DNA of 64,000 bases. Source: Paracoccus sp. MA (GTDB lineage Bacteria; Pseudomonadota; Alphaproteobacteria; Rhodobacterales; Rhodobacteraceae). The notes under the pieces were generated by a model that worked only from the letters and a program-made list of their open reading frames with translations, had not been told where the DNA came from and did not search any database. The position numbers and the translations under genes were made by a program. The stretch is from NCBI RefSeq assembly GCF_020990385.1, contig NZ_CP087597.1, forward strand, positions 519,001 through 583,000, written 5' to 3'. Each line of letters starts with the position of its first letter. The stretch's first letter is position 1. Shown here piece after piece: positions 1-64,000 of the stretch.

Positions 1-22
1 AATCGACCAGCGCGACGCGCAT
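1..22 (-). CDS. hisH: HisH fragment, imidazole glycerol phosphate synthase glutaminase subunit (5' end only)
   Basis: The complement of the first 22 bases starts with ATG and reads M-R-V-A-L-V-D, the usual beginning of HisH, the glutaminase that supplies ammonia to HisF. The ATG overlaps the hisB stop as ATGA, so the two are translationally coupled. The rest lies outside the window. The call rests on seven residues plus the standard hisB-hisH gene order. Confidence 0.6.
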
Positions 23-609
23 CACAGCGCGCCCTTGGTCGAGGGCAGCACGCCCGCCATGCGCGGGTCGGGCTCGACCGCCTCGCGCAGGGCGCGAGCC
101 ACGGCCTTGAAGGCGGCCTCGGCGATGTGATGGGCGTTCAGCCCGTGGAGGCGGTCCACATGCAGCGTGATCCCGCCATGGGTCGAAAGCGCCTGGAAGA
201 ATTCCCGCACCAGCTCGGTGTCGAAGCTGCCGATCTTCTGCGCCGGGAAATCCACGTTCCAGACCAGATAAGGCCGCGCCGACAGGTCCAGCGCAGCGCG
301 CACCAGCGCATCGTCCATCGCCAGGTGGAAGGCGCCATAGCGCCGGATGCCCTTCTTGTCCCCCAGCGCCCGGGCCAAGGCCTGGCCGATGGCGATGCCG
401 GTATCCTCGACCGTGTGGTGGTCGTCGACATGCATGTCGCCCTTGGCCCGCACCGTCAGGTCGATCAGCGAATGCCGCGCCAGCTGGTCCAGCATGTGAT
501 CGAAGAAGCCGACGCCGGTGCGGTTGTCGTAGCGGCCGCTGCCGTCCAGGTCCAGCTCGACCTCGATCTGCGTTTCGGCCGTGTCGCGGGTGATCTTTGC
601 GCGGCGCAT
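22..609 (-). CDS. hisB: Imidazoleglycerol-phosphate dehydratase
   Basis: 195 residues, the size of a monofunctional IGP dehydratase; there is no histidinol-phosphatase domain as in the enterobacterial fusion. It dehydrates imidazole glycerol phosphate to imidazole acetol phosphate in histidine biosynthesis. The two metal-binding His-rich motifs are present: DDHHTVED at residues 62-69 and [10 protein letters not shown] at 160-169. The C-terminus runs into hisH with an ATGA overlap, so this is the upstream part of a his operon reading leftwards out of the window. The start is the ATG at 609, preceded by a purine-rich GGAGAG. No promoter is obvious between this gene and the divergent gene at 789. 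Confidence 0.96.
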
Positions 610-730
610 CTGGCGTCTCTCCTCATCAGGCTCGCCGCCTTATAGGACCCGATCCGGCGGCTGAAAAGCGCGGGATGCGGCGGGAAACCGCACCCATCCT
701 TGTCATATGGCCGATGCAATGCCAAAAAGT

Positions 731-772
731 GACAAGCGACCCACAAGGGCGACCCGCAAGGACAAGCGACCC
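731..772. repeat. Pair of 12-bp direct repeats
   Basis: GACAAGCGACCC occurs at 731-742 and again at 761-772, with a related GGGCGACCC between them, just upstream of the coiled-coil gene start at 789. It could be a regulatory site or a slippage product; nothing distinguishes the two. Confidence 0.5.
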
Positions 773-788
773 GAAAGGATCCCGGCCG

Positions 789-1412
789 ATGAGAGACGAC
801 CTGAACGCCAGCGAAAAGCGGCTGATCGCGGCCCTGGACCGCATCGACCAATTCCTCGACCGTGCGGACCTGGCGCGCCGCACCGCCTCCGGACCCCCGG
901 CCGGCGATGCCGAAGGCGCCGAGGCGCGGCTGCGCGAGATTCAGGCCGAAAATCAGCGCCTCTCGCAAGACCTTGCCGCGCTGCACGAGCGCCAGGCGGC
1001 CATGCTGGCCGACTGCGAGGCGCGGCTGGCCGAGGCGCATCAGCGGCTGGTCCATGCCGGGCAGGAAGCCGCCCGGCTCTCGGCCGCGAACGAGGCCTTG
1101 GCCGAGGCCAACCGCGCCCTGATCGCGGCCCAGGGCGGCGGCGAGTCGCCGGACGAGACCCGCCGGGCGCTGGAGGCCGAGATCGAATCGCTGCGCGCCG
1201 CCCGCTCTGCCGAGATCGCGCAGATGGGCGAGATCATCGACGCGCTGGACCGGATGATCGACCTGCCGCCGCAGGCGGGGCCGGCAGGTGCGTCCGAAAC
1301 CGGAACCGCCGCGCCGGTCGAGGACGGCCCGGCCGAGCCGGCGGGGCGGAGCGAGGAGCCGGCCGGCGACCTGGCCCGGGAAGGCGCCAATCTGGACGGG
1401 GAAAGGGGCTGA
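789..1412 (+). CDS. Coiled-coil protein encoded next to zapA
   Basis: 207 residues, not recognised as a named family. The first part (residues 1-30) and the stretch from about 45 to 160 are rich in Ala, Glu, Arg and Leu with heptad-like spacing, typical of a long coiled coil. The last 40 residues are Pro/Gly/Ala/Glu-rich and probably disordered. There is no signal peptide or membrane segment, so it should be cytoplasmic. The stop is three bases before the zapA ATG, so the two form one operon. Alphaproteobacteria often carry a small coiled-coil gene (DUF4164 type) before zapA; this could be a longer relative working with ZapA at the division ring, which is inference from position. I chose the ATG at 789, where the coiled coil begins; an open frame extends further upstream without family support. 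Confidence 0.75.
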   Translation: MRDDLNASEKRLIAALDRIDQFLDRADLARRTASGPPAGDAEGAEARLREIQAENQRLSQDLAALHERQAAMLADCEARLAEAHQRLVHAGQEAARLSAANEALAEANRALIAAQGGGESPDETRRALEAEIESLRAARSAEIAQMGEIIDALDRMIDLPPQAGPAGASETGTAAPVEDGPAEPAGRSEEPAGDLAREGANLDGERG

Positions 1413-1415
1413 GCC

Positions 1416-1778
1416 ATGGCCGAAGTCGATTTCACGATCGGGCACAAATCCTATACGCTGGCCTGCCAGGAGGGCGAGGAGCGGCTGCTGAAACGCGCCG
1501 CGGGCCTTCTGGATGCCGAGGCGCGGGTGATCCTGGAACAGGCCGGCCGCATGCCCGAGCCGCGGCTGCTGCTGTTGTCGGGGCTGATGCTGGCCGACCG
1601 CACCTCGGCGCTGGAGGATCGCGTCGCCTCGCTGGAACGCGAACTGGCGCGGCTGAAGACCAATCCGCAGCGCGTCGAGGTGCCGGTGGTGCCCGAAAGC
1701 CTCGCCGAGGCCATGGCCGAACTGGCGGCGCGGGCCGAGGCCCTGGCCCAGAAGGCCGAGGACCAGACGGCGGGCTGA
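1416..1778 (+). CDS. zapA: Cell division protein ZapA
   Basis: 120 residues, normal for ZapA, which bundles FtsZ filaments at the septum. The N-terminal globular half begins MAEVDFTIGHKSYTLACQEG and contains EERLLKRAAGLLD and the LLLLSGLMLADR segment typical of the family. The C-terminal half (about residues 60-115) is the dimerising coiled coil. Translation probably follows that of the upstream coiled-coil gene, three bases away. The gene is followed within about 60 bases by a probable 6S RNA, the arrangement known in many proteobacteria. Confidence 0.93.
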   Translation: MAEVDFTIGHKSYTLACQEGEERLLKRAAGLLDAEARVILEQAGRMPEPRLLLLSGLMLADRTSALEDRVASLERELARLKTNPQRVEVPVVPESLAEAMAELAARAEALAQKAEDQTAG

Positions 1779-1799
1779 TCCCCCGCCCGCGCCGTCCCA

Positions 1800-1827
1800 T
1801 GAGTATTTGAAGAATCGGTGAAGAACA
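1800..1827 (+). repeat. Dispersed 3'-end repeat, divergent copy A
   Basis: GAGTATTTGAAGAATCGGTG lies just after zapA and resembles the short element found after several other genes in this window (core close to GGTATTTGGAAAACAGAG). It is the most diverged copy. Confidence 0.45.
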
Positions 1828-1837
1828 GGCCGCGCCG

Positions 1838-1968
1838 ATGATGCGCGGGCTGCCTGTTCGCATGTTCCCTTGCCGGGGTTCGCTGTCCGGGGCGAATCCG
1901 CCGGCGAGGAGCCGGGATTCTTTCCGCCTTGGGCGGGATCGGGCGAACAATTCCCGGCATGGAGCAGA
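1838..1968 (+). ncRNA. ssrS: Probable 6S RNA
   Basis: This stretch directly follows zapA, the classical position of the 6S RNA gene. It folds as a long interrupted hairpin. CTGTTCGC at 1854-1861 pairs with GCGAACA at 1943-1949. CTTGCCGG pairs with CCGGCGAG further in, and GGTTCGC with GCGAATCC in the terminal arm. A small side hairpin CCGCC-TTG-GGCGG lies on the 3' side of the central region, as in known 6S RNAs. 6S RNA binds the sigma70 holoenzyme by mimicking an open promoter. Boundaries are approximate. No covariance search could be run, so the identification rests on position and fold. Confidence 0.55.
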
Positions 1969-1982
1969 AATGGAAGCGTAAC

Positions 1983-2002
1983 ATATTGAAATACATCAAT
2001 AT
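1983..2002. promoter_or_regulatory. Palindromic operator before the sulfate transport operon
   Basis: ATATTGA-AATACA-TCAATAT is a perfect 7-bp inverted repeat with a 6-bp spacer. It sits in an unusually AT-rich stretch about 110 bases before the binding-protein gene, in the window normally used by a CysB-like or similar regulator. The cognate regulator is not in the window. Confidence 0.5.
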
Positions 2003-2032
2003 TAAAAACGATGGTTTAACGCGTCTTTTCTC

Positions 2033-2062
2033 TTGAAATAAACGATAAAGCCTGTCGTAATT
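2033..2062 (+). promoter_or_regulatory. Candidate sigma70-type promoter of the sulfate transport operon
   Basis: TTGAAA at 2033-2038 and GTAATT at 2057-2062 are separated by 18 bases in the AT-rich stretch between the palindrome and the gene start. Both boxes are imperfect, so this is only a reasonable candidate. Confidence 0.35.
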
Positions 2063-2110
2063 ACGGTCATGAGGAGAGCCCTCGTGGCAGAGTAAAGAGG
2101 ACAAGGCACC

Positions 2111-3253
2111 ATGATCCGCACCATTCGCGTGACCGACAGCCAGCTGGCCCATGGCCGGGTGATCCGCCGCCATCTGGACGGCCGCATCACGGTCGAGGAC
2201 GGCACCAAGCGCATGACCGGCTATCCGCTGAATCCCGGTTTCTGGGGCCGCTGCCTGGGTCTTTCGATGCGGGGTGTGATGGCCGTGGCGGCGACCGTGG
2301 CCGGGCTGGGTCTGGCCGGGCAGGTTCATGCCGACAATACGCTGCTGAATGTCAGCTACGACCCGACCCGCGAGCTTTACCGCGAGGTGAACGCCGCCTT
2401 CTCGGCGAAATGGCAGGCCGAGGGGCATGCGGCGCCGACCATCGAGACGTCGCATGGCGGCTCGGGCGCGCAGGCGCGCTCGGTGATCGACGGGCTCAAG
2501 GCGCAGGTGGTGACGCTGGCGCTGGCCTCGGATATCGACCAGATCGCGTCCCGCGGTCTTCTGCCCGAGGATTGGCAGTCGCGACTGCCGCATAACAGCT
2601 CGCCCTATACCTCGACCATCGTCTTCCTGGTGCGCGAGGGCAATCCCAAGGGCATCCAGGACTGGGGCGATCTGGTCAAGGAGGGCGTCGAGGTGATCAC
2701 GCCGAACCCCAAGACCAGCGGCGGGGCGCGCTGGAATTATCTGGCCGCCTGGGCCTGGGCGCAGAAGAACGGCCAGGACCCCAAGACCTTCGTGGGCGAG
2801 CTGTTCAAGCACGTCCCGGTGCTGGACAGCGGCGCGCGCGGCTCGACCACCACCTTCACCCAGCGCGAGATCGGCGACGTGCTGCTGGCCTGGGAAAACG
2901 AGGCCTATCTGGCGCTGAACGAGCTGGGCGAGGACCGGTTCGACATCGTCGTGCCCTCGGTCTCGATCCTGGCTGAGCCGCCGGTGGCCATCGTGGACAA
3001 GAACATCGCCGATGACGAGCAGAAGGCGCTGGCCGATGCCTATCTGGACTTCCTCTATTCGCCCGAGGGGCAGGCGCTGGCCTTCAAGCACTATTATCGC
3101 GCCTGGGACGACAGCGCCGCCAATCCCGAGGACGTGGCGCGCTTCCCCGAGCTGGATCTGGTGACCATCGCCGATTTCGGCGGCTGGAAACAGGCCCAGC
3201 CCGAGCATTTCGGCGACGGCGGCACGTTCGACCAGATCTATTCGGGGCAATGA
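2111..3253 (+). CDS. Sulfate-binding protein of the sulfate ABC importer, with an N-terminal extension
   Basis: 380 residues from the ATG at 2111, which has an AAGAGG ribosome site nine bases upstream. The periplasmic sulfate/thiosulfate-binding family starts at about residue 53: [18 protein letters not shown] followed by QVHA is a signal peptide, and mature [10 protein letters not shown] (about 81-90) and [10 protein letters not shown] are family signatures. Residues 1-52 come before the signal peptide and look like a separate hydrophilic piece ([14 protein letters not shown]). An internal ATG at 2267 would give a normal 328-residue precursor but has a poor ribosome site. The operon continues with cysT four bases on. 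It could be called sbp or cysP; the sequence does not decide. Confidence 0.9.
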
Positions 3254-3256
3254 CCG

Positions 3257-4096
3257 ATGGCGCTGGCGCTTCGCTTGCAGAAATCCCCCATGCCGGGCTT
3301 TGGCCTCGGCATGGGCATTACCCTGGCCATGCTGTCGCTGATCGTCATCCTGCCGGTCGGCGCGCTGCTGGCGCGCGGGATCAGCTACGGACCCGAGGCG
3401 GTCTGGGCCACCATCAACACGCCGCGGGTCTGGGCGGCGCTGTATCTGTCCTTCCGGCTGGCCTTCTTTGCCGCGCTGTTCAATCTGGTCTTCGGCACGC
3501 TGCTGGCCTGGGTGCTGGCGCGCTATGACTTCCCGGGCCGCCGGCTGGTCGATGCGCTGGTCGATCTGCCCTTCGCCCTGCCGACCGCGGTGGCGGGCAT
3601 CGCGCTGACCGCGCTTTACGCGCCGAACGGCATCTTCGGCGGCATCGCCCGGGATCTGGGCGGCAAGATCGCCTATACGCAATGGGGCATCCTGATCGCG
3701 CTGATCTTCGTCGGCCTGCCCTTCGTCACCCGCACCGTGCAGCCGGTGATCGCCGAGATCGAGCAGGAGGTCGAGGAAGCCTCGGCCACGCTGGGGGCGG
3801 GGCGGTTCTACACCCTGCGCCGGGTGATCCTGCCCATGCTGCTGCCCGCGGCGCTGACCGGCTTCGCGCTGTCTCTGGCGCGCGCGGTCGGCGAATACGG
3901 CTCGGTCATCTTCATCGCCGGCAACCTGCCGATGAAGACCGAGATCGCGCCGCTGCTGATCGTCATCAAGCTCGAGGAGTTCGACTATGACGGGGCTGCG
4001 GCCATCGGCATCGCCATGCTGCTGATTTCCTTCACCATGCTGCTGGCGATCAACCTGATCCAGATCTGGAGCCGGAGGAGGATCGGTCATGTCTGA
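3257..4096 (+). CDS. cysT: Sulfate ABC transporter permease CysT
   Basis: 279 residues with about six hydrophobic helices, a normal CysT/CysU. It forms the transmembrane channel with CysW in the inner membrane. The family start (MPGFGLGMGITLAMLSLIV) is followed by the conserved PFALPTAVAGIALTALY segment and, near residues 175-190, the EAA loop (EEASATLGAGRFYTLRRV) that contacts the ATPase. The start is the ATG at 3257, three bases after the binding-protein stop. The end overlaps the cysW start by eight bases, so translation is coupled. Confidence 0.95.
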   Translation: MALALRLQKSPMPGFGLGMGITLAMLSLIVILPVGALLARGISYGPEAVWATINTPRVWAALYLSFRLAFFAALFNLVFGTLLAWVLARYDFPGRRLVDALVDLPFALPTAVAGIALTALYAPNGIFGGIARDLGGKIAYTQWGILIALIFVGLPFVTRTVQPVIAEIEQEVEEASATLGAGRFYTLRRVILPMLLPAALTGFALSLARAVGEYGSVIFIAGNLPMKTEIAPLLIVIKLEEFDYDGAAAIGIAMLLISFTMLLAINLIQIWSRRRIGHV

Positions 4097-4976
4097 CGGC
4101 GCGCTGCACGTTCCCGCCATCGAAAGACCCGCGAAATGGCGCCCGGTGACCGAGGAAAGCCGGGCCGCCCGCATCGTGCTGATCGCGCTGGCGCTGGGCG
4201 GGCTGGCCGTCCTGGTCGTGGCGCCGCTGGCCATCGTCTTTGCCGAGGCCCTGGCGCGGGGGGCCGGGCAGGCGCTCGCCTCCCTGGCCCGGCCCGAGGC
4301 GACCTCGGCCATCCGGCTGACGCTGATCGTCGCGGCGATCTCGGTGCCGGTGAACGCCGTCTTCGGCATCGCCGCCGCCTGGACGATCACCAAGTTCGAC
4401 TTTCGCGGCAAGGCTTTCCTGATCACGCTGATCGACCTGCCGTTTTCCATCTCGCCGGTGGTGGCGGGCCTGGCGCTGGTGCTCTTGTTCGGCACCAACA
4501 GCCTGATCGGCGGCTGGCTGGTCGCCAGCGGCTTCCCGATCATCTTCGCCCTGCCGGGGATCGTGCTGGCCTCGATCTTCGTCACCTTCCCCTTCGTGGC
4601 GCGCGAGCTGATCCCGGTGATGATCGAACAGGGCCGGGCCGAGGAGGAGGCGGCGCTGACGCTGGGCGCCTCGGGCTGGCGCGCCTTCCTGACCGTGACG
4701 CTGCCCAACATCAAATGGGCGCTGCTTTACGGCGTGCTGCTGTGCAATGCCCGCGCCATGGGGGAATTCGGCGCCGTGGCCGTGGTCTCGGGCAAGATCC
4801 GCGGCCAGACCGCCACCATGCCGATCACCATCGAGATGCTCTACAACGAATATCTCTCGGTCGCGGCCTTCAGCCTGGCCGCGGTGCTGGCGGCTCTGGG
4901 GCTGCTGACGCTGGCGCTGAAGACCCTGCTGGAATGGCGCCATGCCGACCAGCTGGCCGCCGGCCGCCGGCACTGA
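4089..4976 (+). CDS. cysW: Sulfate ABC transporter permease CysW
   Basis: 295 residues, the second channel subunit of the sulfate importer. It has an N-terminal cytoplasmic tail, a first membrane helix at about residues 30-55, the [18 protein letters not shown] segment conserved in CysW, and the EAA loop [17 protein letters not shown] at about 180-196 that docks on CysA. The start overlaps cysT by eight bases, preceded by GGAGGA. The cysA gene follows after 16 bases. I expect it to work only with CysT, CysA and the binding protein encoded here. Confidence 0.95.
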
Positions 4977-4992
4977 ACAATCGAGGTCCATC

Positions 4993-5712
4993 ATGCATAT
5001 CGAAATCGACGAAATCGCCAAGAGCTTCGGTTCGACGACGGCGCTGCACCCGGTCAGCCTCGCCATCCCCTCGGGGGCGCTGGTGGCGCTTTTGGGGCCC
5101 TCCGGCTCGGGCAAGACCACGCTTCTGCGCATCCTGGGCGGGCTGGAATTCCCCACCTCGGGCCGGGTGCTCTTCGACGGGCAGGACGCGACCGGGCTGA
5201 CGGTGCAGGAGCGCCGCGCCGGATTCGTCTTCCAGAGCTATGCGCTGTTCCGGCACATGACCGTGTTCGAGAATATCGCCTATGGTCTGCGCGCCCGCCC
5301 GCGCCGCACCCGCCCGCCGCAGGCCGAGATCGAGCGCCGGGTGACAAAGCTGCTTGAGCTGATCCAGCTGCCGCAGATCGCCAAACGCTTCCCCAGCCAG
5401 TTGTCGGGCGGCCAGCGCCAGCGCGTGGCCCTGGCCCGTGCGCTGGCCATCGAGCCGCGCATGCTGCTGCTCGACGAGCCCTTCGGCGCGCTCGACGCCC
5501 GGGTGCGCAAGGAGCTGCGCCAGGGGCTGCGCGAGATCCACGACACCACCGGCCTGACCACGGTTTTCGTCACCCATGACCAGGACGAGGCCATGGAGCT
5601 TGCCGACCTGGTGGTGGTGATGTCCATGGGCCGGATCGAACAGGTCGGCCGCCCGCAGGACATCCGCGCCCGGCCGGCGACGCCCTTCGTGCGCGAGTTC
5701 ATCGACGCCTGA
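4993..5712 (+). CDS. cysA: Sulfate ABC transporter ATPase CysA (short form)
   Basis: 239 residues: a complete ABC ATPase that energises sulfate import. Visible motifs are Walker A GPSGSGKT (35-42), the Q-loop FQSYALF (80-86), the signature LSGGQRQ (137-143), Walker B MLLLDEP (157-163) and the H-loop [10 protein letters not shown]. It stops right after the nucleotide-binding domain at VREFIDA. Typical CysA proteins are about 330-365 residues and carry a C-terminal TOBE-like regulatory region, which is absent here. The start is the ATG at 4993 after a GAGG ribosome site. It is the last gene of the operon and a strong terminator follows. Confidence 0.93.
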
Positions 5713-5746
5713 GGCGGCCGGGTTCACGAGTGTTCGGGGAACGAAG

Positions 5747-5784
5747 AAGCCCCCGTCGCGGCATGGCTGCGGCGGGGGCTTTTC
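5747..5784 (+). terminator. Rho-independent terminator of the sulfate operon
   Basis: AAGCCCCCGTCGC and GCGGCGGGGGCTT form a 13-bp stem (one U-G pair) with a nine-base loop, followed by TTTT. It lies 35 bases after the cysA stop. Confidence 0.9.
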
Positions 5785-5838
5785 GCCGCGCTGCGGCGTG
5801 CCTAGATGAGGGCTTTCGGAACCCGTGCAGGAGACATG

Positions 5839-6363
5839 ATGGAACGCCTTCTTGAACGCAGCCTTTTCGCCAGCCGCTGGATGATGGCGCCGATCTATGT
5901 CGGATTGGCGCTGTCCCTGCTGATCCTGCTTTGGGTCTTTGCGCTGGAATTCTGGCACCTGGTGCAGATCCTGCCGGTGATGACCGTGAACGACGCGGTG
6001 CTGGGCGTGCTGGCGCTGATCGACCTGAGCCTGGCCGCCAACCTGCTGCTGATCGTGATCTTCTCGGGCTACGAGAATTTCGTCAGCCGCATGGACCTGA
6101 GCGAGCACGAGGACCGGCCGAACTGGCAGGGCGAGGTGGATTTCTCGGGGCTGAAGCTGAAGCTGGTGGCCTCGATCGTGGCGATCTCGGGCATCCATCT
6201 GCTGAAGGTGTTCATGGATGTCAGCAAATATGCCCCCGAACAGATCCGCTGGATGGTGGTGATCCACCTGGTCTTCGTGGTCTCGGGCGTGCTGCTGGCG
6301 GCGATGGACTGGATCTCGAACCACGGCAAGACGCTGAAGAAGGCGAAGGCGGCGCAGGGCTGA
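5839..6363 (+). CDS. UPF0114 family inner-membrane protein
   Basis: 174 residues, function unknown. The sequence matches the UPF0114/YqhA family: it begins with MERLLERSLFASRW, has hydrophobic helices at about residues 15-38, 50-75, 105-128 and 135-155, and contains SGYENFVSRMD after the second helix and ISGIHLLKVFMD in the third. I prefer the ATG at 5839 because AGGAG then lies five bases upstream; the ATG three bases earlier would be too close. It stands alone between two terminators, so it is probably a single-gene unit. Confidence 0.85.
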   Translation: MERLLERSLFASRWMMAPIYVGLALSLLILLWVFALEFWHLVQILPVMTVNDAVLGVLALIDLSLAANLLLIVIFSGYENFVSRMDLSEHEDRPNWQGEVDFSGLKLKLVASIVAISGIHLLKVFMDVSKYAPEQIRWMVVIHLVFVVSGVLLAAMDWISNHGKTLKKAKAAQG

Positions 6364-6389
6364 GCCGTCGCGCCGGTGGCGCGGTCGCA

Positions 6390-6412
6390 TGGGTATTTGG
6401 GAAACAGAGAAG
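6390..6412 (+). repeat. Dispersed 3'-end repeat, copy B
   Basis: GGGTATTTGGGAAACAGAGA begins at 6391, 28 bases after the UPF0114 stop, and is immediately followed by a hairpin terminator. Confidence 0.75.
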
Positions 6413-6415
6413 GGC

Positions 6416-6445
6416 AGGGGCGCCGCGTCGGCGGGGCGCCCCTTT
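6416..6445 (+). terminator. Terminator after the UPF0114 gene
   Basis: AGGGGCGCC (6416-6424) and GGCGCCCCT (6435-6443) form a perfect 9-bp stem with a ten-base loop and a short TTT tail. Confidence 0.7.
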
Positions 6446-6486
6446 CGCGTGCCGCGGATTTTTGGCCGGGCGGGCGGTGCGGACCC

Positions 6487-6514
6487 TTGCGACTTTGCCC
6501 GCCATGGCTATAAC
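6487..6514 (+). promoter_or_regulatory. Candidate sigma70 promoter of carB
   Basis: TTGCGA at 6487-6492 and TATAAC at 6509-6514 are spaced by 16 bases, 38 bases before the carB ATG. The -10 box is close to consensus. Confidence 0.55.
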
Positions 6515-6552
6515 CCCGGACGATTTATCAGCCGCCAGCCCGAGGGACCGCC

Positions 6553-9885
<3,333 letters not shown>

Positions 9886-9907
9886 ACCACCTGCGACGCC
9901 GATGCGA

Positions 9908-9935
9908 ATGGCCGCGCCGGGAAGGGCGCGGCCAT
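9908..9935 (+). terminator. Hairpin after carB
   Basis: ATGGCCGCGC and GCGCGGCCAT form a perfect 10-bp stem around an eight-base loop, 23 bases after the carB stop. The downstream run is weak in T, so termination may be partly Rho-dependent. Confidence 0.55.
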
Positions 9936-9959
9936 CGTCCTTGCGCCGGCGCGCGGCAG

Positions 9960-9994
9960 GAAAAAGGGGTGCGGTCCCGGCGGACCGCACCCCT
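9960..9994 (-). terminator. Rho-independent terminator of the RTX gene
   Basis: AGGGGTGCGGTCC and GGACCGCACCCCT form a perfect 13-bp stem with a four-base loop. Read on the minus strand it ends in TTTTTCC, 45 bases after the RTX gene stop. Confidence 0.9.
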
Positions 9995-10038
9995 CGCCGG
10001 CCGCCTGCGCTGGGGGAGGGGCGCAGGGGATCTCGACT

Positions 10039-12582
10039 TCAAAGCAGGAAGTCAGCTGCGACATACTGCCCGGCCGTGGTCGCGCCGTCGGCGATGCGGA
10101 TGATCAGCTCGGCATCCGCGTCATTGTCGACATTGGCCCTGAGCCAGGTCTCGGTGCCGTTGTTCGTAAGCCATACCGTTCCCGCGCCTCCCGCGGTTGT
10201 TCCATTGAATACAAAGGCTTGGTTTCCGGCCACCAGCGCATTCGCGTCGATGCCCGAAAGGTCTATCCGGTCGCCGGCCGCAAGGCCCGCGCCGTCGAAA
10301 CCATTGATGACGTCGATGCCCGCCGCCGCGTTCGAATGGTTCAGCGCGCCGAAGCGGAAGGTGTCGGCCCCGCCGCCGCCGTTGAGCGAATCCGCGCCTA
10401 TCCCGCCGATCAGCGTGTCGCTGCCGGCGGCGCCCTGCAGCGTGTCATTGCCCTCGTAGCCGAAGAGCAGGTCGTTGCCGGCCCCGGCATTCATCAGGTT
10501 CGCGCCCGCCGTCCCATAGAGCGAATCATTGCCGCCCGCGGTCATCACGTTCTCGAAGTTGACGAAGCTTTCGCCGGCGAAATTGGTCGCGCCGCTGCCC
10601 AGGTTGACGAGATAGGCCCCGGTGAAGCTGCGGGCATCCAGCATGTCGATGCCGGCCCCGCCGTTCAGGGTCTCGTTCGAACCCAGCCCGGCCAGGATGG
10701 TGTCGTTGCCCGCCTCGCCGGCGTAGAAGCCTGCGCCGCTCGAGACCAGCCGGTCGTTGCCGGCGCCGCCATAAAGCGTGCCTGTGCCCGAACTCGCCTC
10801 CAGCGTGTCATTGCCGGCGCCGCCGTAGATCAGATCGTTTCCGGCGCCGCCGGTCAGCAGGTCGTTGCCCGCGCCGCCGTAAAGCACGTCATTGCCGCCA
10901 AGCCCGCTGATGACGTCATTGCCGCCATTGCCCTGGATCGTGTTCGCCGCCGCCGTGCCCGAGAGCGTGTCGTTGCCGGAACCCGAAGAGAGGTTCTCGA
11001 AATTGACGAAGCTTTCGCCGCTGTAATTCGTGGCGCCGGTCGCCATGTTGATGGCATAGGCCCCGCTCCAGGCGGCGGTGTTCAGCCAGTCGACACCGGC
11101 CCCGCCGTCCAGGGTCTCGCCCCCGCCATTGCCGGCATAAATATAGTCATTGCCGGCCTCGCCGAAATACTGGCCATAGCCGCTGGAGACGATGGTGTCG
11201 CTATCCGCGCCGCCCCGGACCGTATCCGTGCCGGTGCCCGCGTTCAGGTAATCGTTCCCGGCGCCGCCGGACAGGTAATCATTGCCCGCAAGGCCCGAAA
11301 TCGAATCGTTTCCGGCATTGCCATGCATGATGTTGGCGCCGCTGGTGCCGAGCAGCGTGTCATTGCCGGAGCCGGAATAGACATTCTCGAAGTTCACGAA
11401 ACTTTCGCCGGTGAAGTTCGTGGCCCCCGTCGCCAGATTGACGAGATAGGCCCCGGCATAGGTGGCGGTGTTCAGCCAGTCCGTGTCGCCGCCGCCGTCA
11501 AGGGTTTCGCTGACACCCAGCCCGGCATAGACATAGTCGTTCCCCGCCTGGCCGTAATACTGGCCCGCGCCGCTGGAAACCAGCGTGTCATTGCCGTTCC
11601 CGCCCCAGATCGTATCCGTGCCGGTGCCGGCGTTCAGGTAGTCATTGCCCTCGCCGCCGGAAATATAGTCATTGCCGCCCAGGCCCGAGATCGAATCGTT
11701 CCCGGCATTGCCATACATGGTATTGGCGCCGCTGGTGCCGAGCAGCGTGTCATTGCCGGAGCCGGAATAGACATTCTCGAAATTCACGAAGCTCTCGCCG
11801 GTGAAGTTCGTCCCGCCCGTGGCCAGGTTGATCGAATAGGCCCCGCTATAGGTCGTCGTGTTCAGCCAATCGGTGCCGGTGCCGCCGTTCAGCGTTTCGC
11901 TGACACCCAGCCCGGCATAGATGTAATCGTCCCCGGCATCGCCGAAATACTGTCCGGCCCCGCCGGAGACGAGCGTGTCATTGCCATCCCCGCCCAGAAG
12001 CGTATCGGTTCCGGTCCCGGCGTGGAGATAGTCGTTGCCGGCGCCGCCTGAAATATAGTCGTTGCCGGCATACCCGTAGATGTAATCGTTACCACCATTG
12101 CCATACATGCTGTTGGCGCCATCGGTGCCATAAAGCGTATCGTTCCCCGAGCCCGAATAGATGTTCTCGAAGTTCACAAAGCTTTCGAAGCTGAAATTCG
12201 TTGCCCCGGTGGAAAGGTTCACCGAGTAATTGCCGTTCCAGCTGGCCGTGTTCAGCCAGTCGATCCCGGTGCCGCCGTCCAGCGTCTCGCCGCCGCCGGC
12301 CCCGGCATAGATGTAATCGTTCCCGGCATCGCCGTAATACTGGCCATAGCCGCTGGAAACGATCGTGTCGTTGTCGTTCCAGCCATGCACGGTATCGACG
12401 CCCGTCCCGGCATGGATGTAGTCGTGGCCGTCTCCGCCCGACAGGTAGTCGTTGCCGGAGCCGCCATAGATGGTGTCGTTGCCGCCCTGGCCCAGGACAT
12501 AATCGTTCCCTCCCAGGGCGTCGAAGATTTCGCTGGCAGACGTGCCGATCATGGTGTCGTTGCCATTCGTTCCGGTAGGCAT
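10039..12582 (-). CDS. RTX-type calcium-binding repeat protein, probably exported by type I secretion
   Basis: 847 residues, acidic, rich in Gly, Asp and Asn, without an N-terminal signal peptide. It consists almost wholly of GGxGND-type nonapeptides that bind calcium in a parallel beta roll. These are arranged as 130-residue modules, each ending in SFVNFEN followed by SGSGNDTL. The last 115 residues (from about GADTFRFG) form a C-terminal serralysin-type domain of the kind that carries the type I secretion signal; the protein ends in DFLL. I see no protease, lipase or adhesin domain, so it may be structural or surface-layer-like. The ATG at 12582 has AGGAGG six bases upstream; an earlier in-frame ATG has no ribosome site. 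No type I exporter genes lie nearby. Confidence 0.88.
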   Translation of the reverse strand: MPTGTNGNDTMIGTSASEIFDALGGNDYVLGQGGNDTIYGGSGNDYLSGGDGHDYIHAGTGVDTVHGWNDNDTIVSSGYGQYYGDAGNDYIYAGAGGGETLDGGTGIDWLNTASWNGNYSVNLSTGATNFSFESFVNFENIYSGSGNDTLYGTDGANSMYGNGGNDYIYGYAGNDYISGGAGNDYLHAGTGTDTLLGGDGNDTLVSGGAGQYFGDAGDDYIYAGLGVSETLNGGTGTDWLNTTTYSGAYSINLATGGTNFTGESFVNFENVYSGSGNDTLLGTSGANTMYGNAGNDSISGLGGNDYISGGEGNDYLNAGTGTDTIWGGNGNDTLVSSGAGQYYGQAGNDYVYAGLGVSETLDGGGDTDWLNTATYAGAYLVNLATGATNFTGESFVNFENVYSGSGNDTLLGTSGANIMHGNAGNDSISGLAGNDYLSGGAGNDYLNAGTGTDTVRGGADSDTIVSSGYGQYFGEAGNDYIYAGNGGGETLDGGAGVDWLNTAAWSGAYAINMATGATNYSGESFVNFENLSSGSGNDTLSGTAAANTIQGNGGNDVISGLGGNDVLYGGAGNDLLTGGAGNDLIYGGAGNDTLEASSGTGTLYGGAGNDRLVSSGAGFYAGEAGNDTILAGLGSNETLNGGAGIDMLDARSFTGAYLVNLGSGATNFAGESFVNFENVMTAGGNDSLYGTAGANLMNAGAGNDLLFGYEGNDTLQGAAGSDTLIGGIGADSLNGGGGADTFRFGALNHSNAAAGIDVINGFDGAGLAAGDRIDLSGIDANALVAGNQAFVFNGTTAGGAGTVWLTNNGTETWLRANVDNDADAELIIRIADGATTAGQYVAADFLL
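10550..12190 (-). repeat. Tandem 390-bp modules inside the RTX gene
   Basis: The TTCTCGA word that encodes part of FVNFEN recurs at 10550, 10994, 11384, 11774 and 12164. Spacings are exactly 390 bp three times and 444 bp once, the longer module holding extra nonapeptides. Long stretches are nearly identical, for example around 11341 and 11731, so the array is prone to unequal recombination. Confidence 0.92.
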
Positions 12583-12701
12583 CTCTTCCTCCTGTCGTCT
12601 CATGTCATGGACGGGGCGGCATGCCTCGCGATCCCGACATTGCTCCCGACGGTGTGAAGGCGGCGTGAAACCGGCTTAGTCCCTGACAGGAAAGCGGAAT
12701 T

Positions 12702-12718
12702 TCGCGGATTTTCCGCGA
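12702..12718. promoter_or_regulatory. Small palindrome between the RTX gene and aroC
   Basis: In the divergent intergenic region, CGCGGA-TTT-TCCGCG forms a perfect 6-bp inverted repeat, with a further GCGGAA just before it. It could be an operator; no family can be assigned. Confidence 0.3.
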
Positions 12719-12835
12719 TGTGCGGCGCCGGCTCCGGCCGCCGGCCTGGGCCGCCGAGTCGCTGCGCGGCCGGGCTGGGGATTGCCCCTTGCCCCGCGCG
12801 CCGCTATCGCAGGCATAAAAGGGGGTCCGGCAACC

Positions 12836-13936
12836 ATGAGCTTCAATACCTTCGGTCGCGTCTTCACCTTCACCACCTGGGGCGAGAGCCATGGCCCGGC
12901 GCTTGGCGCCACCGTGGACGGCTGCCCGCCCGGCGTGGCGCTGGACGAGGCCTGGATCCAGCAGTTCCTGGACCGGCGGCGGCCCGGCAGTTCGAAATTC
13001 ACCACCCAGCGGCAGGAGCCGGATCGGGTGCGCATCCTCTCGGGCGTGTTCGAGGGCAGGACCACCGGCACCCCGATCCAGTTGATGATCGAGAACACCG
13101 ACCAGCGCAGCAAGGATTACGGCGAGATCGCCGAGGCCTTCCGTCCCGGCCATGCCGATATCGCCTATCACCTGAAATACGGCATCCGCGACTATCGCGG
13201 CGGCGGGCGGTCCAGCGCGCGCGAGACGGCGGCGCGGGTCGCGGCCGGGGGCGTGGCGCAGGCGGTGCTGCGCGATCTGGTGCCGGGGCTGCGGATCACC
13301 GGCTACATGGTGCAGATGGGCGATCTGCATCTGGACCGGACGAATTTCGACGCCGCCGAGATCGGCAGGAACCCGTTCTTCTTGCCCGATGCCGGCGCCG
13401 TGCCGGCCTGGGAGGATTATCTGAACGCCATCCGCAAGGCGCAGGACAGCGTCGGCGCCGCCGTCGAGGTGCTGATCCAGGGCTGCCCGGCCGGGCTGGG
13501 CGCGCCGGTCTATGCCAAGCTGGACACCGACCTGGCCGCCGCGATGATGTCGATCAATGCCGTGAAGGGCGTCGAGATCGGCGAGGGCATGGCCGCCGCC
13601 GTCCTGACCGGCACCCGGAATGCCGACGAGATCCGCATGGGCAATGACGGGCCGCGCTACCTTTCGAACCATGCCGGGGGGATTCTGGGCGGCATTTCGA
13701 CCGGGCAGGACATCCTGGTGCGATTCGCCGTCAAGCCGACCAGCTCCATCCTGACGCCGCGGCGCACCATCAACCGGAAGGGCGAGGAGATCGAGCTGAT
13801 CACCAAGGGCCGGCACGATCCTTGCGTCGGCATCCGCGCCGTGCCCATCGCCGAGGCCATGGCGGCCTGCGTGATCCTGGACCACCTGCTGCTCGACCGG
13901 GCGCAGACCGGCGGCCAGCGCGGCCGCATCGGCTAG
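12836..13936 (+). CDS. aroC: Chorismate synthase
   Basis: 366 residues, normal length. It converts EPSP to chorismate, the last common step of aromatic amino acid synthesis, using reduced FMN. The three family signatures are present: GESHGPALG near residue 19, [18 protein letters not shown] at about 124-141, and RTINRKGEE near the end. I chose the ATG at 12836, where the conserved [20 protein letters not shown] begins; the open frame extends 18 codons further without family support. It is divergent from the RTX gene and stands alone, ending at a compact hairpin. Confidence 0.97.
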
Positions 13937-13954
13937 GCCCGGCGCGCGGCCCAG

Positions 13955-13975
13955 GAGGGGAACGCTGTTCCCCTC
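13955..13975 (+). terminator. Hairpin after aroC
   Basis: GAGGGGAAC and GTTCCCCTC form a perfect 9-bp stem with a GCT loop, followed by TTGTCC. It lies 18 bases after the stop. Confidence 0.65.
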
Positions 13976-14005
13976 TTGTCCCGCTGCGCGGGCCAATTCA
14001 TCCCT

Positions 14006-14078
14006 TGGGGTATTTGGAAAACAGAGAAAGCCGGGGACGCATGGCTCGTCCGGTTTTCACCGTTTTGCAAATACTCCT
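14006..14078. repeat. Inverted pair of the dispersed repeat (copy C)
   Basis: The left arm GGGGTATTTGGAAAACAGAG starts at 14007; the right arm CACCGTTTTGCAAATACTCC occupies 14058-14077. Between them a small CCGGGGACG/CGTCCGG hairpin lies inside, so the whole can fold into one long interrupted stem between aroC and pstS. Confidence 0.8.
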
Positions 14079-14091
14079 GCGGCGGCCGCGA

Positions 14092-14109
14092 TTGTTACGC
14101 AACTGACAC
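14092..14109 (+). promoter_or_regulatory. Candidate Pho box of the pst operon
   Basis: TTGTTAC-GCAA-CTGACAC has two 7-base half-sites 11 bases apart, the spacing of PhoB boxes (consensus half-site CTGTCAT). It lies about 85 bases before pstS. The match is partial, but location and the phoB gene at the end of the operon support it. Confidence 0.5.
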
Positions 14110-14192
14110 ATTCCTTTCGCATAACCGTCGCATCGCCGTTCTAGAGAGCGGTCAGGCCGCAACGGCCTCATGGAAATGTCAGGAGTGATCCT

Positions 14193-15221
14193 ATGAAATC
14201 CGCGAAATTCACCGTGTCGGCGCTGGCCGTGATCGCTGCCTCGGCCACTGCCGCCGCCGCCCGCGACCAGATCCAGATCTCGGGCTCGTCCACGGTGCTG
14301 CCCTATGCCACCATCGTCGCCGAGGCCTTCGGCGAGAATACCGACTTTCCGGTTCCGGTCGTCGAATCGGGCGGCTCGTCGGCCGGGCTGAAGAAATTCT
14401 GCGAAGGCGTGGGCGAGAACACCATCGACATCGCCAATGCCAGCCGTCCGATCAAGGACAGCGAGAAGGAGGCCTGCAAGGCCGCCGGCGTGACCGATAT
14501 CATGGAGGTCCGCATCGGCTATGACGGCATCGTCTTCGCCAGCGACATCGGCAGCAACGACTTCGCCTTCACCGCCGCCGACTGGTTCAACGCGCTGGCC
14601 GCCAAGGTGGTCAAGGACGGCAAGGTGGTGAACAACACCGCCACCAAGTGGAACGAGATCCGCGCCGACCTGCCGGACCAGGAGATCCTGGCCTTCGTGC
14701 CCGGCACCAAGCACGGCACCCGCGAAGTCTTCGAGGAAAAGGTGATCGCCGCCGGCTGCGAGGAATCCGGCGCCGCCGAGGTTTTCAAGGCCGAGCTGGG
14801 CGAGGATGCCGCGGCCAAGGCCTGCCTCGACCTGCGCACCGACGGCAAGTCGGTGGATATCGACGGCGACTATACCGAGACGCTGGCCCGCATCCAGTCG
14901 GCCAAGCACGGCATCGGCGTCTTCGGCCTGTCCTTCTATGAAAACAACACCGACAAGCTGAAGGTCGCGACCATGGGCGGCGTGACGCCCTCGACCGAGA
15001 CCATCGCCGCGGGCGAATACCCGGTCTCGCGGCCGCTGTTCTTCTATGTCAAGAAACAGCATATCGGCGAGATCCAGGGGCTGAAGGAATTTGCGGAATT
15101 CTTCGTCTCGGACGAGCTGGCCGGGCCGGAAGGGCCGCTGGCCGCCTACGGGCTGGTGGCGGATCCGGAACTGGCCGCGACCCAGGCGGCCGTCGCCGAA
15201 GAGGCGATCCTCGCCGAATGA
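14193..15221 (+). CDS. pstS: Periplasmic phosphate-binding protein PstS
   Basis: 342 residues. A signal peptide covers about residues 1-24 (MKSAKFTVSALAVIAASATA with an AAA cleavage region). The mature protein starts with the phosphate-binding signature ISGSSTVLPYATIVAEAF and carries ESGGSSAGLKKFCEG and GTKHGTREVFEEKV loops typical of PstS. It captures phosphate in the periplasm for the PstCAB transporter. AGGAGTGATCC precedes the ATG. It heads the pstSCAB-phoU-phoB unit and is separated from pstC by a stable hairpin, probably so that more binding protein than transporter is made. Confidence 0.96.
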   Translation: MKSAKFTVSALAVIAASATAAAARDQIQISGSSTVLPYATIVAEAFGENTDFPVPVVESGGSSAGLKKFCEGVGENTIDIANASRPIKDSEKEACKAAGVTDIMEVRIGYDGIVFASDIGSNDFAFTAADWFNALAAKVVKDGKVVNNTATKWNEIRADLPDQEILAFVPGTKHGTREVFEEKVIAAGCEESGAAEVFKAELGEDAAAKACLDLRTDGKSVDIDGDYTETLARIQSAKHGIGVFGLSFYENNTDKLKVATMGGVTPSTETIAAGEYPVSRPLFFYVKKQHIGEIQGLKEFAEFFVSDELAGPEGPLAAYGLVADPELAATQAAVAEEAILAE

Positions 15222-15228
15222 CCTGCAG

Positions 15229-15253
15229 GGCGCGGGGACAGGGTTCCCGCGCC
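15229..15253 (+). promoter_or_regulatory. Intercistronic hairpin between pstS and pstC
   Basis: GGCGCGGG and CCCGCGCC form a perfect 8-bp stem with a nine-base loop, lying between the pstS stop and the pstC start without a T-run. The same stem occurs after ctaE at 29617. It probably protects the 3' end of the pstS message or attenuates read-through. Confidence 0.6.
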
Positions 15254-15282
15254 GCTTCCGTTTCCCTGTTCCGAGGGCTCAC

Positions 15283-16473
15283 ATGCCTGTCTCATGGACC
15301 TTGCTGATCGTCCTTGCCCTTGCCGGCGCGGGCTATCTTGTCACCCGCGCGCGCGTCGTCGCGCTGGCCGGGGGCGACGTGCGGCGGCTGCATTCGCGGC
15401 CCAGCTATCACGGCTGGAACGCCGCGCTGCTGACGGCGCTGCCGGCGCTGTTCCTGATCGCCATCTGGCGCTTCGTGCAGCCGGCCGCGGATGCGACGCC
15501 GGTGGCGATCCTGGCGCTGATCCTGGCCGCGGCCGGGCTTGGCCTGGCGCTGGTCCGCAGCGCGCCCGGTTTCCGGGCCCGCAATGCCGTCGAAGGCATG
15601 GTCAAGGGCCTGCTGATCCTGTGCTCCAGCATCGCCATCCTGACCACCGCCGGGATCGTCTTCTCGATGCTGTTCGAGACCGGGCACTTCTTCCGGCAAT
15701 ATCCCTGGCAGGAGTTCTTCTTTGGCGCCACCTGGTCGCCGCGCTTCGGCGGCGGCTCGCAGCTGGGCATCCTGCCGCTGCTTTGGGGCACGCTCTACAT
15801 CTCGCTGATCGCGCTGGTCGTGTCGGTGCCGATCGGGCTGTTCGCGGCGATCTACATGTCCGAATACGCCTCGCCCCGGCTGCGCAGCCTCGCCAAGCCG
15901 ATGATCGAGGTGCTCGCCGGCATCCCGACCATCGTCTACGGCCTTTTCGCGCTGATCACCGTGGGCCCGATGCTGCGCGACTGGTTCGCCCAGCCGCTGG
16001 GGCTGGGCAATTCCGGGTCGTCGGTGATGACCGCGGGCCTGGTCATGGGGATCATGCTGATCCCCTTCGTCAGCTCGCTTTCGGACGACATCATCAACGC
16101 CGTGCCGCAATCCCTGCGCGACGGCGCGCTCGGCCTCGGCTCGACGCAGTCGGAAACCGTGCGCAAGGTGGTGCTGCCCGCGGCGCTGCCGGGCATCGTC
16201 GGCGCCGTGCTACTGGCCGCCTCGCGCGCCATCGGCGAGACGATGATCGTCGTGCTGGGCGCGGGCGCCGCCGCCCGCATGGACCTGAACCCGTTCGAGG
16301 CCATGACCACGATCACCGTCAAGATCGTCAGCCAGCTGACCGGCGACAACGACTTCGCCGCGCCCGAGACGCTGGTCGCCTTCGCGCTTGGCCTGACCCT
16401 TTTCGTCATCACGCTGGGGCTGAACATCGTCGCCCTCTACGTCGTGCGCAAATACCGGGAGCAGTACGAATGA
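15283..16473 (+). CDS. pstC: Phosphate ABC transporter permease PstC
   Basis: 396 residues with about eight hydrophobic segments, longer at the N-terminus than enterobacterial PstC. The conserved permease core starts near residue 120, with [32 protein letters not shown] and the EAA-like loop [20 protein letters not shown]. It forms the inner-membrane channel with PstA. The ATG at 15283 has GAGGG nine bases upstream; the frame is open earlier but without family similarity. The stop overlaps the pstA start as ATGA. Confidence 0.93.
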
Positions 16474-17813
16474 GCGACGCAACCCTTCACGGCGCGCAGC
16501 CCCGGCCCTCGCTGCTGGCCGCCGATCCGCGGACCCGCAAGCGCAATGCCGCCGAGGCGCGGTTCCGCGCCTATGGCCTGGCCGCCATCGTGATCTCGAT
16601 GGTCATGCTGGTGATCCTGCTCTTTACCATCCTGACCGGCGGGATCGGGGCCTTTCGCCAGACCTATCTGGAAATCCCGGTGACGCTGGACGCCGCGCAG
16701 CTCGACAAGACCGGCAACCGCGACCCCGCCGAAATCCGCAAGGTCCTGACCCTGACCTATGGCAGGATCTTGGAGCAATCGCTGCAACAGGCCATCGCCG
16801 ACAAGGGCATCGCCGCGGCCGACCTGTCCGACAAGGATGTTTCGGGCCTGATCTCCAAGGAGGCGTCGGCCCAGCTGCGCAACCGCGTGCTGGCCGACCC
16901 CGAACTGATCGGCCAGACCGTCGAGACCCGGGTGCTGGTGAACGGCCGGGTGGACGGCTATTACAAGGGCCGCGTCAGCATGGAGAGCGCGGCGCGCGAT
17001 GCCAATACCTCGCCGGCGCAGCTGCAGCTGGCCGATGCGCTCAAGGCGCAGGGCATGCTGGCGACGCAGTGGAACTGGTCCTTCCTGACCAGCCCCGACG
17101 CCTCGGACCAGCGCCCCGAGGCGGCGGGGGTCGGCATCGCCATCCTCGGCTCGTTCTACATGATGCTGGTGGTGCTGGTGCTGGCGGTGCCGATCGGCGT
17201 CGCCGCCTCGATCTACCTGGAGGAATTCGCGCCGAAGAACCGCTGGACCGATATCATCGAGGTCAACATCTCGAACCTCGCCGCCGTGCCCTCGATCGTC
17301 TTCGGCATCCTGGGCCTGGCCGCCTTCATCAACTTCGCCGGCCTGCCGCAATCGGCGCCCATCGTCGGCGGCCTGGTGTTGACGCTGATGACGCTGCCCA
17401 CCATCATCATCGCCACCCGCGCGGCACTGAAGGCGGTGCCGCCCTCGATCCGCGACGCGGCGCTGGGGGTGGGGGCCTCGAAGATGCAGTCGGTGTTCCA
17501 CCACGTCCTGCCGCTGGCCATGCCGGGCATCCTGACCGGCACCATCATCGGCCTGGCGCAGGCGCTTGGCGAAACCGCGCCGCTACTGCTGATCGGCATG
17601 GTGGCCTTTGTCCGCAACGTCCCCTCGGCGCCGCCGGACGGGTTGTTCGAGCCGGCCTCGGCCCTGCCGGTCCAGGTCTACAACTGGACCCAGCGCGCCG
17701 ACCCCGCCTTCATCGAGCGCGCCTCGGGGGCGATCATCGTGCTGCTGGTGTTCCTGCTCTGCATGAACCTCCTCGCCATCTATCTGCGCCGCAAGTTCGA
17801 GCGCCGGTGGTAA
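16470..17813 (+). CDS. pstA: Phosphate ABC transporter permease PstA
   Basis: 447 residues, longer than classical PstA (about 300). After the first membrane helix (about 30-55) there is a periplasmic insert of about 150 residues (ITGG-like end to about residue 210) before the permease core, which has [18 protein letters not shown], the [13 protein letters not shown] segment and the EAA loop [21 protein letters not shown]. Such inserts are common in alphaproteobacterial PstA. The ATG lies inside the pstC stop (ATGA), so translation is coupled. pstB follows after 20 bases. Confidence 0.94.
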
Positions 17814-17833
17814 ATCCGGGAAGGAGACCCGAT

Positions 17834-18631
<798 letters not shown>

Positions 18632-18648
18632 GCCGGAAAGGAAAAGAC

Positions 18649-19359
18649 ATGAACAACGAACGGCATATCCTCTCGGCCTTCGACCGCGATCTGGAAACCG
18701 TGCAGGCGCTGGTGGTCAAGATGGGCGGCATGGTCGAAAGCGCCATCCACGACGCCGCCATCGCGCTGGAGACCCGCGACGGCGAGCTGGCCGACGACAT
18801 CCGCCGCCGCGACAAGGCCATCGACGCGCTGGAGCATCAGATCAACGAGGAAGCCGCGCGGCTGATCGCGCTGCGCGCGCCGCGGGCCACCGACCTGCGC
18901 ATGGTGCTGTCGGTCATCAAGATCTCGCATATCCTCGAGCGGGTGGGCGATTACGCCAAGAACATCGCCAAGCGCAGCGACGTGCTGGCCGAGATGCCCG
19001 CCATCGAGGGCGCCGGCATGGCGCTGCGGCGCATGTCCGCCACGGTCGAGGCGATGATGAAGGACGCCCTGGACAGCTATATCCAGCGCGACGCGGCGCT
19101 GGCCGCCGACGTGCGCAAGCGCGACCTGGAAGTGGACCAGATGTATAACGCGCTGTTCCGCGAGTTCCTGACCCATATGATGGAGGATCCGCGCAACATC
19201 ACCGCCTGCATGCACCTGCATTTCATCGCCAAGAACATCGAGCGCATGGGCGACCACGCCACCGGCATCGCCGAGCAGGTGATCTATCTGGCCACCGGCG
19301 AGCTGCCCGAGGACCCGCGTCCCAAGGGGGAAAGCGTGCCGCGCATGGAGGGGGCCTGA
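18649..19359 (+). CDS. phoU: Phosphate signalling protein PhoU
   Basis: 236 residues, two three-helix PhoU domains. The metal-binding motifs are visible: ERVGDYAKNIAKR (about 101-113) and ERMGDHATGIAEQ (about 200-212). PhoU links the Pst transporter to the PhoR-PhoB two-component system and represses the regulon when phosphate is plentiful. It sits 17 bases after pstB and three bases before phoB. Confidence 0.96.
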   Translation: MNNERHILSAFDRDLETVQALVVKMGGMVESAIHDAAIALETRDGELADDIRRRDKAIDALEHQINEEAARLIALRAPRATDLRMVLSVIKISHILERVGDYAKNIAKRSDVLAEMPAIEGAGMALRRMSATVEAMMKDALDSYIQRDAALAADVRKRDLEVDQMYNALFREFLTHMMEDPRNITACMHLHFIAKNIERMGDHATGIAEQVIYLATGELPEDPRPKGESVPRMEGA

Positions 19360-19362
19360 TCC

Positions 19363-20052
19363 ATGGCACAGACCCAACCCTGTGTTCTGGTCGTCGAGGA
19401 CGAAGGCGCACAGCGCGAGGTGCTGAAATACAATCTCGAGGCCGAGGGCTTCGACGTGGTGCTGGCCGAGAACGGCGACGAGGCGATGCTGCTGGTGGCC
19501 GAGGAACAGCCCGACCTGATCGTGCTGGACTGGATGCTGCCCAACGTCTCGGGCATCGAGGTCTGCCGCCGGGTCAAGGCCGATCCCTCGACCCGGCAGA
19601 TCCCGATCATCATGCTTTCGGCCCGGTCAGAGGAGGTGGACCGGGTGCGCGGGCTGGAGACCGGCGCCGACGATTACGTGGTCAAGCCCTATTCCGTGGT
19701 CGAGCTGATGGCGCGGCTGCGCACCCAGCTGCGCCGCACCCGCCCGGCCTCGATGGGCGAGCGGCTGAGCTTCGGCGACATCATCCTGGATGCGGCCGAG
19801 CATCGGGTGTTCCGCGCCGGCCAGCCGCTGCATCTGGGTCCGACCGAGTTCCGGCTGCTCTCGACCCTGATGGAAAAGCCCGGCCGGGTCTGGACGCGCG
19901 AGCAATTGCTGGACCGGGTCTGGGGCCGCGACATCTATGTCGACACCCGCACCATCGACGTCCATGTCGGCCGGCTGCGCAAGGCGCTCATGGCCTATGG
20001 CGGCGACAACCCGGTGCGCACGGTGCGCGGCACCGGCTATTCGCTGGGCTGA
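19363..20052 (+). CDS. phoB: Phosphate regulon response regulator PhoB
   Basis: 229 residues. The receiver domain (1-120) has the acidic pocket E12-D13, the phosphorylated Asp56 in LIVLDWMLPN and Lys108 in YVVKPYS. The C-terminal OmpR-type winged helix runs from about 128 to 229 with the VDVHVGRLR-like recognition region (DTRTIDVHVGRLRKAL). It activates genes with Pho boxes, presumably including its own operon. The gene ends the pst unit. No phoR kinase gene is beside it. Confidence 0.96.
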   Translation: MAQTQPCVLVVEDEGAQREVLKYNLEAEGFDVVLAENGDEAMLLVAEEQPDLIVLDWMLPNVSGIEVCRRVKADPSTRQIPIIMLSARSEEVDRVRGLETGADDYVVKPYSVVELMARLRTQLRRTRPASMGERLSFGDIILDAAEHRVFRAGQPLHLGPTEFRLLSTLMEKPGRVWTREQLLDRVWGRDIYVDTRTIDVHVGRLRKALMAYGGDNPVRTVRGTGYSLG

Positions 20053-20544
20053 GCGCCCGGCCGGAACCGGACAGCCGCCGTTTCCGGCCCTTTGCCGGCG
20101 CGTCCCGGCCTGCATGTGGGGCCGGTGCGGCCGCGTCGCAGCACGGGATTTCCGGATTCACCCCTCCTGCCGGGGAGTGCCGAGCCGCGAACCCCGGGGC
20201 CGAGGGTCTGCCCCGTTCCTGAACCGGCAGACCCGCGGCGGGCCCCGCCTCCGCAGAGGGGCGCCGGCGGACCGCCTTGGGTTCCCCTAGGCGGGCTGCT
20301 GATCCGCCGCATGGCAAGCGCGAATCTCCACCTTGGACGACACGACCTTCAGCGCATCGCGGGCGGTTCGTTGCCGGCCGATCACGTCCCGTCACGTTTT
20401 CCGGCCGCGGAAGCCGGCACGGCGAGCCTCCGGCGCGCCTCGCCCGGCTGGCGGGATACCGCGAGTTGGCCCCCCGGTGCTTGTGGAGGTCGGCCATGCC
20501 CTAGCCGAGGGTCTTCTGCCTCGGCCGGGCATATGCAGGCAAGA

Positions 20545-20558
20545 GAGAACCGGTTCTC
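20545..20558. promoter_or_regulatory. Perfect 14-bp palindrome
   Basis: GAGAACCGGTTCTC is self-complementary over all 14 bases and lies 18 bases before a long hairpin. It is operator-like. Confidence 0.5.
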
Positions 20559-20575
20559 GGGCGAGGAGAATTGCT

Positions 20576-20616
20576 CGAAGCGCCAAACCATCGTCTCTCC
20601 GATGGCTGGCGCTTCG
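20576..20616. ncRNA. Long near-perfect hairpin, possible small RNA or attenuator
   Basis: CGAAGCGCCA-AA-CCATCG at 20576-20593 pairs with CGATGG-C-TGGCGCTTCG at 20600-20616 around a TCTCTC loop: 16 pairs with one small internal loop. It is far from any coding region, so it is unlikely to be by-product structure of a gene. Strand and function are unknown. Confidence 0.4.
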
Positions 20617-20704
20617 TGGCGTGCCGTTCCGATTTGGTGGGGTCGTGAAGAAAGCAGCCGTCAGCCGCGGGACCCGTCCCCGCGGCTTGCTTCGCTTCCA
20701 TCCC

Positions 20705-20737
20705 GCGGTCCCGGGGCTTGACGAACCCCGGGACCGC
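20705..20737 (-). terminator. Hairpin at the 3' end of the OmpA-type gene
   Basis: GCGGTCCCGGGG and CCCCGGGACCGC form a perfect 12-bp stem with a nine-base loop, 13 bases beyond the stop codon on the minus strand. No T-run follows, so it may stabilise the transcript rather than terminate by itself. Confidence 0.55.
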
Positions 20738-20749
20738 AAGGCCCGGCAG

Positions 20750-22987
20750 TCAGTTCTGCGCCAGCAGATCGGTGATCCGGCGCACGGCGACACGGCGGTT
20801 CTGCCGCTCCGGCCCGTCGGTCGGGATCAGCAGGAACTGCTCGCCATAGCCCTGCACCACCATGTTTTCCGGCGGCACCTGGAAATATTCCGTCAGCGCC
20901 AGCGCCACCGATTCCGCGCGGCGGTCGGACAAGGCCAGATTGGCGGCATCCGAGCCGACGGCGTCGGTATAGCCCTCGATCATGTAGATCTCGCGCGGGT
21001 TCTGGTCGATGCTGTCGCGGATCACCTTGCCCAGCGTCGCGAGTTGCTGCGCCTGGTCCGGGGTGATGGCCGAGGAGCCGGTGTCGAAGGTGATCTCGGG
21101 CACGTTCACCGGGGCGACTAGGGCGCGCACCTCGGGGATGTCGCGGATCTGGCCCAGGCTGAAGCGCCGGTCGATCGCCGCCTCGCGCCGCAGGGCCTCG
21201 CGCAGCGCCGCCTCGTCCATGCGCTCGCGGTTGATGCGGACCGGCGGCGGCGCGGGCAGGGCCGAGATCTGCACCGGCTCCGCCGCGGTGTCGTCGATCA
21301 GCCGCGTCTCGCTGCCATCGGCGCGGACAAGCGTGCGGCGCAGGATGTTCATGTTCGCGTCGCGGATGGTGACGACGCGGCTGCCATCCGCGCGCAGCAC
21401 CGTGGTGCGGGTCGAGCCGTCCCCGAAGGTTTCCGTCCGCACGTTCGAGCCGGGCTGGTAGAGCAGGGCGTTGTCGTCCTTGATCACCTGCTGGCTGCCG
21501 TCGGGCAGGGTCACCACCACGCGGTCGCCAGTGTTCAGCGCCACCTGCCGGTCGTTGGACAGCATCTGGCCGACCGCAAAGCCCGCCGCCCCGGCCAGGA
21601 GCATCTTGGCGATGTCCTTCCCCTTGTCGTCATCGTCGCGGCGGACTTCCTCGGACCCGGCCTCGGCGGCGCGCTGCTGTTCCTGCAAAGCCTGGGCGAC
21701 CGAGGTGGCGAATTCCTCGGCCGAACTGCGCGCGTTGTCGTCGGTGATCTGCATTTCGTTCACTTCGCCCTCGCCCCCTTCGGCGCTGGCGGCCAGAGCG
21801 GCGGCCGCGGCGGCCGCGCCCTGCTCGGCGGCGCGCTGCGCCACGGCATTCGGCTGGACCTGCGCCTCGGGCGCCTGCACCTCGGCGGCTTCGCCGGACT
21901 GCGGCTCGGTCTGGCCGGCCTGCTCTTGCAAGCGGCGCTCGAGCTCCTGCTGATCGGGTTGCTGGCCGTCCTCGGCCTGCTGCTCGCCGGGCTGGGCTTC
22001 GCCCGGCTGGGGTTGGCCGGGCTGCGGCTCGGCCTGGCCGGCCTGTTCCTGCAAGCGGCGTTCCAACTCCTGCGCATCCGGCTGCTCGCCGTCCACCGCG
22101 CGCTGTGCATCGGGCTCAGACTCGCCAGACTGGGACTGACCGGATTCGGGCTGACCCTCGACCTGCTCCTGCAAGCGCTGCTCGAGCTCCTGCGCGTCCA
22201 GCGTTTGCGGACGCTCGGCGTCGGGCTGGCCTTCGCGGGCCTGTTGCTGCTGTTCCGCGCCGTTCTGGGGCTGGGCGGCGGGTTCCGCCTGCTGCGGGGA
22301 CGGTTGCTCGGTCTGCGGCTCGCCCGGCGCGGGTTCGCGTGCTTCCTGCAGCGCCTCGGCATCCAGGGACGGCTCGGATCCGGCCGGAGACGCCGCTTCC
22401 GGCGCGGGTGCGTCCTGCTGCGGCCGCTGCTCGGGCGAGGGATCGGCGCCGGTGACGGTTTCGGGCGTGTCGGGCTTGGCGGCGGGGGGCGAGGCCTGCT
22501 GCTGTTCGCCCGCGCCGGTCCCGGGTCTCGGGGCCGGCTCATCGGCTTCGACCACCGGCGGCTTGGGACGCGGCTCCTCGGCCTGCGTCACCTCGGGCTT
22601 GGCCGCCGGAGCGTCCGCGGCCGATGGTGCCTGCGGATCCTCGGGTGCGGCGTCAGCCCCGCTTTGCGGTTGCTCGGCCTGCTGTCCGGCCTGCGGCAGC
22701 CCGGCCGGGCCGTCCTGGGCCGGCGCATCGGGCTCGGCCGCGTTCCCGGCAGCCTCCGCTTGCGGCTCCTCGGGTTCTTCCTGCGCTTGTCCGGCCCCTG
22801 CCTCGCCGCTTTCCTCGGCACGGGGCTCCTGCGCCTGATCGTCGTCGGACTGGCCGGCCTGGTCCCTTGGCAGGATAAGCTGCCCACCCTCCTCCTGCGC
22901 CTGCTGGTCCTGCGCCGCCGCCAGCTGCGGGGCAATCAGGGACAGGCAGGTCACGATCGCAGTCGTCGTCTTGTAGATGCGCCGCAT
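20750..22987 (-). CDS. OmpA-family outer membrane/peptidoglycan-anchoring protein with long Pro/Gln/Glu-rich region
   Basis: 745 residues. A signal peptide (MRRIYKTTTAIVTCLSLIAP, cleavage after AAA-Q near 25) is followed by about 350 residues made almost only of Pro, Gln, Glu, Ala and Gly. These include three imperfect repeats built on ELERRLQEQAGQ (first version ELEQRLQEQVEGQ). A short hydrophobic helix AKMLLAGAAGFAVGQML lies near residue 470. Then comes a beta-rich part and, from about 625, a C-terminal OmpA domain (ITFDTGSSAITPDQ, EGYTDAVGSDAANLALSDRRA) that binds peptidoglycan. Related proteins are annotated as OmpA family in Rhodobacteraceae. A GAAGAGG ribosome site precedes the ATG. A stress-type promoter lies 37 bases upstream. 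Confidence 0.9.
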   Translation of the reverse strand: MRRIYKTTTAIVTCLSLIAPQLAAAQDQQAQEEGGQLILPRDQAGQSDDDQAQEPRAEESGEAGAGQAQEEPEEPQAEAAGNAAEPDAPAQDGPAGLPQAGQQAEQPQSGADAAPEDPQAPSAADAPAAKPEVTQAEEPRPKPPVVEADEPAPRPGTGAGEQQQASPPAAKPDTPETVTGADPSPEQRPQQDAPAPEAASPAGSEPSLDAEALQEAREPAPGEPQTEQPSPQQAEPAAQPQNGAEQQQQAREGQPDAERPQTLDAQELEQRLQEQVEGQPESGQSQSGESEPDAQRAVDGEQPDAQELERRLQEQAGQAEPQPGQPQPGEAQPGEQQAEDGQQPDQQELERRLQEQAGQTEPQSGEAAEVQAPEAQVQPNAVAQRAAEQGAAAAAAALAASAEGGEGEVNEMQITDDNARSSAEEFATSVAQALQEQQRAAEAGSEEVRRDDDDKGKDIAKMLLAGAAGFAVGQMLSNDRQVALNTGDRVVVTLPDGSQQVIKDDNALLYQPGSNVRTETFGDGSTRTTVLRADGSRVVTIRDANMNILRRTLVRADGSETRLIDDTAAEPVQISALPAPPPVRINRERMDEAALREALRREAAIDRRFSLGQIRDIPEVRALVAPVNVPEITFDTGSSAITPDQAQQLATLGKVIRDSIDQNPREIYMIEGYTDAVGSDAANLALSDRRAESVALALTEYFQVPPENMVVQGYGEQFLLIPTDGPERQNRRVAVRRITDLLAQN

Positions 22988-23023
22988 GTCGGTCCTCTTC
23001 CGATGGTCGCGTGATGGCCAGTC

Positions 23024-23048
23024 AACCTTCGGTGCGGGGCGCGGTTCC
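23024..23048 (-). promoter_or_regulatory. Candidate EcfG-type stress promoter of the OmpA-type gene
   Basis: On the minus strand GGAAC is followed after 16 bases by GGTT, ending 37 bases before the gene start. The alphaproteobacterial general-stress sigma factor EcfG uses GGAAC-N16/17-CGTT, so the -10 part has one mismatch. Confidence 0.45.
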
Positions 23049-23118
23049 CAAACATGGCCGTGACCGTCCCGTGATCGGCTGTTCCGCGCTGCGCTCCGGA
23101 AGCGGCCCGGCGCCGGGT

Positions 23119-24402
23119 TCAGGCGCCGGTCAGCGCCAGCTTGCCGCCGGCCAGGCGCTGGACGCGGCCGGAAAGCTCCAGCGTCAGCAGGGCGGGGGCC
23201 AGAACGGCGGCCGGCAGGCCCAGGTCGCGGATCAGCAGGTTCTCGTCCGTCGGGCTGGGGCCGAGCCGGGCCAGGATCCGCGCTTCGAGATTCACCGGGC
23301 CACCCTGGCAGGGCAGGGTTTCGGCCGGCTTGCGGCGCAGGCCGTGGCCCAGCTCGGCAAGCCGGCGCGCGACGGCGGCCGGTTGCAGGGTCCGCGCCCC
23401 GGTCCGGGCCGGGACAGGCGCCGGAACGGGCGAGGGGGCCGCGGCGGCGCCCGGCGCCGAAGCTGTCGCCCCGGTCGCTTCCCCAGTCGCCTCCCCGGCC
23501 GCCTGGCCGTTCGATTGCAGGGCGGCCAGCACATCGGCCGAATTGCGCACCAGCACCGCGCCGTCGCGGATCAGCGTATTGCAGCCGCCCGCCCGCGCGT
23601 CCATCGGATGGCCGGGCACCGCCATCACCTCGCGGCCCTGGTCCAGCGCGCAGCGCGCGGTGATCAGGCTGCCCGAGCGATGCGCCGCCTCGACCACCAC
23701 CACGGCGCGCGCGAGGCCAGAGATGATGCGGTTGCGGGCCGGGAAATGCCGGGCCACCGGCTCGGTCCCCGGCGGCTGCTCGGTGACGAGCAGGCCGGTT
23801 TCGCAGATCGCCTCGGCCAGCGCGGCATTTTCAGCCGGATAGATCCTGTCGATGCCCCCGGCCATGACCGCGATGGTGCCGGTTGCCAGCGCCGCCTCAT
23901 GCGCGACGGTGTCGATGCCGCGCGCCAGCCCCGCGACGACCACCGCGCCCGATTGCGACAGGCCCGAGGCCAGGCCGCGCGCCATGCGCAGGCCCAGCGA
24001 CGAGGCATTGCGCGCCCCGATCACCGCCACCGGCATGCGCGTCAGCACGGAAGCGTCGCCGCGCAGCCACAGGACCGGCGGCGCCTCGGCCACCTCGCGC
24101 AGCAGGGCGGGATAATCCGGGTCGTCCCAGGCCAGCAGCCGGGCGCCGGCGCGATGGCCGGCCGCGATCTCGGCCTCGGCCGCGGCCGCCGGGCAGGGGG
24201 TGTAATCGGCGATGCCCGCGGCTTGCGCGATCCGGGGCAGGGCAGCCAGCGCCGCTTCGGCGCTGCCATGTTCGGCCAGCAGCCGGTGGAAGGTCGCGGG
24301 CCCGACCTTGCGAGAGCGGATGAGGCGCAGGGCGGCGAGCCCGTTCCCCTTCGGGGTGAGTGGGGTGTGGTGGGGGTCGAAAGAAAGCGGTCTTGCCATC
24401 AT
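23119..24402 (-). CDS. dprA: DNA-processing protein DprA
   Basis: 427 residues. DprA loads RecA on single-stranded DNA taken up during transformation. The N-terminal SAM-like part (KVGPATFHRLLAEHGSAEAAL) is followed by the Rossmann-type domain with PVAVIGARNASSLGLRMA, GLARGIDTVAHEAAL, the SGLARAVVVVEA region, HRSGSLITARCALDQGR and VPGHPMDARAGGCNTLIRDGA. An Ala/Pro linker (about 318-352) leads to a C-terminal winged-helix domain. The start could also be the second ATG at 24399; the GGCAGGGA ribosome site fits that one slightly better. The tldD gene lies upstream on the same strand about 100 bases away. Confidence 0.95.
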   Translation of the reverse strand: MMARPLSFDPHHTPLTPKGNGLAALRLIRSRKVGPATFHRLLAEHGSAEAALAALPRIAQAAGIADYTPCPAAAAEAEIAAGHRAGARLLAWDDPDYPALLREVAEAPPVLWLRGDASVLTRMPVAVIGARNASSLGLRMARGLASGLSQSGAVVVAGLARGIDTVAHEAALATGTIAVMAGGIDRIYPAENAALAEAICETGLLVTEQPPGTEPVARHFPARNRIISGLARAVVVVEAAHRSGSLITARCALDQGREVMAVPGHPMDARAGGCNTLIRDGAVLVRNSADVLAALQSNGQAAGEATGEATGATASAPGAAAAPSPVPAPVPARTGARTLQPAAVARRLAELGHGLRRKPAETLPCQGGPVNLEARILARLGPSPTDENLLIRDLGLPAAVLAPALLTLELSGRVQRLAGGKLALTGA

Positions 24403-24505
24403 GTCCCTGCCTGTGCCTCATCCGCAGGCCGAGTCATCGCATGGCAATGGTTAAGAATGGGTTAGCCGGGAAAAATTTCTTTCAACGCTTTGAAACAAAA
24501 CCGGA

Positions 24506-25927
24506 TTATGAGGCAGAGCCGCCGATGGTCAGCCCGCCGATGCGCAGCGTGGGCAGGCCGACTCCGACCGGGACCCATTGTCCCTGCTTGCCGCAATTGC
24601 CGATTCCCGGGTCCAGAGACAGGTCGTTGCCGATGGCGCGGATCTGCTGCAAGGCGGTGGCGCCGTCGCCGATCAGCGTCGCGCCGCGGATCGGGTCGCC
24701 GACCTGGCCGTTCCTGACGCGATAGGCCTCGGTGCAGGAAAACACGAACTTGCCGTTGGTGATATCCACCTGGCCGCCGCCGAAACCCACCGCATAGATC
24801 CCGTCCTCGAGCCCGGCGAGGATCGAGGCCGGGTCGTCCGGCCCTGCCAGCATGAAGGTATTGGTCATGCGCGGCATCGGCGCATGGGCATAGCTCTGCC
24901 GCCGGCCGTTGCCGGTCGGCGCCACCCCCATCAGCCGGGCGTTCTGGCGGTCCTGCATGTAGCCGACCAGAATCCCGTCCTCGATCAGCACGTTGCGGCC
25001 GGGCGCCGTGCCCTCGTCATCGACCGAGATCGAGCCGCGCCGGTCCGGGATGGTGCCGTCGTCCACCACGGTCACGCCCGGCGCCGCGACGCGTTGGCCC
25101 ATCAGCCCGGCGAAGGCGGAATGGCCCTTGCGGTTGAAATCCCCTTCCAGCCCGTGGCCGACGGCCTCGTGCAGCAGGATGCCGGGCCAGCCGGGGCCCA
25201 GCACCACATCCATCACCCCGGCGGGCGCGGGGACCGAGCGCAGGTTGACCAGCGCGATGCGCAGCGCCTCGCGCGTCAGCCCCTGCCAGTGCTCGGGCGC
25301 GATCAGTCCTTCCAGCGCGACGCGGCCGCCGCCGCCGGCGGTTCCCGATTCGCGGCGGGCGTTGGATTCCACGATCACCGAGACGTTCAGCCGCGCCATC
25401 GGCCGGATGTCGGTGGCAAGCCCGCCCTCGGGGCGCAGGATCGCCACCTCCTGCACCGAGGTGGCGATGCTGGCCGAGACCTGCACCACCCGCGGGTCGA
25501 GCCCGCGCGCAAAGGCGTCGATTTCCCGCAGCAGCGCCACGCGGGCGGCGAAGGGCACGGCCTCGGCCGGATCGATGGCGGCATAAAGCGGCCGGATCTC
25601 GCCCTCCGGGGGCAGGGCCAGCGTGCCGCCGCCGCCGCCCACCGCAAGGCGCACGGTCTCGGCGGCCGTCTTCAGCGACGCCTCGTCGATCTCGGTCGAA
25701 TGGGCGTAGCCGGTGACCTCGCCGCGCACGGCGCGCAGGCCGAAGCCCTGCTCGGCATCGTAGCTGGCGGTGCGCAGGCGGCCGTCGTCATAGACCAGCG
25801 CCTCGGATCGCGAGCGTTCCAGGAACAGCTCGCCGTCGTCGGCCCCGGACAGGGCGTCGCGCAGGATGCGCAGCGCGCGGTCATGGTCGAGATGCGTGCG
25901 GAAGGGCGAAAACGAAGCGTCTGTCAT
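24506..25927 (-). CDS. tldD: Metalloprotease TldD
   Basis: 473 residues, normal length. TldD forms a zinc protease with TldE that degrades unfolded peptides and matures some ribosomal peptides. The metal motif HEAVGHGLEGD is visible near residue 250, with a GxxxGG-rich C-terminal beta domain (GFGGGQVDITNGKFVFSC). No tldE (pmbA) is in the window. The ATG at 25927 begins MTDASFSPFRTHLDHD; the frame is open further upstream across the divergent ctaC promoter region, without family similarity. Confidence 0.95.
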   Translation of the reverse strand: MTDASFSPFRTHLDHDRALRILRDALSGADDGELFLERSRSEALVYDDGRLRTASYDAEQGFGLRAVRGEVTGYAHSTEIDEASLKTAAETVRLAVGGGGGTLALPPEGEIRPLYAAIDPAEAVPFAARVALLREIDAFARGLDPRVVQVSASIATSVQEVAILRPEGGLATDIRPMARLNVSVIVESNARRESGTAGGGGRVALEGLIAPEHWQGLTREALRIALVNLRSVPAPAGVMDVVLGPGWPGILLHEAVGHGLEGDFNRKGHSAFAGLMGQRVAAPGVTVVDDGTIPDRRGSISVDDEGTAPGRNVLIEDGILVGYMQDRQNARLMGVAPTGNGRRQSYAHAPMPRMTNTFMLAGPDDPASILAGLEDGIYAVGFGGGQVDITNGKFVFSCTEAYRVRNGQVGDPIRGATLIGDGATALQQIRAIGNDLSLDPGIGNCGKQGQWVPVGVGLPTLRIGGLTIGGSAS

Positions 25928-26007
25928 GGAACCTGTCCTTGCCTTCCTGCCTCGCCTAGGGGTTTTTTGGTCGGAAGTCGATAGGTATGGCTTGCCCGCC
26001 GGGGTAA

Positions 26008-26985
<978 letters not shown>

Positions 26986-26994
26986 GGTCGGGCC

Positions 26995-27912
26995 GTGGCC
27001 GATATCAACGCATATGAGGGGCCCGCAGAGGCGGGCTTCGGCGACTATGTCGCGCTGCTGAAGCCGCGGGTCATGTCCCTGGTGGTGTTCACGGCCTTCG
27101 TCGGGCTGTGGATCGCCCCGCAGCCGGTCAACCCCTTCGTCGCCTTCTGCGCGGTGCTGTTCATCGCGCTGGGGGGCGGCGCTTCGGGCGCCCTCAACAT
27201 GTGGTATGACGCCGATATCGACGCGGTGATGAAGCGGACCGCGGGCCGTCCCGTGCCTTCGGGCCGCGTCGCCCCGCAGGAGGCGCTGGCGGTCGGCATC
27301 GCCCTGTCCGGCCTGTCGGTGATGATGCTGGGGCTGGCGGCGAACTGGTTCGCGGCCGGGTTCCTGGCCTTCACCATCTTCTTCTATGCCGTGGTCTATA
27401 CGATCTGGCTGAAGCGCTCGACGCCGCAGAACATCGTCATCGGCGGCGCGGCCGGGGCCTTCCCGCCGATGATCGGCTGGGCCTGCGCCACCGGCGGCAT
27501 CAGCCTGGAATCGCTTCTGATGTTCGCGCTGATCTTCTTCTGGACGCCGCCGCATTTCTGGGCCCTGGCGCTGTTCATGAAGGAGGATTACTCCAAGGCC
27601 GGCGTGCCGATGCTGACCGTGACCCACGGCCGCAAGGTGACGCGCCGCCACATCTTCGCCTATACGCTGGTGCTGGCGCCCTTCGCGATCTGGCTGGGCT
27701 TCACCTCGGTCGGCGGGCCGCTCTACCTGGCGGTCTCGGTGGTGCTGAACGCGCTGTTCATCGCCGGCGGCTGGCGCATCCTGCGCCGCAGCGAGGACGA
27801 GGCCCGGGCCGACGGCTACAAGGTCGAGAAGCGCTATTTCCGCCTGTCGCTTTATTACACCTTCCTGCATTTCCTGGCGCTGCTGATCCAGCATTGGGTG
27901 GGGGGATGGTGA
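26995..27912 (+). CDS. ctaB: Protoheme IX farnesyltransferase (heme o synthase)
   Basis: 305 residues, polytopic UbiA-family prenyltransferase with about eight or nine helices. It adds a farnesyl group to heme b to make heme o, the precursor of heme a for the aa3 oxidase. The Asp-rich substrate motif [20 protein letters not shown] is at about 74-93. The start is a GTG nine bases after the ctaC stop, with AAGGTCGGG upstream. Its stop overlaps the ATG of the next gene. Confidence 0.96.
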
Positions 27913-28177
27913 TGCTGCCCCAGGTCGAACACGAATTGCACAAGCGCCGGCGCAGCCGCAACATCGGCCTTCTGGTCGTGCTGCTGGCCTTCGTGGCGCT
28001 GGTCTTCGGGCTCTCGGTGGTCAAGATCACCCAGGGCGACATGATGCAGGGCTACGACCACCGCCCGCGCGCCTCGATGCTGCCCGAGGATCCGAACCCG
28101 CCGGCGCGCAATCCCGCGCCCGTCGCGGCGCCGGGCGTCCCGGCCGCCGGGCAGGGCGCGCCGCAGGAGGCAGGCCA

Positions 28178-28181
<4 letters not shown>
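27912..28181 (+). CDS. Small membrane protein of the cta operon
   Basis: 89 residues: a basic cytoplasmic N-terminus ([11 protein letters not shown]), one membrane helix ([20 protein letters not shown]), the [18 protein letters not shown] segment conserved in alphaproteobacterial CoxF-like proteins, and a Pro/Ala-rich periplasmic tail. It sits between ctaB and ctaG and overlaps both, so it surely belongs to oxidase biogenesis, but its exact role is unknown. I prefer the ATG at 27912, which overlaps the ctaB stop and has GGGGGG at a suitable distance; ATG 27906 is too close to it. Confidence 0.85.
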
Positions 28182-29597
<1,416 letters not shown>

Positions 29598-29615
29598 TCC
29601 CGACTGACATTTCCA

Positions 29616-29645
29616 CGGCGCGGGGCAGGAGTTCCCGCGCCGTTT
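29616..29645 (+). promoter_or_regulatory. Intercistronic hairpin between ctaE and surf1
   Basis: CGGCGCGGG and CCCGCGCCG form a perfect 9-bp stem with a nine-base loop, followed by TTT. It is nearly the same as the hairpin after pstS. It may act as a partial terminator or as a 3'-end stabiliser for the oxidase message. Confidence 0.6.
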
Positions 29646-29662
29646 GCTTTGGAGGCCCGCCC

Positions 29663-30334
29663 ATGCGCCGTTACCTGTTCCCGCTGATCGTCGGCGTGGC
29701 GGGCTGCGCCATCCTGATCTCGCTTGGCCTCTGGCAGCTCAAGCGGCTGGACTGGAAGGAGGGCATGATCGCCCAGATCCAGAGCCGGATCGAGGGCCGG
29801 CCCGTGCCCCTGCCCGCGGCGGTGGACCCGTCGATGAAATATCTGCCGGTGCTGGTCTCGGGCCAGACCACGGGCGAGGAGATCGACGTGCTCTCCGGCA
29901 CGCGCGAGTCGGGCGGCGGCTATCAGGTCGTCTCGGGCTTCGTCACCGATGACGGGCGCAAGATCCTGCTTGACCGCGGCTTCGTCGACCAGGACCACAA
30001 GCGCGACCCGCGCCCGCCCACGCGGCTGGAGGTGGCGGGCAACCTGCACTGGCCCGACGAGAAGGGCAGCGCCACGCCCGCGCCCAACCTGGCCGAGAAT
30101 GTCTGGTTCGCCCGCGACGTGCCCGCCATGGCCGCGCAGCTGGGGACCGAGCCGATCCTGGTGGTCGCGGCCGAGGTCCGCGGCGATGCGCAGGGCGTCG
30201 CGCCGATCCCGGTGGCGGTCGAGGGCATCCCGAACAATCACCTGAGCTATGCCGTGCAATGGTTCATGATCGCTGCGGTCTGGGCAGGGATGACAGTGGC
30301 GCTGATCTGGCGTATCAGGCAGCGGCAATTCTAG
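29663..30334 (+). CDS. SURF1 family heme a insertion protein
   Basis: 223 residues with a membrane helix at each end (about 5-23 and 198-216) and a periplasmic domain between them, the SURF1 layout. Family motifs include LGLWQLKRLDWKE, the GYQVVSGFVTDDGRKILLDRG region and NNHLSYAVQWF just before the last helix. SURF1 binds heme a for insertion into subunit I of the aa3 oxidase. A GGAGG ribosome site precedes the ATG. It is the last oxidase gene; thrC follows after nine bases and may be co-transcribed. Confidence 0.95.
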   Translation: MRRYLFPLIVGVAGCAILISLGLWQLKRLDWKEGMIAQIQSRIEGRPVPLPAAVDPSMKYLPVLVSGQTTGEEIDVLSGTRESGGGYQVVSGFVTDDGRKILLDRGFVDQDHKRDPRPPTRLEVAGNLHWPDEKGSATPAPNLAENVWFARDVPAMAAQLGTEPILVVAAEVRGDAQGVAPIPVAVEGIPNNHLSYAVQWFMIAAVWAGMTVALIWRIRQRQF

Positions 30335-30343
30335 GGGGACGCG

Positions 30344-31732
30344 ATGCGTTACGTTTCGACTCGGGGGCGGGCTCCGGTCCTGGACTTCGAACAGGCGATG
30401 ATGACCGGGCTGGCGCGGGACGGCGGGCTGTATCTGCCCGAGGCGATCCCGATGTTCTCGGCCGAGGAGATCGCCCGCTTCGAGGGCCTGCCCTATGAGG
30501 AGGTCGCGCGCCGCGTCACCAGCCCCTTCGTCGGCGAAAGCTTCAGCGATGCCGAGCTGCGGGATGCCATCGCCCGCGCCTATCAGGCCTTCGACCACAT
30601 CGCCCGCGCGCCGCTGGTCCAGCTTGCCCCCGGCCATCACCTGCTAGAGCTGTTCCACGGCCCCACGCTGGCCTTCAAGGACTTCGCCATGCAGCTGATC
30701 GGCCAGCTGTTCCAGCTGGCGCTGGCCCGCTCGGGGCAGCGGGTCACGATCCTGGGCGCGACCTCGGGCGATACCGGCTCGGCCGCCATCGAGGCGTTCA
30801 AGGGCCTGCCCAACGTGGACGTGTTCATCATGTATCCGCATGGCCGCGTCAGCGAGGTGCAGCGCCGGCAGATGTCCACGCCCGCGGAGGCCAATGTCCA
30901 CGCGCTGGCCGTCGACGGCACATTCGACGACTGCCAGGCGCGGCTGAAGGACCTGTTCAACGACCACGGCTTCCGCGACGCGGTCGGGCTTGCGGGCGTG
31001 AACTCGATCAACTGGGCGCGGGTGCTGGCGCAGATCGTCTATTACTTCACCGCCGCCGTCAGCCTGGGCGCGCCGGGCCGCGCGGTGGACTTCACCGTGC
31101 CGACCGGCAATTTCGGCGATGTCTTCGCCGGCTCCATCGCCAAGGCCATGGGCCTGCCCATCGGCCGGCTGGTCGTGGCCACCAACCAGAACGACATCCT
31201 GCACCGGGCGCTGACCGGCGGCGAATACCGGGTGGGCACGGTCGCGCCCTCGATCAGCCCCTCGATGGATATCCAGGTCAGCTCGAACTTCGAGCGCGCG
31301 CTGTGGCTGGCCTACGGCCATGACGGCAATGCCGTGGCGGCGCTGATGGAGGAGCTGAAATCCGGCGGCTTCGCCATCAGCCAGGGCGCGCTGCAGGCGC
31401 TGCGCGAGACCTATGTCTCGGGCCGCGCCTCCGAGGAGGAAACCACCGCGATGATCGCCACCATCCGCGCGGAGACGGGCGAGGTGATCTGCCCGCATAC
31501 CGCCGTCGCCGTGAAGGTGGCGCGCGAGCATCTGCGGCCGGGCGTGCCGATGATCTCGCTTTCGACCGCGCATCCGGCGAAATTCCCCGATGCGGTCGAG
31601 GCCGCCGTGGGCATCCGCCCGCCTCTGCCCCCGCATATGGCCGACCTTTTCGACCGCGACGAGCGCATCACCCGTATTGCAAACGACGCCGAGGCCATTA
31701 AATCGCTGATCCTTGAACGGAGAACAGCTTGA
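30344..31732 (+). CDS. thrC: Threonine synthase
   Basis: 462 residues, the long form typical of proteobacteria. It converts O-phosphohomoserine to threonine with pyridoxal phosphate. The N-terminal MRYVSTRGRAPVLDFEQAM, the PLP lysine Lys112 in HGPTLAFKDFAMQ and the ATSGDTGSAAIEAF and VPTGNFGDVFAG loops are visible. The stop overlaps the TTG start of the M16 peptidase gene, a linkage common in Rhodobacteraceae. Confidence 0.97.
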   Translation: MRYVSTRGRAPVLDFEQAMMTGLARDGGLYLPEAIPMFSAEEIARFEGLPYEEVARRVTSPFVGESFSDAELRDAIARAYQAFDHIARAPLVQLAPGHHLLELFHGPTLAFKDFAMQLIGQLFQLALARSGQRVTILGATSGDTGSAAIEAFKGLPNVDVFIMYPHGRVSEVQRRQMSTPAEANVHALAVDGTFDDCQARLKDLFNDHGFRDAVGLAGVNSINWARVLAQIVYYFTAAVSLGAPGRAVDFTVPTGNFGDVFAGSIAKAMGLPIGRLVVATNQNDILHRALTGGEYRVGTVAPSISPSMDIQVSSNFERALWLAYGHDGNAVAALMEELKSGGFAISQGALQALRETYVSGRASEEETTAMIATIRAETGEVICPHTAVAVKVAREHLRPGVPMISLSTAHPAKFPDAVEAAVGIRPPLPPHMADLFDRDERITRIANDAEAIKSLILERRTA

Positions 31733-32994
31733 ATCAGATCCGCATCAGCACCTTGCCCAACGGCCTGCGCGTCGTCAGCCGCGACATGCCCGGCCTGCAT
31801 TCCGCCGCCATCGGCATCTGGGTCAATGCCGGCTGCCGCGACGAGCGCGCCGAGCAGAACGGCATCGCCCATTTCCTGGAACACATGGCCTTCAAGGGCA
31901 CCGCCCGGCGCAGCGCGCTGGAGATCGTCGAGTCGATCGAGAATGTCGGCGGCTATATCAACGCCTATACCTCGCGCGACGTGACCTCCTATTACGCGCG
32001 GGTGCTGGCGGGGGATGTCGAGCTGGCGCTGGACGTCATTTCGGACATCGTGATGAATCCGGTTTTCGACAAGCGCGAGATCGAGGTCGAGCGCGGCGTG
32101 ATCCTGCAAGAGATCGGCCAGGCGCTGGACACGCCCGACGACGTGATCTTCGACTGGCTGCAAGAGGCGGCCTATCCCGACCAGCCCATGGGCCGCACCA
32201 TCCTGGGCCCGGCCGAGCGGGTCAGCCGCTTCGAGCGCGCCGACCTGTCGGGCTTCATCACCGAGCATTACGGCCCCGAGCGCATGATCGTCGCCGCCGC
32301 CGGCGCGGTGGACCATGACCGCATCCTGCGCCAGGTCGAGGCGATCTTCGGCCATCTGCCGGCCCGCAAGCTGACCACGCGCGAGCCCGCCCGCTGGCAG
32401 GGCGCCGAGGCCCGCCGCGTCAAGGGGCTGGAGCAGGCGCATTTCGCGTTGGCCTTCGAGGGGCCGGGCTATCAGGCGCCGGATTTCTACGCCGCGCAGA
32501 TCTGGACTTCGGCGGTGGGGGGCGGCATGTCCTCGCGCCTGTTCCAGAAGCTGCGCGAGGAAAAGGGCCTGTGCTATTCGATCTTCGCGCAAAGCGGCTT
32601 CCATGACGATACTGGCATGGTGACGATCTATGCCGGCACCTCGGGCGAGCAGATCGCCGACCTGGCGACGCTGACCGTGGACGAGCTGAAGCGGTCGGCC
32701 GAGGACATGACCGAGGCCGAGGTGGCCCGCGCGCGGGCGCAGCTCAAGGCCGGGCTGCTGATGGGGCTGGAAAGCCCGACCGGGCAGGCCGAGCGCATGG
32801 CGCGCTCGCTCTCGATCTGGGGCCGGGTGCCCGATCCCGCCGAGGTGGCCGAGCGCATCGACGCGGTCAGCGTCGCCGATATCCGCGCCCATGCCGAGCA
32901 TCTGATCGCCCATGCCCGCCCGGCGCTGGCGCTTTACGGGCCGGTCGAGGGCGCGCCCTCGCGCGAGGTGCTGGCCGAAAGGCTTGCCGCCTGA
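31729..32994 (+). CDS. M16 family zinc peptidase (processing-peptidase type)
   Basis: 421 residues, the size of a single bacterial M16B subunit related to mitochondrial processing peptidase beta. The inverted zinc motif HFLEH is at 48-52, with the third ligand in the EVERGVILQEI helix near residue 125. The C-terminal half has the family GGGMSSRLFQKLREEKGLCYSI. The start is TTG at 31729 inside the thrC stop, with CGGAGA upstream; no ATG fits. It is probably cytoplasmic and active as a homodimer. The next gene overlaps its stop by one base. Confidence 0.93.
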   Translation: MNQIRISTLPNGLRVVSRDMPGLHSAAIGIWVNAGCRDERAEQNGIAHFLEHMAFKGTARRSALEIVESIENVGGYINAYTSRDVTSYYARVLAGDVELALDVISDIVMNPVFDKREIEVERGVILQEIGQALDTPDDVIFDWLQEAAYPDQPMGRTILGPAERVSRFERADLSGFITEHYGPERMIVAAAGAVDHDRILRQVEAIFGHLPARKLTTREPARWQGAEARRVKGLEQAHFALAFEGPGYQAPDFYAAQIWTSAVGGGMSSRLFQKLREEKGLCYSIFAQSGFHDDTGMVTIYAGTSGEQIADLATLTVDELKRSAEDMTEAEVARARAQLKAGLLMGLESPTGQAERMARSLSIWGRVPDPAEVAERIDAVSVADIRAHAEHLIAHARPALALYGPVEGAPSREVLAERLAA

Positions 32995-33575
32995 TGTTCT
33001 CGCGCCGCCGTCCGCCGCGCCTGGAAACCGAGCGGATGGTGCTGCGCCTGCCGGCGCATGCGGATTTCGGGGCCTGGATGGCGCTGCGCATCGAAAGCCG
33101 CGCCTTCCTGACCCCGTGGGAGCCGGTCTGGGCGCCCGACCACCTGACCAAGCGCAGCTTCACCAACCGGGTCTATTGGGCGCAGCGCGCCAGCCGCAAC
33201 GGCACGGCGCTGCCCTTGTTCCTGATCCGGCGCGACGGCACGCTTTTGGGCGCGATCACGCTGGACAATATCCGCCGCGGCCCGGCGCAATCGGCGACCA
33301 TCGGCTATTGGATCGGCCAGCCCTTCGCCCGGCAGGGCTATATGCGCGAGGCCATCGGCGCGCTGGTGCAGCACGCCTTCACTGGGATGGACCTGAGCCG
33401 CATCGAGGCCGCCTGCCTGCCCGAGAACACCCCCTCGCGCGGGGTGCTGGAACGTTCCGGCTTCAAGTATGAAGGCGTGGCGCAAAGCTATCTGCAGATC
33501 AACGGCCGCTGGCGCAACCATGTGCTTTACGCCAACCTGCGCCACGACCGACGCGGCAAGACCGAGGTGCGCTGA
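32994..33575 (+). CDS. GNAT acetyltransferase, RimJ type
   Basis: 193 residues. The RimJ/RimL-type start is clear (LETERMVLRLPAHADFGAWMALR), as are the acetyl-CoA loop ATIGYWIGQPFARQGYMREAIGALV and the C-terminal NTPSRGVLERSGFKYEGVA. Members acetylate N-terminal Ala or Ser, for example of ribosomal protein S5. The substrate here cannot be read from sequence. The ATG overlaps the M16 stop (TGATG) and its own stop overlaps the next ATG, so it is in the middle of a tightly coupled operon. Confidence 0.88.
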   Translation: MFSRRRPPRLETERMVLRLPAHADFGAWMALRIESRAFLTPWEPVWAPDHLTKRSFTNRVYWAQRASRNGTALPLFLIRRDGTLLGAITLDNIRRGPAQSATIGYWIGQPFARQGYMREAIGALVQHAFTGMDLSRIEAACLPENTPSRGVLERSGFKYEGVAQSYLQINGRWRNHVLYANLRHDRRGKTEVR

Positions 33576-34975
33576 TGCTGAATCCCGCCGACGAAACGCT
33601 GGCCGCGCGCCTGCCCGAAGGCGTGCTGCGCGAGGTGACGCCCGCCTATCTGGAGGAGCCGCGCGGCCGCTATCTGGGCCGGGCCGGGCTGGTCGCCGCG
33701 CCGCGCAGCACGGATGAGGCCGCCGCCGTGGTCCGTGCCTGCGCCGAGGCCCGCGTCGCCATCGTCCCGCGCGGCGGCGGCACCGGCCTGGTCTCGGGGC
33801 AGGTCATGCCGGATGGCCCTGTGCCGCTGATCCTGTCGCTGGAGCGGATGACCGCGCTGCGCGGCATCTGGCCCGAAGAGAACGTGCTGGTGGCCGAGGC
33901 CGGCATGACCCTGCAGGCCGTGCGCGACGCGGCGGAAGCGGCGGGGCGGCTGTTCCCGCTGTCGCTGGCCAGTCAGGGCACCGCGGCCATCGGCGGCTGC
34001 CTTGCGACCAATGCCGGCGGCGTCACCGCGCTGCGCTATGGCACCGTCCGGGCGCTGTGCCTGGGGATCGAGGCGGTGCTGCCCGACGGGTCCATCGTCC
34101 ACGACCTGAAGCGGCTGCGCAAGGACAATACCGGCTACGACCTGCGCGACCTCTTGATCGGGGCCGAGGGCACGCTGGGCATCGTCACCGCCGCCAGCCT
34201 CAAGCTGGTGGTGCCGCCGCCGGGGATCGGCACCGCCATGCTGCAGGTGCCCTCGCCCGAGGCGGCGCTGACGCTCTTGTCGCTGGCCGAGGGGCGCATG
34301 GCCGGCGGCGTCACCGCCTTCGAGCTGATCGGCGGCCAGGGGCTGGCCTTCCTGGCCGAGGTGCTGCCCGAGATCCGCCAGCCGCTGCCCGGCGCCGAAT
34401 GGTCGGTGCTGATCGAGGTCGGCCTGCCCGAGGGGCTGGCCCCCGAGGCGGCGCTCGAAGGGCTGCTGATCGACGCCATGGAGCGCGGCCTGGTCTCCGA
34501 CGGGGTGATCGCGCAATCGGGGGCGCAGGCGGCCGGTTTCTGGCACCTGCGCGAACATATCCCCGAGGCGAACCGCCGCATCGGCGCCGTCGCCAGCCAT
34601 GACATCAGCCTGCCGCTGTCGGAAATCGCCGGCTTCATCCGCGAGGCCGGCGCGCGGCTTGCGGGCGAGGGGCTGCGCATCAACTGCTTCGGGCATCTGG
34701 GCGACGGCAACCTGCACTACAACCTGTTCCCGGCGCCGGGCCGCAATCGCGCGGATTACGACGACCGGCGCAAGGCGCTGTCGCTTCTGGTGCATCAGAT
34801 GGTGGTGGATCGCGGCGGTTCCTTCTCGGCCGAGCACGGGGTCGGACGGCTGAAGGTCGGCGACCTGGAACGCTGGGGCGATCCGGCGCGGCTCAAGGCC
34901 ATGCGGGCGATCAAGGCCACGCTGGACCCGCTGGGCATCATGAATCCGGGCGCGGTGCTTTCAGCAGCGGCGTAA
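33575..34975 (+). CDS. FAD-linked oxidase, D-2-hydroxy acid dehydrogenase type
   Basis: 466 residues of the GlcD/D-2-hydroxyglutarate dehydrogenase family. The FAD-binding PCMH domain carries VPRGGGTGLVSGQV (about 65-78), GTAAIGGCLATNAGG and RKDNTGYDLRDLLIGAEGTLGIVT. The C-terminal catalytic domain has the metal/substrate motif CFGHLGDGNLHYN and AEHGVGRLKVGDL. It oxidises a D-2-hydroxy acid and passes electrons to a flavoprotein or quinone. D-lactate, glycolate or D-2-hydroxyglutarate are all possible substrates. The 3' end overlaps the convergent LysR gene by 38 bases. Confidence 0.9.
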   Translation: MLNPADETLAARLPEGVLREVTPAYLEEPRGRYLGRAGLVAAPRSTDEAAAVVRACAEARVAIVPRGGGTGLVSGQVMPDGPVPLILSLERMTALRGIWPEENVLVAEAGMTLQAVRDAAEAAGRLFPLSLASQGTAAIGGCLATNAGGVTALRYGTVRALCLGIEAVLPDGSIVHDLKRLRKDNTGYDLRDLLIGAEGTLGIVTAASLKLVVPPPGIGTAMLQVPSPEAALTLLSLAEGRMAGGVTAFELIGGQGLAFLAEVLPEIRQPLPGAEWSVLIEVGLPEGLAPEAALEGLLIDAMERGLVSDGVIAQSGAQAAGFWHLREHIPEANRRIGAVASHDISLPLSEIAGFIREAGARLAGEGLRINCFGHLGDGNLHYNLFPAPGRNRADYDDRRKALSLLVHQMVVDRGGSFSAEHGVGRLKVGDLERWGDPARLKAMRAIKATLDPLGIMNPGAVLSAAA

Positions 34976-35849
34976 GCCGCGCCCGAAGGTGATCCAGATA
35001 GGCAGAAAGCCGCGGCGGCATGAAGGGCTGCGGCAGGTAGAGCGCCTGGATGTCCAGCTGCGGCCGCAGGAAATCCGGCAGCAGCCGCTGCAGCCGGCCC
35101 TGGGCCACGTCCTGCGCCACGACGAAGCTGGGGATCAGCGCCACGCCCTCGCCCTCCAGCACCAGTTTCCGCACCGCCTGGGCGCTGTTCACGGTGATGC
35201 GGCCGGGCAGGGGGATGCTGACCGCCTTGCCCTCGATCAGGAAGATCGCCCGGCCGGGATTCTGCGTATTGCTGTCGCGGATGTTCACATGCTCGCGCAG
35301 TTCCTCGGGACGGGCGGGGCGCGGATGCCTGTCCAGATAGGCGGGGCTCGCCACCGCCCAGGCCTCGGCCTGGCCGATGCGGCGGGCGATCAGGCTGGAA
35401 TCGGCCAGCTGGCCGATGCGCAGCGCCAGGTCGAAGCCCTCGGCCGCCAGATCGACATAGCGGTCGGTCAGGTTCAGGTCGATCTCGATCCCAGGATGGC
35501 CGGCGGTGAAGTCGCGGGTCAGGGTGGTGGCGAACATCTCGCCGAAGGCCACCGGGGCGCTGATGCGCAGCCGTCCAGTCAGCATCCCTTCCTCGGCATG
35601 GGCCTGCGCGTCCAGTTCCTCGACCGCCGCCAGCACCCGGCGCGCCGCCGCAAGGTAACGCTCGCCCGCCGGGGTCAGCGACAGGGCGCGGGTGGTGCGG
35701 TTCAGAAGCGTGACGCCCTGCTGCCCTTCCAGCGCCGCGACATATTTGCTGACCAGCTTGTTCGAGATCCCCAGCCGCTCGCCCGCCCGGGTGAACGAGC
35801 CGGCATCGACCACGGCAACAAAGGCGCGGATGCCGTCGATCCTGTCCAT
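34938..35849 (-). CDS. LysR-family transcriptional regulator
   Basis: 303 residues. The N-terminal winged helix-turn-helix (1-60) reads MDRIDGIRAFVAVVDAGSFTRAGERLGISNKLVSKYVAALE, close to the DsdC/CrgA-type subgroup. The rest is a type 2 periplasmic-binding-like effector domain. It is divergent from the doxX gene with 111 bases between them, including an ATATT-N6-AATAT site, so it probably regulates doxX and itself. I chose the ATG at 35849, where the helix-turn-helix begins. The effector cannot be inferred. Confidence 0.92.
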   Translation of the reverse strand: MDRIDGIRAFVAVVDAGSFTRAGERLGISNKLVSKYVAALEGQQGVTLLNRTTRALSLTPAGERYLAAARRVLAAVEELDAQAHAEEGMLTGRLRISAPVAFGEMFATTLTRDFTAGHPGIEIDLNLTDRYVDLAAEGFDLALRIGQLADSSLIARRIGQAEAWAVASPAYLDRHPRPARPEELREHVNIRDSNTQNPGRAIFLIEGKAVSIPLPGRITVNSAQAVRKLVLEGEGVALIPSFVVAQDVAQGRLQRLLPDFLRPQLDIQALYLPQPFMPPRLSAYLDHLRARLTPLLKAPRPDS

Positions 35850-35870
35850 TTCATCCCCGTATCGGCGACA

Positions 35871-35886
35871 ATATTTCCATGAATAT
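35871..35886. promoter_or_regulatory. Candidate LysR operator in the divergent region
   Basis: ATATT-TCCATG-AATAT is a 5-bp inverted repeat fitting the T-N11-A form of LysR sites, placed between the regulator gene and doxX. Confidence 0.45.
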
Positions 35887-35960
35887 GGCAATTTTCGCGA
35901 CAATCGCCAAGGGCTATCTGTCGGGCAACGGACATGCGAACAGTTGCAAGGAAACACATC

Positions 35961-36386
35961 ATGACTGACCTTAGCCCAAGCGCCCCGGCCCTGGCCGAGC
36001 GCAATGCCGACATCGCCGCCTTCATCCTGCGGGTCTCGACCGGGATCTGGTTCCTGGTCCATGGGCTGATCAAGCTGCTGGTCTTCACCCCCTCGGGCAC
36101 AGCCGGCTATTTCCAGTCCATCGGCCTGCCGGGCATGCTTGGCCCGCTGACCATGCTGGCCGAGATCCTGGGCGGGCTGGCGCTGATCGCCGGCATCTTC
36201 ACCCGCCAGGTCGCGCTGGCGCTGGCCGCCGTGCTGCTGGGCGCGGCCTGGTTCGGCCATGGCGGCGCGGGCTTCACCTTCAGCAATCCGGGCGGCGGCT
36301 GGGAATATCCGGTGCTCTGGGCCGTGACCATGGTGGCGCTGGCGCTGCTGGGCGACGGGGCCTGGTCGCTGGGCCGGCGTCGCTGA
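35961..36386 (+). CDS. DoxX family membrane protein
   Basis: 141 residues with four membrane helices, the DoxX architecture. FILRVSTGIWFLVHGLIKL starts the first helix, IGLPGMLGPLTMLAEILGGLALIAGIFTR covers the second, and a small GHGGAGFTFSNPGGGWEYP loop precedes the last. DoxX proteins are variously linked to quinone or thiol redox stress; the exact role is unknown. The ATG has AAGGAA seven bases upstream. It is a single-gene unit, divergent from a LysR gene and ended by a strong terminator. Confidence 0.88.
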   Translation: MTDLSPSAPALAERNADIAAFILRVSTGIWFLVHGLIKLLVFTPSGTAGYFQSIGLPGMLGPLTMLAEILGGLALIAGIFTRQVALALAAVLLGAAWFGHGGAGFTFSNPGGGWEYPVLWAVTMVALALLGDGAWSLGRRR

Positions 36387-36424
36387 GCCCTCGCCGCTGA
36401 GCCCTGCGCGAAACGATCTTGCCA

Positions 36425-36450
36425 GGGCCGGCCTTCGGGCCGGCCTTTCC
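36425..36450 (+). terminator. Rho-independent terminator of doxX
   Basis: GGCCGGCC-TTCG-GGCCGGCC is a perfect 8-bp stem with a UUCG tetraloop followed by TTTCC. Confidence 0.85.
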
Positions 36451-36526
36451 TTGCGTGCATGGCTGGGTTGATTTGTCACTGCTGCGCGGAGGCCCTAATC
36501 ATCCCGCCCAGATCAGGGAGGCTGCC

Positions 36527-38029
36527 ATGACCGAGGATCACCTTCACCGCATCCGCCACAAGGCCCTGCGCGAGCGCGTGGTCAGCGCCGAGCAGGCCGC
36601 AAGCCTGATCCGCGACGGCATGGTGCTGGGCATGTCGGGCTTTACCCGCGCCGGCGAGGCCAAGGCGGTGCCCCTGGCGCTGGCCGAACGCGCCAGGCGC
36701 GAGCCGCTGAAGGTGACACTGATGACCGGGGCCTCGCTTGGCAACGACCTCGACAAGACCCTGGCCGAAGCGCAGGTGCTGTCGCGCCGCATCCCCTTCA
36801 TGTCCGACCCGGCGCTGCGGCGCGCGATCAACGCCGGCGAGGTGATGTATATCGACCAGCACCTTTCCGAGACGGTCGAGCAGCTGCGCACCTGCCAGCT
36901 GCCGCCGGTGGACATCGCCATCGTCGAGGCGGTGGCGATCACCGAGACCGGCGGCATCGTTCCCACCACCTCGGTCGGCAACTCGGCAAGCTTCGCGCTG
37001 CTGGCCGAGAAGGTGATCGTCGAGATCAACCTGAGCCAGCCCGAGGCGCTGGAGGGGCTGCACGACATCTATATCCCCACCTATCGCCCCACCCGCACGC
37101 CGATCCCGGTGGTGACGCCGGAAAGCCGGGTCGGCTTTCCCTTCATCCCGGTGCCGCCCGAGCGCATCGCGGCCATCGTCGTCTCGACGAAGCTGGACAG
37201 TTCCTCGACTGTGCTGGACCCGGACGCGGAGACCCGCGCGATCGCCGGCCACCTGACCGAATTCCTGAAACACGAGGTGGCGCAGTCCCGGATGCCGGGC
37301 CACCTGCACCCGCTGCAGGCCGGCATCGGCACCATCGCCAACGCGGTGCTGCACGGTTTCATCGACAGCCCGTTCCACGACCTGACGATGTATTCCGAAG
37401 TCCTGCAGGATTCGACCTTCGACCTGATGGATACGGGCAAGATGGTCTTTGCCTCGGGTTCCTCGATCACGCTGTCGGCGCCGAAATACCGCGAGGTGAT
37501 GGTGCGGTTCCACGAGTTCAAGCCGCGGCTGGTGCTGCGTCCGCAGGAGATCTCGAACCACCCCGAGGTGGTGCGGCGGCTGGGGCTGATCTGCATCAAC
37601 ACGGCGCTGGAATTCGACCTTTACGGCAACGTGAACTCGACCCATGTCATGGGCACGCAGATGATGAACGGCATCGGCGGTTCGGGGGATTTCGCGAGGA
37701 ACGCCTATCTGTCGGTTTTCGTGACGAAATCCATGGCCAAGGACGGGGCCATCTCCTCGGTGGTGCCGATGGTCAGCCATGTCGACCATACCGAGCATGA
37801 CGTGGACATCCTGGTCACCGAGCAGGGGCTGGCCGACCTGCGCGGCCTTGCGCCGCGCGAGCGGGCGCGGGTGGTCCTGCAGAACTGCGTGGCCCCGGAA
37901 TGGCGGGATGCGCTGGCGGATTACCACGACCGGGCGCTGGCGCGGGGCGGGCATACGCCGCATCTGATCGAGGAGGCGCTGTCCTGGCACGACCGGCTGC
38001 GCCGCACCGGCAGCATGAGGCCGGAATGA
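36527..38029 (+). CDS. Acetyl-CoA hydrolase / succinyl-CoA:acetate CoA-transferase family
   Basis: 500 residues, the length of the Ach1/SucCoA:acetate CoA-transferase family. Two class I CoA-transferase domains are recognisable. LIRDGMVLGMSGFTRAGEAKAVP near the start is the CoA-binding glycine-rich loop. The second domain has GIGTIANAVLHGF and the LTMYSEVLQD segment with the likely catalytic Glu, then NGIGGSGDFARNAYLSVFVT and a C-terminal DILVTEQGLADLRGLAPRERA. It either transfers CoA to acetate or hydrolyses acetyl-CoA, keeping free CoA available. CAGGGAGG precedes the ATG at 36527. Confidence 0.92.
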   Translation: MTEDHLHRIRHKALRERVVSAEQAASLIRDGMVLGMSGFTRAGEAKAVPLALAERARREPLKVTLMTGASLGNDLDKTLAEAQVLSRRIPFMSDPALRRAINAGEVMYIDQHLSETVEQLRTCQLPPVDIAIVEAVAITETGGIVPTTSVGNSASFALLAEKVIVEINLSQPEALEGLHDIYIPTYRPTRTPIPVVTPESRVGFPFIPVPPERIAAIVVSTKLDSSSTVLDPDAETRAIAGHLTEFLKHEVAQSRMPGHLHPLQAGIGTIANAVLHGFIDSPFHDLTMYSEVLQDSTFDLMDTGKMVFASGSSITLSAPKYREVMVRFHEFKPRLVLRPQEISNHPEVVRRLGLICINTALEFDLYGNVNSTHVMGTQMMNGIGGSGDFARNAYLSVFVTKSMAKDGAISSVVPMVSHVDHTEHDVDILVTEQGLADLRGLAPRERARVVLQNCVAPEWRDALADYHDRALARGGHTPHLIEEALSWHDRLRRTGSMRPE

Positions 38030-38064
38030 GGAAACGCCCCGCGGCATCGGCGGGGCGTTTCCTT
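38030..38064 (+). terminator. Rho-independent terminator of the CoA-transferase gene
   Basis: GGAAACGCCCCGC and GCGGGGCGTTTCC form a perfect 13-bp stem with a seven-base loop, overlapping the end of the stop codon region, then TTG. Confidence 0.85.
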
Positions 38065-38114
38065 GTGGCGCGGGGGGTGGGGGCTCTGCCCCCCGTCGCG
38101 TGCCGCGACTCCCC

Positions 38115-38139
38115 CGGGGTATTTGGGAAACCGAGAAGG
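38115..38139 (+). repeat. Dispersed 3'-end repeat, copy D
   Basis: GGGGTATTTGGGAAACCGAG starts at 38116 between the convergent CoA-transferase and metQ genes. Confidence 0.75.
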
Positions 38140-38922
38140 TCACCAGGCCGGGATGACGGCGCCCTGGTATTTCTCCTCGATGAACTGCTTCACCGCCGGG
38201 TCGTGATAGGCTTCGACCAGTTGCTTGGCCCAGGGGGCGTCCTCGTTGCCCTGGCGCACCACGATGATGTTGGCATAGGGGCTGTCGGCCTTTTCCATGG
38301 CGATGGCGTCCTCGTTCGGGTTGAGGCCGGCATCCAGGGCATAGTTGGTGTTGATGATGGCGATGTCGGCATCGGCCAGCGCGCGCGGCAGCTGCGCGGC
38401 CTCGAGTTCGAGGAAGCGCAGGTTCTTGGGATTCCCGGTCACGTCCAGCGGCGAGGGGGTGAGGCCGGTGCCGTCGGCCAGCGTGATCACGCCCTTGTCC
38501 TGCAGGATCAGCAGCGCGCGGCCGCCATTGGTCGGGTCGTTCGGAATCGCGACCTTGGCGCCTTCGGGCAGCTCGTCCAGCGATTTCAGCTTTTGCGAAT
38601 AGACCCCCATCGGAGTGGTGATGGTCTTGGCGATGCTGACCAGCGCGAAGCCGCGATCCTTGATCTGGTTGTCCAGATAGGGCTGGTGCTGGAAGCTGTT
38701 GGCCTGCAGGTCGCCATCGGCCAGCGCCTGGTTCGGCACCACGTAATCGGTGAATTCGACGATGTCGATGGTCAGGCCCTTGTCCTTGGCGACCTTGGCG
38801 ACCTCTTCCATGATCTCGCCATGTTCGCCCGGAGAGACGCCGACCTTGATTTCCTCGGCCGCGGCCATGCCGGCGGCGAGGGCGAGGGCCGAGGTCAGGG
38901 CGGCAAGGCTGAATTTGCGCAT
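38140..38922 (-). CDS. metQ: Methionine-binding protein MetQ
   Basis: 260 residues of the NlpA family. It has a Sec signal peptide (MRKFSLAALTSALALAAGMAAA) without a lipobox Cys, so it appears to be a soluble periplasmic protein rather than a lipoprotein. Family motifs include IKVGVSPGEHGEIME, the ANSFQHQPYLDN and GAKVAIPNDPTNGGRALLILQ loops, and the C-terminal ANIIVVRQGNEDAPWAKQL. It delivers D/L-methionine to MetNI. It is the last gene of metNIQ, 16 bases after metI. Confidence 0.95.
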   Translation of the reverse strand: MRKFSLAALTSALALAAGMAAAEEIKVGVSPGEHGEIMEEVAKVAKDKGLTIDIVEFTDYVVPNQALADGDLQANSFQHQPYLDNQIKDRGFALVSIAKTITTPMGVYSQKLKSLDELPEGAKVAIPNDPTNGGRALLILQDKGVITLADGTGLTPSPLDVTGNPKNLRFLELEAAQLPRALADADIAIINTNYALDAGLNPNEDAIAMEKADSPYANIIVVRQGNEDAPWAKQLVEAYHDPAVKQFIEEKYQGAVIPAW

Positions 38923-38938
38923 GGGATGTCCTTTCAGG

Positions 38939-39613
38939 TTATCGGCCCCGGTTGCGGGGCGCGCGCTTGTCGAAACGGGCGGCGATCCATTCGCCGGCCG
39001 ATTGCACCAGTTGCACCAGCACGATCAGGATCACGACCACGGCCAGCATCACCTCGGGCATGAAGCGCTGGTAGCCGTAGCGGATGCCGAGATCGCCCAG
39101 GCCCTCGCCGCCGACGGCGCCGACCATGGCGGAATAGCCGATCAGGCTGACCACGGCGAGCGTCAGGCCCAGGATGATGCCGGGCATCGCCTCGGGGATC
39201 AGCACCTTGCGCACGATCTGGCCGGGCGTCGCGCCCATGGCCCGGGCGGCCTCGATCAGGCCGGCATCGACCTCGCGGATGGCGGTCTCGATGAGGCGGG
39301 CGATGAAGGGGGCGGCCGCGATGGTCAGCGGCACGATGGCGGCCGTGGTGCCGATCGAGGTGCCGGCGATCAGCCGCGTGAAGGGGATGATCGCCACCAC
39401 CAGGATGATGAAGGGCGTCGAGCGCGCCGCGTTCACGACCAGCCCCAGCACGGTGTTCAGCCAGGGCGCCGAGAGCAGCTCGCCCCGGCGCGATGTGGCC
39501 AGGAACACGCCCAGCGGTCCGCCGATCAGCGTGCCGAGCAGCGTGGACATGGCGACCATGTAGAGCGTCTGCAGCGTCGCCTGCCAGAGGATCGGGATCA
39601 GGTTAGCCGACAT
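38939..39613 (-). CDS. metI: Methionine ABC transporter permease MetI
   Basis: 224 residues with five hydrophobic helices. The EAA loop is EAARAMGATPGQIVRKVLIPEAMPG (residues about 135-160). It forms a homodimeric channel with the MetN ATPase. The ATG at 39613 lies inside the end of metN (11-base overlap), so translation is coupled. A TTG six bases further upstream would add only two residues. Confidence 0.95.
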   Translation of the reverse strand: MSANLIPILWQATLQTLYMVAMSTLLGTLIGGPLGVFLATSRRGELLSAPWLNTVLGLVVNAARSTPFIILVVAIIPFTRLIAGTSIGTTAAIVPLTIAAAPFIARLIETAIREVDAGLIEAARAMGATPGQIVRKVLIPEAMPGIILGLTLAVVSLIGYSAMVGAVGGEGLGDLGIRYGYQRFMPEVMLAVVVILIVLVQLVQSAGEWIAARFDKRAPRNRGR

Positions 39614-40649
39614 AGCCAAGCACCTCGGTCAGAAGCCCGTGTTCTTCCAGGAAGCGGCGCGATTCCTCCAGCCGCTGGGCGGGCAGGGCGACGATCAGGC
39701 TGCCGAAGGGCCGGGTGCCGATCTCTTCGATGGCGCCGGCCAGGATGTTGACGCTGACCCCGCGTTCCGAGGTCAGCCGCGCCAGCATCGGGTCGGTCGC
39801 ATGGCTGCCGATGAAGGTGACCTGCACCACCGCCTCGGCCTCGGGGCCCTGCGGCGCGTCCCGCATCTGGCCGGCGACGAATTGCGGCACCGCGACGCCG
39901 GTGACCCCGGTCAGGAAGGAGCGCGTGGTGGCATGCGCGGGTTTCGAGAACACCGCGTAGGTCTCGCCCGTCTCGACGATGCGGCCGCCCTCGATCACCG
40001 CGACATGGCTGCAGATGTCGCGCACCACCGCCATTTCGTGGGTGATCAGCAGGATGGTCAGGCCAAGCTCGCGGTTGATGGCTTGCAGCAGGTCCAGCAC
40101 CTGCCGGGTGGTGTCAGGGTCGAGGGCCGAGGTCGCCTCGTCCGACAGCAGCACGCGCGGCCCGGTGGCCAAGGCCCGGGCGATACCGACGCGCTGCTTC
40201 TGCCCGCCGGAAAGCTCGGCCGGATAGCGCCCGGCCTGCGCGGTCAGGCCGACGCGCTCGATCAGCTCCGTGACACGGGGCGCGATCTTTGCGCGGTCCT
40301 CGCCGGCGATCTCCAGCGGCAGGGCGATGTTCTCGGCCACGGTGCGGCTGGCCAGCAGGTTGAAATGCTGGAAGATCATCCCGACCTCGCGGCGGATGCG
40401 GCGCAGGCTCGCATCCGAGGCGGCGCCCACGTCGCGCTCGTTCACGATCACCTTGCCGGCGCTGGGGCGCTCCAGCCCGTTCACCATGCGCAGCAGCGTC
40501 GACTTGCCGGCGCCGGATCGGCCGATGATGCCGGTGATCGCGCCCTGCGGCACGTCCAGCCAGATGTCGTGCAGCGCCACCACGTCGCTGCCGCCCTTTT
40601 GCGGATAGCGGCGCGTCACGCCCTGGAATGAGATTGCCGGCCCTGTCAT
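39603..40649 (-). CDS. metN: Methionine ABC transporter ATPase MetN
   Basis: 348 residues. The ABC domain has Walker A GRSGAGKST (about 43-51), signature LSGGQKQRVGIARAL, Walker B VLLSDEATSALD and the THEMAVV H-loop. The C-terminal NIL domain (about 270-345) is the methionine-sensing regulatory domain that inhibits transport when internal methionine is high. The start is the ATG at 40649 with AGGGGCG just upstream. tpiA lies upstream on the same strand; I do not see a recognisable SAM riboswitch between them. Confidence 0.95.
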   Translation of the reverse strand: MTGPAISFQGVTRRYPQKGGSDVVALHDIWLDVPQGAITGIIGRSGAGKSTLLRMVNGLERPSAGKVIVNERDVGAASDASLRRIRREVGMIFQHFNLLASRTVAENIALPLEIAGEDRAKIAPRVTELIERVGLTAQAGRYPAELSGGQKQRVGIARALATGPRVLLSDEATSALDPDTTRQVLDLLQAINRELGLTILLITHEMAVVRDICSHVAVIEGGRIVETGETYAVFSKPAHATTRSFLTGVTGVAVPQFVAGQMRDAPQGPEAEAVVQVTFIGSHATDPMLARLTSERGVSVNILAGAIEEIGTRPFGSLIVALPAQRLEESRRFLEEHGLLTEVLGYVG

Positions 40650-40781
40650 CGCCCCTGCCTTGAATGTCAGGCGAGACCTATGCCTGCCGGGCCGGGCTTG
40701 GCAAGGGGCAGGCGTTCGCCAAAACGGCAATGCCATCCCAAACCGGGCCGGCCGGATGGAATGGCGTTCTTTTCGTGGGCG

Positions 40782-41516
40782 TTACGCTGCGGAAAGCGCG
40801 GCGATGATCGGGCCGAAATCCTCCGCCTTGAGGCTGGCGCCGCCGACCAGCGCGCCGTTCACATGCGGGATGGCGAAGATTTCGGCCGCATTGCCGGGCT
40901 TGACCGAGCCGCCATAGAGCAGGGCGAAGTCGGCCCCGTCGGCGAAACGCGCCGAGAGGCGCTCGCGTATCAGAACATGCACCTCGGCGATCTGCTCGGA
41001 GGTGGGCGTGCGGCCGGTGCCGATGGCCCAGACCGGTTCATAGGCGATCACCGTGTTGGCGGCCGTGGCGCCATCCGGGACCGAGCCAGCCAGCTGTGCC
41101 GCGATCACGTCCAGCGTCTGGCCCGCATCGCGCTGCGCCTCGGTCTCGCCGACGCAGATCACCGCGACCAGGCCGGCCTCATGCGCGGCGACGGATTTGG
41201 CGGCGACCTGGGCGTCGGTTTCGGCATGATCGGTGCGGCGCTCGGAATGGCCGAGGATGACGTGGCTGGCGCCGGCGTCCTTCAGCTGCGCGGCGGCGAT
41301 GTCGCCGGTATGGGCGCCCGAGGCTTTCGCGTGGCAGTCCTGGCCGCCGGTGGCGATGCCCTTGGCCGCCATGGCATGGATCAGCGTGGCGGGCGGGCAG
41401 ACCAGCAGGTCGCAGCCGGGCGCCGGGTGTTCGGCCAGCAGCCGGTCGATCTCGGCCAGCGAGGCCAGGGTTCCGTTCATCTTCCAGTTGCCGGCGGCGA
41501 GTTTGCGCGGGGCCAT
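40782..41516 (-). CDS. tpiA: Triosephosphate isomerase
   Basis: 244 residues, complete TIM barrel. It interconverts dihydroxyacetone phosphate and glyceraldehyde-3-phosphate. Catalytic residues are visible: Asn10 and Lys12 in AGNWKMNG, His90 in VILGHSERR, Glu160 in [11 protein letters not shown]. The phosphate loop [12 protein letters not shown] and [10 protein letters not shown] are also present. An AGAGGGAGAGG stretch precedes the ATG. It is followed, 132 bases on, by metNIQ in the same direction. Confidence 0.97.
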
Positions 41517-41617
41517 CAGCCTCTCCCTCTCTCTTGGTCTGACAGGGGATTAGGCCGGGGCTTTCCCGCGATCAAGACGGGCAGGGCGATGTGGGCGCTA
41601 ACGCGCCGGAAAAACCC

Positions 41618-41989
41618 TCAGGTCTTGGCGCGCGACCCTTCGAGCGCCGCGAAGCTGACCGATTCGCCGCAGCCGCAGCTGTCGGTGACGTTCGGGTTGC
41701 GGAACCTGAAGCCGGATTCCAGCAGGCCGGTTTCATAGTCGATCTCGGTCCCGAACAGGAACATCTGCGCGGTGGGGGCGATCAGCACCCGCGCCGCACC
41801 CTGTTCGACCACCTCGTCGCCGGGCGAGGCGGTCTCGGCCAGCTCCATGGTGTATTCCATGCCGGCGCAGCCGCCCTTCTTCAGGCCGATGCGCAGGCCG
41901 CTGGCGGATTTCTGGGCCATCAGCCGGGCGATCTGCCGCTCGGCCGCCTGGGTGATGGTCACGGGGGATTTGCCGGGGATCGAAAACAT
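41618..41989 (-). CDS. A-type iron-sulfur carrier protein (IscA/SufA/ErpA family)
   Basis: 123 residues from the ATG at 41989. The three cluster-binding cysteines are in the usual places: Cys41 in GGCAGMEYTM, and Cys105 and Cys107 in DSCGCGESVSF. It receives and delivers Fe-S clusters to target proteins. It stands alone, divergent from rpsD and not in a suf operon, so an ErpA- or SufA-type name cannot be chosen from context. A start ten codons earlier (42019) is possible but has no ribosome site. Confidence 0.93.
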   Translation of the reverse strand: MFSIPGKSPVTITQAAERQIARLMAQKSASGLRIGLKKGGCAGMEYTMELAETASPGDEVVEQGAARVLIAPTAQMFLFGTEIDYETGLLESGFRFRNPNVTDSCGCGESVSFAALEGSRAKT

Positions 41990-42052
41990 CTCGGGCCTTT
42001 TCTGTTCGCTGTCTCTCATTTAGGAGCAACGGGGCCGCCGCTCAAGGGGTGC

Positions 42053-42080
42053 TTGACACCGGGCGCGGGACGGCTATAAG
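42053..42080 (+). promoter_or_regulatory. Strong sigma70 promoter of rpsD
   Basis: TTGACA at 42053-42058 is perfect consensus and TATAAG at 42075-42080 is near consensus, spaced by 16 bases. Transcription should start near 42087. Confidence 0.85.
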
Positions 42081-42086
42081 CGCCGC

Positions 42087-42184
42087 TTCATTGGTGTTGG
42101 TGGACCCCGCAAGGGGAATCCTGTCGGGCATTACGCCAAAGGACAACGCCCTTCGAGAACATAACATAAAGAAGGAGATCAGCG
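42087..42184 (+). other. 98-base leader of rpsD
   Basis: The leader contains a CCCC-GCAA-GGGG hairpin with a GNRA tetraloop and a GGTGTTGGTGG stretch before the AAGAAGGAG ribosome site. Ribosomal protein S4 autoregulates translation in other bacteria by binding its messenger leader. Whether this leader does so is inference; I do not recognise a described leader class. Confidence 0.35.
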
Positions 42185-42805
42185 ATGACCAAACGCACCG
42201 CTGCCAAGTACAAGATCGACCGCCGCATGGGCGAGAACATCTGGGGCCGCGCCAAGTCGCCGCTCAACCGCCGCGAATACGGCCCCGGCCAGCACGGCCA
42301 GCGCCGCAAGGGCAAGCTGTCGGATTTCGGCACCCAGCTGCGCGCCAAGCAGAAGCTGAAGGGCTATTACGGCGACCTGACCGAGAAGCAGTTCCGCCGC
42401 ATCTATGCGGAAGCCGAGCGCGTCAAGGGCGACACCGGCGAGAACCTGATCGGCCTGCTGGAGCGTCGCCTGGACGCGGTGATCTATCGCGCCAAGTTCG
42501 TGCCGACCATCTTCGCCGCCCGCCAGTTCGTGAACCACGGCCATGTCGAGGTGAACGGCAAGCGCGTGAACATCGCCTCCTATCGCGTGAAAGAGGGCGA
42601 CGTCGTCTCGATCCGCGAGCGGTCGCGCCAGCTGGCCATCGTGCTGGAATCGGTCGGCCTGGCCGAGCGCGACGTGCCGGACTACCTGGAAGTGGACCAC
42701 AACAAGATGACCGCGAGTTTCGTGCGCACCCCGGCCCTGGGCGACGTGCCCTATGCCGTGCAGATGGAGCCGAACCTGGTCGTCGAATTCTACGCGAAGA
42801 ACTGA
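42185..42805 (+). CDS. rpsD: 30S ribosomal protein S4
   Basis: 206 residues, normal length. S4 nucleates assembly of the small subunit on 16S rRNA. The N-terminal part reads [20 protein letters not shown], with [17 protein letters not shown] and [19 protein letters not shown] following. The S4 RNA-binding domain covers about 95-160 with [21 protein letters not shown]. The Cys zinc site of some S4 proteins is absent (Cys-minus type). It is a single-gene unit with its own strong promoter and terminator. Confidence 0.98.
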
Positions 42806-42828
42806 TCCTTTCGGGTCAGACGGGTTGC

Positions 42829-42857
42829 AGGGCCGTCCCTTCGGGGGCGGCCTTTTC
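42829..42857 (+). terminator. Rho-independent terminator of rpsD
   Basis: GGCCGTCCC-TTCG-GGGGCGGCC is a 9-bp stem with a UUCG loop, followed by TTTTCC. The same sequence occurs inverted at 43690-43716 after acnA. Confidence 0.93.
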
Positions 42858-42875
42858 CTTTGCGGCGCGGCCGCA

Positions 42876-42899
42876 GGGGTATTTTGGAAAACAGAGAAG
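42876..42899 (+). repeat. Dispersed 3'-end repeat, copy E
   Basis: GGGGTATTTTGGAAAACAGA, 19 bases after the rpsD terminator, with one extra T in the T-run. It forms, with the terminator, the left arm of an inverted pair around the next gene. Confidence 0.8.
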
Positions 42900-43009
42900 G
42901 CGGGGCCGTGCCCCCAAGGCCACAACCGGGGCCGGTAACGATCCTGTGGATTGCAGCGCCTGCCTGCGGTCTGGAATGAGAGCTCTACGGGCAAATCTCG
43001 GAGGATGCG

Positions 43010-43615
43010 ATGCGGCTTGTGGCGGTTTTGATGGTGGTGCTGGCGCTGCCCGTTGCGGCGCAGGAGAAGCCCGCCAGGGACGAGCGGCTCTGGACCTGCG
43101 AGACCTCCATCGCCGGCGAAAAGACCGAGATCAACTATGTCCGCGATGCCGAATTCCGCGAGAATGTCGGGCGGCTCGAGAAGAACTTTTCGGGCTGGGG
43201 ACGGATCTCGTGCCCCGGCTATGTCACCCTGCGCGAGATCCTGCGGCGCAACGCCATGGGTGATGACGGCAGCTATTGCCTGCTCTGGGACAAGCAGAAC
43301 GACACCTATATCGGCGCGCAGAAAGGCCCGCGCAAGGGCAATGCCCTGTGCCGCAAGACCTTCTGCGAACGGGTGAATTCGGCGCGGCAGGCGACCTTCC
43401 GCAATGCCAACGCGCTGGCGGTGGCGGGCTACGACGCGGTGACGCAGCGGCCCGGCGCCGCGATCCTGGCGGCGGGCTCGGGCCAGATGGTCGGCACGCT
43501 GGAGGCAGCGGGGGCGGCGGCCATGGGCATGGCGGCCTCGCCGGTGGCGGTCGGCTCGCTGGTCATCGGCTCGGCCGCCGTGGGCGGCACCATGTGGTAT
43601 TGCGCCGAGGAATAG
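43010..43615 (+). CDS. Exported protein of unknown function
   Basis: 201 residues, not recognised. An N-terminal signal peptide (MRLVAVLMVVLALPVAAQ) is followed by a hydrophilic domain of about 120 residues with six cysteines (including CRKTFC), which suggests disulfide bonds in the periplasm. The last 50 residues are a glycine/alanine-rich hydrophobic region (AAGAAAMGMAASPVAVGSLV) ending in MWYCAEE. That looks like a glycine-zipper membrane-inserting segment. A GGAGG ribosome site precedes the ATG. The gene stands alone between rpsD and acnA and is bracketed by two long inverted repeats made of identical terminators plus dispersed repeats. Confidence 0.75.
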   Translation: MRLVAVLMVVLALPVAAQEKPARDERLWTCETSIAGEKTEINYVRDAEFRENVGRLEKNFSGWGRISCPGYVTLREILRRNAMGDDGSYCLLWDKQNDTYIGAQKGPRKGNALCRKTFCERVNSARQATFRNANALAVAGYDAVTQRPGAAILAAGSGQMVGTLEAAGAAAMGMAASPVAVGSLVIGSAAVGGTMWYCAEE

Positions 43616-43649
43616 TGCCGCGCAGCCATGCTCGCTGCCCCGTGGCGCT

Positions 43650-43671
43650 TCACCGTTTTCCAAATACTCCC
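43650..43671 (-). repeat. Dispersed 3'-end repeat, copy F (inverted)
   Basis: CACCGTTTTCCAAATACTCC at 43651-43670 is the reverse complement of the element seen after rpsD; it lies between the unknown gene and acnA, which converge. Confidence 0.8.
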
Positions 43672-43686
43672 GCAGCGGCCCCACAA

Positions 43687-43716
43687 GCGAAAAGGCCGCC
43701 CCCGAAGGGACGGCCC
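43687..43716 (-). terminator. Rho-independent terminator of acnA
   Basis: On the minus strand GGCCGTCCC-TTCG-GGGGCGGCC followed by TTTTC, 25 bases after the acnA stop. It is identical to the rpsD terminator. Confidence 0.92.
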
Positions 43717-43740
43717 GCGACACTTGCCCCGTGATGCGGA

Positions 43741-46500
<2,760 letters not shown>

Positions 46501-46597
46501 GACTCGGCTCCCTATCCTTGCAAAAAGGTGGCTGAATGGCGGTTCCGCCTGTCATTTGCCCCTTTTCGGCATGGGGATCAAGGGGGCGGGACAAGGT

Positions 46598-46615
46598 TTG
46601 TATGCAATTGTATGC
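46598..46615. promoter_or_regulatory. Tandem TTGTATGC repeats upstream of acnA
   Basis: TTGTATGC occurs at 46598-46605 and 46608-46615, exactly one helical turn apart, followed by CAAAA. It lies in the divergent region about 100 bases before acnA. In-phase direct repeats suggest a regulator site; the regulator is unknown. Confidence 0.4.
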
Positions 46616-46757
46616 CAAAATTTCGCTGCACTTGCAAGATGTGGGTTTTGCATCACGGTCACACGGCGGGAACGGCGCGCTAACAAAGCATTGATTTGTC
46701 GTTCCTGTGCCGGGCGGTTTACCTGATGCGGATCGGAAGGCCGGGAAAACGGACAAA

Positions 46758-47840
46758 ATGGCGGCAGCGCGCATCGAGATGACGGACCGGGGGCAGGACA
46801 GACGGGCGATATCCTGGCCGGGCCTGGCCTGCGCGGCCTGGATGCTGCTGGCCGGACTGGCGGCGCCGGCATGGGCGCAGGACGCCCCGGCCGGTCCGGC
46901 GCCGGCGCCTGCGGCCTCCTCCATGCCCGGCCCGGACCGGGACTTCCTGTCCGACGAGGTTTCGGACTGGCCCTTGCCGCCGGCCTTTGCGGAGGAGGAA
47001 GAGGATGACGGCGTCATCGGCCTGATCGAGGCGCCCAAGGACGCGCCCGGCGTCCCGGCCGAGATGATGCCGCCCGCCATGCATCCCGAGACGCTGTCGG
47101 CGCCCGGCATCGTCTCTTTCGCCGAGGCGCAGCCGCGCAGCCGCATGATGGGGCCGGTGGGCCATCCGCCGGTGGTGGTCGAGCTCTTCACCTCGCAGGG
47201 CTGCTCCTCATGCCCGCCGGCGGACGAGATGCTGGCGGATCTGGCCGACCGCGAGGACGTGCTGGCGCTGTCATGGCATGTCGATTACTGGGATTATCTC
47301 GGCTGGGCCGATGATTTCGCCCGGCCGGAATTCACCCGCCGCCAGCAGGCCTATGCCCATCAGACCGGCGAGCGGGCGATCTATACCCCGCAACTGATCG
47401 TCGGCGGCACCGATACGCTGATCGCGCTGCGTCCGGCCGAGCTGATGGGCCTGCTGCAGACCCAGATGGCGCGCCCGGCGCCGGTCATGTTCTCCTCCAG
47501 CCCGGGCAAGGAGGGCTACCGCATCGAGCTGACGCCGCGCGGCCCCATCGCCGACCGGGTGGCGATCATCCTGGTGCGCTATGCGCCGCATCGCAAGGTC
47601 GCGATCAAGGCCGGCGAGAACCGCGGCATCGCGCTGGACTACCGCAACGTGGTGCTGGCCGCCGAACGCATCGCCGAATGGGACGGCCGCACGCCCCTGC
47701 GCATGACCGTCAGGCGCGACAGCCAGAACAGCGCCGACTTTCCCGACGATACCCGCCACGCCATCCTGGCGCAGGAGCTGGGGCAGGGCGATCCGCGCTC
47801 GGCCAGCGGTCCGATCCTGGCGGCGATCCGGCTGGACTGA
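46758..47840 (+). CDS. DUF1223 family exported thioredoxin-fold protein
   Basis: 360 residues from the ATG at 46758. A basic N-terminus leads to a hydrophobic segment (SWPGLACAAWMLLAGLAAPAWA) that should be a signal peptide or anchor. About 100 Pro/Glu/Met-rich residues follow (EEEEDD near 82), which is unusual for the family. The DUF1223 domain starts at about 135 with VVELFTSQGCSSCPPADEML, a thioredoxin-like fold with a CxxC pair, and contains LSWHVDYWDYLGWADDFA and YTPQLIVGG. The role is unknown; a periplasmic thiol function is plausible. The start is uncertain: another ATG at 46779 would also keep the hydrophobic segment. Confidence 0.82.
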   Translation: MAAARIEMTDRGQDRRAISWPGLACAAWMLLAGLAAPAWAQDAPAGPAPAPAASSMPGPDRDFLSDEVSDWPLPPAFAEEEEDDGVIGLIEAPKDAPGVPAEMMPPAMHPETLSAPGIVSFAEAQPRSRMMGPVGHPPVVVELFTSQGCSSCPPADEMLADLADREDVLALSWHVDYWDYLGWADDFARPEFTRRQQAYAHQTGERAIYTPQLIVGGTDTLIALRPAELMGLLQTQMARPAPVMFSSSPGKEGYRIELTPRGPIADRVAIILVRYAPHRKVAIKAGENRGIALDYRNVVLAAERIAEWDGRTPLRMTVRRDSQNSADFPDDTRHAILAQELGQGDPRSASGPILAAIRLD

Positions 47841-47907
47841 CGCGCCGCTTGCGCCGCGGCCGCCCTCGGGGCAAAACCCCGCCACCCGAGCATAAGAGGA
47901 ATCCGCC

Positions 47908-48513
47908 TTGACCGAAGCCCGCAAGATCAATCCCTGGCTCAAGGCCGCGCTGGAATTCGGCCCGCTGATCCTGTTCTTCCTCGTCTTCTCGCGCTTCCGC
48001 GACCATGCGGTCACGCTGGCGGGCCGGGACCATTCCGGCTTCATCCTGGCGACGCTGGTCTTCATCCCGGTGCTGGTGCTCAGCACCCTGGCGCTGTGGC
48101 GGCTGACGGGCAGGCTGTCGCCCATGCAGATCGCCACGCTGGTGCTGGTCGTGGTCTTCGGGGGGTTGTCGGTCTGGCTGAACGATCCCCGCTTCTTCAA
48201 GATGAAGCCGACGATCATCTACCTGATCTTCGCCGCCCTGCTGGGCATCAGCCTGGCCCGGCGCCGCAACTGGCTGGAGCTGGTCATGTCCGAGGCCCTG
48301 CCGATGAATGCCGAGGGCTGGCGCATCCTGACCCTGCGCATGGTGGCGCTGTTTTTGGGCCTTGCCGCCGCGAACGAGGCGGTCTGGCGCCTGATGTCGG
48401 AAACCGCCTGGGTGAACTTCAAGACCTTCGGCCTGCCGGCGATCATGGTGGTGTTCTTCGTCGCCAATTCCCGCCTGTTCGAGCGCCACGCCCAGCCCCG
48501 CGACGGCGAATAG
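47908..48513 (+). CDS. yciB: Intracellular septation protein A homologue (YciB)
   Basis: 201 residues with about five or six membrane helices. The family start EFGPLILFFLVFSR and the NDPRFFKMKPTIIYLIFAALL segment, the hallmark of YciB/IspA, are present. YciB is an inner-membrane protein linked to septation and cell envelope synthesis. The start is TTG at 47908, seven bases after AAGAGGA; no ATG fits. It follows the DUF1223 gene by 67 bases. Confidence 0.9.
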   Translation: MTEARKINPWLKAALEFGPLILFFLVFSRFRDHAVTLAGRDHSGFILATLVFIPVLVLSTLALWRLTGRLSPMQIATLVLVVVFGGLSVWLNDPRFFKMKPTIIYLIFAALLGISLARRRNWLELVMSEALPMNAEGWRILTLRMVALFLGLAAANEAVWRLMSETAWVNFKTFGLPAIMVVFFVANSRLFERHAQPRDGE

Positions 48514-48559
48514 CGCCCGCTGCACCCTTGCACGGCTGGCCCGGCGGGAGTAACCGGAC

Positions 48560-48576
48560 CTCCTGACCATCAGGAG
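48560..48576 (+). promoter_or_regulatory. Hairpin that buries the metZ ribosome binding site
   Basis: CTCCTGA-CCA-TCAGGAG is a perfect 7-bp stem with a three-base loop whose 3' arm contains the AGGAG ribosome site, seven bases before the metZ ATG. Folding would block translation, so it may be part of a translational switch or thermosensor. Confidence 0.6.
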
Positions 48577-48583
48577 CGAGCCC

Positions 48584-49780
48584 ATGTCCCAGGAGTCGAA
48601 GGCCCAGGAGTCGAACCAGCCTCTGCATCCGCGCACGCGCGCCGTCCATCACGGCATCCGGCGCAGCCAGTATGGCGAGATGGCCGAGGCGCTGTTCATG
48701 ACCCAGGGCTTCTCCTATGACAGCGCCGAGCAGGCCGAGGCCCGCTTCATCCAGACCGGCCCGGACGAGTTCATCTATGCCCGCTACGGCAACCCGACCT
48801 CGCGCATGTTCGAGGACCGCATCGCCGATCTGGAGGGGACCGAGGACGCCTTCGCCACCGCCAGCGGCATGGCGGCGGTCAACGGCGCGCTGATGTGCTT
48901 CGTCAAGCCGGGCGATCACATCGTCTCGTCTCGGGCGCTGTTCGGCTCCTGCCTCTATGTGCTCGACGTGCTGGCCCGCTTCGGGGTCGAGGTCTCCTAT
49001 GTGGACGGCACCGATCTGGAGCAATGGCGCGCCGCGATCCGGCCCGAGACGAAGGCGGTATTCTTCGAGTCGGTGTCGAATCCGACGCTGGAGGTGGTCG
49101 ACATCGCCGGCGTGGCGGACCTGGCCCATGCGGTCGGGGCGCTGGTGGTGGTGGACAATGTCTTCGCCACCCCGGTCTATTCCCGCGCCGTCGAACAGGG
49201 CGCCGACGTGGTGGTCTATTCCGCGACCAAGCATATCGACGGCTCGGGCCGCTGCCTGGGCGGGGTGATCTGCGGCACGCGCCAGTTCGTGCGCGAGGTG
49301 GCCGAGCCCTATCTGAAGCATACCGGCGGCGCGATCAGCCCCTTCAACGCCTGGATGATGCTGAACGGGCTGGCGACGATGGAGCTGCGGGTGCGCGCCC
49401 AGACCGACAGCGCGCTGCGCATCGCGACCGAGCTGAAGGCCGAGCCGAAGCTTGCCCGGGTGATCTATCCCGGCCTGGCCGATCACCCCCAGCACGACCT
49501 GGTGCAGCGCCAGATGGGGGCGGGCGGCACCATGGTCGCCATCGACCTGGGCAGCAAGGAGGCGGCCTTCGCGGCGATGAACCGCATGCGCATCTTCCAG
49601 ATCTCGAACAACCTGGGCGATGCGAAATCCATCGTCACCCATCCCGCCACCACCACCCACCAGCGCCTGTCCGAAGAGGTGCGGCTGGGCCTTGGCATCA
49701 CGCCCGGCCTGCTGCGCCTGTCCATCGGGCTGGAGGATGCCGGAGACCTGATCGCGGACATCCGCCAGTCGCTGGCCTGA
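48584..49780 (+). CDS. metZ: O-succinylhomoserine sulfhydrylase
   Basis: 398 residues, Cys/Met-metabolism PLP enzyme. It makes homocysteine from O-succinylhomoserine and sulfide. The YARYGNPTSRMFEDRIA motif (65-81), SNPTLEVVDI and the PLP lysine Lys216 in VVYSATKHIDGSGR are visible. The sequence type (LHPRTRAVHHGIRRSQYGE at the start) is the MetZ form common in alphaproteobacteria. The ribosome site is AGGAG, inside a hairpin. It fits with metNIQ and the sulfate importer in sulfur metabolism, though these are not linked. Confidence 0.95.
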   Translation: MSQESKAQESNQPLHPRTRAVHHGIRRSQYGEMAEALFMTQGFSYDSAEQAEARFIQTGPDEFIYARYGNPTSRMFEDRIADLEGTEDAFATASGMAAVNGALMCFVKPGDHIVSSRALFGSCLYVLDVLARFGVEVSYVDGTDLEQWRAAIRPETKAVFFESVSNPTLEVVDIAGVADLAHAVGALVVVDNVFATPVYSRAVEQGADVVVYSATKHIDGSGRCLGGVICGTRQFVREVAEPYLKHTGGAISPFNAWMMLNGLATMELRVRAQTDSALRIATELKAEPKLARVIYPGLADHPQHDLVQRQMGAGGTMVAIDLGSKEAAFAAMNRMRIFQISNNLGDAKSIVTHPATTTHQRLSEEVRLGLGITPGLLRLSIGLEDAGDLIADIRQSLA

Positions 49781-49787
49781 TATAGGG

Positions 49788-49818
49788 GGCACCTGAACTT
49801 GCCGGGTGCCTCTTTCCT
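49788..49818 (+). terminator. Possible terminator of metZ
   Basis: GGCACC and GGTGCC form a 6-bp stem with an 11-base loop, followed by the T-rich TCTTTCCTTT. Confidence 0.5.
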
Positions 49819-49868
49819 TTCTGGTCCCGAGTCCCCAGATTGTTGCCGACCGCCAAGCGAGGACGACC

Positions 49869-50849
<981 letters not shown>

Positions 50850-50908
50850 TGTGAACAAGGCGTGAACACGGGCTTTCCCGACGCGCCGGCAGCGGCTATG
50901 GTGCGGGC

Positions 50909-53320
50909 ATGAGCAATTTCGACGACTCGGATGCCTTCGAGGCCGCAGCCGCGCCGGTGCCGCAGAAAGGGCCGCTGTCCCAGCGTGCCATGGGCGCACG
51001 GCCGACGCCCTATCTGGATGGGTTGAACCCGGCGCAACGCGCGGCCGTCGAGGCGCTGGACGGCCCGGTCCTGCTGCTTGCGGGTGCCGGCACCGGCAAG
51101 ACCCGCGCCCTGACCACGCGCATCGCGCATCTGCTGAACCTGGGCCTCGCCCGGCCCGGACAGATTCTGGCCGTGACCTTCACCAACAAGGCCGCGCGCG
51201 AGATGAAGGACCGCATCGGCCGGCTCCTGGGCGAGATGGTCGAGGGCATGCCCTGGCTCGGCACCTTCCACTCGATCAGCGTCAAGATCCTGCGCCGCCA
51301 TGCCGAACTGATCGGCGACGGCGAGCTGCACCTGAAGCCCAGCTTCACCATTCTGGACACCGACGACCAGATCCGGCTGCTCAAGCAGCTGATCCAGGCC
51401 GAGAACATCGACGAAAAGCGCTGGCCGGCGCGGCAGCTCGCGCATCTGATCGACGGCTGGAAGAACCGCTGCCTGTCCCCGGCAAAGCTGCCCAAGGGCG
51501 AGGAACGCGCCTTCGACGGCCGCGGCGGGCGGCTTTACGCCGCCTATCAGCGCCGGTTGCTGGAACTGAACGCGGTCGATTTCGGCGACCTGCTGATGCA
51601 TTGCGTCAACCTGTTCCAGGCGCATCCCGACGTGCTGCGGACCTGGCAGGACCGTTTCCGCTATATTCTCGTGGACGAATACCAGGACACCAACGTCGCG
51701 CAATACATGTGGCTGCGGCTGTTGGCGCAGGCGCATCGCAACATCTGCTGCGTCGGCGACGACGACCAGTCGATCTATGGCTGGCGCGGCGCCGAGGTCG
51801 GCAATATCCTGCGCTTCGAAAGCGATTTCCCCGGCGCGCAGGTGATCCGGCTGGAACAGAACTATCGCTCGACCCCGCATATCCTCGCCGCCGCCTCGGG
51901 GCTGATCGCGGCCAACAAGGGGCGGCTGGGCAAGACGCTGTGGACCGAGGCCGAGGAGGGCGAGCGCGTCCGCCTGATCGGCCATTGGGACAGCGAGGCC
52001 GAGGCGCGCTGGATCGGCGAGGAGATCGAGGCCTTCCACGGCGGCCATCGTCACAGCATCGGCCAGCGCAGCCTGAACGACATCGCCATCCTCGTGCGCG
52101 CCAGCCACCAGATGCGGGCCTTCGAGGACCGTTTCATGACCATCGGATTGCCTTACCGGGTGATCGGCGGTCCCCGCTTCTACGAGCGGGCCGAGATCCG
52201 CGATGCCATGGCCTATTTCCGGCTGGCGGTCAGCCCCACCGACGACCTGGCCTTCGAGCGCATCGTGAACGTGCCCAAGCGCGGCTTGGGCGACAAGGCG
52301 GTGCAGAAGATCCAGATCGAGGCGCGGGAACGCGGCCTGTCGCTCTTGGAAGGCGCGGCCTCGGCCGTCGCCACCGGCGCGCTTGGCGGCAAGGGGGCAG
52401 GGGCGCTGCGGCAGTTCACCGAGGCCATGGGCCGCTGGCATGCCGATGCGCTGGACGCCTCGGTGAACCATGTCGAGCTGGCCGAGCGCATCCTGGACGA
52501 ATCCGGCTATACCGCCATGTGGCAGAACGACAAGTCGCCCGATGCGCCGGGGCGGCTGGACAACCTGAAGGAACTGGTCAAGGCGCTGGAGGAATTCGAG
52601 AACCTCCAGGGTTTCCTCGAACATGTCGCGCTGGTCATGGACAATGACAAGGGCGAGCAGTCCGAGGAGGTCTCGATCATGACGCTGCACGCCGCCAAGG
52701 GGCTGGAATATCCCATCGTCTTCCTGCCGGGATGGGAGGACGGGCTGTTCCCCAGCCAGCGCAGCATGGACGAGTCGGGCATGAAGGGGCTCGAGGAAGA
52801 GCGGCGCCTGGCCTATGTCGGCATCACCCGCGGCGAGGAACTGGTGACGATCAGCTTCGCCGGCAATCGCCGGATGTATGGGCAATGGCAGTCGTCGCTG
52901 CCCTCGCGCTTCATCGACGAACTGCCCGAGGATCATGTCGAGGTGCTGACGCCGCCCGGCCTTTACGGCGGCGGCTATGGCGCGGCGGCCCAGCCCTTTG
53001 CGCAATCGGTGATGCACGAACGCGCGGCGCGGGCGGATGTCTACAATTCGCCGGGCTGGAAGCGGATGCAGGAACGCTCCGCCCAGCGGGCGCAGCCCGT
53101 GCACCGCACGCCGGTGGTGATCGATGCCGAGCCGGCGGCGCGGTTTGCGGTCGGCGACCGGGTGTTCCACCAGAAATTCGGCAACGGCACGGTCATGGGC
53201 ATTGCCGAGGACACGCTGACCGTCGAATTCCCGACCGGCTTCAAGACCATCAAGGCGGGCTATGTGCAGCCCGCCTCGGGTGGCTCGTCGGGCGCGTCCA
53301 CCGACGACGTGCCCTTCTAG
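50909..53320 (+). CDS. uvrD: UvrD/PcrA-type DNA helicase
   Basis: 803 residues, superfamily 1A helicase. The motifs in order are: Walker A AGAGTGKTRALTTRI (about 57-71), TFTNKAAREM, the DExx box LVDEYQDTN, GDDDQSIYGWRGAE, LEQNYRST, VSIMTLHAAKGLE, and YVGITRGEE. The C-terminus carries a short Tudor-like domain (FAVGDRVFHQKFGNGTVMGIAED) that contacts RNA polymerase in PcrA/UvrD. It unwinds DNA in excision repair and removes RecA. Its stop overlaps that of the convergent qorB-type gene in CTAG. Confidence 0.96.
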   Translation: MSNFDDSDAFEAAAAPVPQKGPLSQRAMGARPTPYLDGLNPAQRAAVEALDGPVLLLAGAGTGKTRALTTRIAHLLNLGLARPGQILAVTFTNKAAREMKDRIGRLLGEMVEGMPWLGTFHSISVKILRRHAELIGDGELHLKPSFTILDTDDQIRLLKQLIQAENIDEKRWPARQLAHLIDGWKNRCLSPAKLPKGEERAFDGRGGRLYAAYQRRLLELNAVDFGDLLMHCVNLFQAHPDVLRTWQDRFRYILVDEYQDTNVAQYMWLRLLAQAHRNICCVGDDDQSIYGWRGAEVGNILRFESDFPGAQVIRLEQNYRSTPHILAAASGLIAANKGRLGKTLWTEAEEGERVRLIGHWDSEAEARWIGEEIEAFHGGHRHSIGQRSLNDIAILVRASHQMRAFEDRFMTIGLPYRVIGGPRFYERAEIRDAMAYFRLAVSPTDDLAFERIVNVPKRGLGDKAVQKIQIEARERGLSLLEGAASAVATGALGGKGAGALRQFTEAMGRWHADALDASVNHVELAERILDESGYTAMWQNDKSPDAPGRLDNLKELVKALEEFENLQGFLEHVALVMDNDKGEQSEEVSIMTLHAAKGLEYPIVFLPGWEDGLFPSQRSMDESGMKGLEEERRLAYVGITRGEELVTISFAGNRRMYGQWQSSLPSRFIDELPEDHVEVLTPPGLYGGGYGAAAQPFAQSVMHERAARADVYNSPGWKRMQERSAQRAQPVHRTPVVIDAEPAARFAVGDRVFHQKFGNGTVMGIAEDTLTVEFPTGFKTIKAGYVQPASGGSSGASTDDVPF

Positions 53321-54183
53321 AGCGCGGCGCGCACCACATCCGCCAAGGGCGTGGTCGGCCGTCCGATCAGCGCCGACAGCTGCCGGCCGTCCTCGAACAG
53401 CGCGCCCTGGCTTGCGCCCACGTCCCAACCGGCGATCGCCGCCGCCAGCCCCTCCGGCAGCCCGGCCGCGACCAGCGCCGCGGCATGATCCGCCTCGGAG
53501 AGGTTGCGATAGGGGATGTCCTTGCCGCTCTGGCGCGAGACCTCGGCGGCAAGATCGGCCAGAGTCCAGGCGTCGTCGCCGGCCAGCTCATAGGTCTTGC
53601 CGGCATGGCTGCCATCCGCGGCCACGATCGCCGCGGCATCGGCATAATCCGCCCGCGCCGCGCCCGAGATCCGGCCCGCGCCCGCCGCCCCGATCAGCGC
53701 GCCGTGCTGCAAGGCGGCCGGAACCGCGCCGGTATAATTCTCAGCATACCAGCCATTGCGCAGGATCACATGCGGAATGCCGGATTCCGCCAGCGCCGCC
53801 TCGGTCGCCACATGTTCGTCCGCCAGCGACAGGGGCGAGCGGTCGGCATGCAGCAGACTGGTATAGACGATCTGCCCGACGCCGGCAGCCTTGGCCGCCG
53901 CGATCACGGCGCGGTGCTGCGCTTCGCGCTTGCCGACCTCGCTCGAAGAAATCAGCACCAGCCGCGCGACGCCGGCCAGCGCCGGCGCCAGCGTCTCGGG
54001 GCGATCATAGTCGAAGGCGCGGGTCTCGACGCCCAGCTCGGCCTTTTCCGGCGAGCGCGCCAGGGCGACGATCTCGCCCGCGGGCAGCAGGGTCTTCAGC
54101 TTCTCGATGGTCAGGCGGCCCAGCTGGCCGGTGGCTCCGGTGACGGCAATGGTCGTGGGGTTTCTCCTTCTTGCGCCGGGCAA
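53317..54183 (-). CDS. qorB: NmrA/SDR family NAD(P)H:quinone oxidoreductase, QorB type
   Basis: Atypical short-chain dehydrogenase of the YtfG/QorB type. The Rossmann motif AVTGATGQLGRL comes first, then LVLISSSEVGKREAQHRAVI, YTSLLHADRSPLSLADEH and ILRNGWYAENYTG, which match QorB closely. It reduces quinones with two electrons. The start is odd. The best ribosome site (AAGGAG) is seven bases before an ACG at 54156, where related proteins begin with M-T-I-A-V-T-G. The only accepted start codon is a TTG at 54183 without a ribosome site. The gene is divergent from an HxlR regulator, as ytfG is from ytfH in Escherichia coli. Confidence 0.88.
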   Translation of the reverse strand: MPGARRRNPTTIAVTGATGQLGRLTIEKLKTLLPAGEIVALARSPEKAELGVETRAFDYDRPETLAPALAGVARLVLISSSEVGKREAQHRAVIAAAKAAGVGQIVYTSLLHADRSPLSLADEHVATEAALAESGIPHVILRNGWYAENYTGAVPAALQHGALIGAAGAGRISGAARADYADAAAIVAADGSHAGKTYELAGDDAWTLADLAAEVSRQSGKDIPYRNLSEADHAAALVAAGLPEGLAAAIAGWDVGASQGALFEDGRQLSALIGRPTTPLADVVRAAL

Positions 54184-54195
54184 GATAGGCGCCTA

Positions 54196-54212
54196 ACTTA
54201 CGGTCCGTAAGT
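54196..54212. promoter_or_regulatory. Palindromic operator between qorB and the HxlR gene
   Basis: ACTTACGG-T-CCGTAAGT is a perfect 8-bp inverted repeat around one base, centred in the 47-base divergent region. Its shape and place fit an HxlR-dimer site controlling both genes. Confidence 0.75.
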
Positions 54213-54230
54213 ACGAACGGAAATGTTAGT

Positions 54231-54587
54231 ATGCAGAATTTCGAGCGCGGAAACTTGCTGGCGGCGGAATGCCCGTCGCGCGACGTGCTGCGGCGCCTGA
54301 CCGGGCGCTGGGGCATGCTGGTGCTGTGGGCGTTGAGCGGCGGCCCGCAACGCTTCGGCGGCTTGCGCAAGCGTATCGGCGGCGTCAGCGAGCGGATGCT
54401 GGCGCAGACCCTGCAGGGGCTGGAAACCGACGGCATGGTGCTGCGCCGCGACTTCGGCACCGTGCCGCCGCATGTGGAATACGAACTGACGCCCCTGGGC
54501 CAGCAGGCGGCGGCCCGCGTCGGCGCGCTGCTCGACTGGATCGAGGACAACCTGCCCAGCATCGCCCGAAACTGGCCCGAGTCCTGA
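54231..54587 (+). CDS. HxlR-family redox-sensing regulator (YtfH/QorR type)
   Basis: 118 residues, one winged helix-turn-helix domain. The HxlR signature is clear: CPSRDVLRRLTGRWGMLVLW at the start, RFGGLRKRIGGVSERMLAQTLQ as the recognition region, and VPPHVEYELTPLG before the dimerisation helix. The conserved N-terminal Cys14 is the redox-sensing residue in QorR-type members. It most likely represses the divergent quinone reductase gene until quinones or oxidants modify Cys14. Confidence 0.92.
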   Translation: MQNFERGNLLAAECPSRDVLRRLTGRWGMLVLWALSGGPQRFGGLRKRIGGVSERMLAQTLQGLETDGMVLRRDFGTVPPHVEYELTPLGQQAAARVGALLDWIEDNLPSIARNWPES

Positions 54588-54615
54588 CCGGATCGCCGGC
54601 GGCCGACATCGCAAG

Positions 54616-54683
54616 ATGGGTCTTTGGAAAACGAAGAAGCAGGGCGCGGCGCCCATGGCTTCTCTGTTTCTCAAATACCCCTG
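54616..54683. repeat. Inverted pair of the dispersed repeat (copy G)
   Basis: The left arm GGGTCTTTGGAAAACGAAGA starts at 54618 and the right arm GCTTCTCTGTTTCTCAAATA starts at 54658. In the middle GGGCGC/GCGCCC gives a small central stem. The pair lies between the HxlR gene and the RNase P RNA gene. Confidence 0.78.
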
Positions 54684-54706
54684 CACCCGTGCCGCCACCC
54701 CGGCGC

Positions 54707-54735
54707 TTGACCCTTCGCGCCCCAGGGCCTATCTG
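54707..54735 (+). promoter_or_regulatory. Promoter of the RNase P RNA gene
   Basis: TTGACC at 54707-54712 and TATCTG at 54730-54735 are spaced by 17 bases; the RNA 5' end predicted from its closing stem is seven bases downstream. Confidence 0.75.
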
Positions 54736-54741
54736 AGCCTC

Positions 54742-55109
54742 GCGCGGATGGCCGGATGACCGCGGCGGCAACGTCGAGGAAAGTCCGGACTCCATGAAGG
54801 CACGGTGCCGGGTAACGCCCGGCGGGGGCAACCCCAGGGAAAGCGCCACAGAGAAGAGACCGCCCATGCGTGCATGGGCAAGGGTGAAACGGTGGGGTAA
54901 GAGCCCACCGCGGGGCTGGCAACAGTCCCGGCACGGCAAGCCCCACCGGGAGCAATGCCGAATAGGGACCGCGCGTCGCAAGACAGGGCCGCCTTCGCCC
55001 CAGCAGGTCCGGGTTGGCAGCTAGATCCCGTCAGCAATGGCGGGGCCAGAGGAATGGTCATCGAAGGGGGCGACCCCGGAACAAAATCCGGCTTACAGGC
55101 CATCCGCGC
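54742..55109 (+). ncRNA. rnpB: RNase P RNA
   Basis: Bacterial type A RNase P RNA of about 368 bases, the catalytic part of the enzyme that matures tRNA 5' ends. Universally conserved pieces are visible in order: GAGGAAAGTCCGGACTCC, ACAGAGAAGAGACCGCC, GGGGTAAGAGCCCACCG, AGAGGAATGGTCATC and ATCCGGCTTACAGG. The ends pair perfectly: GCGCGGATGGCC at 54742-54753 with GGCCATCCGCGC at 55098-55109 (helix P1), which sets the boundaries. Confidence 0.97.
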
Positions 55110-55244
55110 AATTTCCTTCCTGAAATGTTATCCGCAAGGCAAGGCGCAGCCAGAACCCGGCCCTGTCCGGCGAGCAGGTCTGTCGCCCGGCCCTCGGGCA
55201 GGGGCCTCGATCTCGTCCCGAACCACGACCGAGGGCGGGGAAGC

Positions 55245-55690
55245 CAAGATGCGGGGCTCACGCCTCGGCCAGCCTCGTCGCGATGGCAGCCGACGATCCG
55301 CATGCAGATGGGCAATCCGCCCGCCATGCCGCAGGGCAGGCTGATCGCCGGATGCCCGGTTGAAGGGCAGGGTCCGCACCGGTGTCCAGGCCGCGCCATC
55401 GGCAAAACCGGTAAGGCCGGCGCGGTCTGCAGCGTCGTCGCGGTGACCAGCGCGTCGCGGCCGGCCAGCGCCTCGTCCATCTGCTGGCCAAGGCGCAGCG
55501 CCAGCGCGCGCGCCGTTGCCGGGTCGGCCTCGTCCAGCACCGCCCCGGTGATCAGGCCGCGCCGGACGTCGCGACCGTAATCGCCGCCGCGCGTCCGCAG
55601 CCGGCAACTCCACCAGCTCGACCGTCATGCCCGGCAGCGAAAGCTGTGAGACCGCGCCGCCGTCGGGCCGGCCCTCGGCGGGAACATTGC
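55245..55690 (-). pseudogene. Remnant of an amidase gene
   Basis: Minus-strand translation gives pieces of the C-terminal half of an amidase-signature protein, split over two frames. First comes LSLPGMTVELVELPAAD, then after a frame change GDYGRDVRRGLITGAVLDEA, MDEALAGRDALVTATT, and TGHPAISLPCGMAGGLPICM followed by RIVG. The Ser-Ser-Lys catalytic half is missing altogether, and after RIVG the similarity stops. It is a decayed, non-functional copy between rnpB and the ku operon. The rest of 55110-55745 shows only a stress-type promoter. Confidence 0.7.
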
Positions 55691-55706
55691 GGCCCGTCCG
55701 GGGGTT
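55681..55706 (+). promoter_or_regulatory. Candidate EcfG-type stress promoter of the small-protein/ku1 operon
   Basis: GGAAC at 55681-55685 is followed after 17 bases by GGTT at 55703-55706, 40 bases before the ATG. The EcfG consensus is GGAAC-N16/17-CGTT; one mismatch. Confidence 0.5.
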
Positions 55707-55745
55707 GAGCCGGCATCACGATTCCAGATGCAGGAGGAAAGCCTC

Positions 55746-56024
55746 ATGGCCCATGCAAGCCGCAAGAAATTCGGGGCAGGGCAGCAGGATCAGGGCAAGG
55801 GCGACGCCTCGGGCGGCATGACCCCGGACACGGCCGAGGGCCTGCCCGAGAACGAGGTCCTGTCGAACCGCGACACCGCGCGGCATTCCCAGCAGCGCGG
55901 ACTGGACAGCCGGCATGTGCAGAACCAGCAGCACCACGACCATGTCGGCAATCGCGAGGGCGCGGAGGAGGACGACCTGCCCGACCGGCGCCCGGATGAC
56001 GAGCCGATACGCGACGAACCCTGA
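55746..56024 (+). CDS. Small acidic, probably disordered protein preceding ku1
   Basis: 92 residues, not recognised. It is highly hydrophilic, with a short basic start (MAHASRKKFGAG), many Gln, His, Asp and Glu, and an acidic tail (EGAEEDDLPDRRPDDEP). No signal peptide, membrane segment or cysteine is present. Such composition suggests an intrinsically disordered stress protein. AGGAGG lies eight bases before the ATG at 55746. Its stop overlaps the ku1 start by one base (TGATG), so the two are co-translated; a role with Ku or in stress survival is inference. Confidence 0.75.
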   Translation: MAHASRKKFGAGQQDQGKGDASGGMTPDTAEGLPENEVLSNRDTARHSQQRGLDSRHVQNQQHHDHVGNREGAEEDDLPDRRPDDEPIRDEP

Positions 56025-56830
56025 TGGCGCCGCGTTCGTTCTGGAAAGGCTATCTGAAGCTGTCGCTGGTCACCTGTCCGGTCTCGATGATGCCGGCCAC
56101 CGGCGAGGGCGAGAAGGTTCGCTTCCACACCCTGAATGCGAAAACCGGCAATCGCGTCCTCAGCCGCTATGTCGATGCCGAAACCGGCAAGCCCGTGGCC
56201 GAGGAGGACGAGGTCAAGGGCTATCCCCGGGGCGAGGACGAGCATGTGCTGCTGGAGGATGACGAGATCGAGGCGGTGGCGCTGGAAAGCACCCGGACCA
56301 TCGATATCGACATGTTCGTGCCCTCGGATTCCATCGGCTGGATCTGGTATGACAAGCCGCATTACCTGATCCCCGACGATCCCATCGGCGAAGAGGCCTA
56401 TTGCGTGATCCGCGACGCCATGGGCTCGACCGGGACGGTGGGCATCTCGCGGCTGGTGCTTTATCGCCGCGAACGCGCGGTGATGCTGGAGCCGCGCGAC
56501 AAGGGCATCGTGCTCTGGACCCTGCGCTATGGCGACGAGGTGCGGCCCGACGCCGATTATTTCGACCAGATCGGCGAGGGGAAGGTCGATGCCGGGCTGC
56601 TGAAGCTGGTCACCCGGCTGATCGACGAGCGCAGCGCGCCCTGGGACCCGGCCATGGTCGCCGACCCGGTGCAGGACAAGCTTCTGGAGATCATCGCCGC
56701 CAAGACCAAAGGGCGCAAGCGGGCGGCGAAACCGAAGGCCGAGAAGCCCGCCGCGCCGGGCAATGTCATCAACATCATGGATGCGCTGAAGAAAAGCATC
56801 GCCTCGGAAAGCAAGGGCCGGCGGCGCTAG
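56024..56830 (+). CDS. ku1: Non-homologous end-joining protein Ku (first copy)
   Basis: 268 residues, bacterial Ku. The start SFWKGYLKLSLVTCPV is the family signature, followed by KVRFHTLNAKTGNRVLSRYVD, the EVKGYPRGEDEHVLLED region and the conserved MVADPVQDKLLEII. The Lys/Ala-rich tail (GRKRAAKPKAEKPAA) probably contacts DNA or LigD. Ku forms a ring on broken DNA ends and recruits LigD. It is co-translated with the small protein upstream. Its stop shares CTAG with that of the convergent ligD gene. Confidence 0.95.
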   Translation: MAPRSFWKGYLKLSLVTCPVSMMPATGEGEKVRFHTLNAKTGNRVLSRYVDAETGKPVAEEDEVKGYPRGEDEHVLLEDDEIEAVALESTRTIDIDMFVPSDSIGWIWYDKPHYLIPDDPIGEEAYCVIRDAMGSTGTVGISRLVLYRRERAVMLEPRDKGIVLWTLRYGDEVRPDADYFDQIGEGKVDAGLLKLVTRLIDERSAPWDPAMVADPVQDKLLEIIAAKTKGRKRAAKPKAEKPAAPGNVINIMDALKKSIASESKGRRR

Positions 56831-59388
56831 CCGGCCTTCCTGCGCCGGGTGCGCGGCGCTTCCAGCGGTGCGGCGGCGGCGCGGAAGCCCTCCCACGGAT
56901 CCGAGGCGAGCGTAGCCAGCCGCGTCGGCATGTTCTGCAGGGTGAACCAGGCCGGGCCGATGCCGGCGTCAAGCTCGTCCCAGCGCAGCGGCGCCGAGAC
57001 GGCGGCGCCGGGCCGGGCGCGGGTGGAATAGGCGGCGACGGCGGTGGCGCCGCGCTGGTTGCGCAGATAGTCGATCAGGATCTTGCCGCGCCGCTTGGCC
57101 TTGCTGATGGTCGAGACGTAGCGGTCCGGATCGTCGGCGGCCATGGCATCGGCCAGCGCCTTGGTGAAGGTCTTGACCGCCGGCCATTCCGCCCGCGGCC
57201 GCAGGGGCGCGACGACATGCAGCCCCTTGCCGCCCGAGGTCTTGACGAAAGCGGCGAGGCCGTGGTCCTCCAGCCGCTGGCGCAGTTCGCGCGCGGCCGC
57301 GACCACGGCGGGCCATTCCACCGCCTCGCCCGGATCGAGGTCCATGGTGATCATGTCGGGGCGCTCCCAATCGGCGATGGTCGCGCCCCAGGGGTGGATC
57401 TCCAGCGCCGCGGATTGCACCAGCCCCATCAGCCCGTCCAGGTCCTCGATCGCGATCAGCGGCTCGCCGGCGGGGTCCTTCGGATCCTGCACCTGGACGA
57501 TATGCGGGCTGAGTCCCTTCCAGGCGTGTTTCTGAAAGAATTTCTCGCCCGCGATGCCGTTCGGGCAGCGCAGCAGCGCCAGCGGCCGGCCGGTGATCCA
57601 GGGCGCGATATGGCGCCAGATCTCGGCGTAATAGTCGGCGAGCCCTTCTTTCGTGACGCCTTCCTCGGGCCAGTAAAGCCGGTCCGGGTGGGTCAGCCGC
57701 ACCCGGCGGCGCTGCGGGGCAGCGGGCTTCGCGGCGGGCCTGGCGGTCTCGCGCACGATCTCGGTCGCGGGCTTGTCCTCGCGCAGGCCGCGGAACGAGG
57801 CGTGGCGCAGATGGCCGTCGGCGGTCCAGGCGCGGAACTCGACCTCGGCCACCAGCTCGGGGCGGACATAGCGGGCCTGCCGCGCCTCCTCCGCCGTCAG
57901 GCGGGCGGCGAAGGGGCTTTTGGGGATGCGCATCCGGTCCAGCCGGCGGAACAGATCCTCGGCCACGGCGCCGGAAAACCCGGTGCCGACCCGGCCGACA
58001 TGCTGCAATTCGCCATTCTCGTAAACGCCAAGGATCAGCGAGCCGATGGCCCTGCGCGATACCGACGAGGGCACGTAGCCTGCCACGACGAATTCCTGCC
58101 GGGCCGAGCATTTCGATTTGACCCAGGACCGGCCGCGCCCGGCGCGATAGGGGCTGTCGCGCAGCTTCGACACGATCCCCTCCAGGCTCAGCCGGCAGGC
58201 ATGGCGCAGGACCAGCGCGCCGCTTTCCTCGAAATGGCTGCTCAGGCGCAGGACGCCGGCGGCCTCGCCCAGAAGCCGCGCCAGCAGCGCCTTGCGCTCG
58301 ACCAGGGGCACGGCGCGCAGGTCGTAGCCGTCCAGATGCAGCAGGTCGAAGGCGTAGAACACGAAGCGGTCGGCGCGGCCGGCGCTCAGATCGGCCTGAA
58401 GCGCCGAGAAATCCGAGGCGCCGGCATCGGTCTCGACCACCAGCTCGCCGTCGAGGATGGCGGCGCCGGCGGGCAGGTCGCGCAGCGCCGCCGGCACGGC
58501 CTTGCCGAAGCGCGCGGTCCAGTCCAGCCCGCTGCGGGTCAGAAGCTTGACCCGCCCGGCCTCGATGTGGGCCAGCAGGCGGTAGCCGTCGAACTTGATC
58601 TCGTGCAGCCAGCGTTCGCCCTGCGGCGCGGCCGAGACCAGCGTGGCCAGCATCGGCTCGATAAAGCCCGGCATCGGCGCCTTGCGCGCACCCTTGACCG
58701 CCGCGGGCTCGGGCGGCTCCGGGGCGGGCTGCGGGTCGGGCTGCGGGTCGGGGTCTGCGGCGGGCTTTTTCGCCCGGCCGGCCGATTTGCGGATGCGGCC
58801 GGTCTTCGAGGACCAGCCCGGCGCCTCGCCCGCGACATCCGCGATCACCCGGCCGGTCTTGACCGATTCCGGTCGCTGGTCGAGGATGTCCGGCGCGTCC
58901 TCGCCGCGCGCGAAATCGTCCTCGCCCTTGATGAGCAGCCAGTTCTCGCGCTTCTCGCGCGGCTTGCCGCGCATGCGGACCAGATGCCAGCGCCCGCCCA
59001 GCTTTTCGCCCTGCAGCGTGAACTCCAGATGGCCTTTGGCATAGCCCTGATGCGGATCGCCCTCGGGCGTCCAGGTGCCGCGATCCCACAGGATGACGGT
59101 GCCGCCGCCATATTCGCCCTTGGGGATGGTGCCTTCGAAATCGCCGTATTCCAGCGGATGGTCCTCGACATGCACCGCCAGGCGCTTTTCGCCGGGCACC
59201 AGGCTGGGGCCCTTGGCGACGGCCCAGCTTTTCAGCACGCCGTCCAGCTCCAGCCGGAAGTCGTAATGCAGCCGGGTCGCGGCATGTTTCTGGATGACGA
59301 AGGCGTTGCCGGCCTTGCGCCGCCGCCCGCCGCGCGGCTCGGGCGTCGCCGAGAAATCCCGCTTCTTGCGATAGGTCTCCAGCGCCAT
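56827..59388 (-). CDS. ligD: ATP-dependent DNA ligase LigD with phosphoesterase, ligase and polymerase domains
   Basis: 853 residues, the complete three-domain enzyme of bacterial end joining. Order: 3'-phosphoesterase (about 30-155; FVIQKHAATRLHYDFRLELD, HVEDHPLEYGDFEG); a Pro/Asp-rich linker (PADPDPQPDPQPAPEPPEP, about 209-228); ATP-dependent ligase (about 240-540, with the adenylated Lys265 in EIKFDGYR and LEGIVSKLRDSPYRAGRG); and a primase-type polymerase (about 570-835, with MITMDLDPG and KTSGGKGLHVV). This phosphoesterase-ligase-polymerase order is the one usual outside mycobacteria. It fills, trims and seals ends held by Ku. Confidence 0.97.
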   Translation of the reverse strand: MALETYRKKRDFSATPEPRGGRRRKAGNAFVIQKHAATRLHYDFRLELDGVLKSWAVAKGPSLVPGEKRLAVHVEDHPLEYGDFEGTIPKGEYGGGTVILWDRGTWTPEGDPHQGYAKGHLEFTLQGEKLGGRWHLVRMRGKPREKRENWLLIKGEDDFARGEDAPDILDQRPESVKTGRVIADVAGEAPGWSSKTGRIRKSAGRAKKPAADPDPQPDPQPAPEPPEPAAVKGARKAPMPGFIEPMLATLVSAAPQGERWLHEIKFDGYRLLAHIEAGRVKLLTRSGLDWTARFGKAVPAALRDLPAGAAILDGELVVETDAGASDFSALQADLSAGRADRFVFYAFDLLHLDGYDLRAVPLVERKALLARLLGEAAGVLRLSSHFEESGALVLRHACRLSLEGIVSKLRDSPYRAGRGRSWVKSKCSARQEFVVAGYVPSSVSRRAIGSLILGVYENGELQHVGRVGTGFSGAVAEDLFRRLDRMRIPKSPFAARLTAEEARQARYVRPELVAEVEFRAWTADGHLRHASFRGLREDKPATEIVRETARPAAKPAAPQRRRVRLTHPDRLYWPEEGVTKEGLADYYAEIWRHIAPWITGRPLALLRCPNGIAGEKFFQKHAWKGLSPHIVQVQDPKDPAGEPLIAIEDLDGLMGLVQSAALEIHPWGATIADWERPDMITMDLDPGEAVEWPAVVAAARELRQRLEDHGLAAFVKTSGGKGLHVVAPLRPRAEWPAVKTFTKALADAMAADDPDRYVSTISKAKRRGKILIDYLRNQRGATAVAAYSTRARPGAAVSAPLRWDELDAGIGPAWFTLQNMPTRLATLASDPWEGFRAAAAPLEAPRTRRRKAG

Positions 59389-59536
59389 GGCCTAACCGCC
59401 GACGCTTTCGGGCGCGGGTCCTGCGCGCCGGCGATCCGCAAGGGCCGGTCGGTCGGCATGGCCGGCAACGGGCGATGTCATCCTGGCTCTCCCTTTCCAG
59501 TCCCGGGCGCTTGGCGGGAACCGCGACATTCCTTCC

Positions 59537-59562
59537 AACCGTTCCCGCGGGCCGTTTGTTCC
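59537..59562 (-). promoter_or_regulatory. Candidate EcfG-type stress promoter of ligD
   Basis: On the minus strand GGAAC (59562-59558) is followed after 17 bases by GGTT (59540-59537), about 150 bases before the ligD ATG. A second GGAAC lies within the spacer. Confidence 0.4.
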
Positions 59563-59591
59563 CCGGGCAAGGGGCAGGGAGGGGCCGCCGC

Positions 59592-60200
59592 TCATCCCGC
59601 CAGCCGCCAGGCGCGGCGCAGATCGGCAAGGAACAGTTGCCTTTCCGTTTCGCGCGCCGCGGAATCGCGGATGCGCAGCAGCCATGAGGGATGGATCGTC
59701 GCGATCATCGGGATGCCGTCCTCGATGCGGCCGGTCTTGCCGCGCAGCGACGAGATCGACACCGGACGGCCCAGCAGGCTGCGAAGCGCCGTCGCCCCCA
59801 TGGCCACCAGAACGGCGGGGGCGACCAGCTTCAGCTCCTGCCCCAGCCACCATTTGCAGCGGTCGATCTCGCCGGCATTCGGGCTGCGGTGCAGACGCCG
59901 CTTGCCGCGCGGCTCGAACTTGAAATGCTTGACGGCATTGGTCACGAAGATCTGGTCGCGCGGGATGCCCGCCTCGGCCAGGGTCTGGTCGAAGAGGCGG
60001 CCCGCCGGGCCGACGAAGGGGCGGCCGGCCAGATCCTCCTTGTCGCCCGGCTGCTCGCCCACGACCATCATGCGCGCCTGCCGGTGGCCCTCGCCCGGCA
60101 CGACCTGCGTCGCGTCGCGATAAAGCGGGCAGCGCGTGCAGTTCGCCTCGGCCTCGGCCAGCGCGCCGAGGGTCGCGGCCTCGACTTCCGCCTCGGACAT
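59592..60200 (-). CDS. UdgX-type uracil-DNA glycosylase
   Basis: 202 residues of the family 4-related uracil-DNA glycosylases. The features of UdgX are present: GEQPGDKEDLAGRPFVGPAG (48-67), TNAVKHFKFEPRGKRR (87-102) with KRRLH at 100-104, and the C-terminal IATIHPSWLLR motif. In mycobacterial UdgX the His of KRRIH binds covalently to the deoxyribose after uracil removal; here it would be His104. Only three cysteines occur (21, 24, 115), so a fourth ligand for an Fe-S cluster would have to be another residue. The ATG at 60200 fits the family start. Confidence 0.88.
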   Translation of the reverse strand: MSEAEVEAATLGALAEAEANCTRCPLYRDATQVVPGEGHRQARMMVVGEQPGDKEDLAGRPFVGPAGRLFDQTLAEAGIPRDQIFVTNAVKHFKFEPRGKRRLHRSPNAGEIDRCKWWLGQELKLVAPAVLVAMGATALRSLLGRPVSISSLRGKTGRIEDGIPMIATIHPSWLLRIRDSAARETERQLFLADLRRAWRLAG

Positions 60201-60261
60201 CGGGTCTCCTCCTTGCCGCCCGGCATCGGGCCGCTTTGGCCGCCTCGGGCTCTGGCTGCTC

Positions 60262-60286
60262 AACGGATGCCGGGGCGGGATGTTCC
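60262..60286 (-). promoter_or_regulatory. EcfG-type stress promoter of udgX
   Basis: On the minus strand GGAAC (60286-60282) is followed after 16 bases by CGTT (60265-60262), an exact match to the general-stress consensus, 61 bases before the start codon. Confidence 0.65.
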
Positions 60287-60313
60287 CGCCGCCCGGGCCC
60301 TGCGGCTCTCGCG

Positions 60314-60338
60314 GGAACAAACCGGCGCCCCGGCGGTT
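60314..60338 (+). promoter_or_regulatory. Candidate EcfG-type stress promoter of the SRPBCC-dehydrogenase operon
   Basis: GGAAC at 60314-60318 is followed after 16 bases by GGTT at 60335-60338, 63 bases before the ATG. With the udgX promoter it forms a divergent pair whose GGAAC boxes lie in a TGTTCCCGC/GCGGGAACA inverted repeat. Confidence 0.45.
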
Positions 60339-60401
60339 CCCATCGCCGTCCCGAAGCCGGCGGCCCATTGCCGTGAAGGAGGGGCCGCGAAGGAGGAAAG
60401 G

Positions 60402-61031
60402 ATGCCCGGACAGGACAGGAATGCGCGCCACAGGGACCTCGCCGTGCTGGCCTGCGCGGCGGCGTTGTCGCTGGGTGCGGGGATGCTGCTGTGGAGGCGG
60501 TCGACGGGCGGGCACCGTTCGGACGACGCGCCGGGCCGCGCGGCGCGGCGGCTGGATTTCGGCGGCTATCAGGTGGTCGGGCGGACCGTCACGATTGCCG
60601 CGCCCCGCAGCGCCGTCCATGCGCCATGGCGCGATCCCGCGCAGCTGAACCGGATTTTCGGCGGCGGGCTGAAGGTCCGGCCGCTGTCGGAGGACCGGAT
60701 GGCGTGGATCCTCGCCACCCCCTCGGGCGAGATCGAGGTCGAGACGCGGCTGGTCGAGGAACGCGCGGGCGAAATCCTGGCCTGGCGGTCCGTGGACGGC
60801 TCCGGGATCGACGTCGAGGCCAAGCTCCAGCTTCGCGACGCCCCGGCCGGCCGGGGCACCGAGGTCGAGGCGCATATCGCCTGGCGGCCGCCTTGGGGCC
60901 TGCCCGGGCACTGGGCGGCCCGGCTGGGCGGCACCGATCCCGGACGGCTTTGCCGGCAGGCGCTGAAGCGCCTGAAGATGCTGCTGGAAACCGGCGAAAT
61001 CGCCACGGCGGACAATCGGAGGGATTCGTGA
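60402..61031 (+). CDS. Membrane-anchored SRPBCC (START-like) protein
   Basis: 209 residues. A short N-terminal tail and one membrane helix (LAVLACAAALSLGAGMLLW) are followed by a START/SRPBCC fold (about 55-195) of the cyclase/dehydrase type: GGYQVVGRTVTIAAPRSAVH, then strand-rich sequence and a C-terminal helix (RLCRQALKRLKMLLETGE). Such proteins bind lipids or other hydrophobic ligands. Pairing with a zinc alcohol dehydrogenase is common in proteobacteria, often in stress-induced loci. AAGGAGG precedes the ATG. The stop overlaps the dehydrogenase start by one base. Confidence 0.82.
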   Translation: MPGQDRNARHRDLAVLACAAALSLGAGMLLWRRSTGGHRSDDAPGRAARRLDFGGYQVVGRTVTIAAPRSAVHAPWRDPAQLNRIFGGGLKVRPLSEDRMAWILATPSGEIEVETRLVEERAGEILAWRSVDGSGIDVEAKLQLRDAPAGRGTEVEAHIAWRPPWGLPGHWAARLGGTDPGRLCRQALKRLKMLLETGEIATADNRRDS

Positions 61032-62203
61032 TGCGCGCCTTGACCTGGCAGGGAAAACACGACGTGCGGGTGGATACCGTCCCCGATCCCCGGATCGTCA
61101 ATCCGCGCGACGCGATCATCGAGGTGACCGCGACGGCGATCTGCGGCTCGGACCTGCATCTCTATGACGGGGTGATCCCGGGCCTGCGGCCGGGCGACGT
61201 GCTCGGCCATGAATTCATGGGCCGGGTGGTCGAGACCGGGCCCGGCTCGACGCTGAAGCCGGGCCAGCGGGTGGTGGTGCCCTTCACCATCTCTTGCGGC
61301 AGCTGCTTCTTCTGCGCGCAGGGCCAGTTCTCGGCCTGCGACAATTCCAACCCGGTCGAGGCGCAGGAGGCGTCGGAATTGCTCTATGGCCATGCGATGA
61401 GCGGGCTTTTCGGCTATTCGCACCTGACCGGCGGCTATCCGGGCGGGCAGGCGGAATATGTGCGGGTGCCGTTTTCCGATGTCGGTCCCATCGTGGTGCC
61501 GGACGGGGTCCCGGACGAGCAGGTGCTGTTCCTGTCCGATATCCTGCCGACCGGCTGGATGGCGGCCGAGAACGCGCAGATCCAGCCGGGCGACAGCGTG
61601 GCGGTCTGGGGCTGCGGCCCGGTGGGCCTGTTCACCGTCCAGTCGGCGCTGCTGATGGGGGCAGAGCAGGTCATCGCGATCGACCATCATCCCAACCGGC
61701 TGCGGCTGGCGCGTGATCTGGGCGCCAGGGTGATCGACTATCGCCACAGCCATGTGCTGGAGGCGCTGCTGGAGATGACCGGCGGCATCGGCCCGGATGC
61801 GGTGATCGACGCCGTCGGCATGGAGAGCCACGGCTTTGCGCCGGACAACCTGCTGGACACCGCCAAGCAGAAGGTGGGCATCGGCGTGGACCGGGCGCAT
61901 GTGCTGCGCATGGCGCTGCTCGCGGTGCGCAAGGGCGGCCGGGTGTCGGTGCCGGGCGTCTATGGGGGCTTTGCCGACAAGTTCCCGCTGGGGGCGCTGA
62001 TGGAGAAGGGCCTGCAGATCCGCGCCGGCCAGACGCATGTGCAGAAATACGGGCAGGATCTGCTGCAACGCATCCTCGAAGGGCAGATCGACACCACCTT
62101 CCTGATCTCGCATCGCCTGTCGCTGGAGGACGCCGCCACGGGCTACAGGAACTTCCGCGACAATCAGGACGAATGGACCAAGGTGGTGCTGAAACCCCGC
62201 TGA
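61031..62203 (+). CDS. Zinc-dependent alcohol dehydrogenase
   Basis: 390 residues, medium-chain dehydrogenase of the glutathione-independent formaldehyde-dehydrogenase-like group. The catalytic zinc site has Cys38 (CGSDLH), His60 and Glu61 (GHEFMG). The structural zinc site has Cys89, Cys92, Cys95 and Cys103. The NAD-binding motif VWGCGPVGLFTVQSALLMGA is at about 194-213. The substrate cannot be read from sequence. It overlaps the SRPBCC gene (TGATG), so the two are one unit, probably stress-induced. Confidence 0.9.
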   Translation: MRALTWQGKHDVRVDTVPDPRIVNPRDAIIEVTATAICGSDLHLYDGVIPGLRPGDVLGHEFMGRVVETGPGSTLKPGQRVVVPFTISCGSCFFCAQGQFSACDNSNPVEAQEASELLYGHAMSGLFGYSHLTGGYPGGQAEYVRVPFSDVGPIVVPDGVPDEQVLFLSDILPTGWMAAENAQIQPGDSVAVWGCGPVGLFTVQSALLMGAEQVIAIDHHPNRLRLARDLGARVIDYRHSHVLEALLEMTGGIGPDAVIDAVGMESHGFAPDNLLDTAKQKVGIGVDRAHVLRMALLAVRKGGRVSVPGVYGGFADKFPLGALMEKGLQIRAGQTHVQKYGQDLLQRILEGQIDTTFLISHRLSLEDAATGYRNFRDNQDEWTKVVLKPR

Positions 62204-62254
62204 GGCCGGCGCGGGCGGTTCTGCGCCTGGCCGCCCGCCTCGCGGAGGCCCGGC

Positions 62255-63085
62255 TTAGCCGCTTTTGCGCTGGCGCGCGGCGGGCTTCTTCCGCGCCGCC
62301 GGCTTTTTCGCGCCCCGCCCGGCGCTTTCGCGCAGCGCCGCCATCAGGTCCACGACCTTTTCGCGCGGCGCCGGTTTCCTGGGCGCGATCCGGCGCCCCT
62401 CCAGCTTGGCCCGGACCAGATCGGCCAGCGCCGCCTCGTAGCGGTCCTCGAAACCGGCGATGTCGAATTCGCCCATCTTGGTGGCGATGATATGCTCGGC
62501 CAGGTCCAGCATCTCGCCCTTGATCTTCACGGCCGAGACATCGCGGAAGGCTTCTGCGGCCGAGCGCACCTCATAGTCGAAATTCAGCGTCGTCGCGATC
62601 ATGCCGGGGCCATGGGCGCGGATCAGCACCGTGCGCACGCGCCGGAACAGCACCGCCCGCGCCAGCGCCGCCACCTTCTTGCGGCGCATGCCTTCGCGGA
62701 TCAGGGCGAAGGCCTCCTCGGCGGGCCGGTCGGCCGGGGTCAGGTAATAGGGCCGGTCGAAATAGACGTCGTCGATGTCGCCGCAGGCGACGAAGCTGGC
62801 CACGGCCAGCGTCTTGTCGCTTTCCGGGACGGCGGCGGCGATCTCCTCGGGATCCAGGACGACGTAATCGCCCTCGCCGACCTCGTAGCCCTTGACCTGA
62901 TCGTCCTTCTCGACCGGCTTTCCGGTGGTGCCGTCCACGAACTGCCGCCGCACCCGGTGGCCGGTGGCGCGGTTCAGCGTGTGAAAGGCGATGCGCTCCG
63001 AGGTCGAGGCGGCGGCATGCAACGCCACCGGGCAGCTCAGCTCGGCGATCTTCAGCAGTCCTTTCCAGATCGCCCTGGGGGCCAT
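62255..63085 (-). CDS. ku2: Non-homologous end-joining protein Ku (second copy)
   Basis: 276 residues, clearly Ku (MAPRAIWKGLLKIAELSCPV, RIAFHTLNRATGHRVRRQFVD, DQVKGYEVGEGDYVVLDPEEI, GEMLDLAEHIIATKMG) but well diverged from the copy at 56024. Its C-terminal tail is long and very basic (GRGAKKPAARKKPAARQRK), a form known to bind DNA directly and to let Ku thread inwards. Alphaproteobacteria such as Sinorhizobium carry several Ku genes with distinct partners. It is convergent with the dehydrogenase gene and has its own stress-type promoter 37 bases upstream. Confidence 0.95.
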   Translation of the reverse strand: MAPRAIWKGLLKIAELSCPVALHAAASTSERIAFHTLNRATGHRVRRQFVDGTTGKPVEKDDQVKGYEVGEGDYVVLDPEEIAAAVPESDKTLAVASFVACGDIDDVYFDRPYYLTPADRPAEEAFALIREGMRRKKVAALARAVLFRRVRTVLIRAHGPGMIATTLNFDYEVRSAAEAFRDVSAVKIKGEMLDLAEHIIATKMGEFDIAGFEDRYEAALADLVRAKLEGRRIAPRKPAPREKVVDLMAALRESAGRGAKKPAARKKPAARQRKSG

Positions 63086-63121
63086 GGCGCGCGTCCTTCG
63101 TGGAAATCCGCAACGATGACC

Positions 63122-63147
63122 AACGCCCCGGGTGAAACGGGGGTTCC
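63122..63147 (-). promoter_or_regulatory. EcfG-type stress promoter of ku2
   Basis: On the minus strand GGAAC (63147-63143) is followed after 17 bases by CGTT (63125-63122), an exact match to the alphaproteobacterial general-stress consensus, 37 bases before the ku2 ATG. Confidence 0.65.
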
Positions 63148-63169
63148 GGCGCCGCGGATCATGCCGGGG

Positions 63170-63613
63170 CTACTTTCGCGGGATGATGCTGATCGCCCCG
63201 CTGATTTCCAGCACCGCGGCGTCGATCTCCCGCAGCGTGGCGAGGCCGTGCTGCACGCGCGCGGCTTCCAGGATATCGGCCGGGCTGACGCGCGCGCGCG
63301 TCAGCGCCTCGCGGTCGATCTCGCCCCGGCTCATCAGCACCGTGGGCGTTCCGTCCAGCCAGAGCGCCAGCCGCGCCGAGCGCATCTTGGCAAAGGACAG
63401 GATCACGTCGACGGTCACCAGCGTGATCATCAGCACCACCGCATTCACGATCGAGAAGTCGTCGCCCAGCAGCGCCTGCTGCGTCGTCTCGGCGATGATG
63501 AGAAGCAGGACGAAATCGAAGGGCGTGGTCTGCGCCAGCGTGCGGCGCCCGGACAGCCGGGTCATGGCCAGCAGGACCAGATAGATCGCAATGCCTCGGA
63601 TCACGGAGTCCAT
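63170..63613 (-). CDS. DUF421/YetF family membrane protein
   Basis: 147 residues. Three membrane helices in the first 80 residues (with MTRLSGRRTLAQTTPFDFVLLLIIAETTQQALLG, typical of DUF421) are followed by a cytoplasmic domain of about 65 residues (GTPTVLMSRGEIDREALTRARVS). The family includes YetF and spore-germination-related proteins; the biochemical role is unknown. It is shorter than many members (about 220), lacking the last part of the C-terminal domain. It lies nine bases after the gene at 63623. Confidence 0.85.
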   Translation of the reverse strand: MDSVIRGIAIYLVLLAMTRLSGRRTLAQTTPFDFVLLLIIAETTQQALLGDDFSIVNAVVLMITLVTVDVILSFAKMRSARLALWLDGTPTVLMSRGEIDREALTRARVSPADILEAARVQHGLATLREIDAAVLEISGAISIIPRK

Positions 63614-63622
63614 CGGCGGCCC

Positions 63623-64000
63623 TCACGGCAGGATCAGGATGCGGGCGGTCCGGGTTTCCGCGCCGATCCCGACCTCGAGGCGCGTCCAGCCGAAATGCTT
63701 CGCCCGAATGTCCAGCGTCACGGTCCGCGGGTCCTCCCCCTCGGCCGCAAAGACGAAGCTCTGCGCGGCGCCGGACAGCGTGCTCCGCTCCGGCTCGGGC
63801 TGGATGCGCTCGACCGAGAAACGGTCGAGGAAGTCCCGCCCGATGCGCAGGCCGTGCGAGGGGGCGGGGCGCTCGAAACGGACCTTCAACTCGTCGGGCC
63901 CTTCCCAGCGGCTGATGCGGGGGAACTCGACCCGCGCGCCGTCGAAGCGCATGACGGATTTCTGGAAGGCGCCGCCGCTGCCGGTCAGGCCCAGCAGCGC
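63623..64000 (-). CDS. Protein of unknown function, 5' end beyond the window
   Basis: The reading frame is open through the window edge, so the visible 125 residues are a C-terminal piece. They are hydrophilic and beta-rich: ISRWEGPDELKVRFERP, RDFLDRFSVERIQPEPE, HFGWTRLEVGIGAETRTARI. No membrane segment or known motif was recognised. An in-frame ATG at 63952 exists, but the codons before it read naturally (ALLGLTGSGGAFQKSV), so it is probably internal. Its closeness to the DUF421 gene (nine bases) indicates one operon. Confidence 0.6.
   Translation of the reverse strand, partial: ALLGLTGSGGAFQKSVMRFDGARVEFPRISRWEGPDELKVRFERPAPSHGLRIGRDFLDRFSVERIQPEPERSTLSGAAQSFVFAAEGEDPRTVTLDIRAKHFGWTRLEVGIGAETRTARILILP

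Follow-up and report, generated by a model that had tools for sequence, protein, structure and literature searches.

Candidate EcfG-type promoters upstream of all five units of a DNA end-joining island in Paracoccus sp. MA

EcfG control of ku and ligD genes is already published in relatives of Paracoccus. It has been reported that ku-ligD belongs to the EcfG regulon of Sphingopyxis granuli, whose commonest -10 element is CGTT (PMC7083833), a Ku gene belongs to that of Sphingomonas melonis (PMC6599016), and both NHEJ sets of Sinorhizobium meliloti, Ku2-LigD2 and Ku3/Ku4-LigD4, are induced by RpoE2 (PMC12844678); a primary paper cited in PMC10932983 is titled "Stress-inducible NHEJ in bacteria," and the consensus GGAAC-N16-17-C/GGTT has been applied to a Rubellimicrobium (PMC12148442). 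The original prediction had invoked RpoE2-dependent ku/ligD genes in Sinorhizobium, a point that these sources support indirectly, as does the GGAAC-N17-GGTT sequence lying 35 nt before the matched start of the ku gene on S. meliloti pSymB. The end-joining island of Paracoccus sp. MA, located in the 64-kb stretch of DNA analyzed here (the window), resembles the S. meliloti sets in that Ku and LigD genes would be placed under an EcfG-type sigma factor, and differs from them in that every unit, udgX and a dehydrogenase operon included, carries its own box and in that its regulation is predicted. Its promoter type is that of the EcfG-dependent genes of S. granuli (ku-ligD) and S. melonis (Ku), and a PRC-barrel gene, a member of the S. 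melonis regulon, is also found beside the Paracoccus island (PMC7083833, PMC6599016). In the S. melonis EcfG paper (PMC6599016), the main text does not contain the word uracil, and we did not meet stress regulation of UdgX in the portions of the literature consulted; the additions made here are UdgX, the dehydrogenase pair, and a promoter for a split operon.

The island comprises five gene units, each preceded by an intergenic GGAAC-N16/17-(C/G)GTT box directed toward its gene, and a pattern search of the window found all five boxes exactly as originally described. On the plus strand, the box at 55681..55706 (GGAAC-N17-GGTT) lies 42 nt from the conserved start of a small hydrophilic protein of 91 aa (55749..56024), the stop of which overlaps the start of ku1 (56024..56830; 268 aa; Pfam Ku, 139.6 bits; TIGR02772, 286 bits with a cut-off of 150). 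Searches of Pfam and NCBIfam gave no match for the small protein, orthologs of which adjoin ku1 in genomes G122, G090, and G121 with 77 to 95% identity over about 70 residues. On the minus strand, ligD (56827..59388; 853 aa) encodes a DNA ligase D that combines phosphoesterase, ligase, and polymerase domains and exceeds the curated cut-offs of TIGR02776, TIGR02777, TIGR02778, and TIGR02779, and its box (59537..59562; GGAAC-N17-GGTT) is 148 nt upstream of the gene. A 29-aa open reading frame between the two (59392..59481), which stops just before the ligD start, is a possible leader; by eye, the other genomes with a split ligD have, at a comparable position, an ATG preceded by a purine-rich stretch. 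The second Ku gene, ku2 (62255..63085, minus strand; 276 aa; TIGR02772, 274 bits, cut-off 150), has a GGAAC-N17-CGTT box at 63122..63147, 36 nt from the start codon, and lies just downstream of PRC-yetF genes on the same strand. The combination that defines bacterial NHEJ, Ku plus a three-domain LigD, is thus encoded here, with two matches to TIGR02772.

Two divergent units lie between ligD and ku2. The udgX gene (59592..60200, minus strand) encodes a 202-aa UdgX-type uracil-DNA binding protein (TIGR03914, 291 bits, cut-off 190), and its box (60262..60286; GGAAC-N16-CGTT) is 61 nt before the gene. The protein contains GEQPG with the Gln of motif A, KRRLH with the His of the R-loop, and HPSWLLR as motif B, which departs by one residue from HPS(S/A). 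Compared with the type UdgX, as described in PMC10359453, motif A GEQPG is common to both, whereas the R-loop, KRRIH in the type protein, and motif B each differ by one residue. On the plus strand, a box at 60314..60338 (GGAAC-N16-GGTT) precedes by 63 nt an operon encoding an SRPBCC-fold protein of 209 aa (60402..61031), with an N-terminal hydrophobic segment and a Pfam Polyketide_cyc2 match of 27.4 bits, exactly at the cut-off, and a zinc-dependent alcohol-dehydrogenase-family protein of 390 aa (61031..62203; Pfam ADH_N and ADH_zinc_N) that matches 21 NCBIfam models, each below its cut-off.

The original estimate was one or two chance matches per 64 kb; dinucleotide shuffles of the window gave 1.26 CGTT and 0.84 GGTT matches for N15-18, which corresponds to about 1 for N16/17. 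Seven N16/17 matches were observed on both strands, five of them inside the 887 bases that precede the units, read in the direction of the genes. Taking the frequency of matches outside the island and assuming the stretches to be independent, the probability that all five hold a box is about 3e-13. A weight matrix trained on 157 sites from relatives only ranked the boxes 1, 2, 4, 5, and 6 among all window positions on both strands; rank 3 (33198-33222, minus strand) is antisense within a gene. The ku2 box scored lowest, at 15.7 bits, a level reached by a mean of 0.5 positions per window in 20 Markov-1 windows. An overlapping N18 match at 59519-59545 was dropped as the ligD promoter, relatives with a split ligD having an N16/17 site, and a repressor site suggested by palindromes in the spacers was considered, although, by eye, the spacers diverge while both boxes persist.

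Over the whole genome, GGTT at N16/17 occurs 78 times versus 44 expected from the N18-25 spacings, and CGTT occurs 64 times versus 37, so that the two classes are enriched about equally; GGTT sites in the window also score similarly or higher in the matrix. CGTT is therefore not the better class in this genome; among the training sites it is the most frequent -10 element (103/157). A reversed-pattern control (GGTT, 78 versus 31; CGTT, 64 versus 67) had implied enrichment of GGTT only; since the reversed pattern differs in composition, wrong spacings were used as the control instead. Genus-wide counts from 61 genomes, for which there was only the reversed control, were left out.

The boxes are kept in many relatives, with a fixed spacing and a drifting spacer sequence. 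Among alphaproteobacterial relatives, which are not independent samples, 60 of 78 have an N16/17 box no more than 120 nt from ku2, and 46 of 74 have one at that distance from ku1; other spacing pairs gave 0 to 3 and 0 to 8, respectively. The box of the ku1 operon occupies the equivalent place in G122, G090, and G121, where GGAACATTGC and GGTTGAG are preserved around a different spacer, and GGAAC-N16/17-CGTT is present at ku2 in seven Paracoccus genomes, this one counted, amid divergent DNA. No box was found within 120 nt in the remaining 18 ku2 and 28 ku1 relatives, several Shinella included, nor within 350 nt of the A. fabrum ku gene, and none of ten non-alphaproteobacterial ku genes (betaproteobacterial and actinobacterial plasmid genes) had an N16/17 box.

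The arrangement of ligD offers a further comparison. Where ligD follows ku2 in an operon, a box within 250 nt before ligD was found in 0 of 106 loci, whereas all five Paracoccus genomes with ligD apart from ku2, including the present one, have a box within that distance; a Phyllobacterium ligD without ku2 (L105) has none. A tree of 19 LigD proteins requires at least two changes between the operon and split states, so the five split genomes perhaps represent one or two events rather than five. The DNA separating ligD from its box also looks related, by eye, in at least four of these genomes, which again favors few events. The comparison of split and unsplit ku2-ligD operons, a natural experiment on a small scale, suggests that selection maintains the promoter.

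The four other close full-length udgX orthologs all have GGAAC-N16-GGTT upstream, and a partial match (78%) occurs in G058, but only 4 of 12 distant stand-alone udgX genes have a box; the proposed membership of UdgX in the regulon thus holds among close Paracoccus orthologs but for only some of the distant ones. Of 27 SRPBCC operon loci, the window included, 25 have an N16 box no farther than 1,300 nt upstream and 15 have it within 450 nt; the ten boxes beyond 450 nt may serve another gene in front. UdgX and the dehydrogenase pair seem, from these promoters, to be members of a stress-controlled repair set.

Domain searches indicate that the genome encodes NepR, EcfG, PhyR, and a HisKA_2/HWE kinase; the NepR match reached 53.1 bits, in a search that was positive in 1 of 14 control genomes, that of Caulobacter, and the nepR-ecfG promoter is itself GGAAC-N17-GGTT. 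Together with the shared promoter type and its conservation, these genes support, at the level of sequence, the single EcfG-type stress regulon originally put forward. We consider it likely that the five boxes are promoters for an EcfG-type sigma factor under PhyR/NepR control, by which stress would induce the whole island together; both the reading of the boxes by EcfG and their stress induction are inferred. NepR would hold EcfG in unstressed cells until, by steps modeled on other alphaproteobacteria, a stress-sensing HisKA_2/HWE kinase phosphorylates PhyR and PhyR removes NepR. RNA polymerase with the freed EcfG-type sigma factor would then read the five boxes, leading to joint transcription of the small protein gene and ku1, ligD, udgX, the SRPBCC-dehydrogenase operon, and ku2. 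In cells that are stressed, nongrowing, or desiccating, DNA ends would be joined by Ku and LigD; under the same conditions UdgX would trap uracil or remove it, and the SRPBCC-dehydrogenase pair would handle a stress metabolite. Since each unit of the repair cluster carries a box and many relatives keep it, DNA break repair is probably turned on within the general stress response.

A different sigma factor could read these boxes. A second EcfG-like sigma gene (L033 6440-6913), with PhyR_sigma2 and sigma domains and a best NCBIfam match of 153.7 bits against a cut-off of 307, lies about 5.4 kb beyond the window and about 6 kb from ku2 in a box-rich stretch, next to an 84-aa open reading frame that looks NepR-like by eye and has no Pfam match. 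It is present in two identical copies (contigs C1 and C3), a copy sitting in a doubled 4,540-bp segment that is 99.98% identical on another contig. Several EcfG and NepR paralogs are described in Methylobacterium extorquens (PMC4814048) and Rhizobium etli (PMC3892343); the likeness is in having more than one EcfG-type sigma gene, whereas in Paracoccus sp. MA the extra gene adjoins the repair island and lies in the doubled segment. That this factor, rather than the main EcfG, mainly reads the boxes and governs a partly separate regulon strikes us as unlikely: related sigma genes are found close to ku2-ligD-ku1 at some other loci (e.g., L137, L140, and L146), but close matches occur in 11 of 295 sampled genomes of the family, this one included, and the boxes are kept in many relatives whose ku-ligD loci, as far as retrieved, show no such match. 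At 40% identity, moreover, the two sigma factors may read the same promoter. Because there is at least one additional EcfG-like sigma gene, in two identical copies, knocking out ecfG alone would not settle the matter, and unchanged expression without EcfG loses the refuting value once assigned to it.

Only part of the five boxes may be active, the CGTT boxes of ku2 or udgX, for example, being remnants, with those genes expressed from a housekeeping promoter or by read-through. Of the five boxes, that of ku2 scores lowest, transcription could read through into ku2 from the PRC-yetF genes directly upstream, and the CGTT of the udgX box in the window is GGTT in the four close orthologs; we nonetheless judge this improbable, given the persistence of the ku2 CGTT box in seven Paracoccus genomes amid divergent DNA and the prevalence of CGTT both in the training sites and in S. 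granuli (PMC7083833). Chance, with gene-near boxes picked from a frequent motif, has in its favor the single match or so expected per 64 kb and a wrong-spacing background that accounts for over half of the genome-wide matches. It scarcely explains a box in all five upstream stretches or a conservation that is specific to spacing, and we give it almost no credence for the set, although one single site could still be fortuitous. Joint control of the five units by an EcfG-type sigma factor remains our preferred reading. A bolder extension of it, which we regard as speculative and rather doubtful, is that the island works as an autonomous stress-repair module with its own EcfG-like sigma factor and NepR-like partner, spreading between replicons as the doubled segment and coupling UdgX, covalently bound at uracil sites, to Ku-LigD end joining in nongrowing cells, and that selection for shared stress control in this clade was strong enough for ligD to acquire an EcfG promoter when rearrangement removed it from the ku2 operon.

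Our analysis would extend stress-controlled end joining to Paracoccus and, through the conserved promoters, to many alphaproteobacteria, with UdgX and the SRPBCC-dehydrogenase pair as two new predicted members. If this is true, general stress in this group of bacteria would raise both error-prone repair and the acquisition of foreign DNA through end joining.

Exact GGAAC-N16/17-(C/G)GTT boxes (N, spacer length), the signature of EcfG-type promoters, stand before all five units of the end-joining island, as the original prediction had held. The units follow one another as small protein-ku1 (+), ligD (-), udgX (-), SRPBCC-dehydrogenase (+) and ku2 (-), with boxes at 55681..63147, in a genome of 4.47 Mb and three contigs (window, C1:519001-583000) whose nearest named relatives by LigD are Paracoccus thiocyanatus and P. 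aminovorans. Both Ku proteins score above the cut-off of TIGR02772, as does LigD for TIGR02776 and for the models of its three domains, and UdgX for TIGR03914; the SRPBCC protein has a Pfam score equal to the cut-off, the dehydrogenase stays under the cut-off of every NCBIfam model matched, and the small protein of the ku1 operon has no family match in Pfam or NCBIfam. Upstream of the island lies a class A RNase P RNA (54744-55111 (+); Rfam, 290 bits), and between it and the ku1 promoter a frame at 55128-55628 (-) resembles, by sequence reading, part of a broken amidase gene.

The two strands of the window together hold seven matches to the box, and shuffles predict about one, in agreement with the earlier estimate of one or two per 64 kb. 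Taken together, the sequences before the five units comprise 887 oriented bases, in which 0.016 matches are expected at the rate found outside the island. Outside it, one match (33198-33222 (-)) is antisense within a gene, and the other, a GGAAC-N16-GGTT at 23024-23048 (-), falls between genes, with an OmpA-family gene (20750-22987 (-)) starting 36 nt downstream, and is possibly a further EcfG-type promoter. A weight matrix trained on 157 different sites from relatives, our own window loci being excluded, ranked the island boxes 1, 2, 4, 5 and 6; since the training sites were picked by GGAAC and GTT, the matrix contributes only weights around that core. Genome-wide, N16/17 spacings occur 78 times with GGTT and 64 times with CGTT, versus 44 and 37 expected from spacings 18-25, an excess of about 30 each, so that over half of the matches, taken one by one, are background, and a site has to be judged in its context.

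From 80 named LigD loci, 78 ku2 and 74 ku1 genes passed our filter (at least 55% identity, match start within eight residues, upstream stretch present). An N16/N17 box lies within 120 nt of 60 of the 78 ku2 and 46 of the 74 ku1 genes, compared with 0-3 and 0-8, respectively, for other spacing pairs, and within 350 nt the counts rise to 63 and 52; these loci are unevenly spread by genus (many Mesorhizobium, Rhizobium and Shinella) and are therefore not independent. Several Shinella ku genes are among those with no N16/17 box. Thirteen plasmid records were taken from 60 listed of 695 with a match: the A. fabrum ku has no box within 350 nt, the ku of S. meliloti pSymB has GGAAC-N17-GGTT at 35 nt, and P. 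versutus ku2 carries a box. The ten ku genes from betaproteobacterial (four) and actinobacterial (six) plasmids had no N16/17 box within 350 nt, a loose control given that they encode distant Ku proteins. When the regions before seven ku2 and four small-protein genes of Paracoccus are aligned, both boxes are kept and the spacer has changed, a pattern that fits recognition by a sigma factor better than a repressor site.

The corresponding regulators are encoded in the genome. NepR was found with 53.1 bits, the identical search matching one of 14 control genomes (Caulobacter); EcfG adjoins it, PhyR, with sigma-like and receiver domains, is divergent, and a HisKA_2/HWE kinase is also present. The nepR-ecfG promoter itself contains GGAAC-N17-GGTT (C2:151683-151708).

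The ligD box accompanies a gene order in which ligD does not follow ku2. ku2 lies directly 5' of ligD in 77 of the 80 named loci and in 106 of 117 LigD loci overall (some genomes being counted twice), and none of these 106 has a box within 250 nt before ligD. The remaining 11 include five Paracoccus genomes, partly with multiple copies (our own, G105, G011, G122 and G048), and all five carry a ligD box; a Phyllobacterium ligD without ku2 has none within 250 nt, and at a further locus the upstream sequence, 82 nt long, is too short for a judgement. Gene arrangements differ among the split-ligD genomes, and the LigD tree permits as few as two changes, so the split events would be few. Between box and ligD, a possible 29-aa leader ORF (59392-59481 (-)) ends just before ligD; the box lies 55 nt from this ORF, a distance similar to that in other units. 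By eye, other genomes with ligD outside the ku2 operon have a start codon in a similar position.

Of the 124 other genus genomes searched, four encode a close UdgX ortholog of full length (82-87%), each with GGAAC-N16-GGTT before udgX; a further, partial match (78%) is found in G058. In one genome, G121, the divergent udgX/SRPBCC-dehydrogenase pair stands on a different contig from ligD and is flanked by a box at either side; the pair thus seems to have brought its promoters along into the island. Among SRPBCC operons (27 loci from 25 genomes, own included), an N16 box lies within 1300 nt in 25 and within 450 nt in 15, other spacings reaching at most 3 of 27; the ten more remote boxes may serve a gene in front. 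Across the class, 34 of 385 genomes have a udgX match. Thirty loci, L113 among them, were examined, 18 being set aside because the frame continues upstream into longer proteins; of the 12 left, four carry an N16 box and one an N11, with no other spacing from 8 to 25. Close orthologs of udgX thus have the box regularly, more distant ones only here and there. Two loci of more distant alphaproteobacteria also have udgX near ligD (L279) or near ku-ligD (L113), each with an N16 box.

Further boxes extend over another 10 kb beyond the window end, among genes for PRC-barrel and DUF892 proteins, a short-chain dehydrogenase operon and an isochorismatase-family gene; P. versutus and G090 have a comparably dense stretch. 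About 5.4 kb past the end lies another ECF sigma gene, EcfG-like, neighboured by an 84-aa ORF that is NepR-like by eye. Both belong, with DUF892 and a repeat-rich protein, to a 4540-bp repeat present in two copies of 99.98% identity (L033 4933-9471 on C1 and L064 12227-16766 on C3), and, the main ecfG included, three EcfG-like genes are to be reckoned with, two of them identical. There is a fourth ECF match at C2:873754, and the gene behind it resembles, by reading, an ordinary zinc-type anti-sigma factor. At L033 9452-10207 (-), a 251-aa protein gives a weak, partial C-terminal match to the PhyR sigma domain, under the Pfam cut-off; the dense stretches of P. versutus and G090 contain relatives of it (61-63%).

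EcfG control is reported for Ku and LigD in S. granuli (PMC7083833) and for a Ku gene in S. melonis (PMC6599016), the dependence of Sinorhizobium ku/ligD on an EcfG-type factor, named in the original prediction, is stated for S. meliloti (PMC12844678), and both the C and the G form of the -10 box are described (PMC12148442). A ranked literature search found no paper joining UdgX, uracil and LigD, and none linking UdgX with the general stress response among the matches listed, neither of which proves absence; for EcfG, PhyR, Paracoccus and promoter together, the match concerns Methylorubrum. With such control of Ku and LigD already in print, what is added here is UdgX and the dehydrogenase pair, as predicted members, and the promoter of the split operon.
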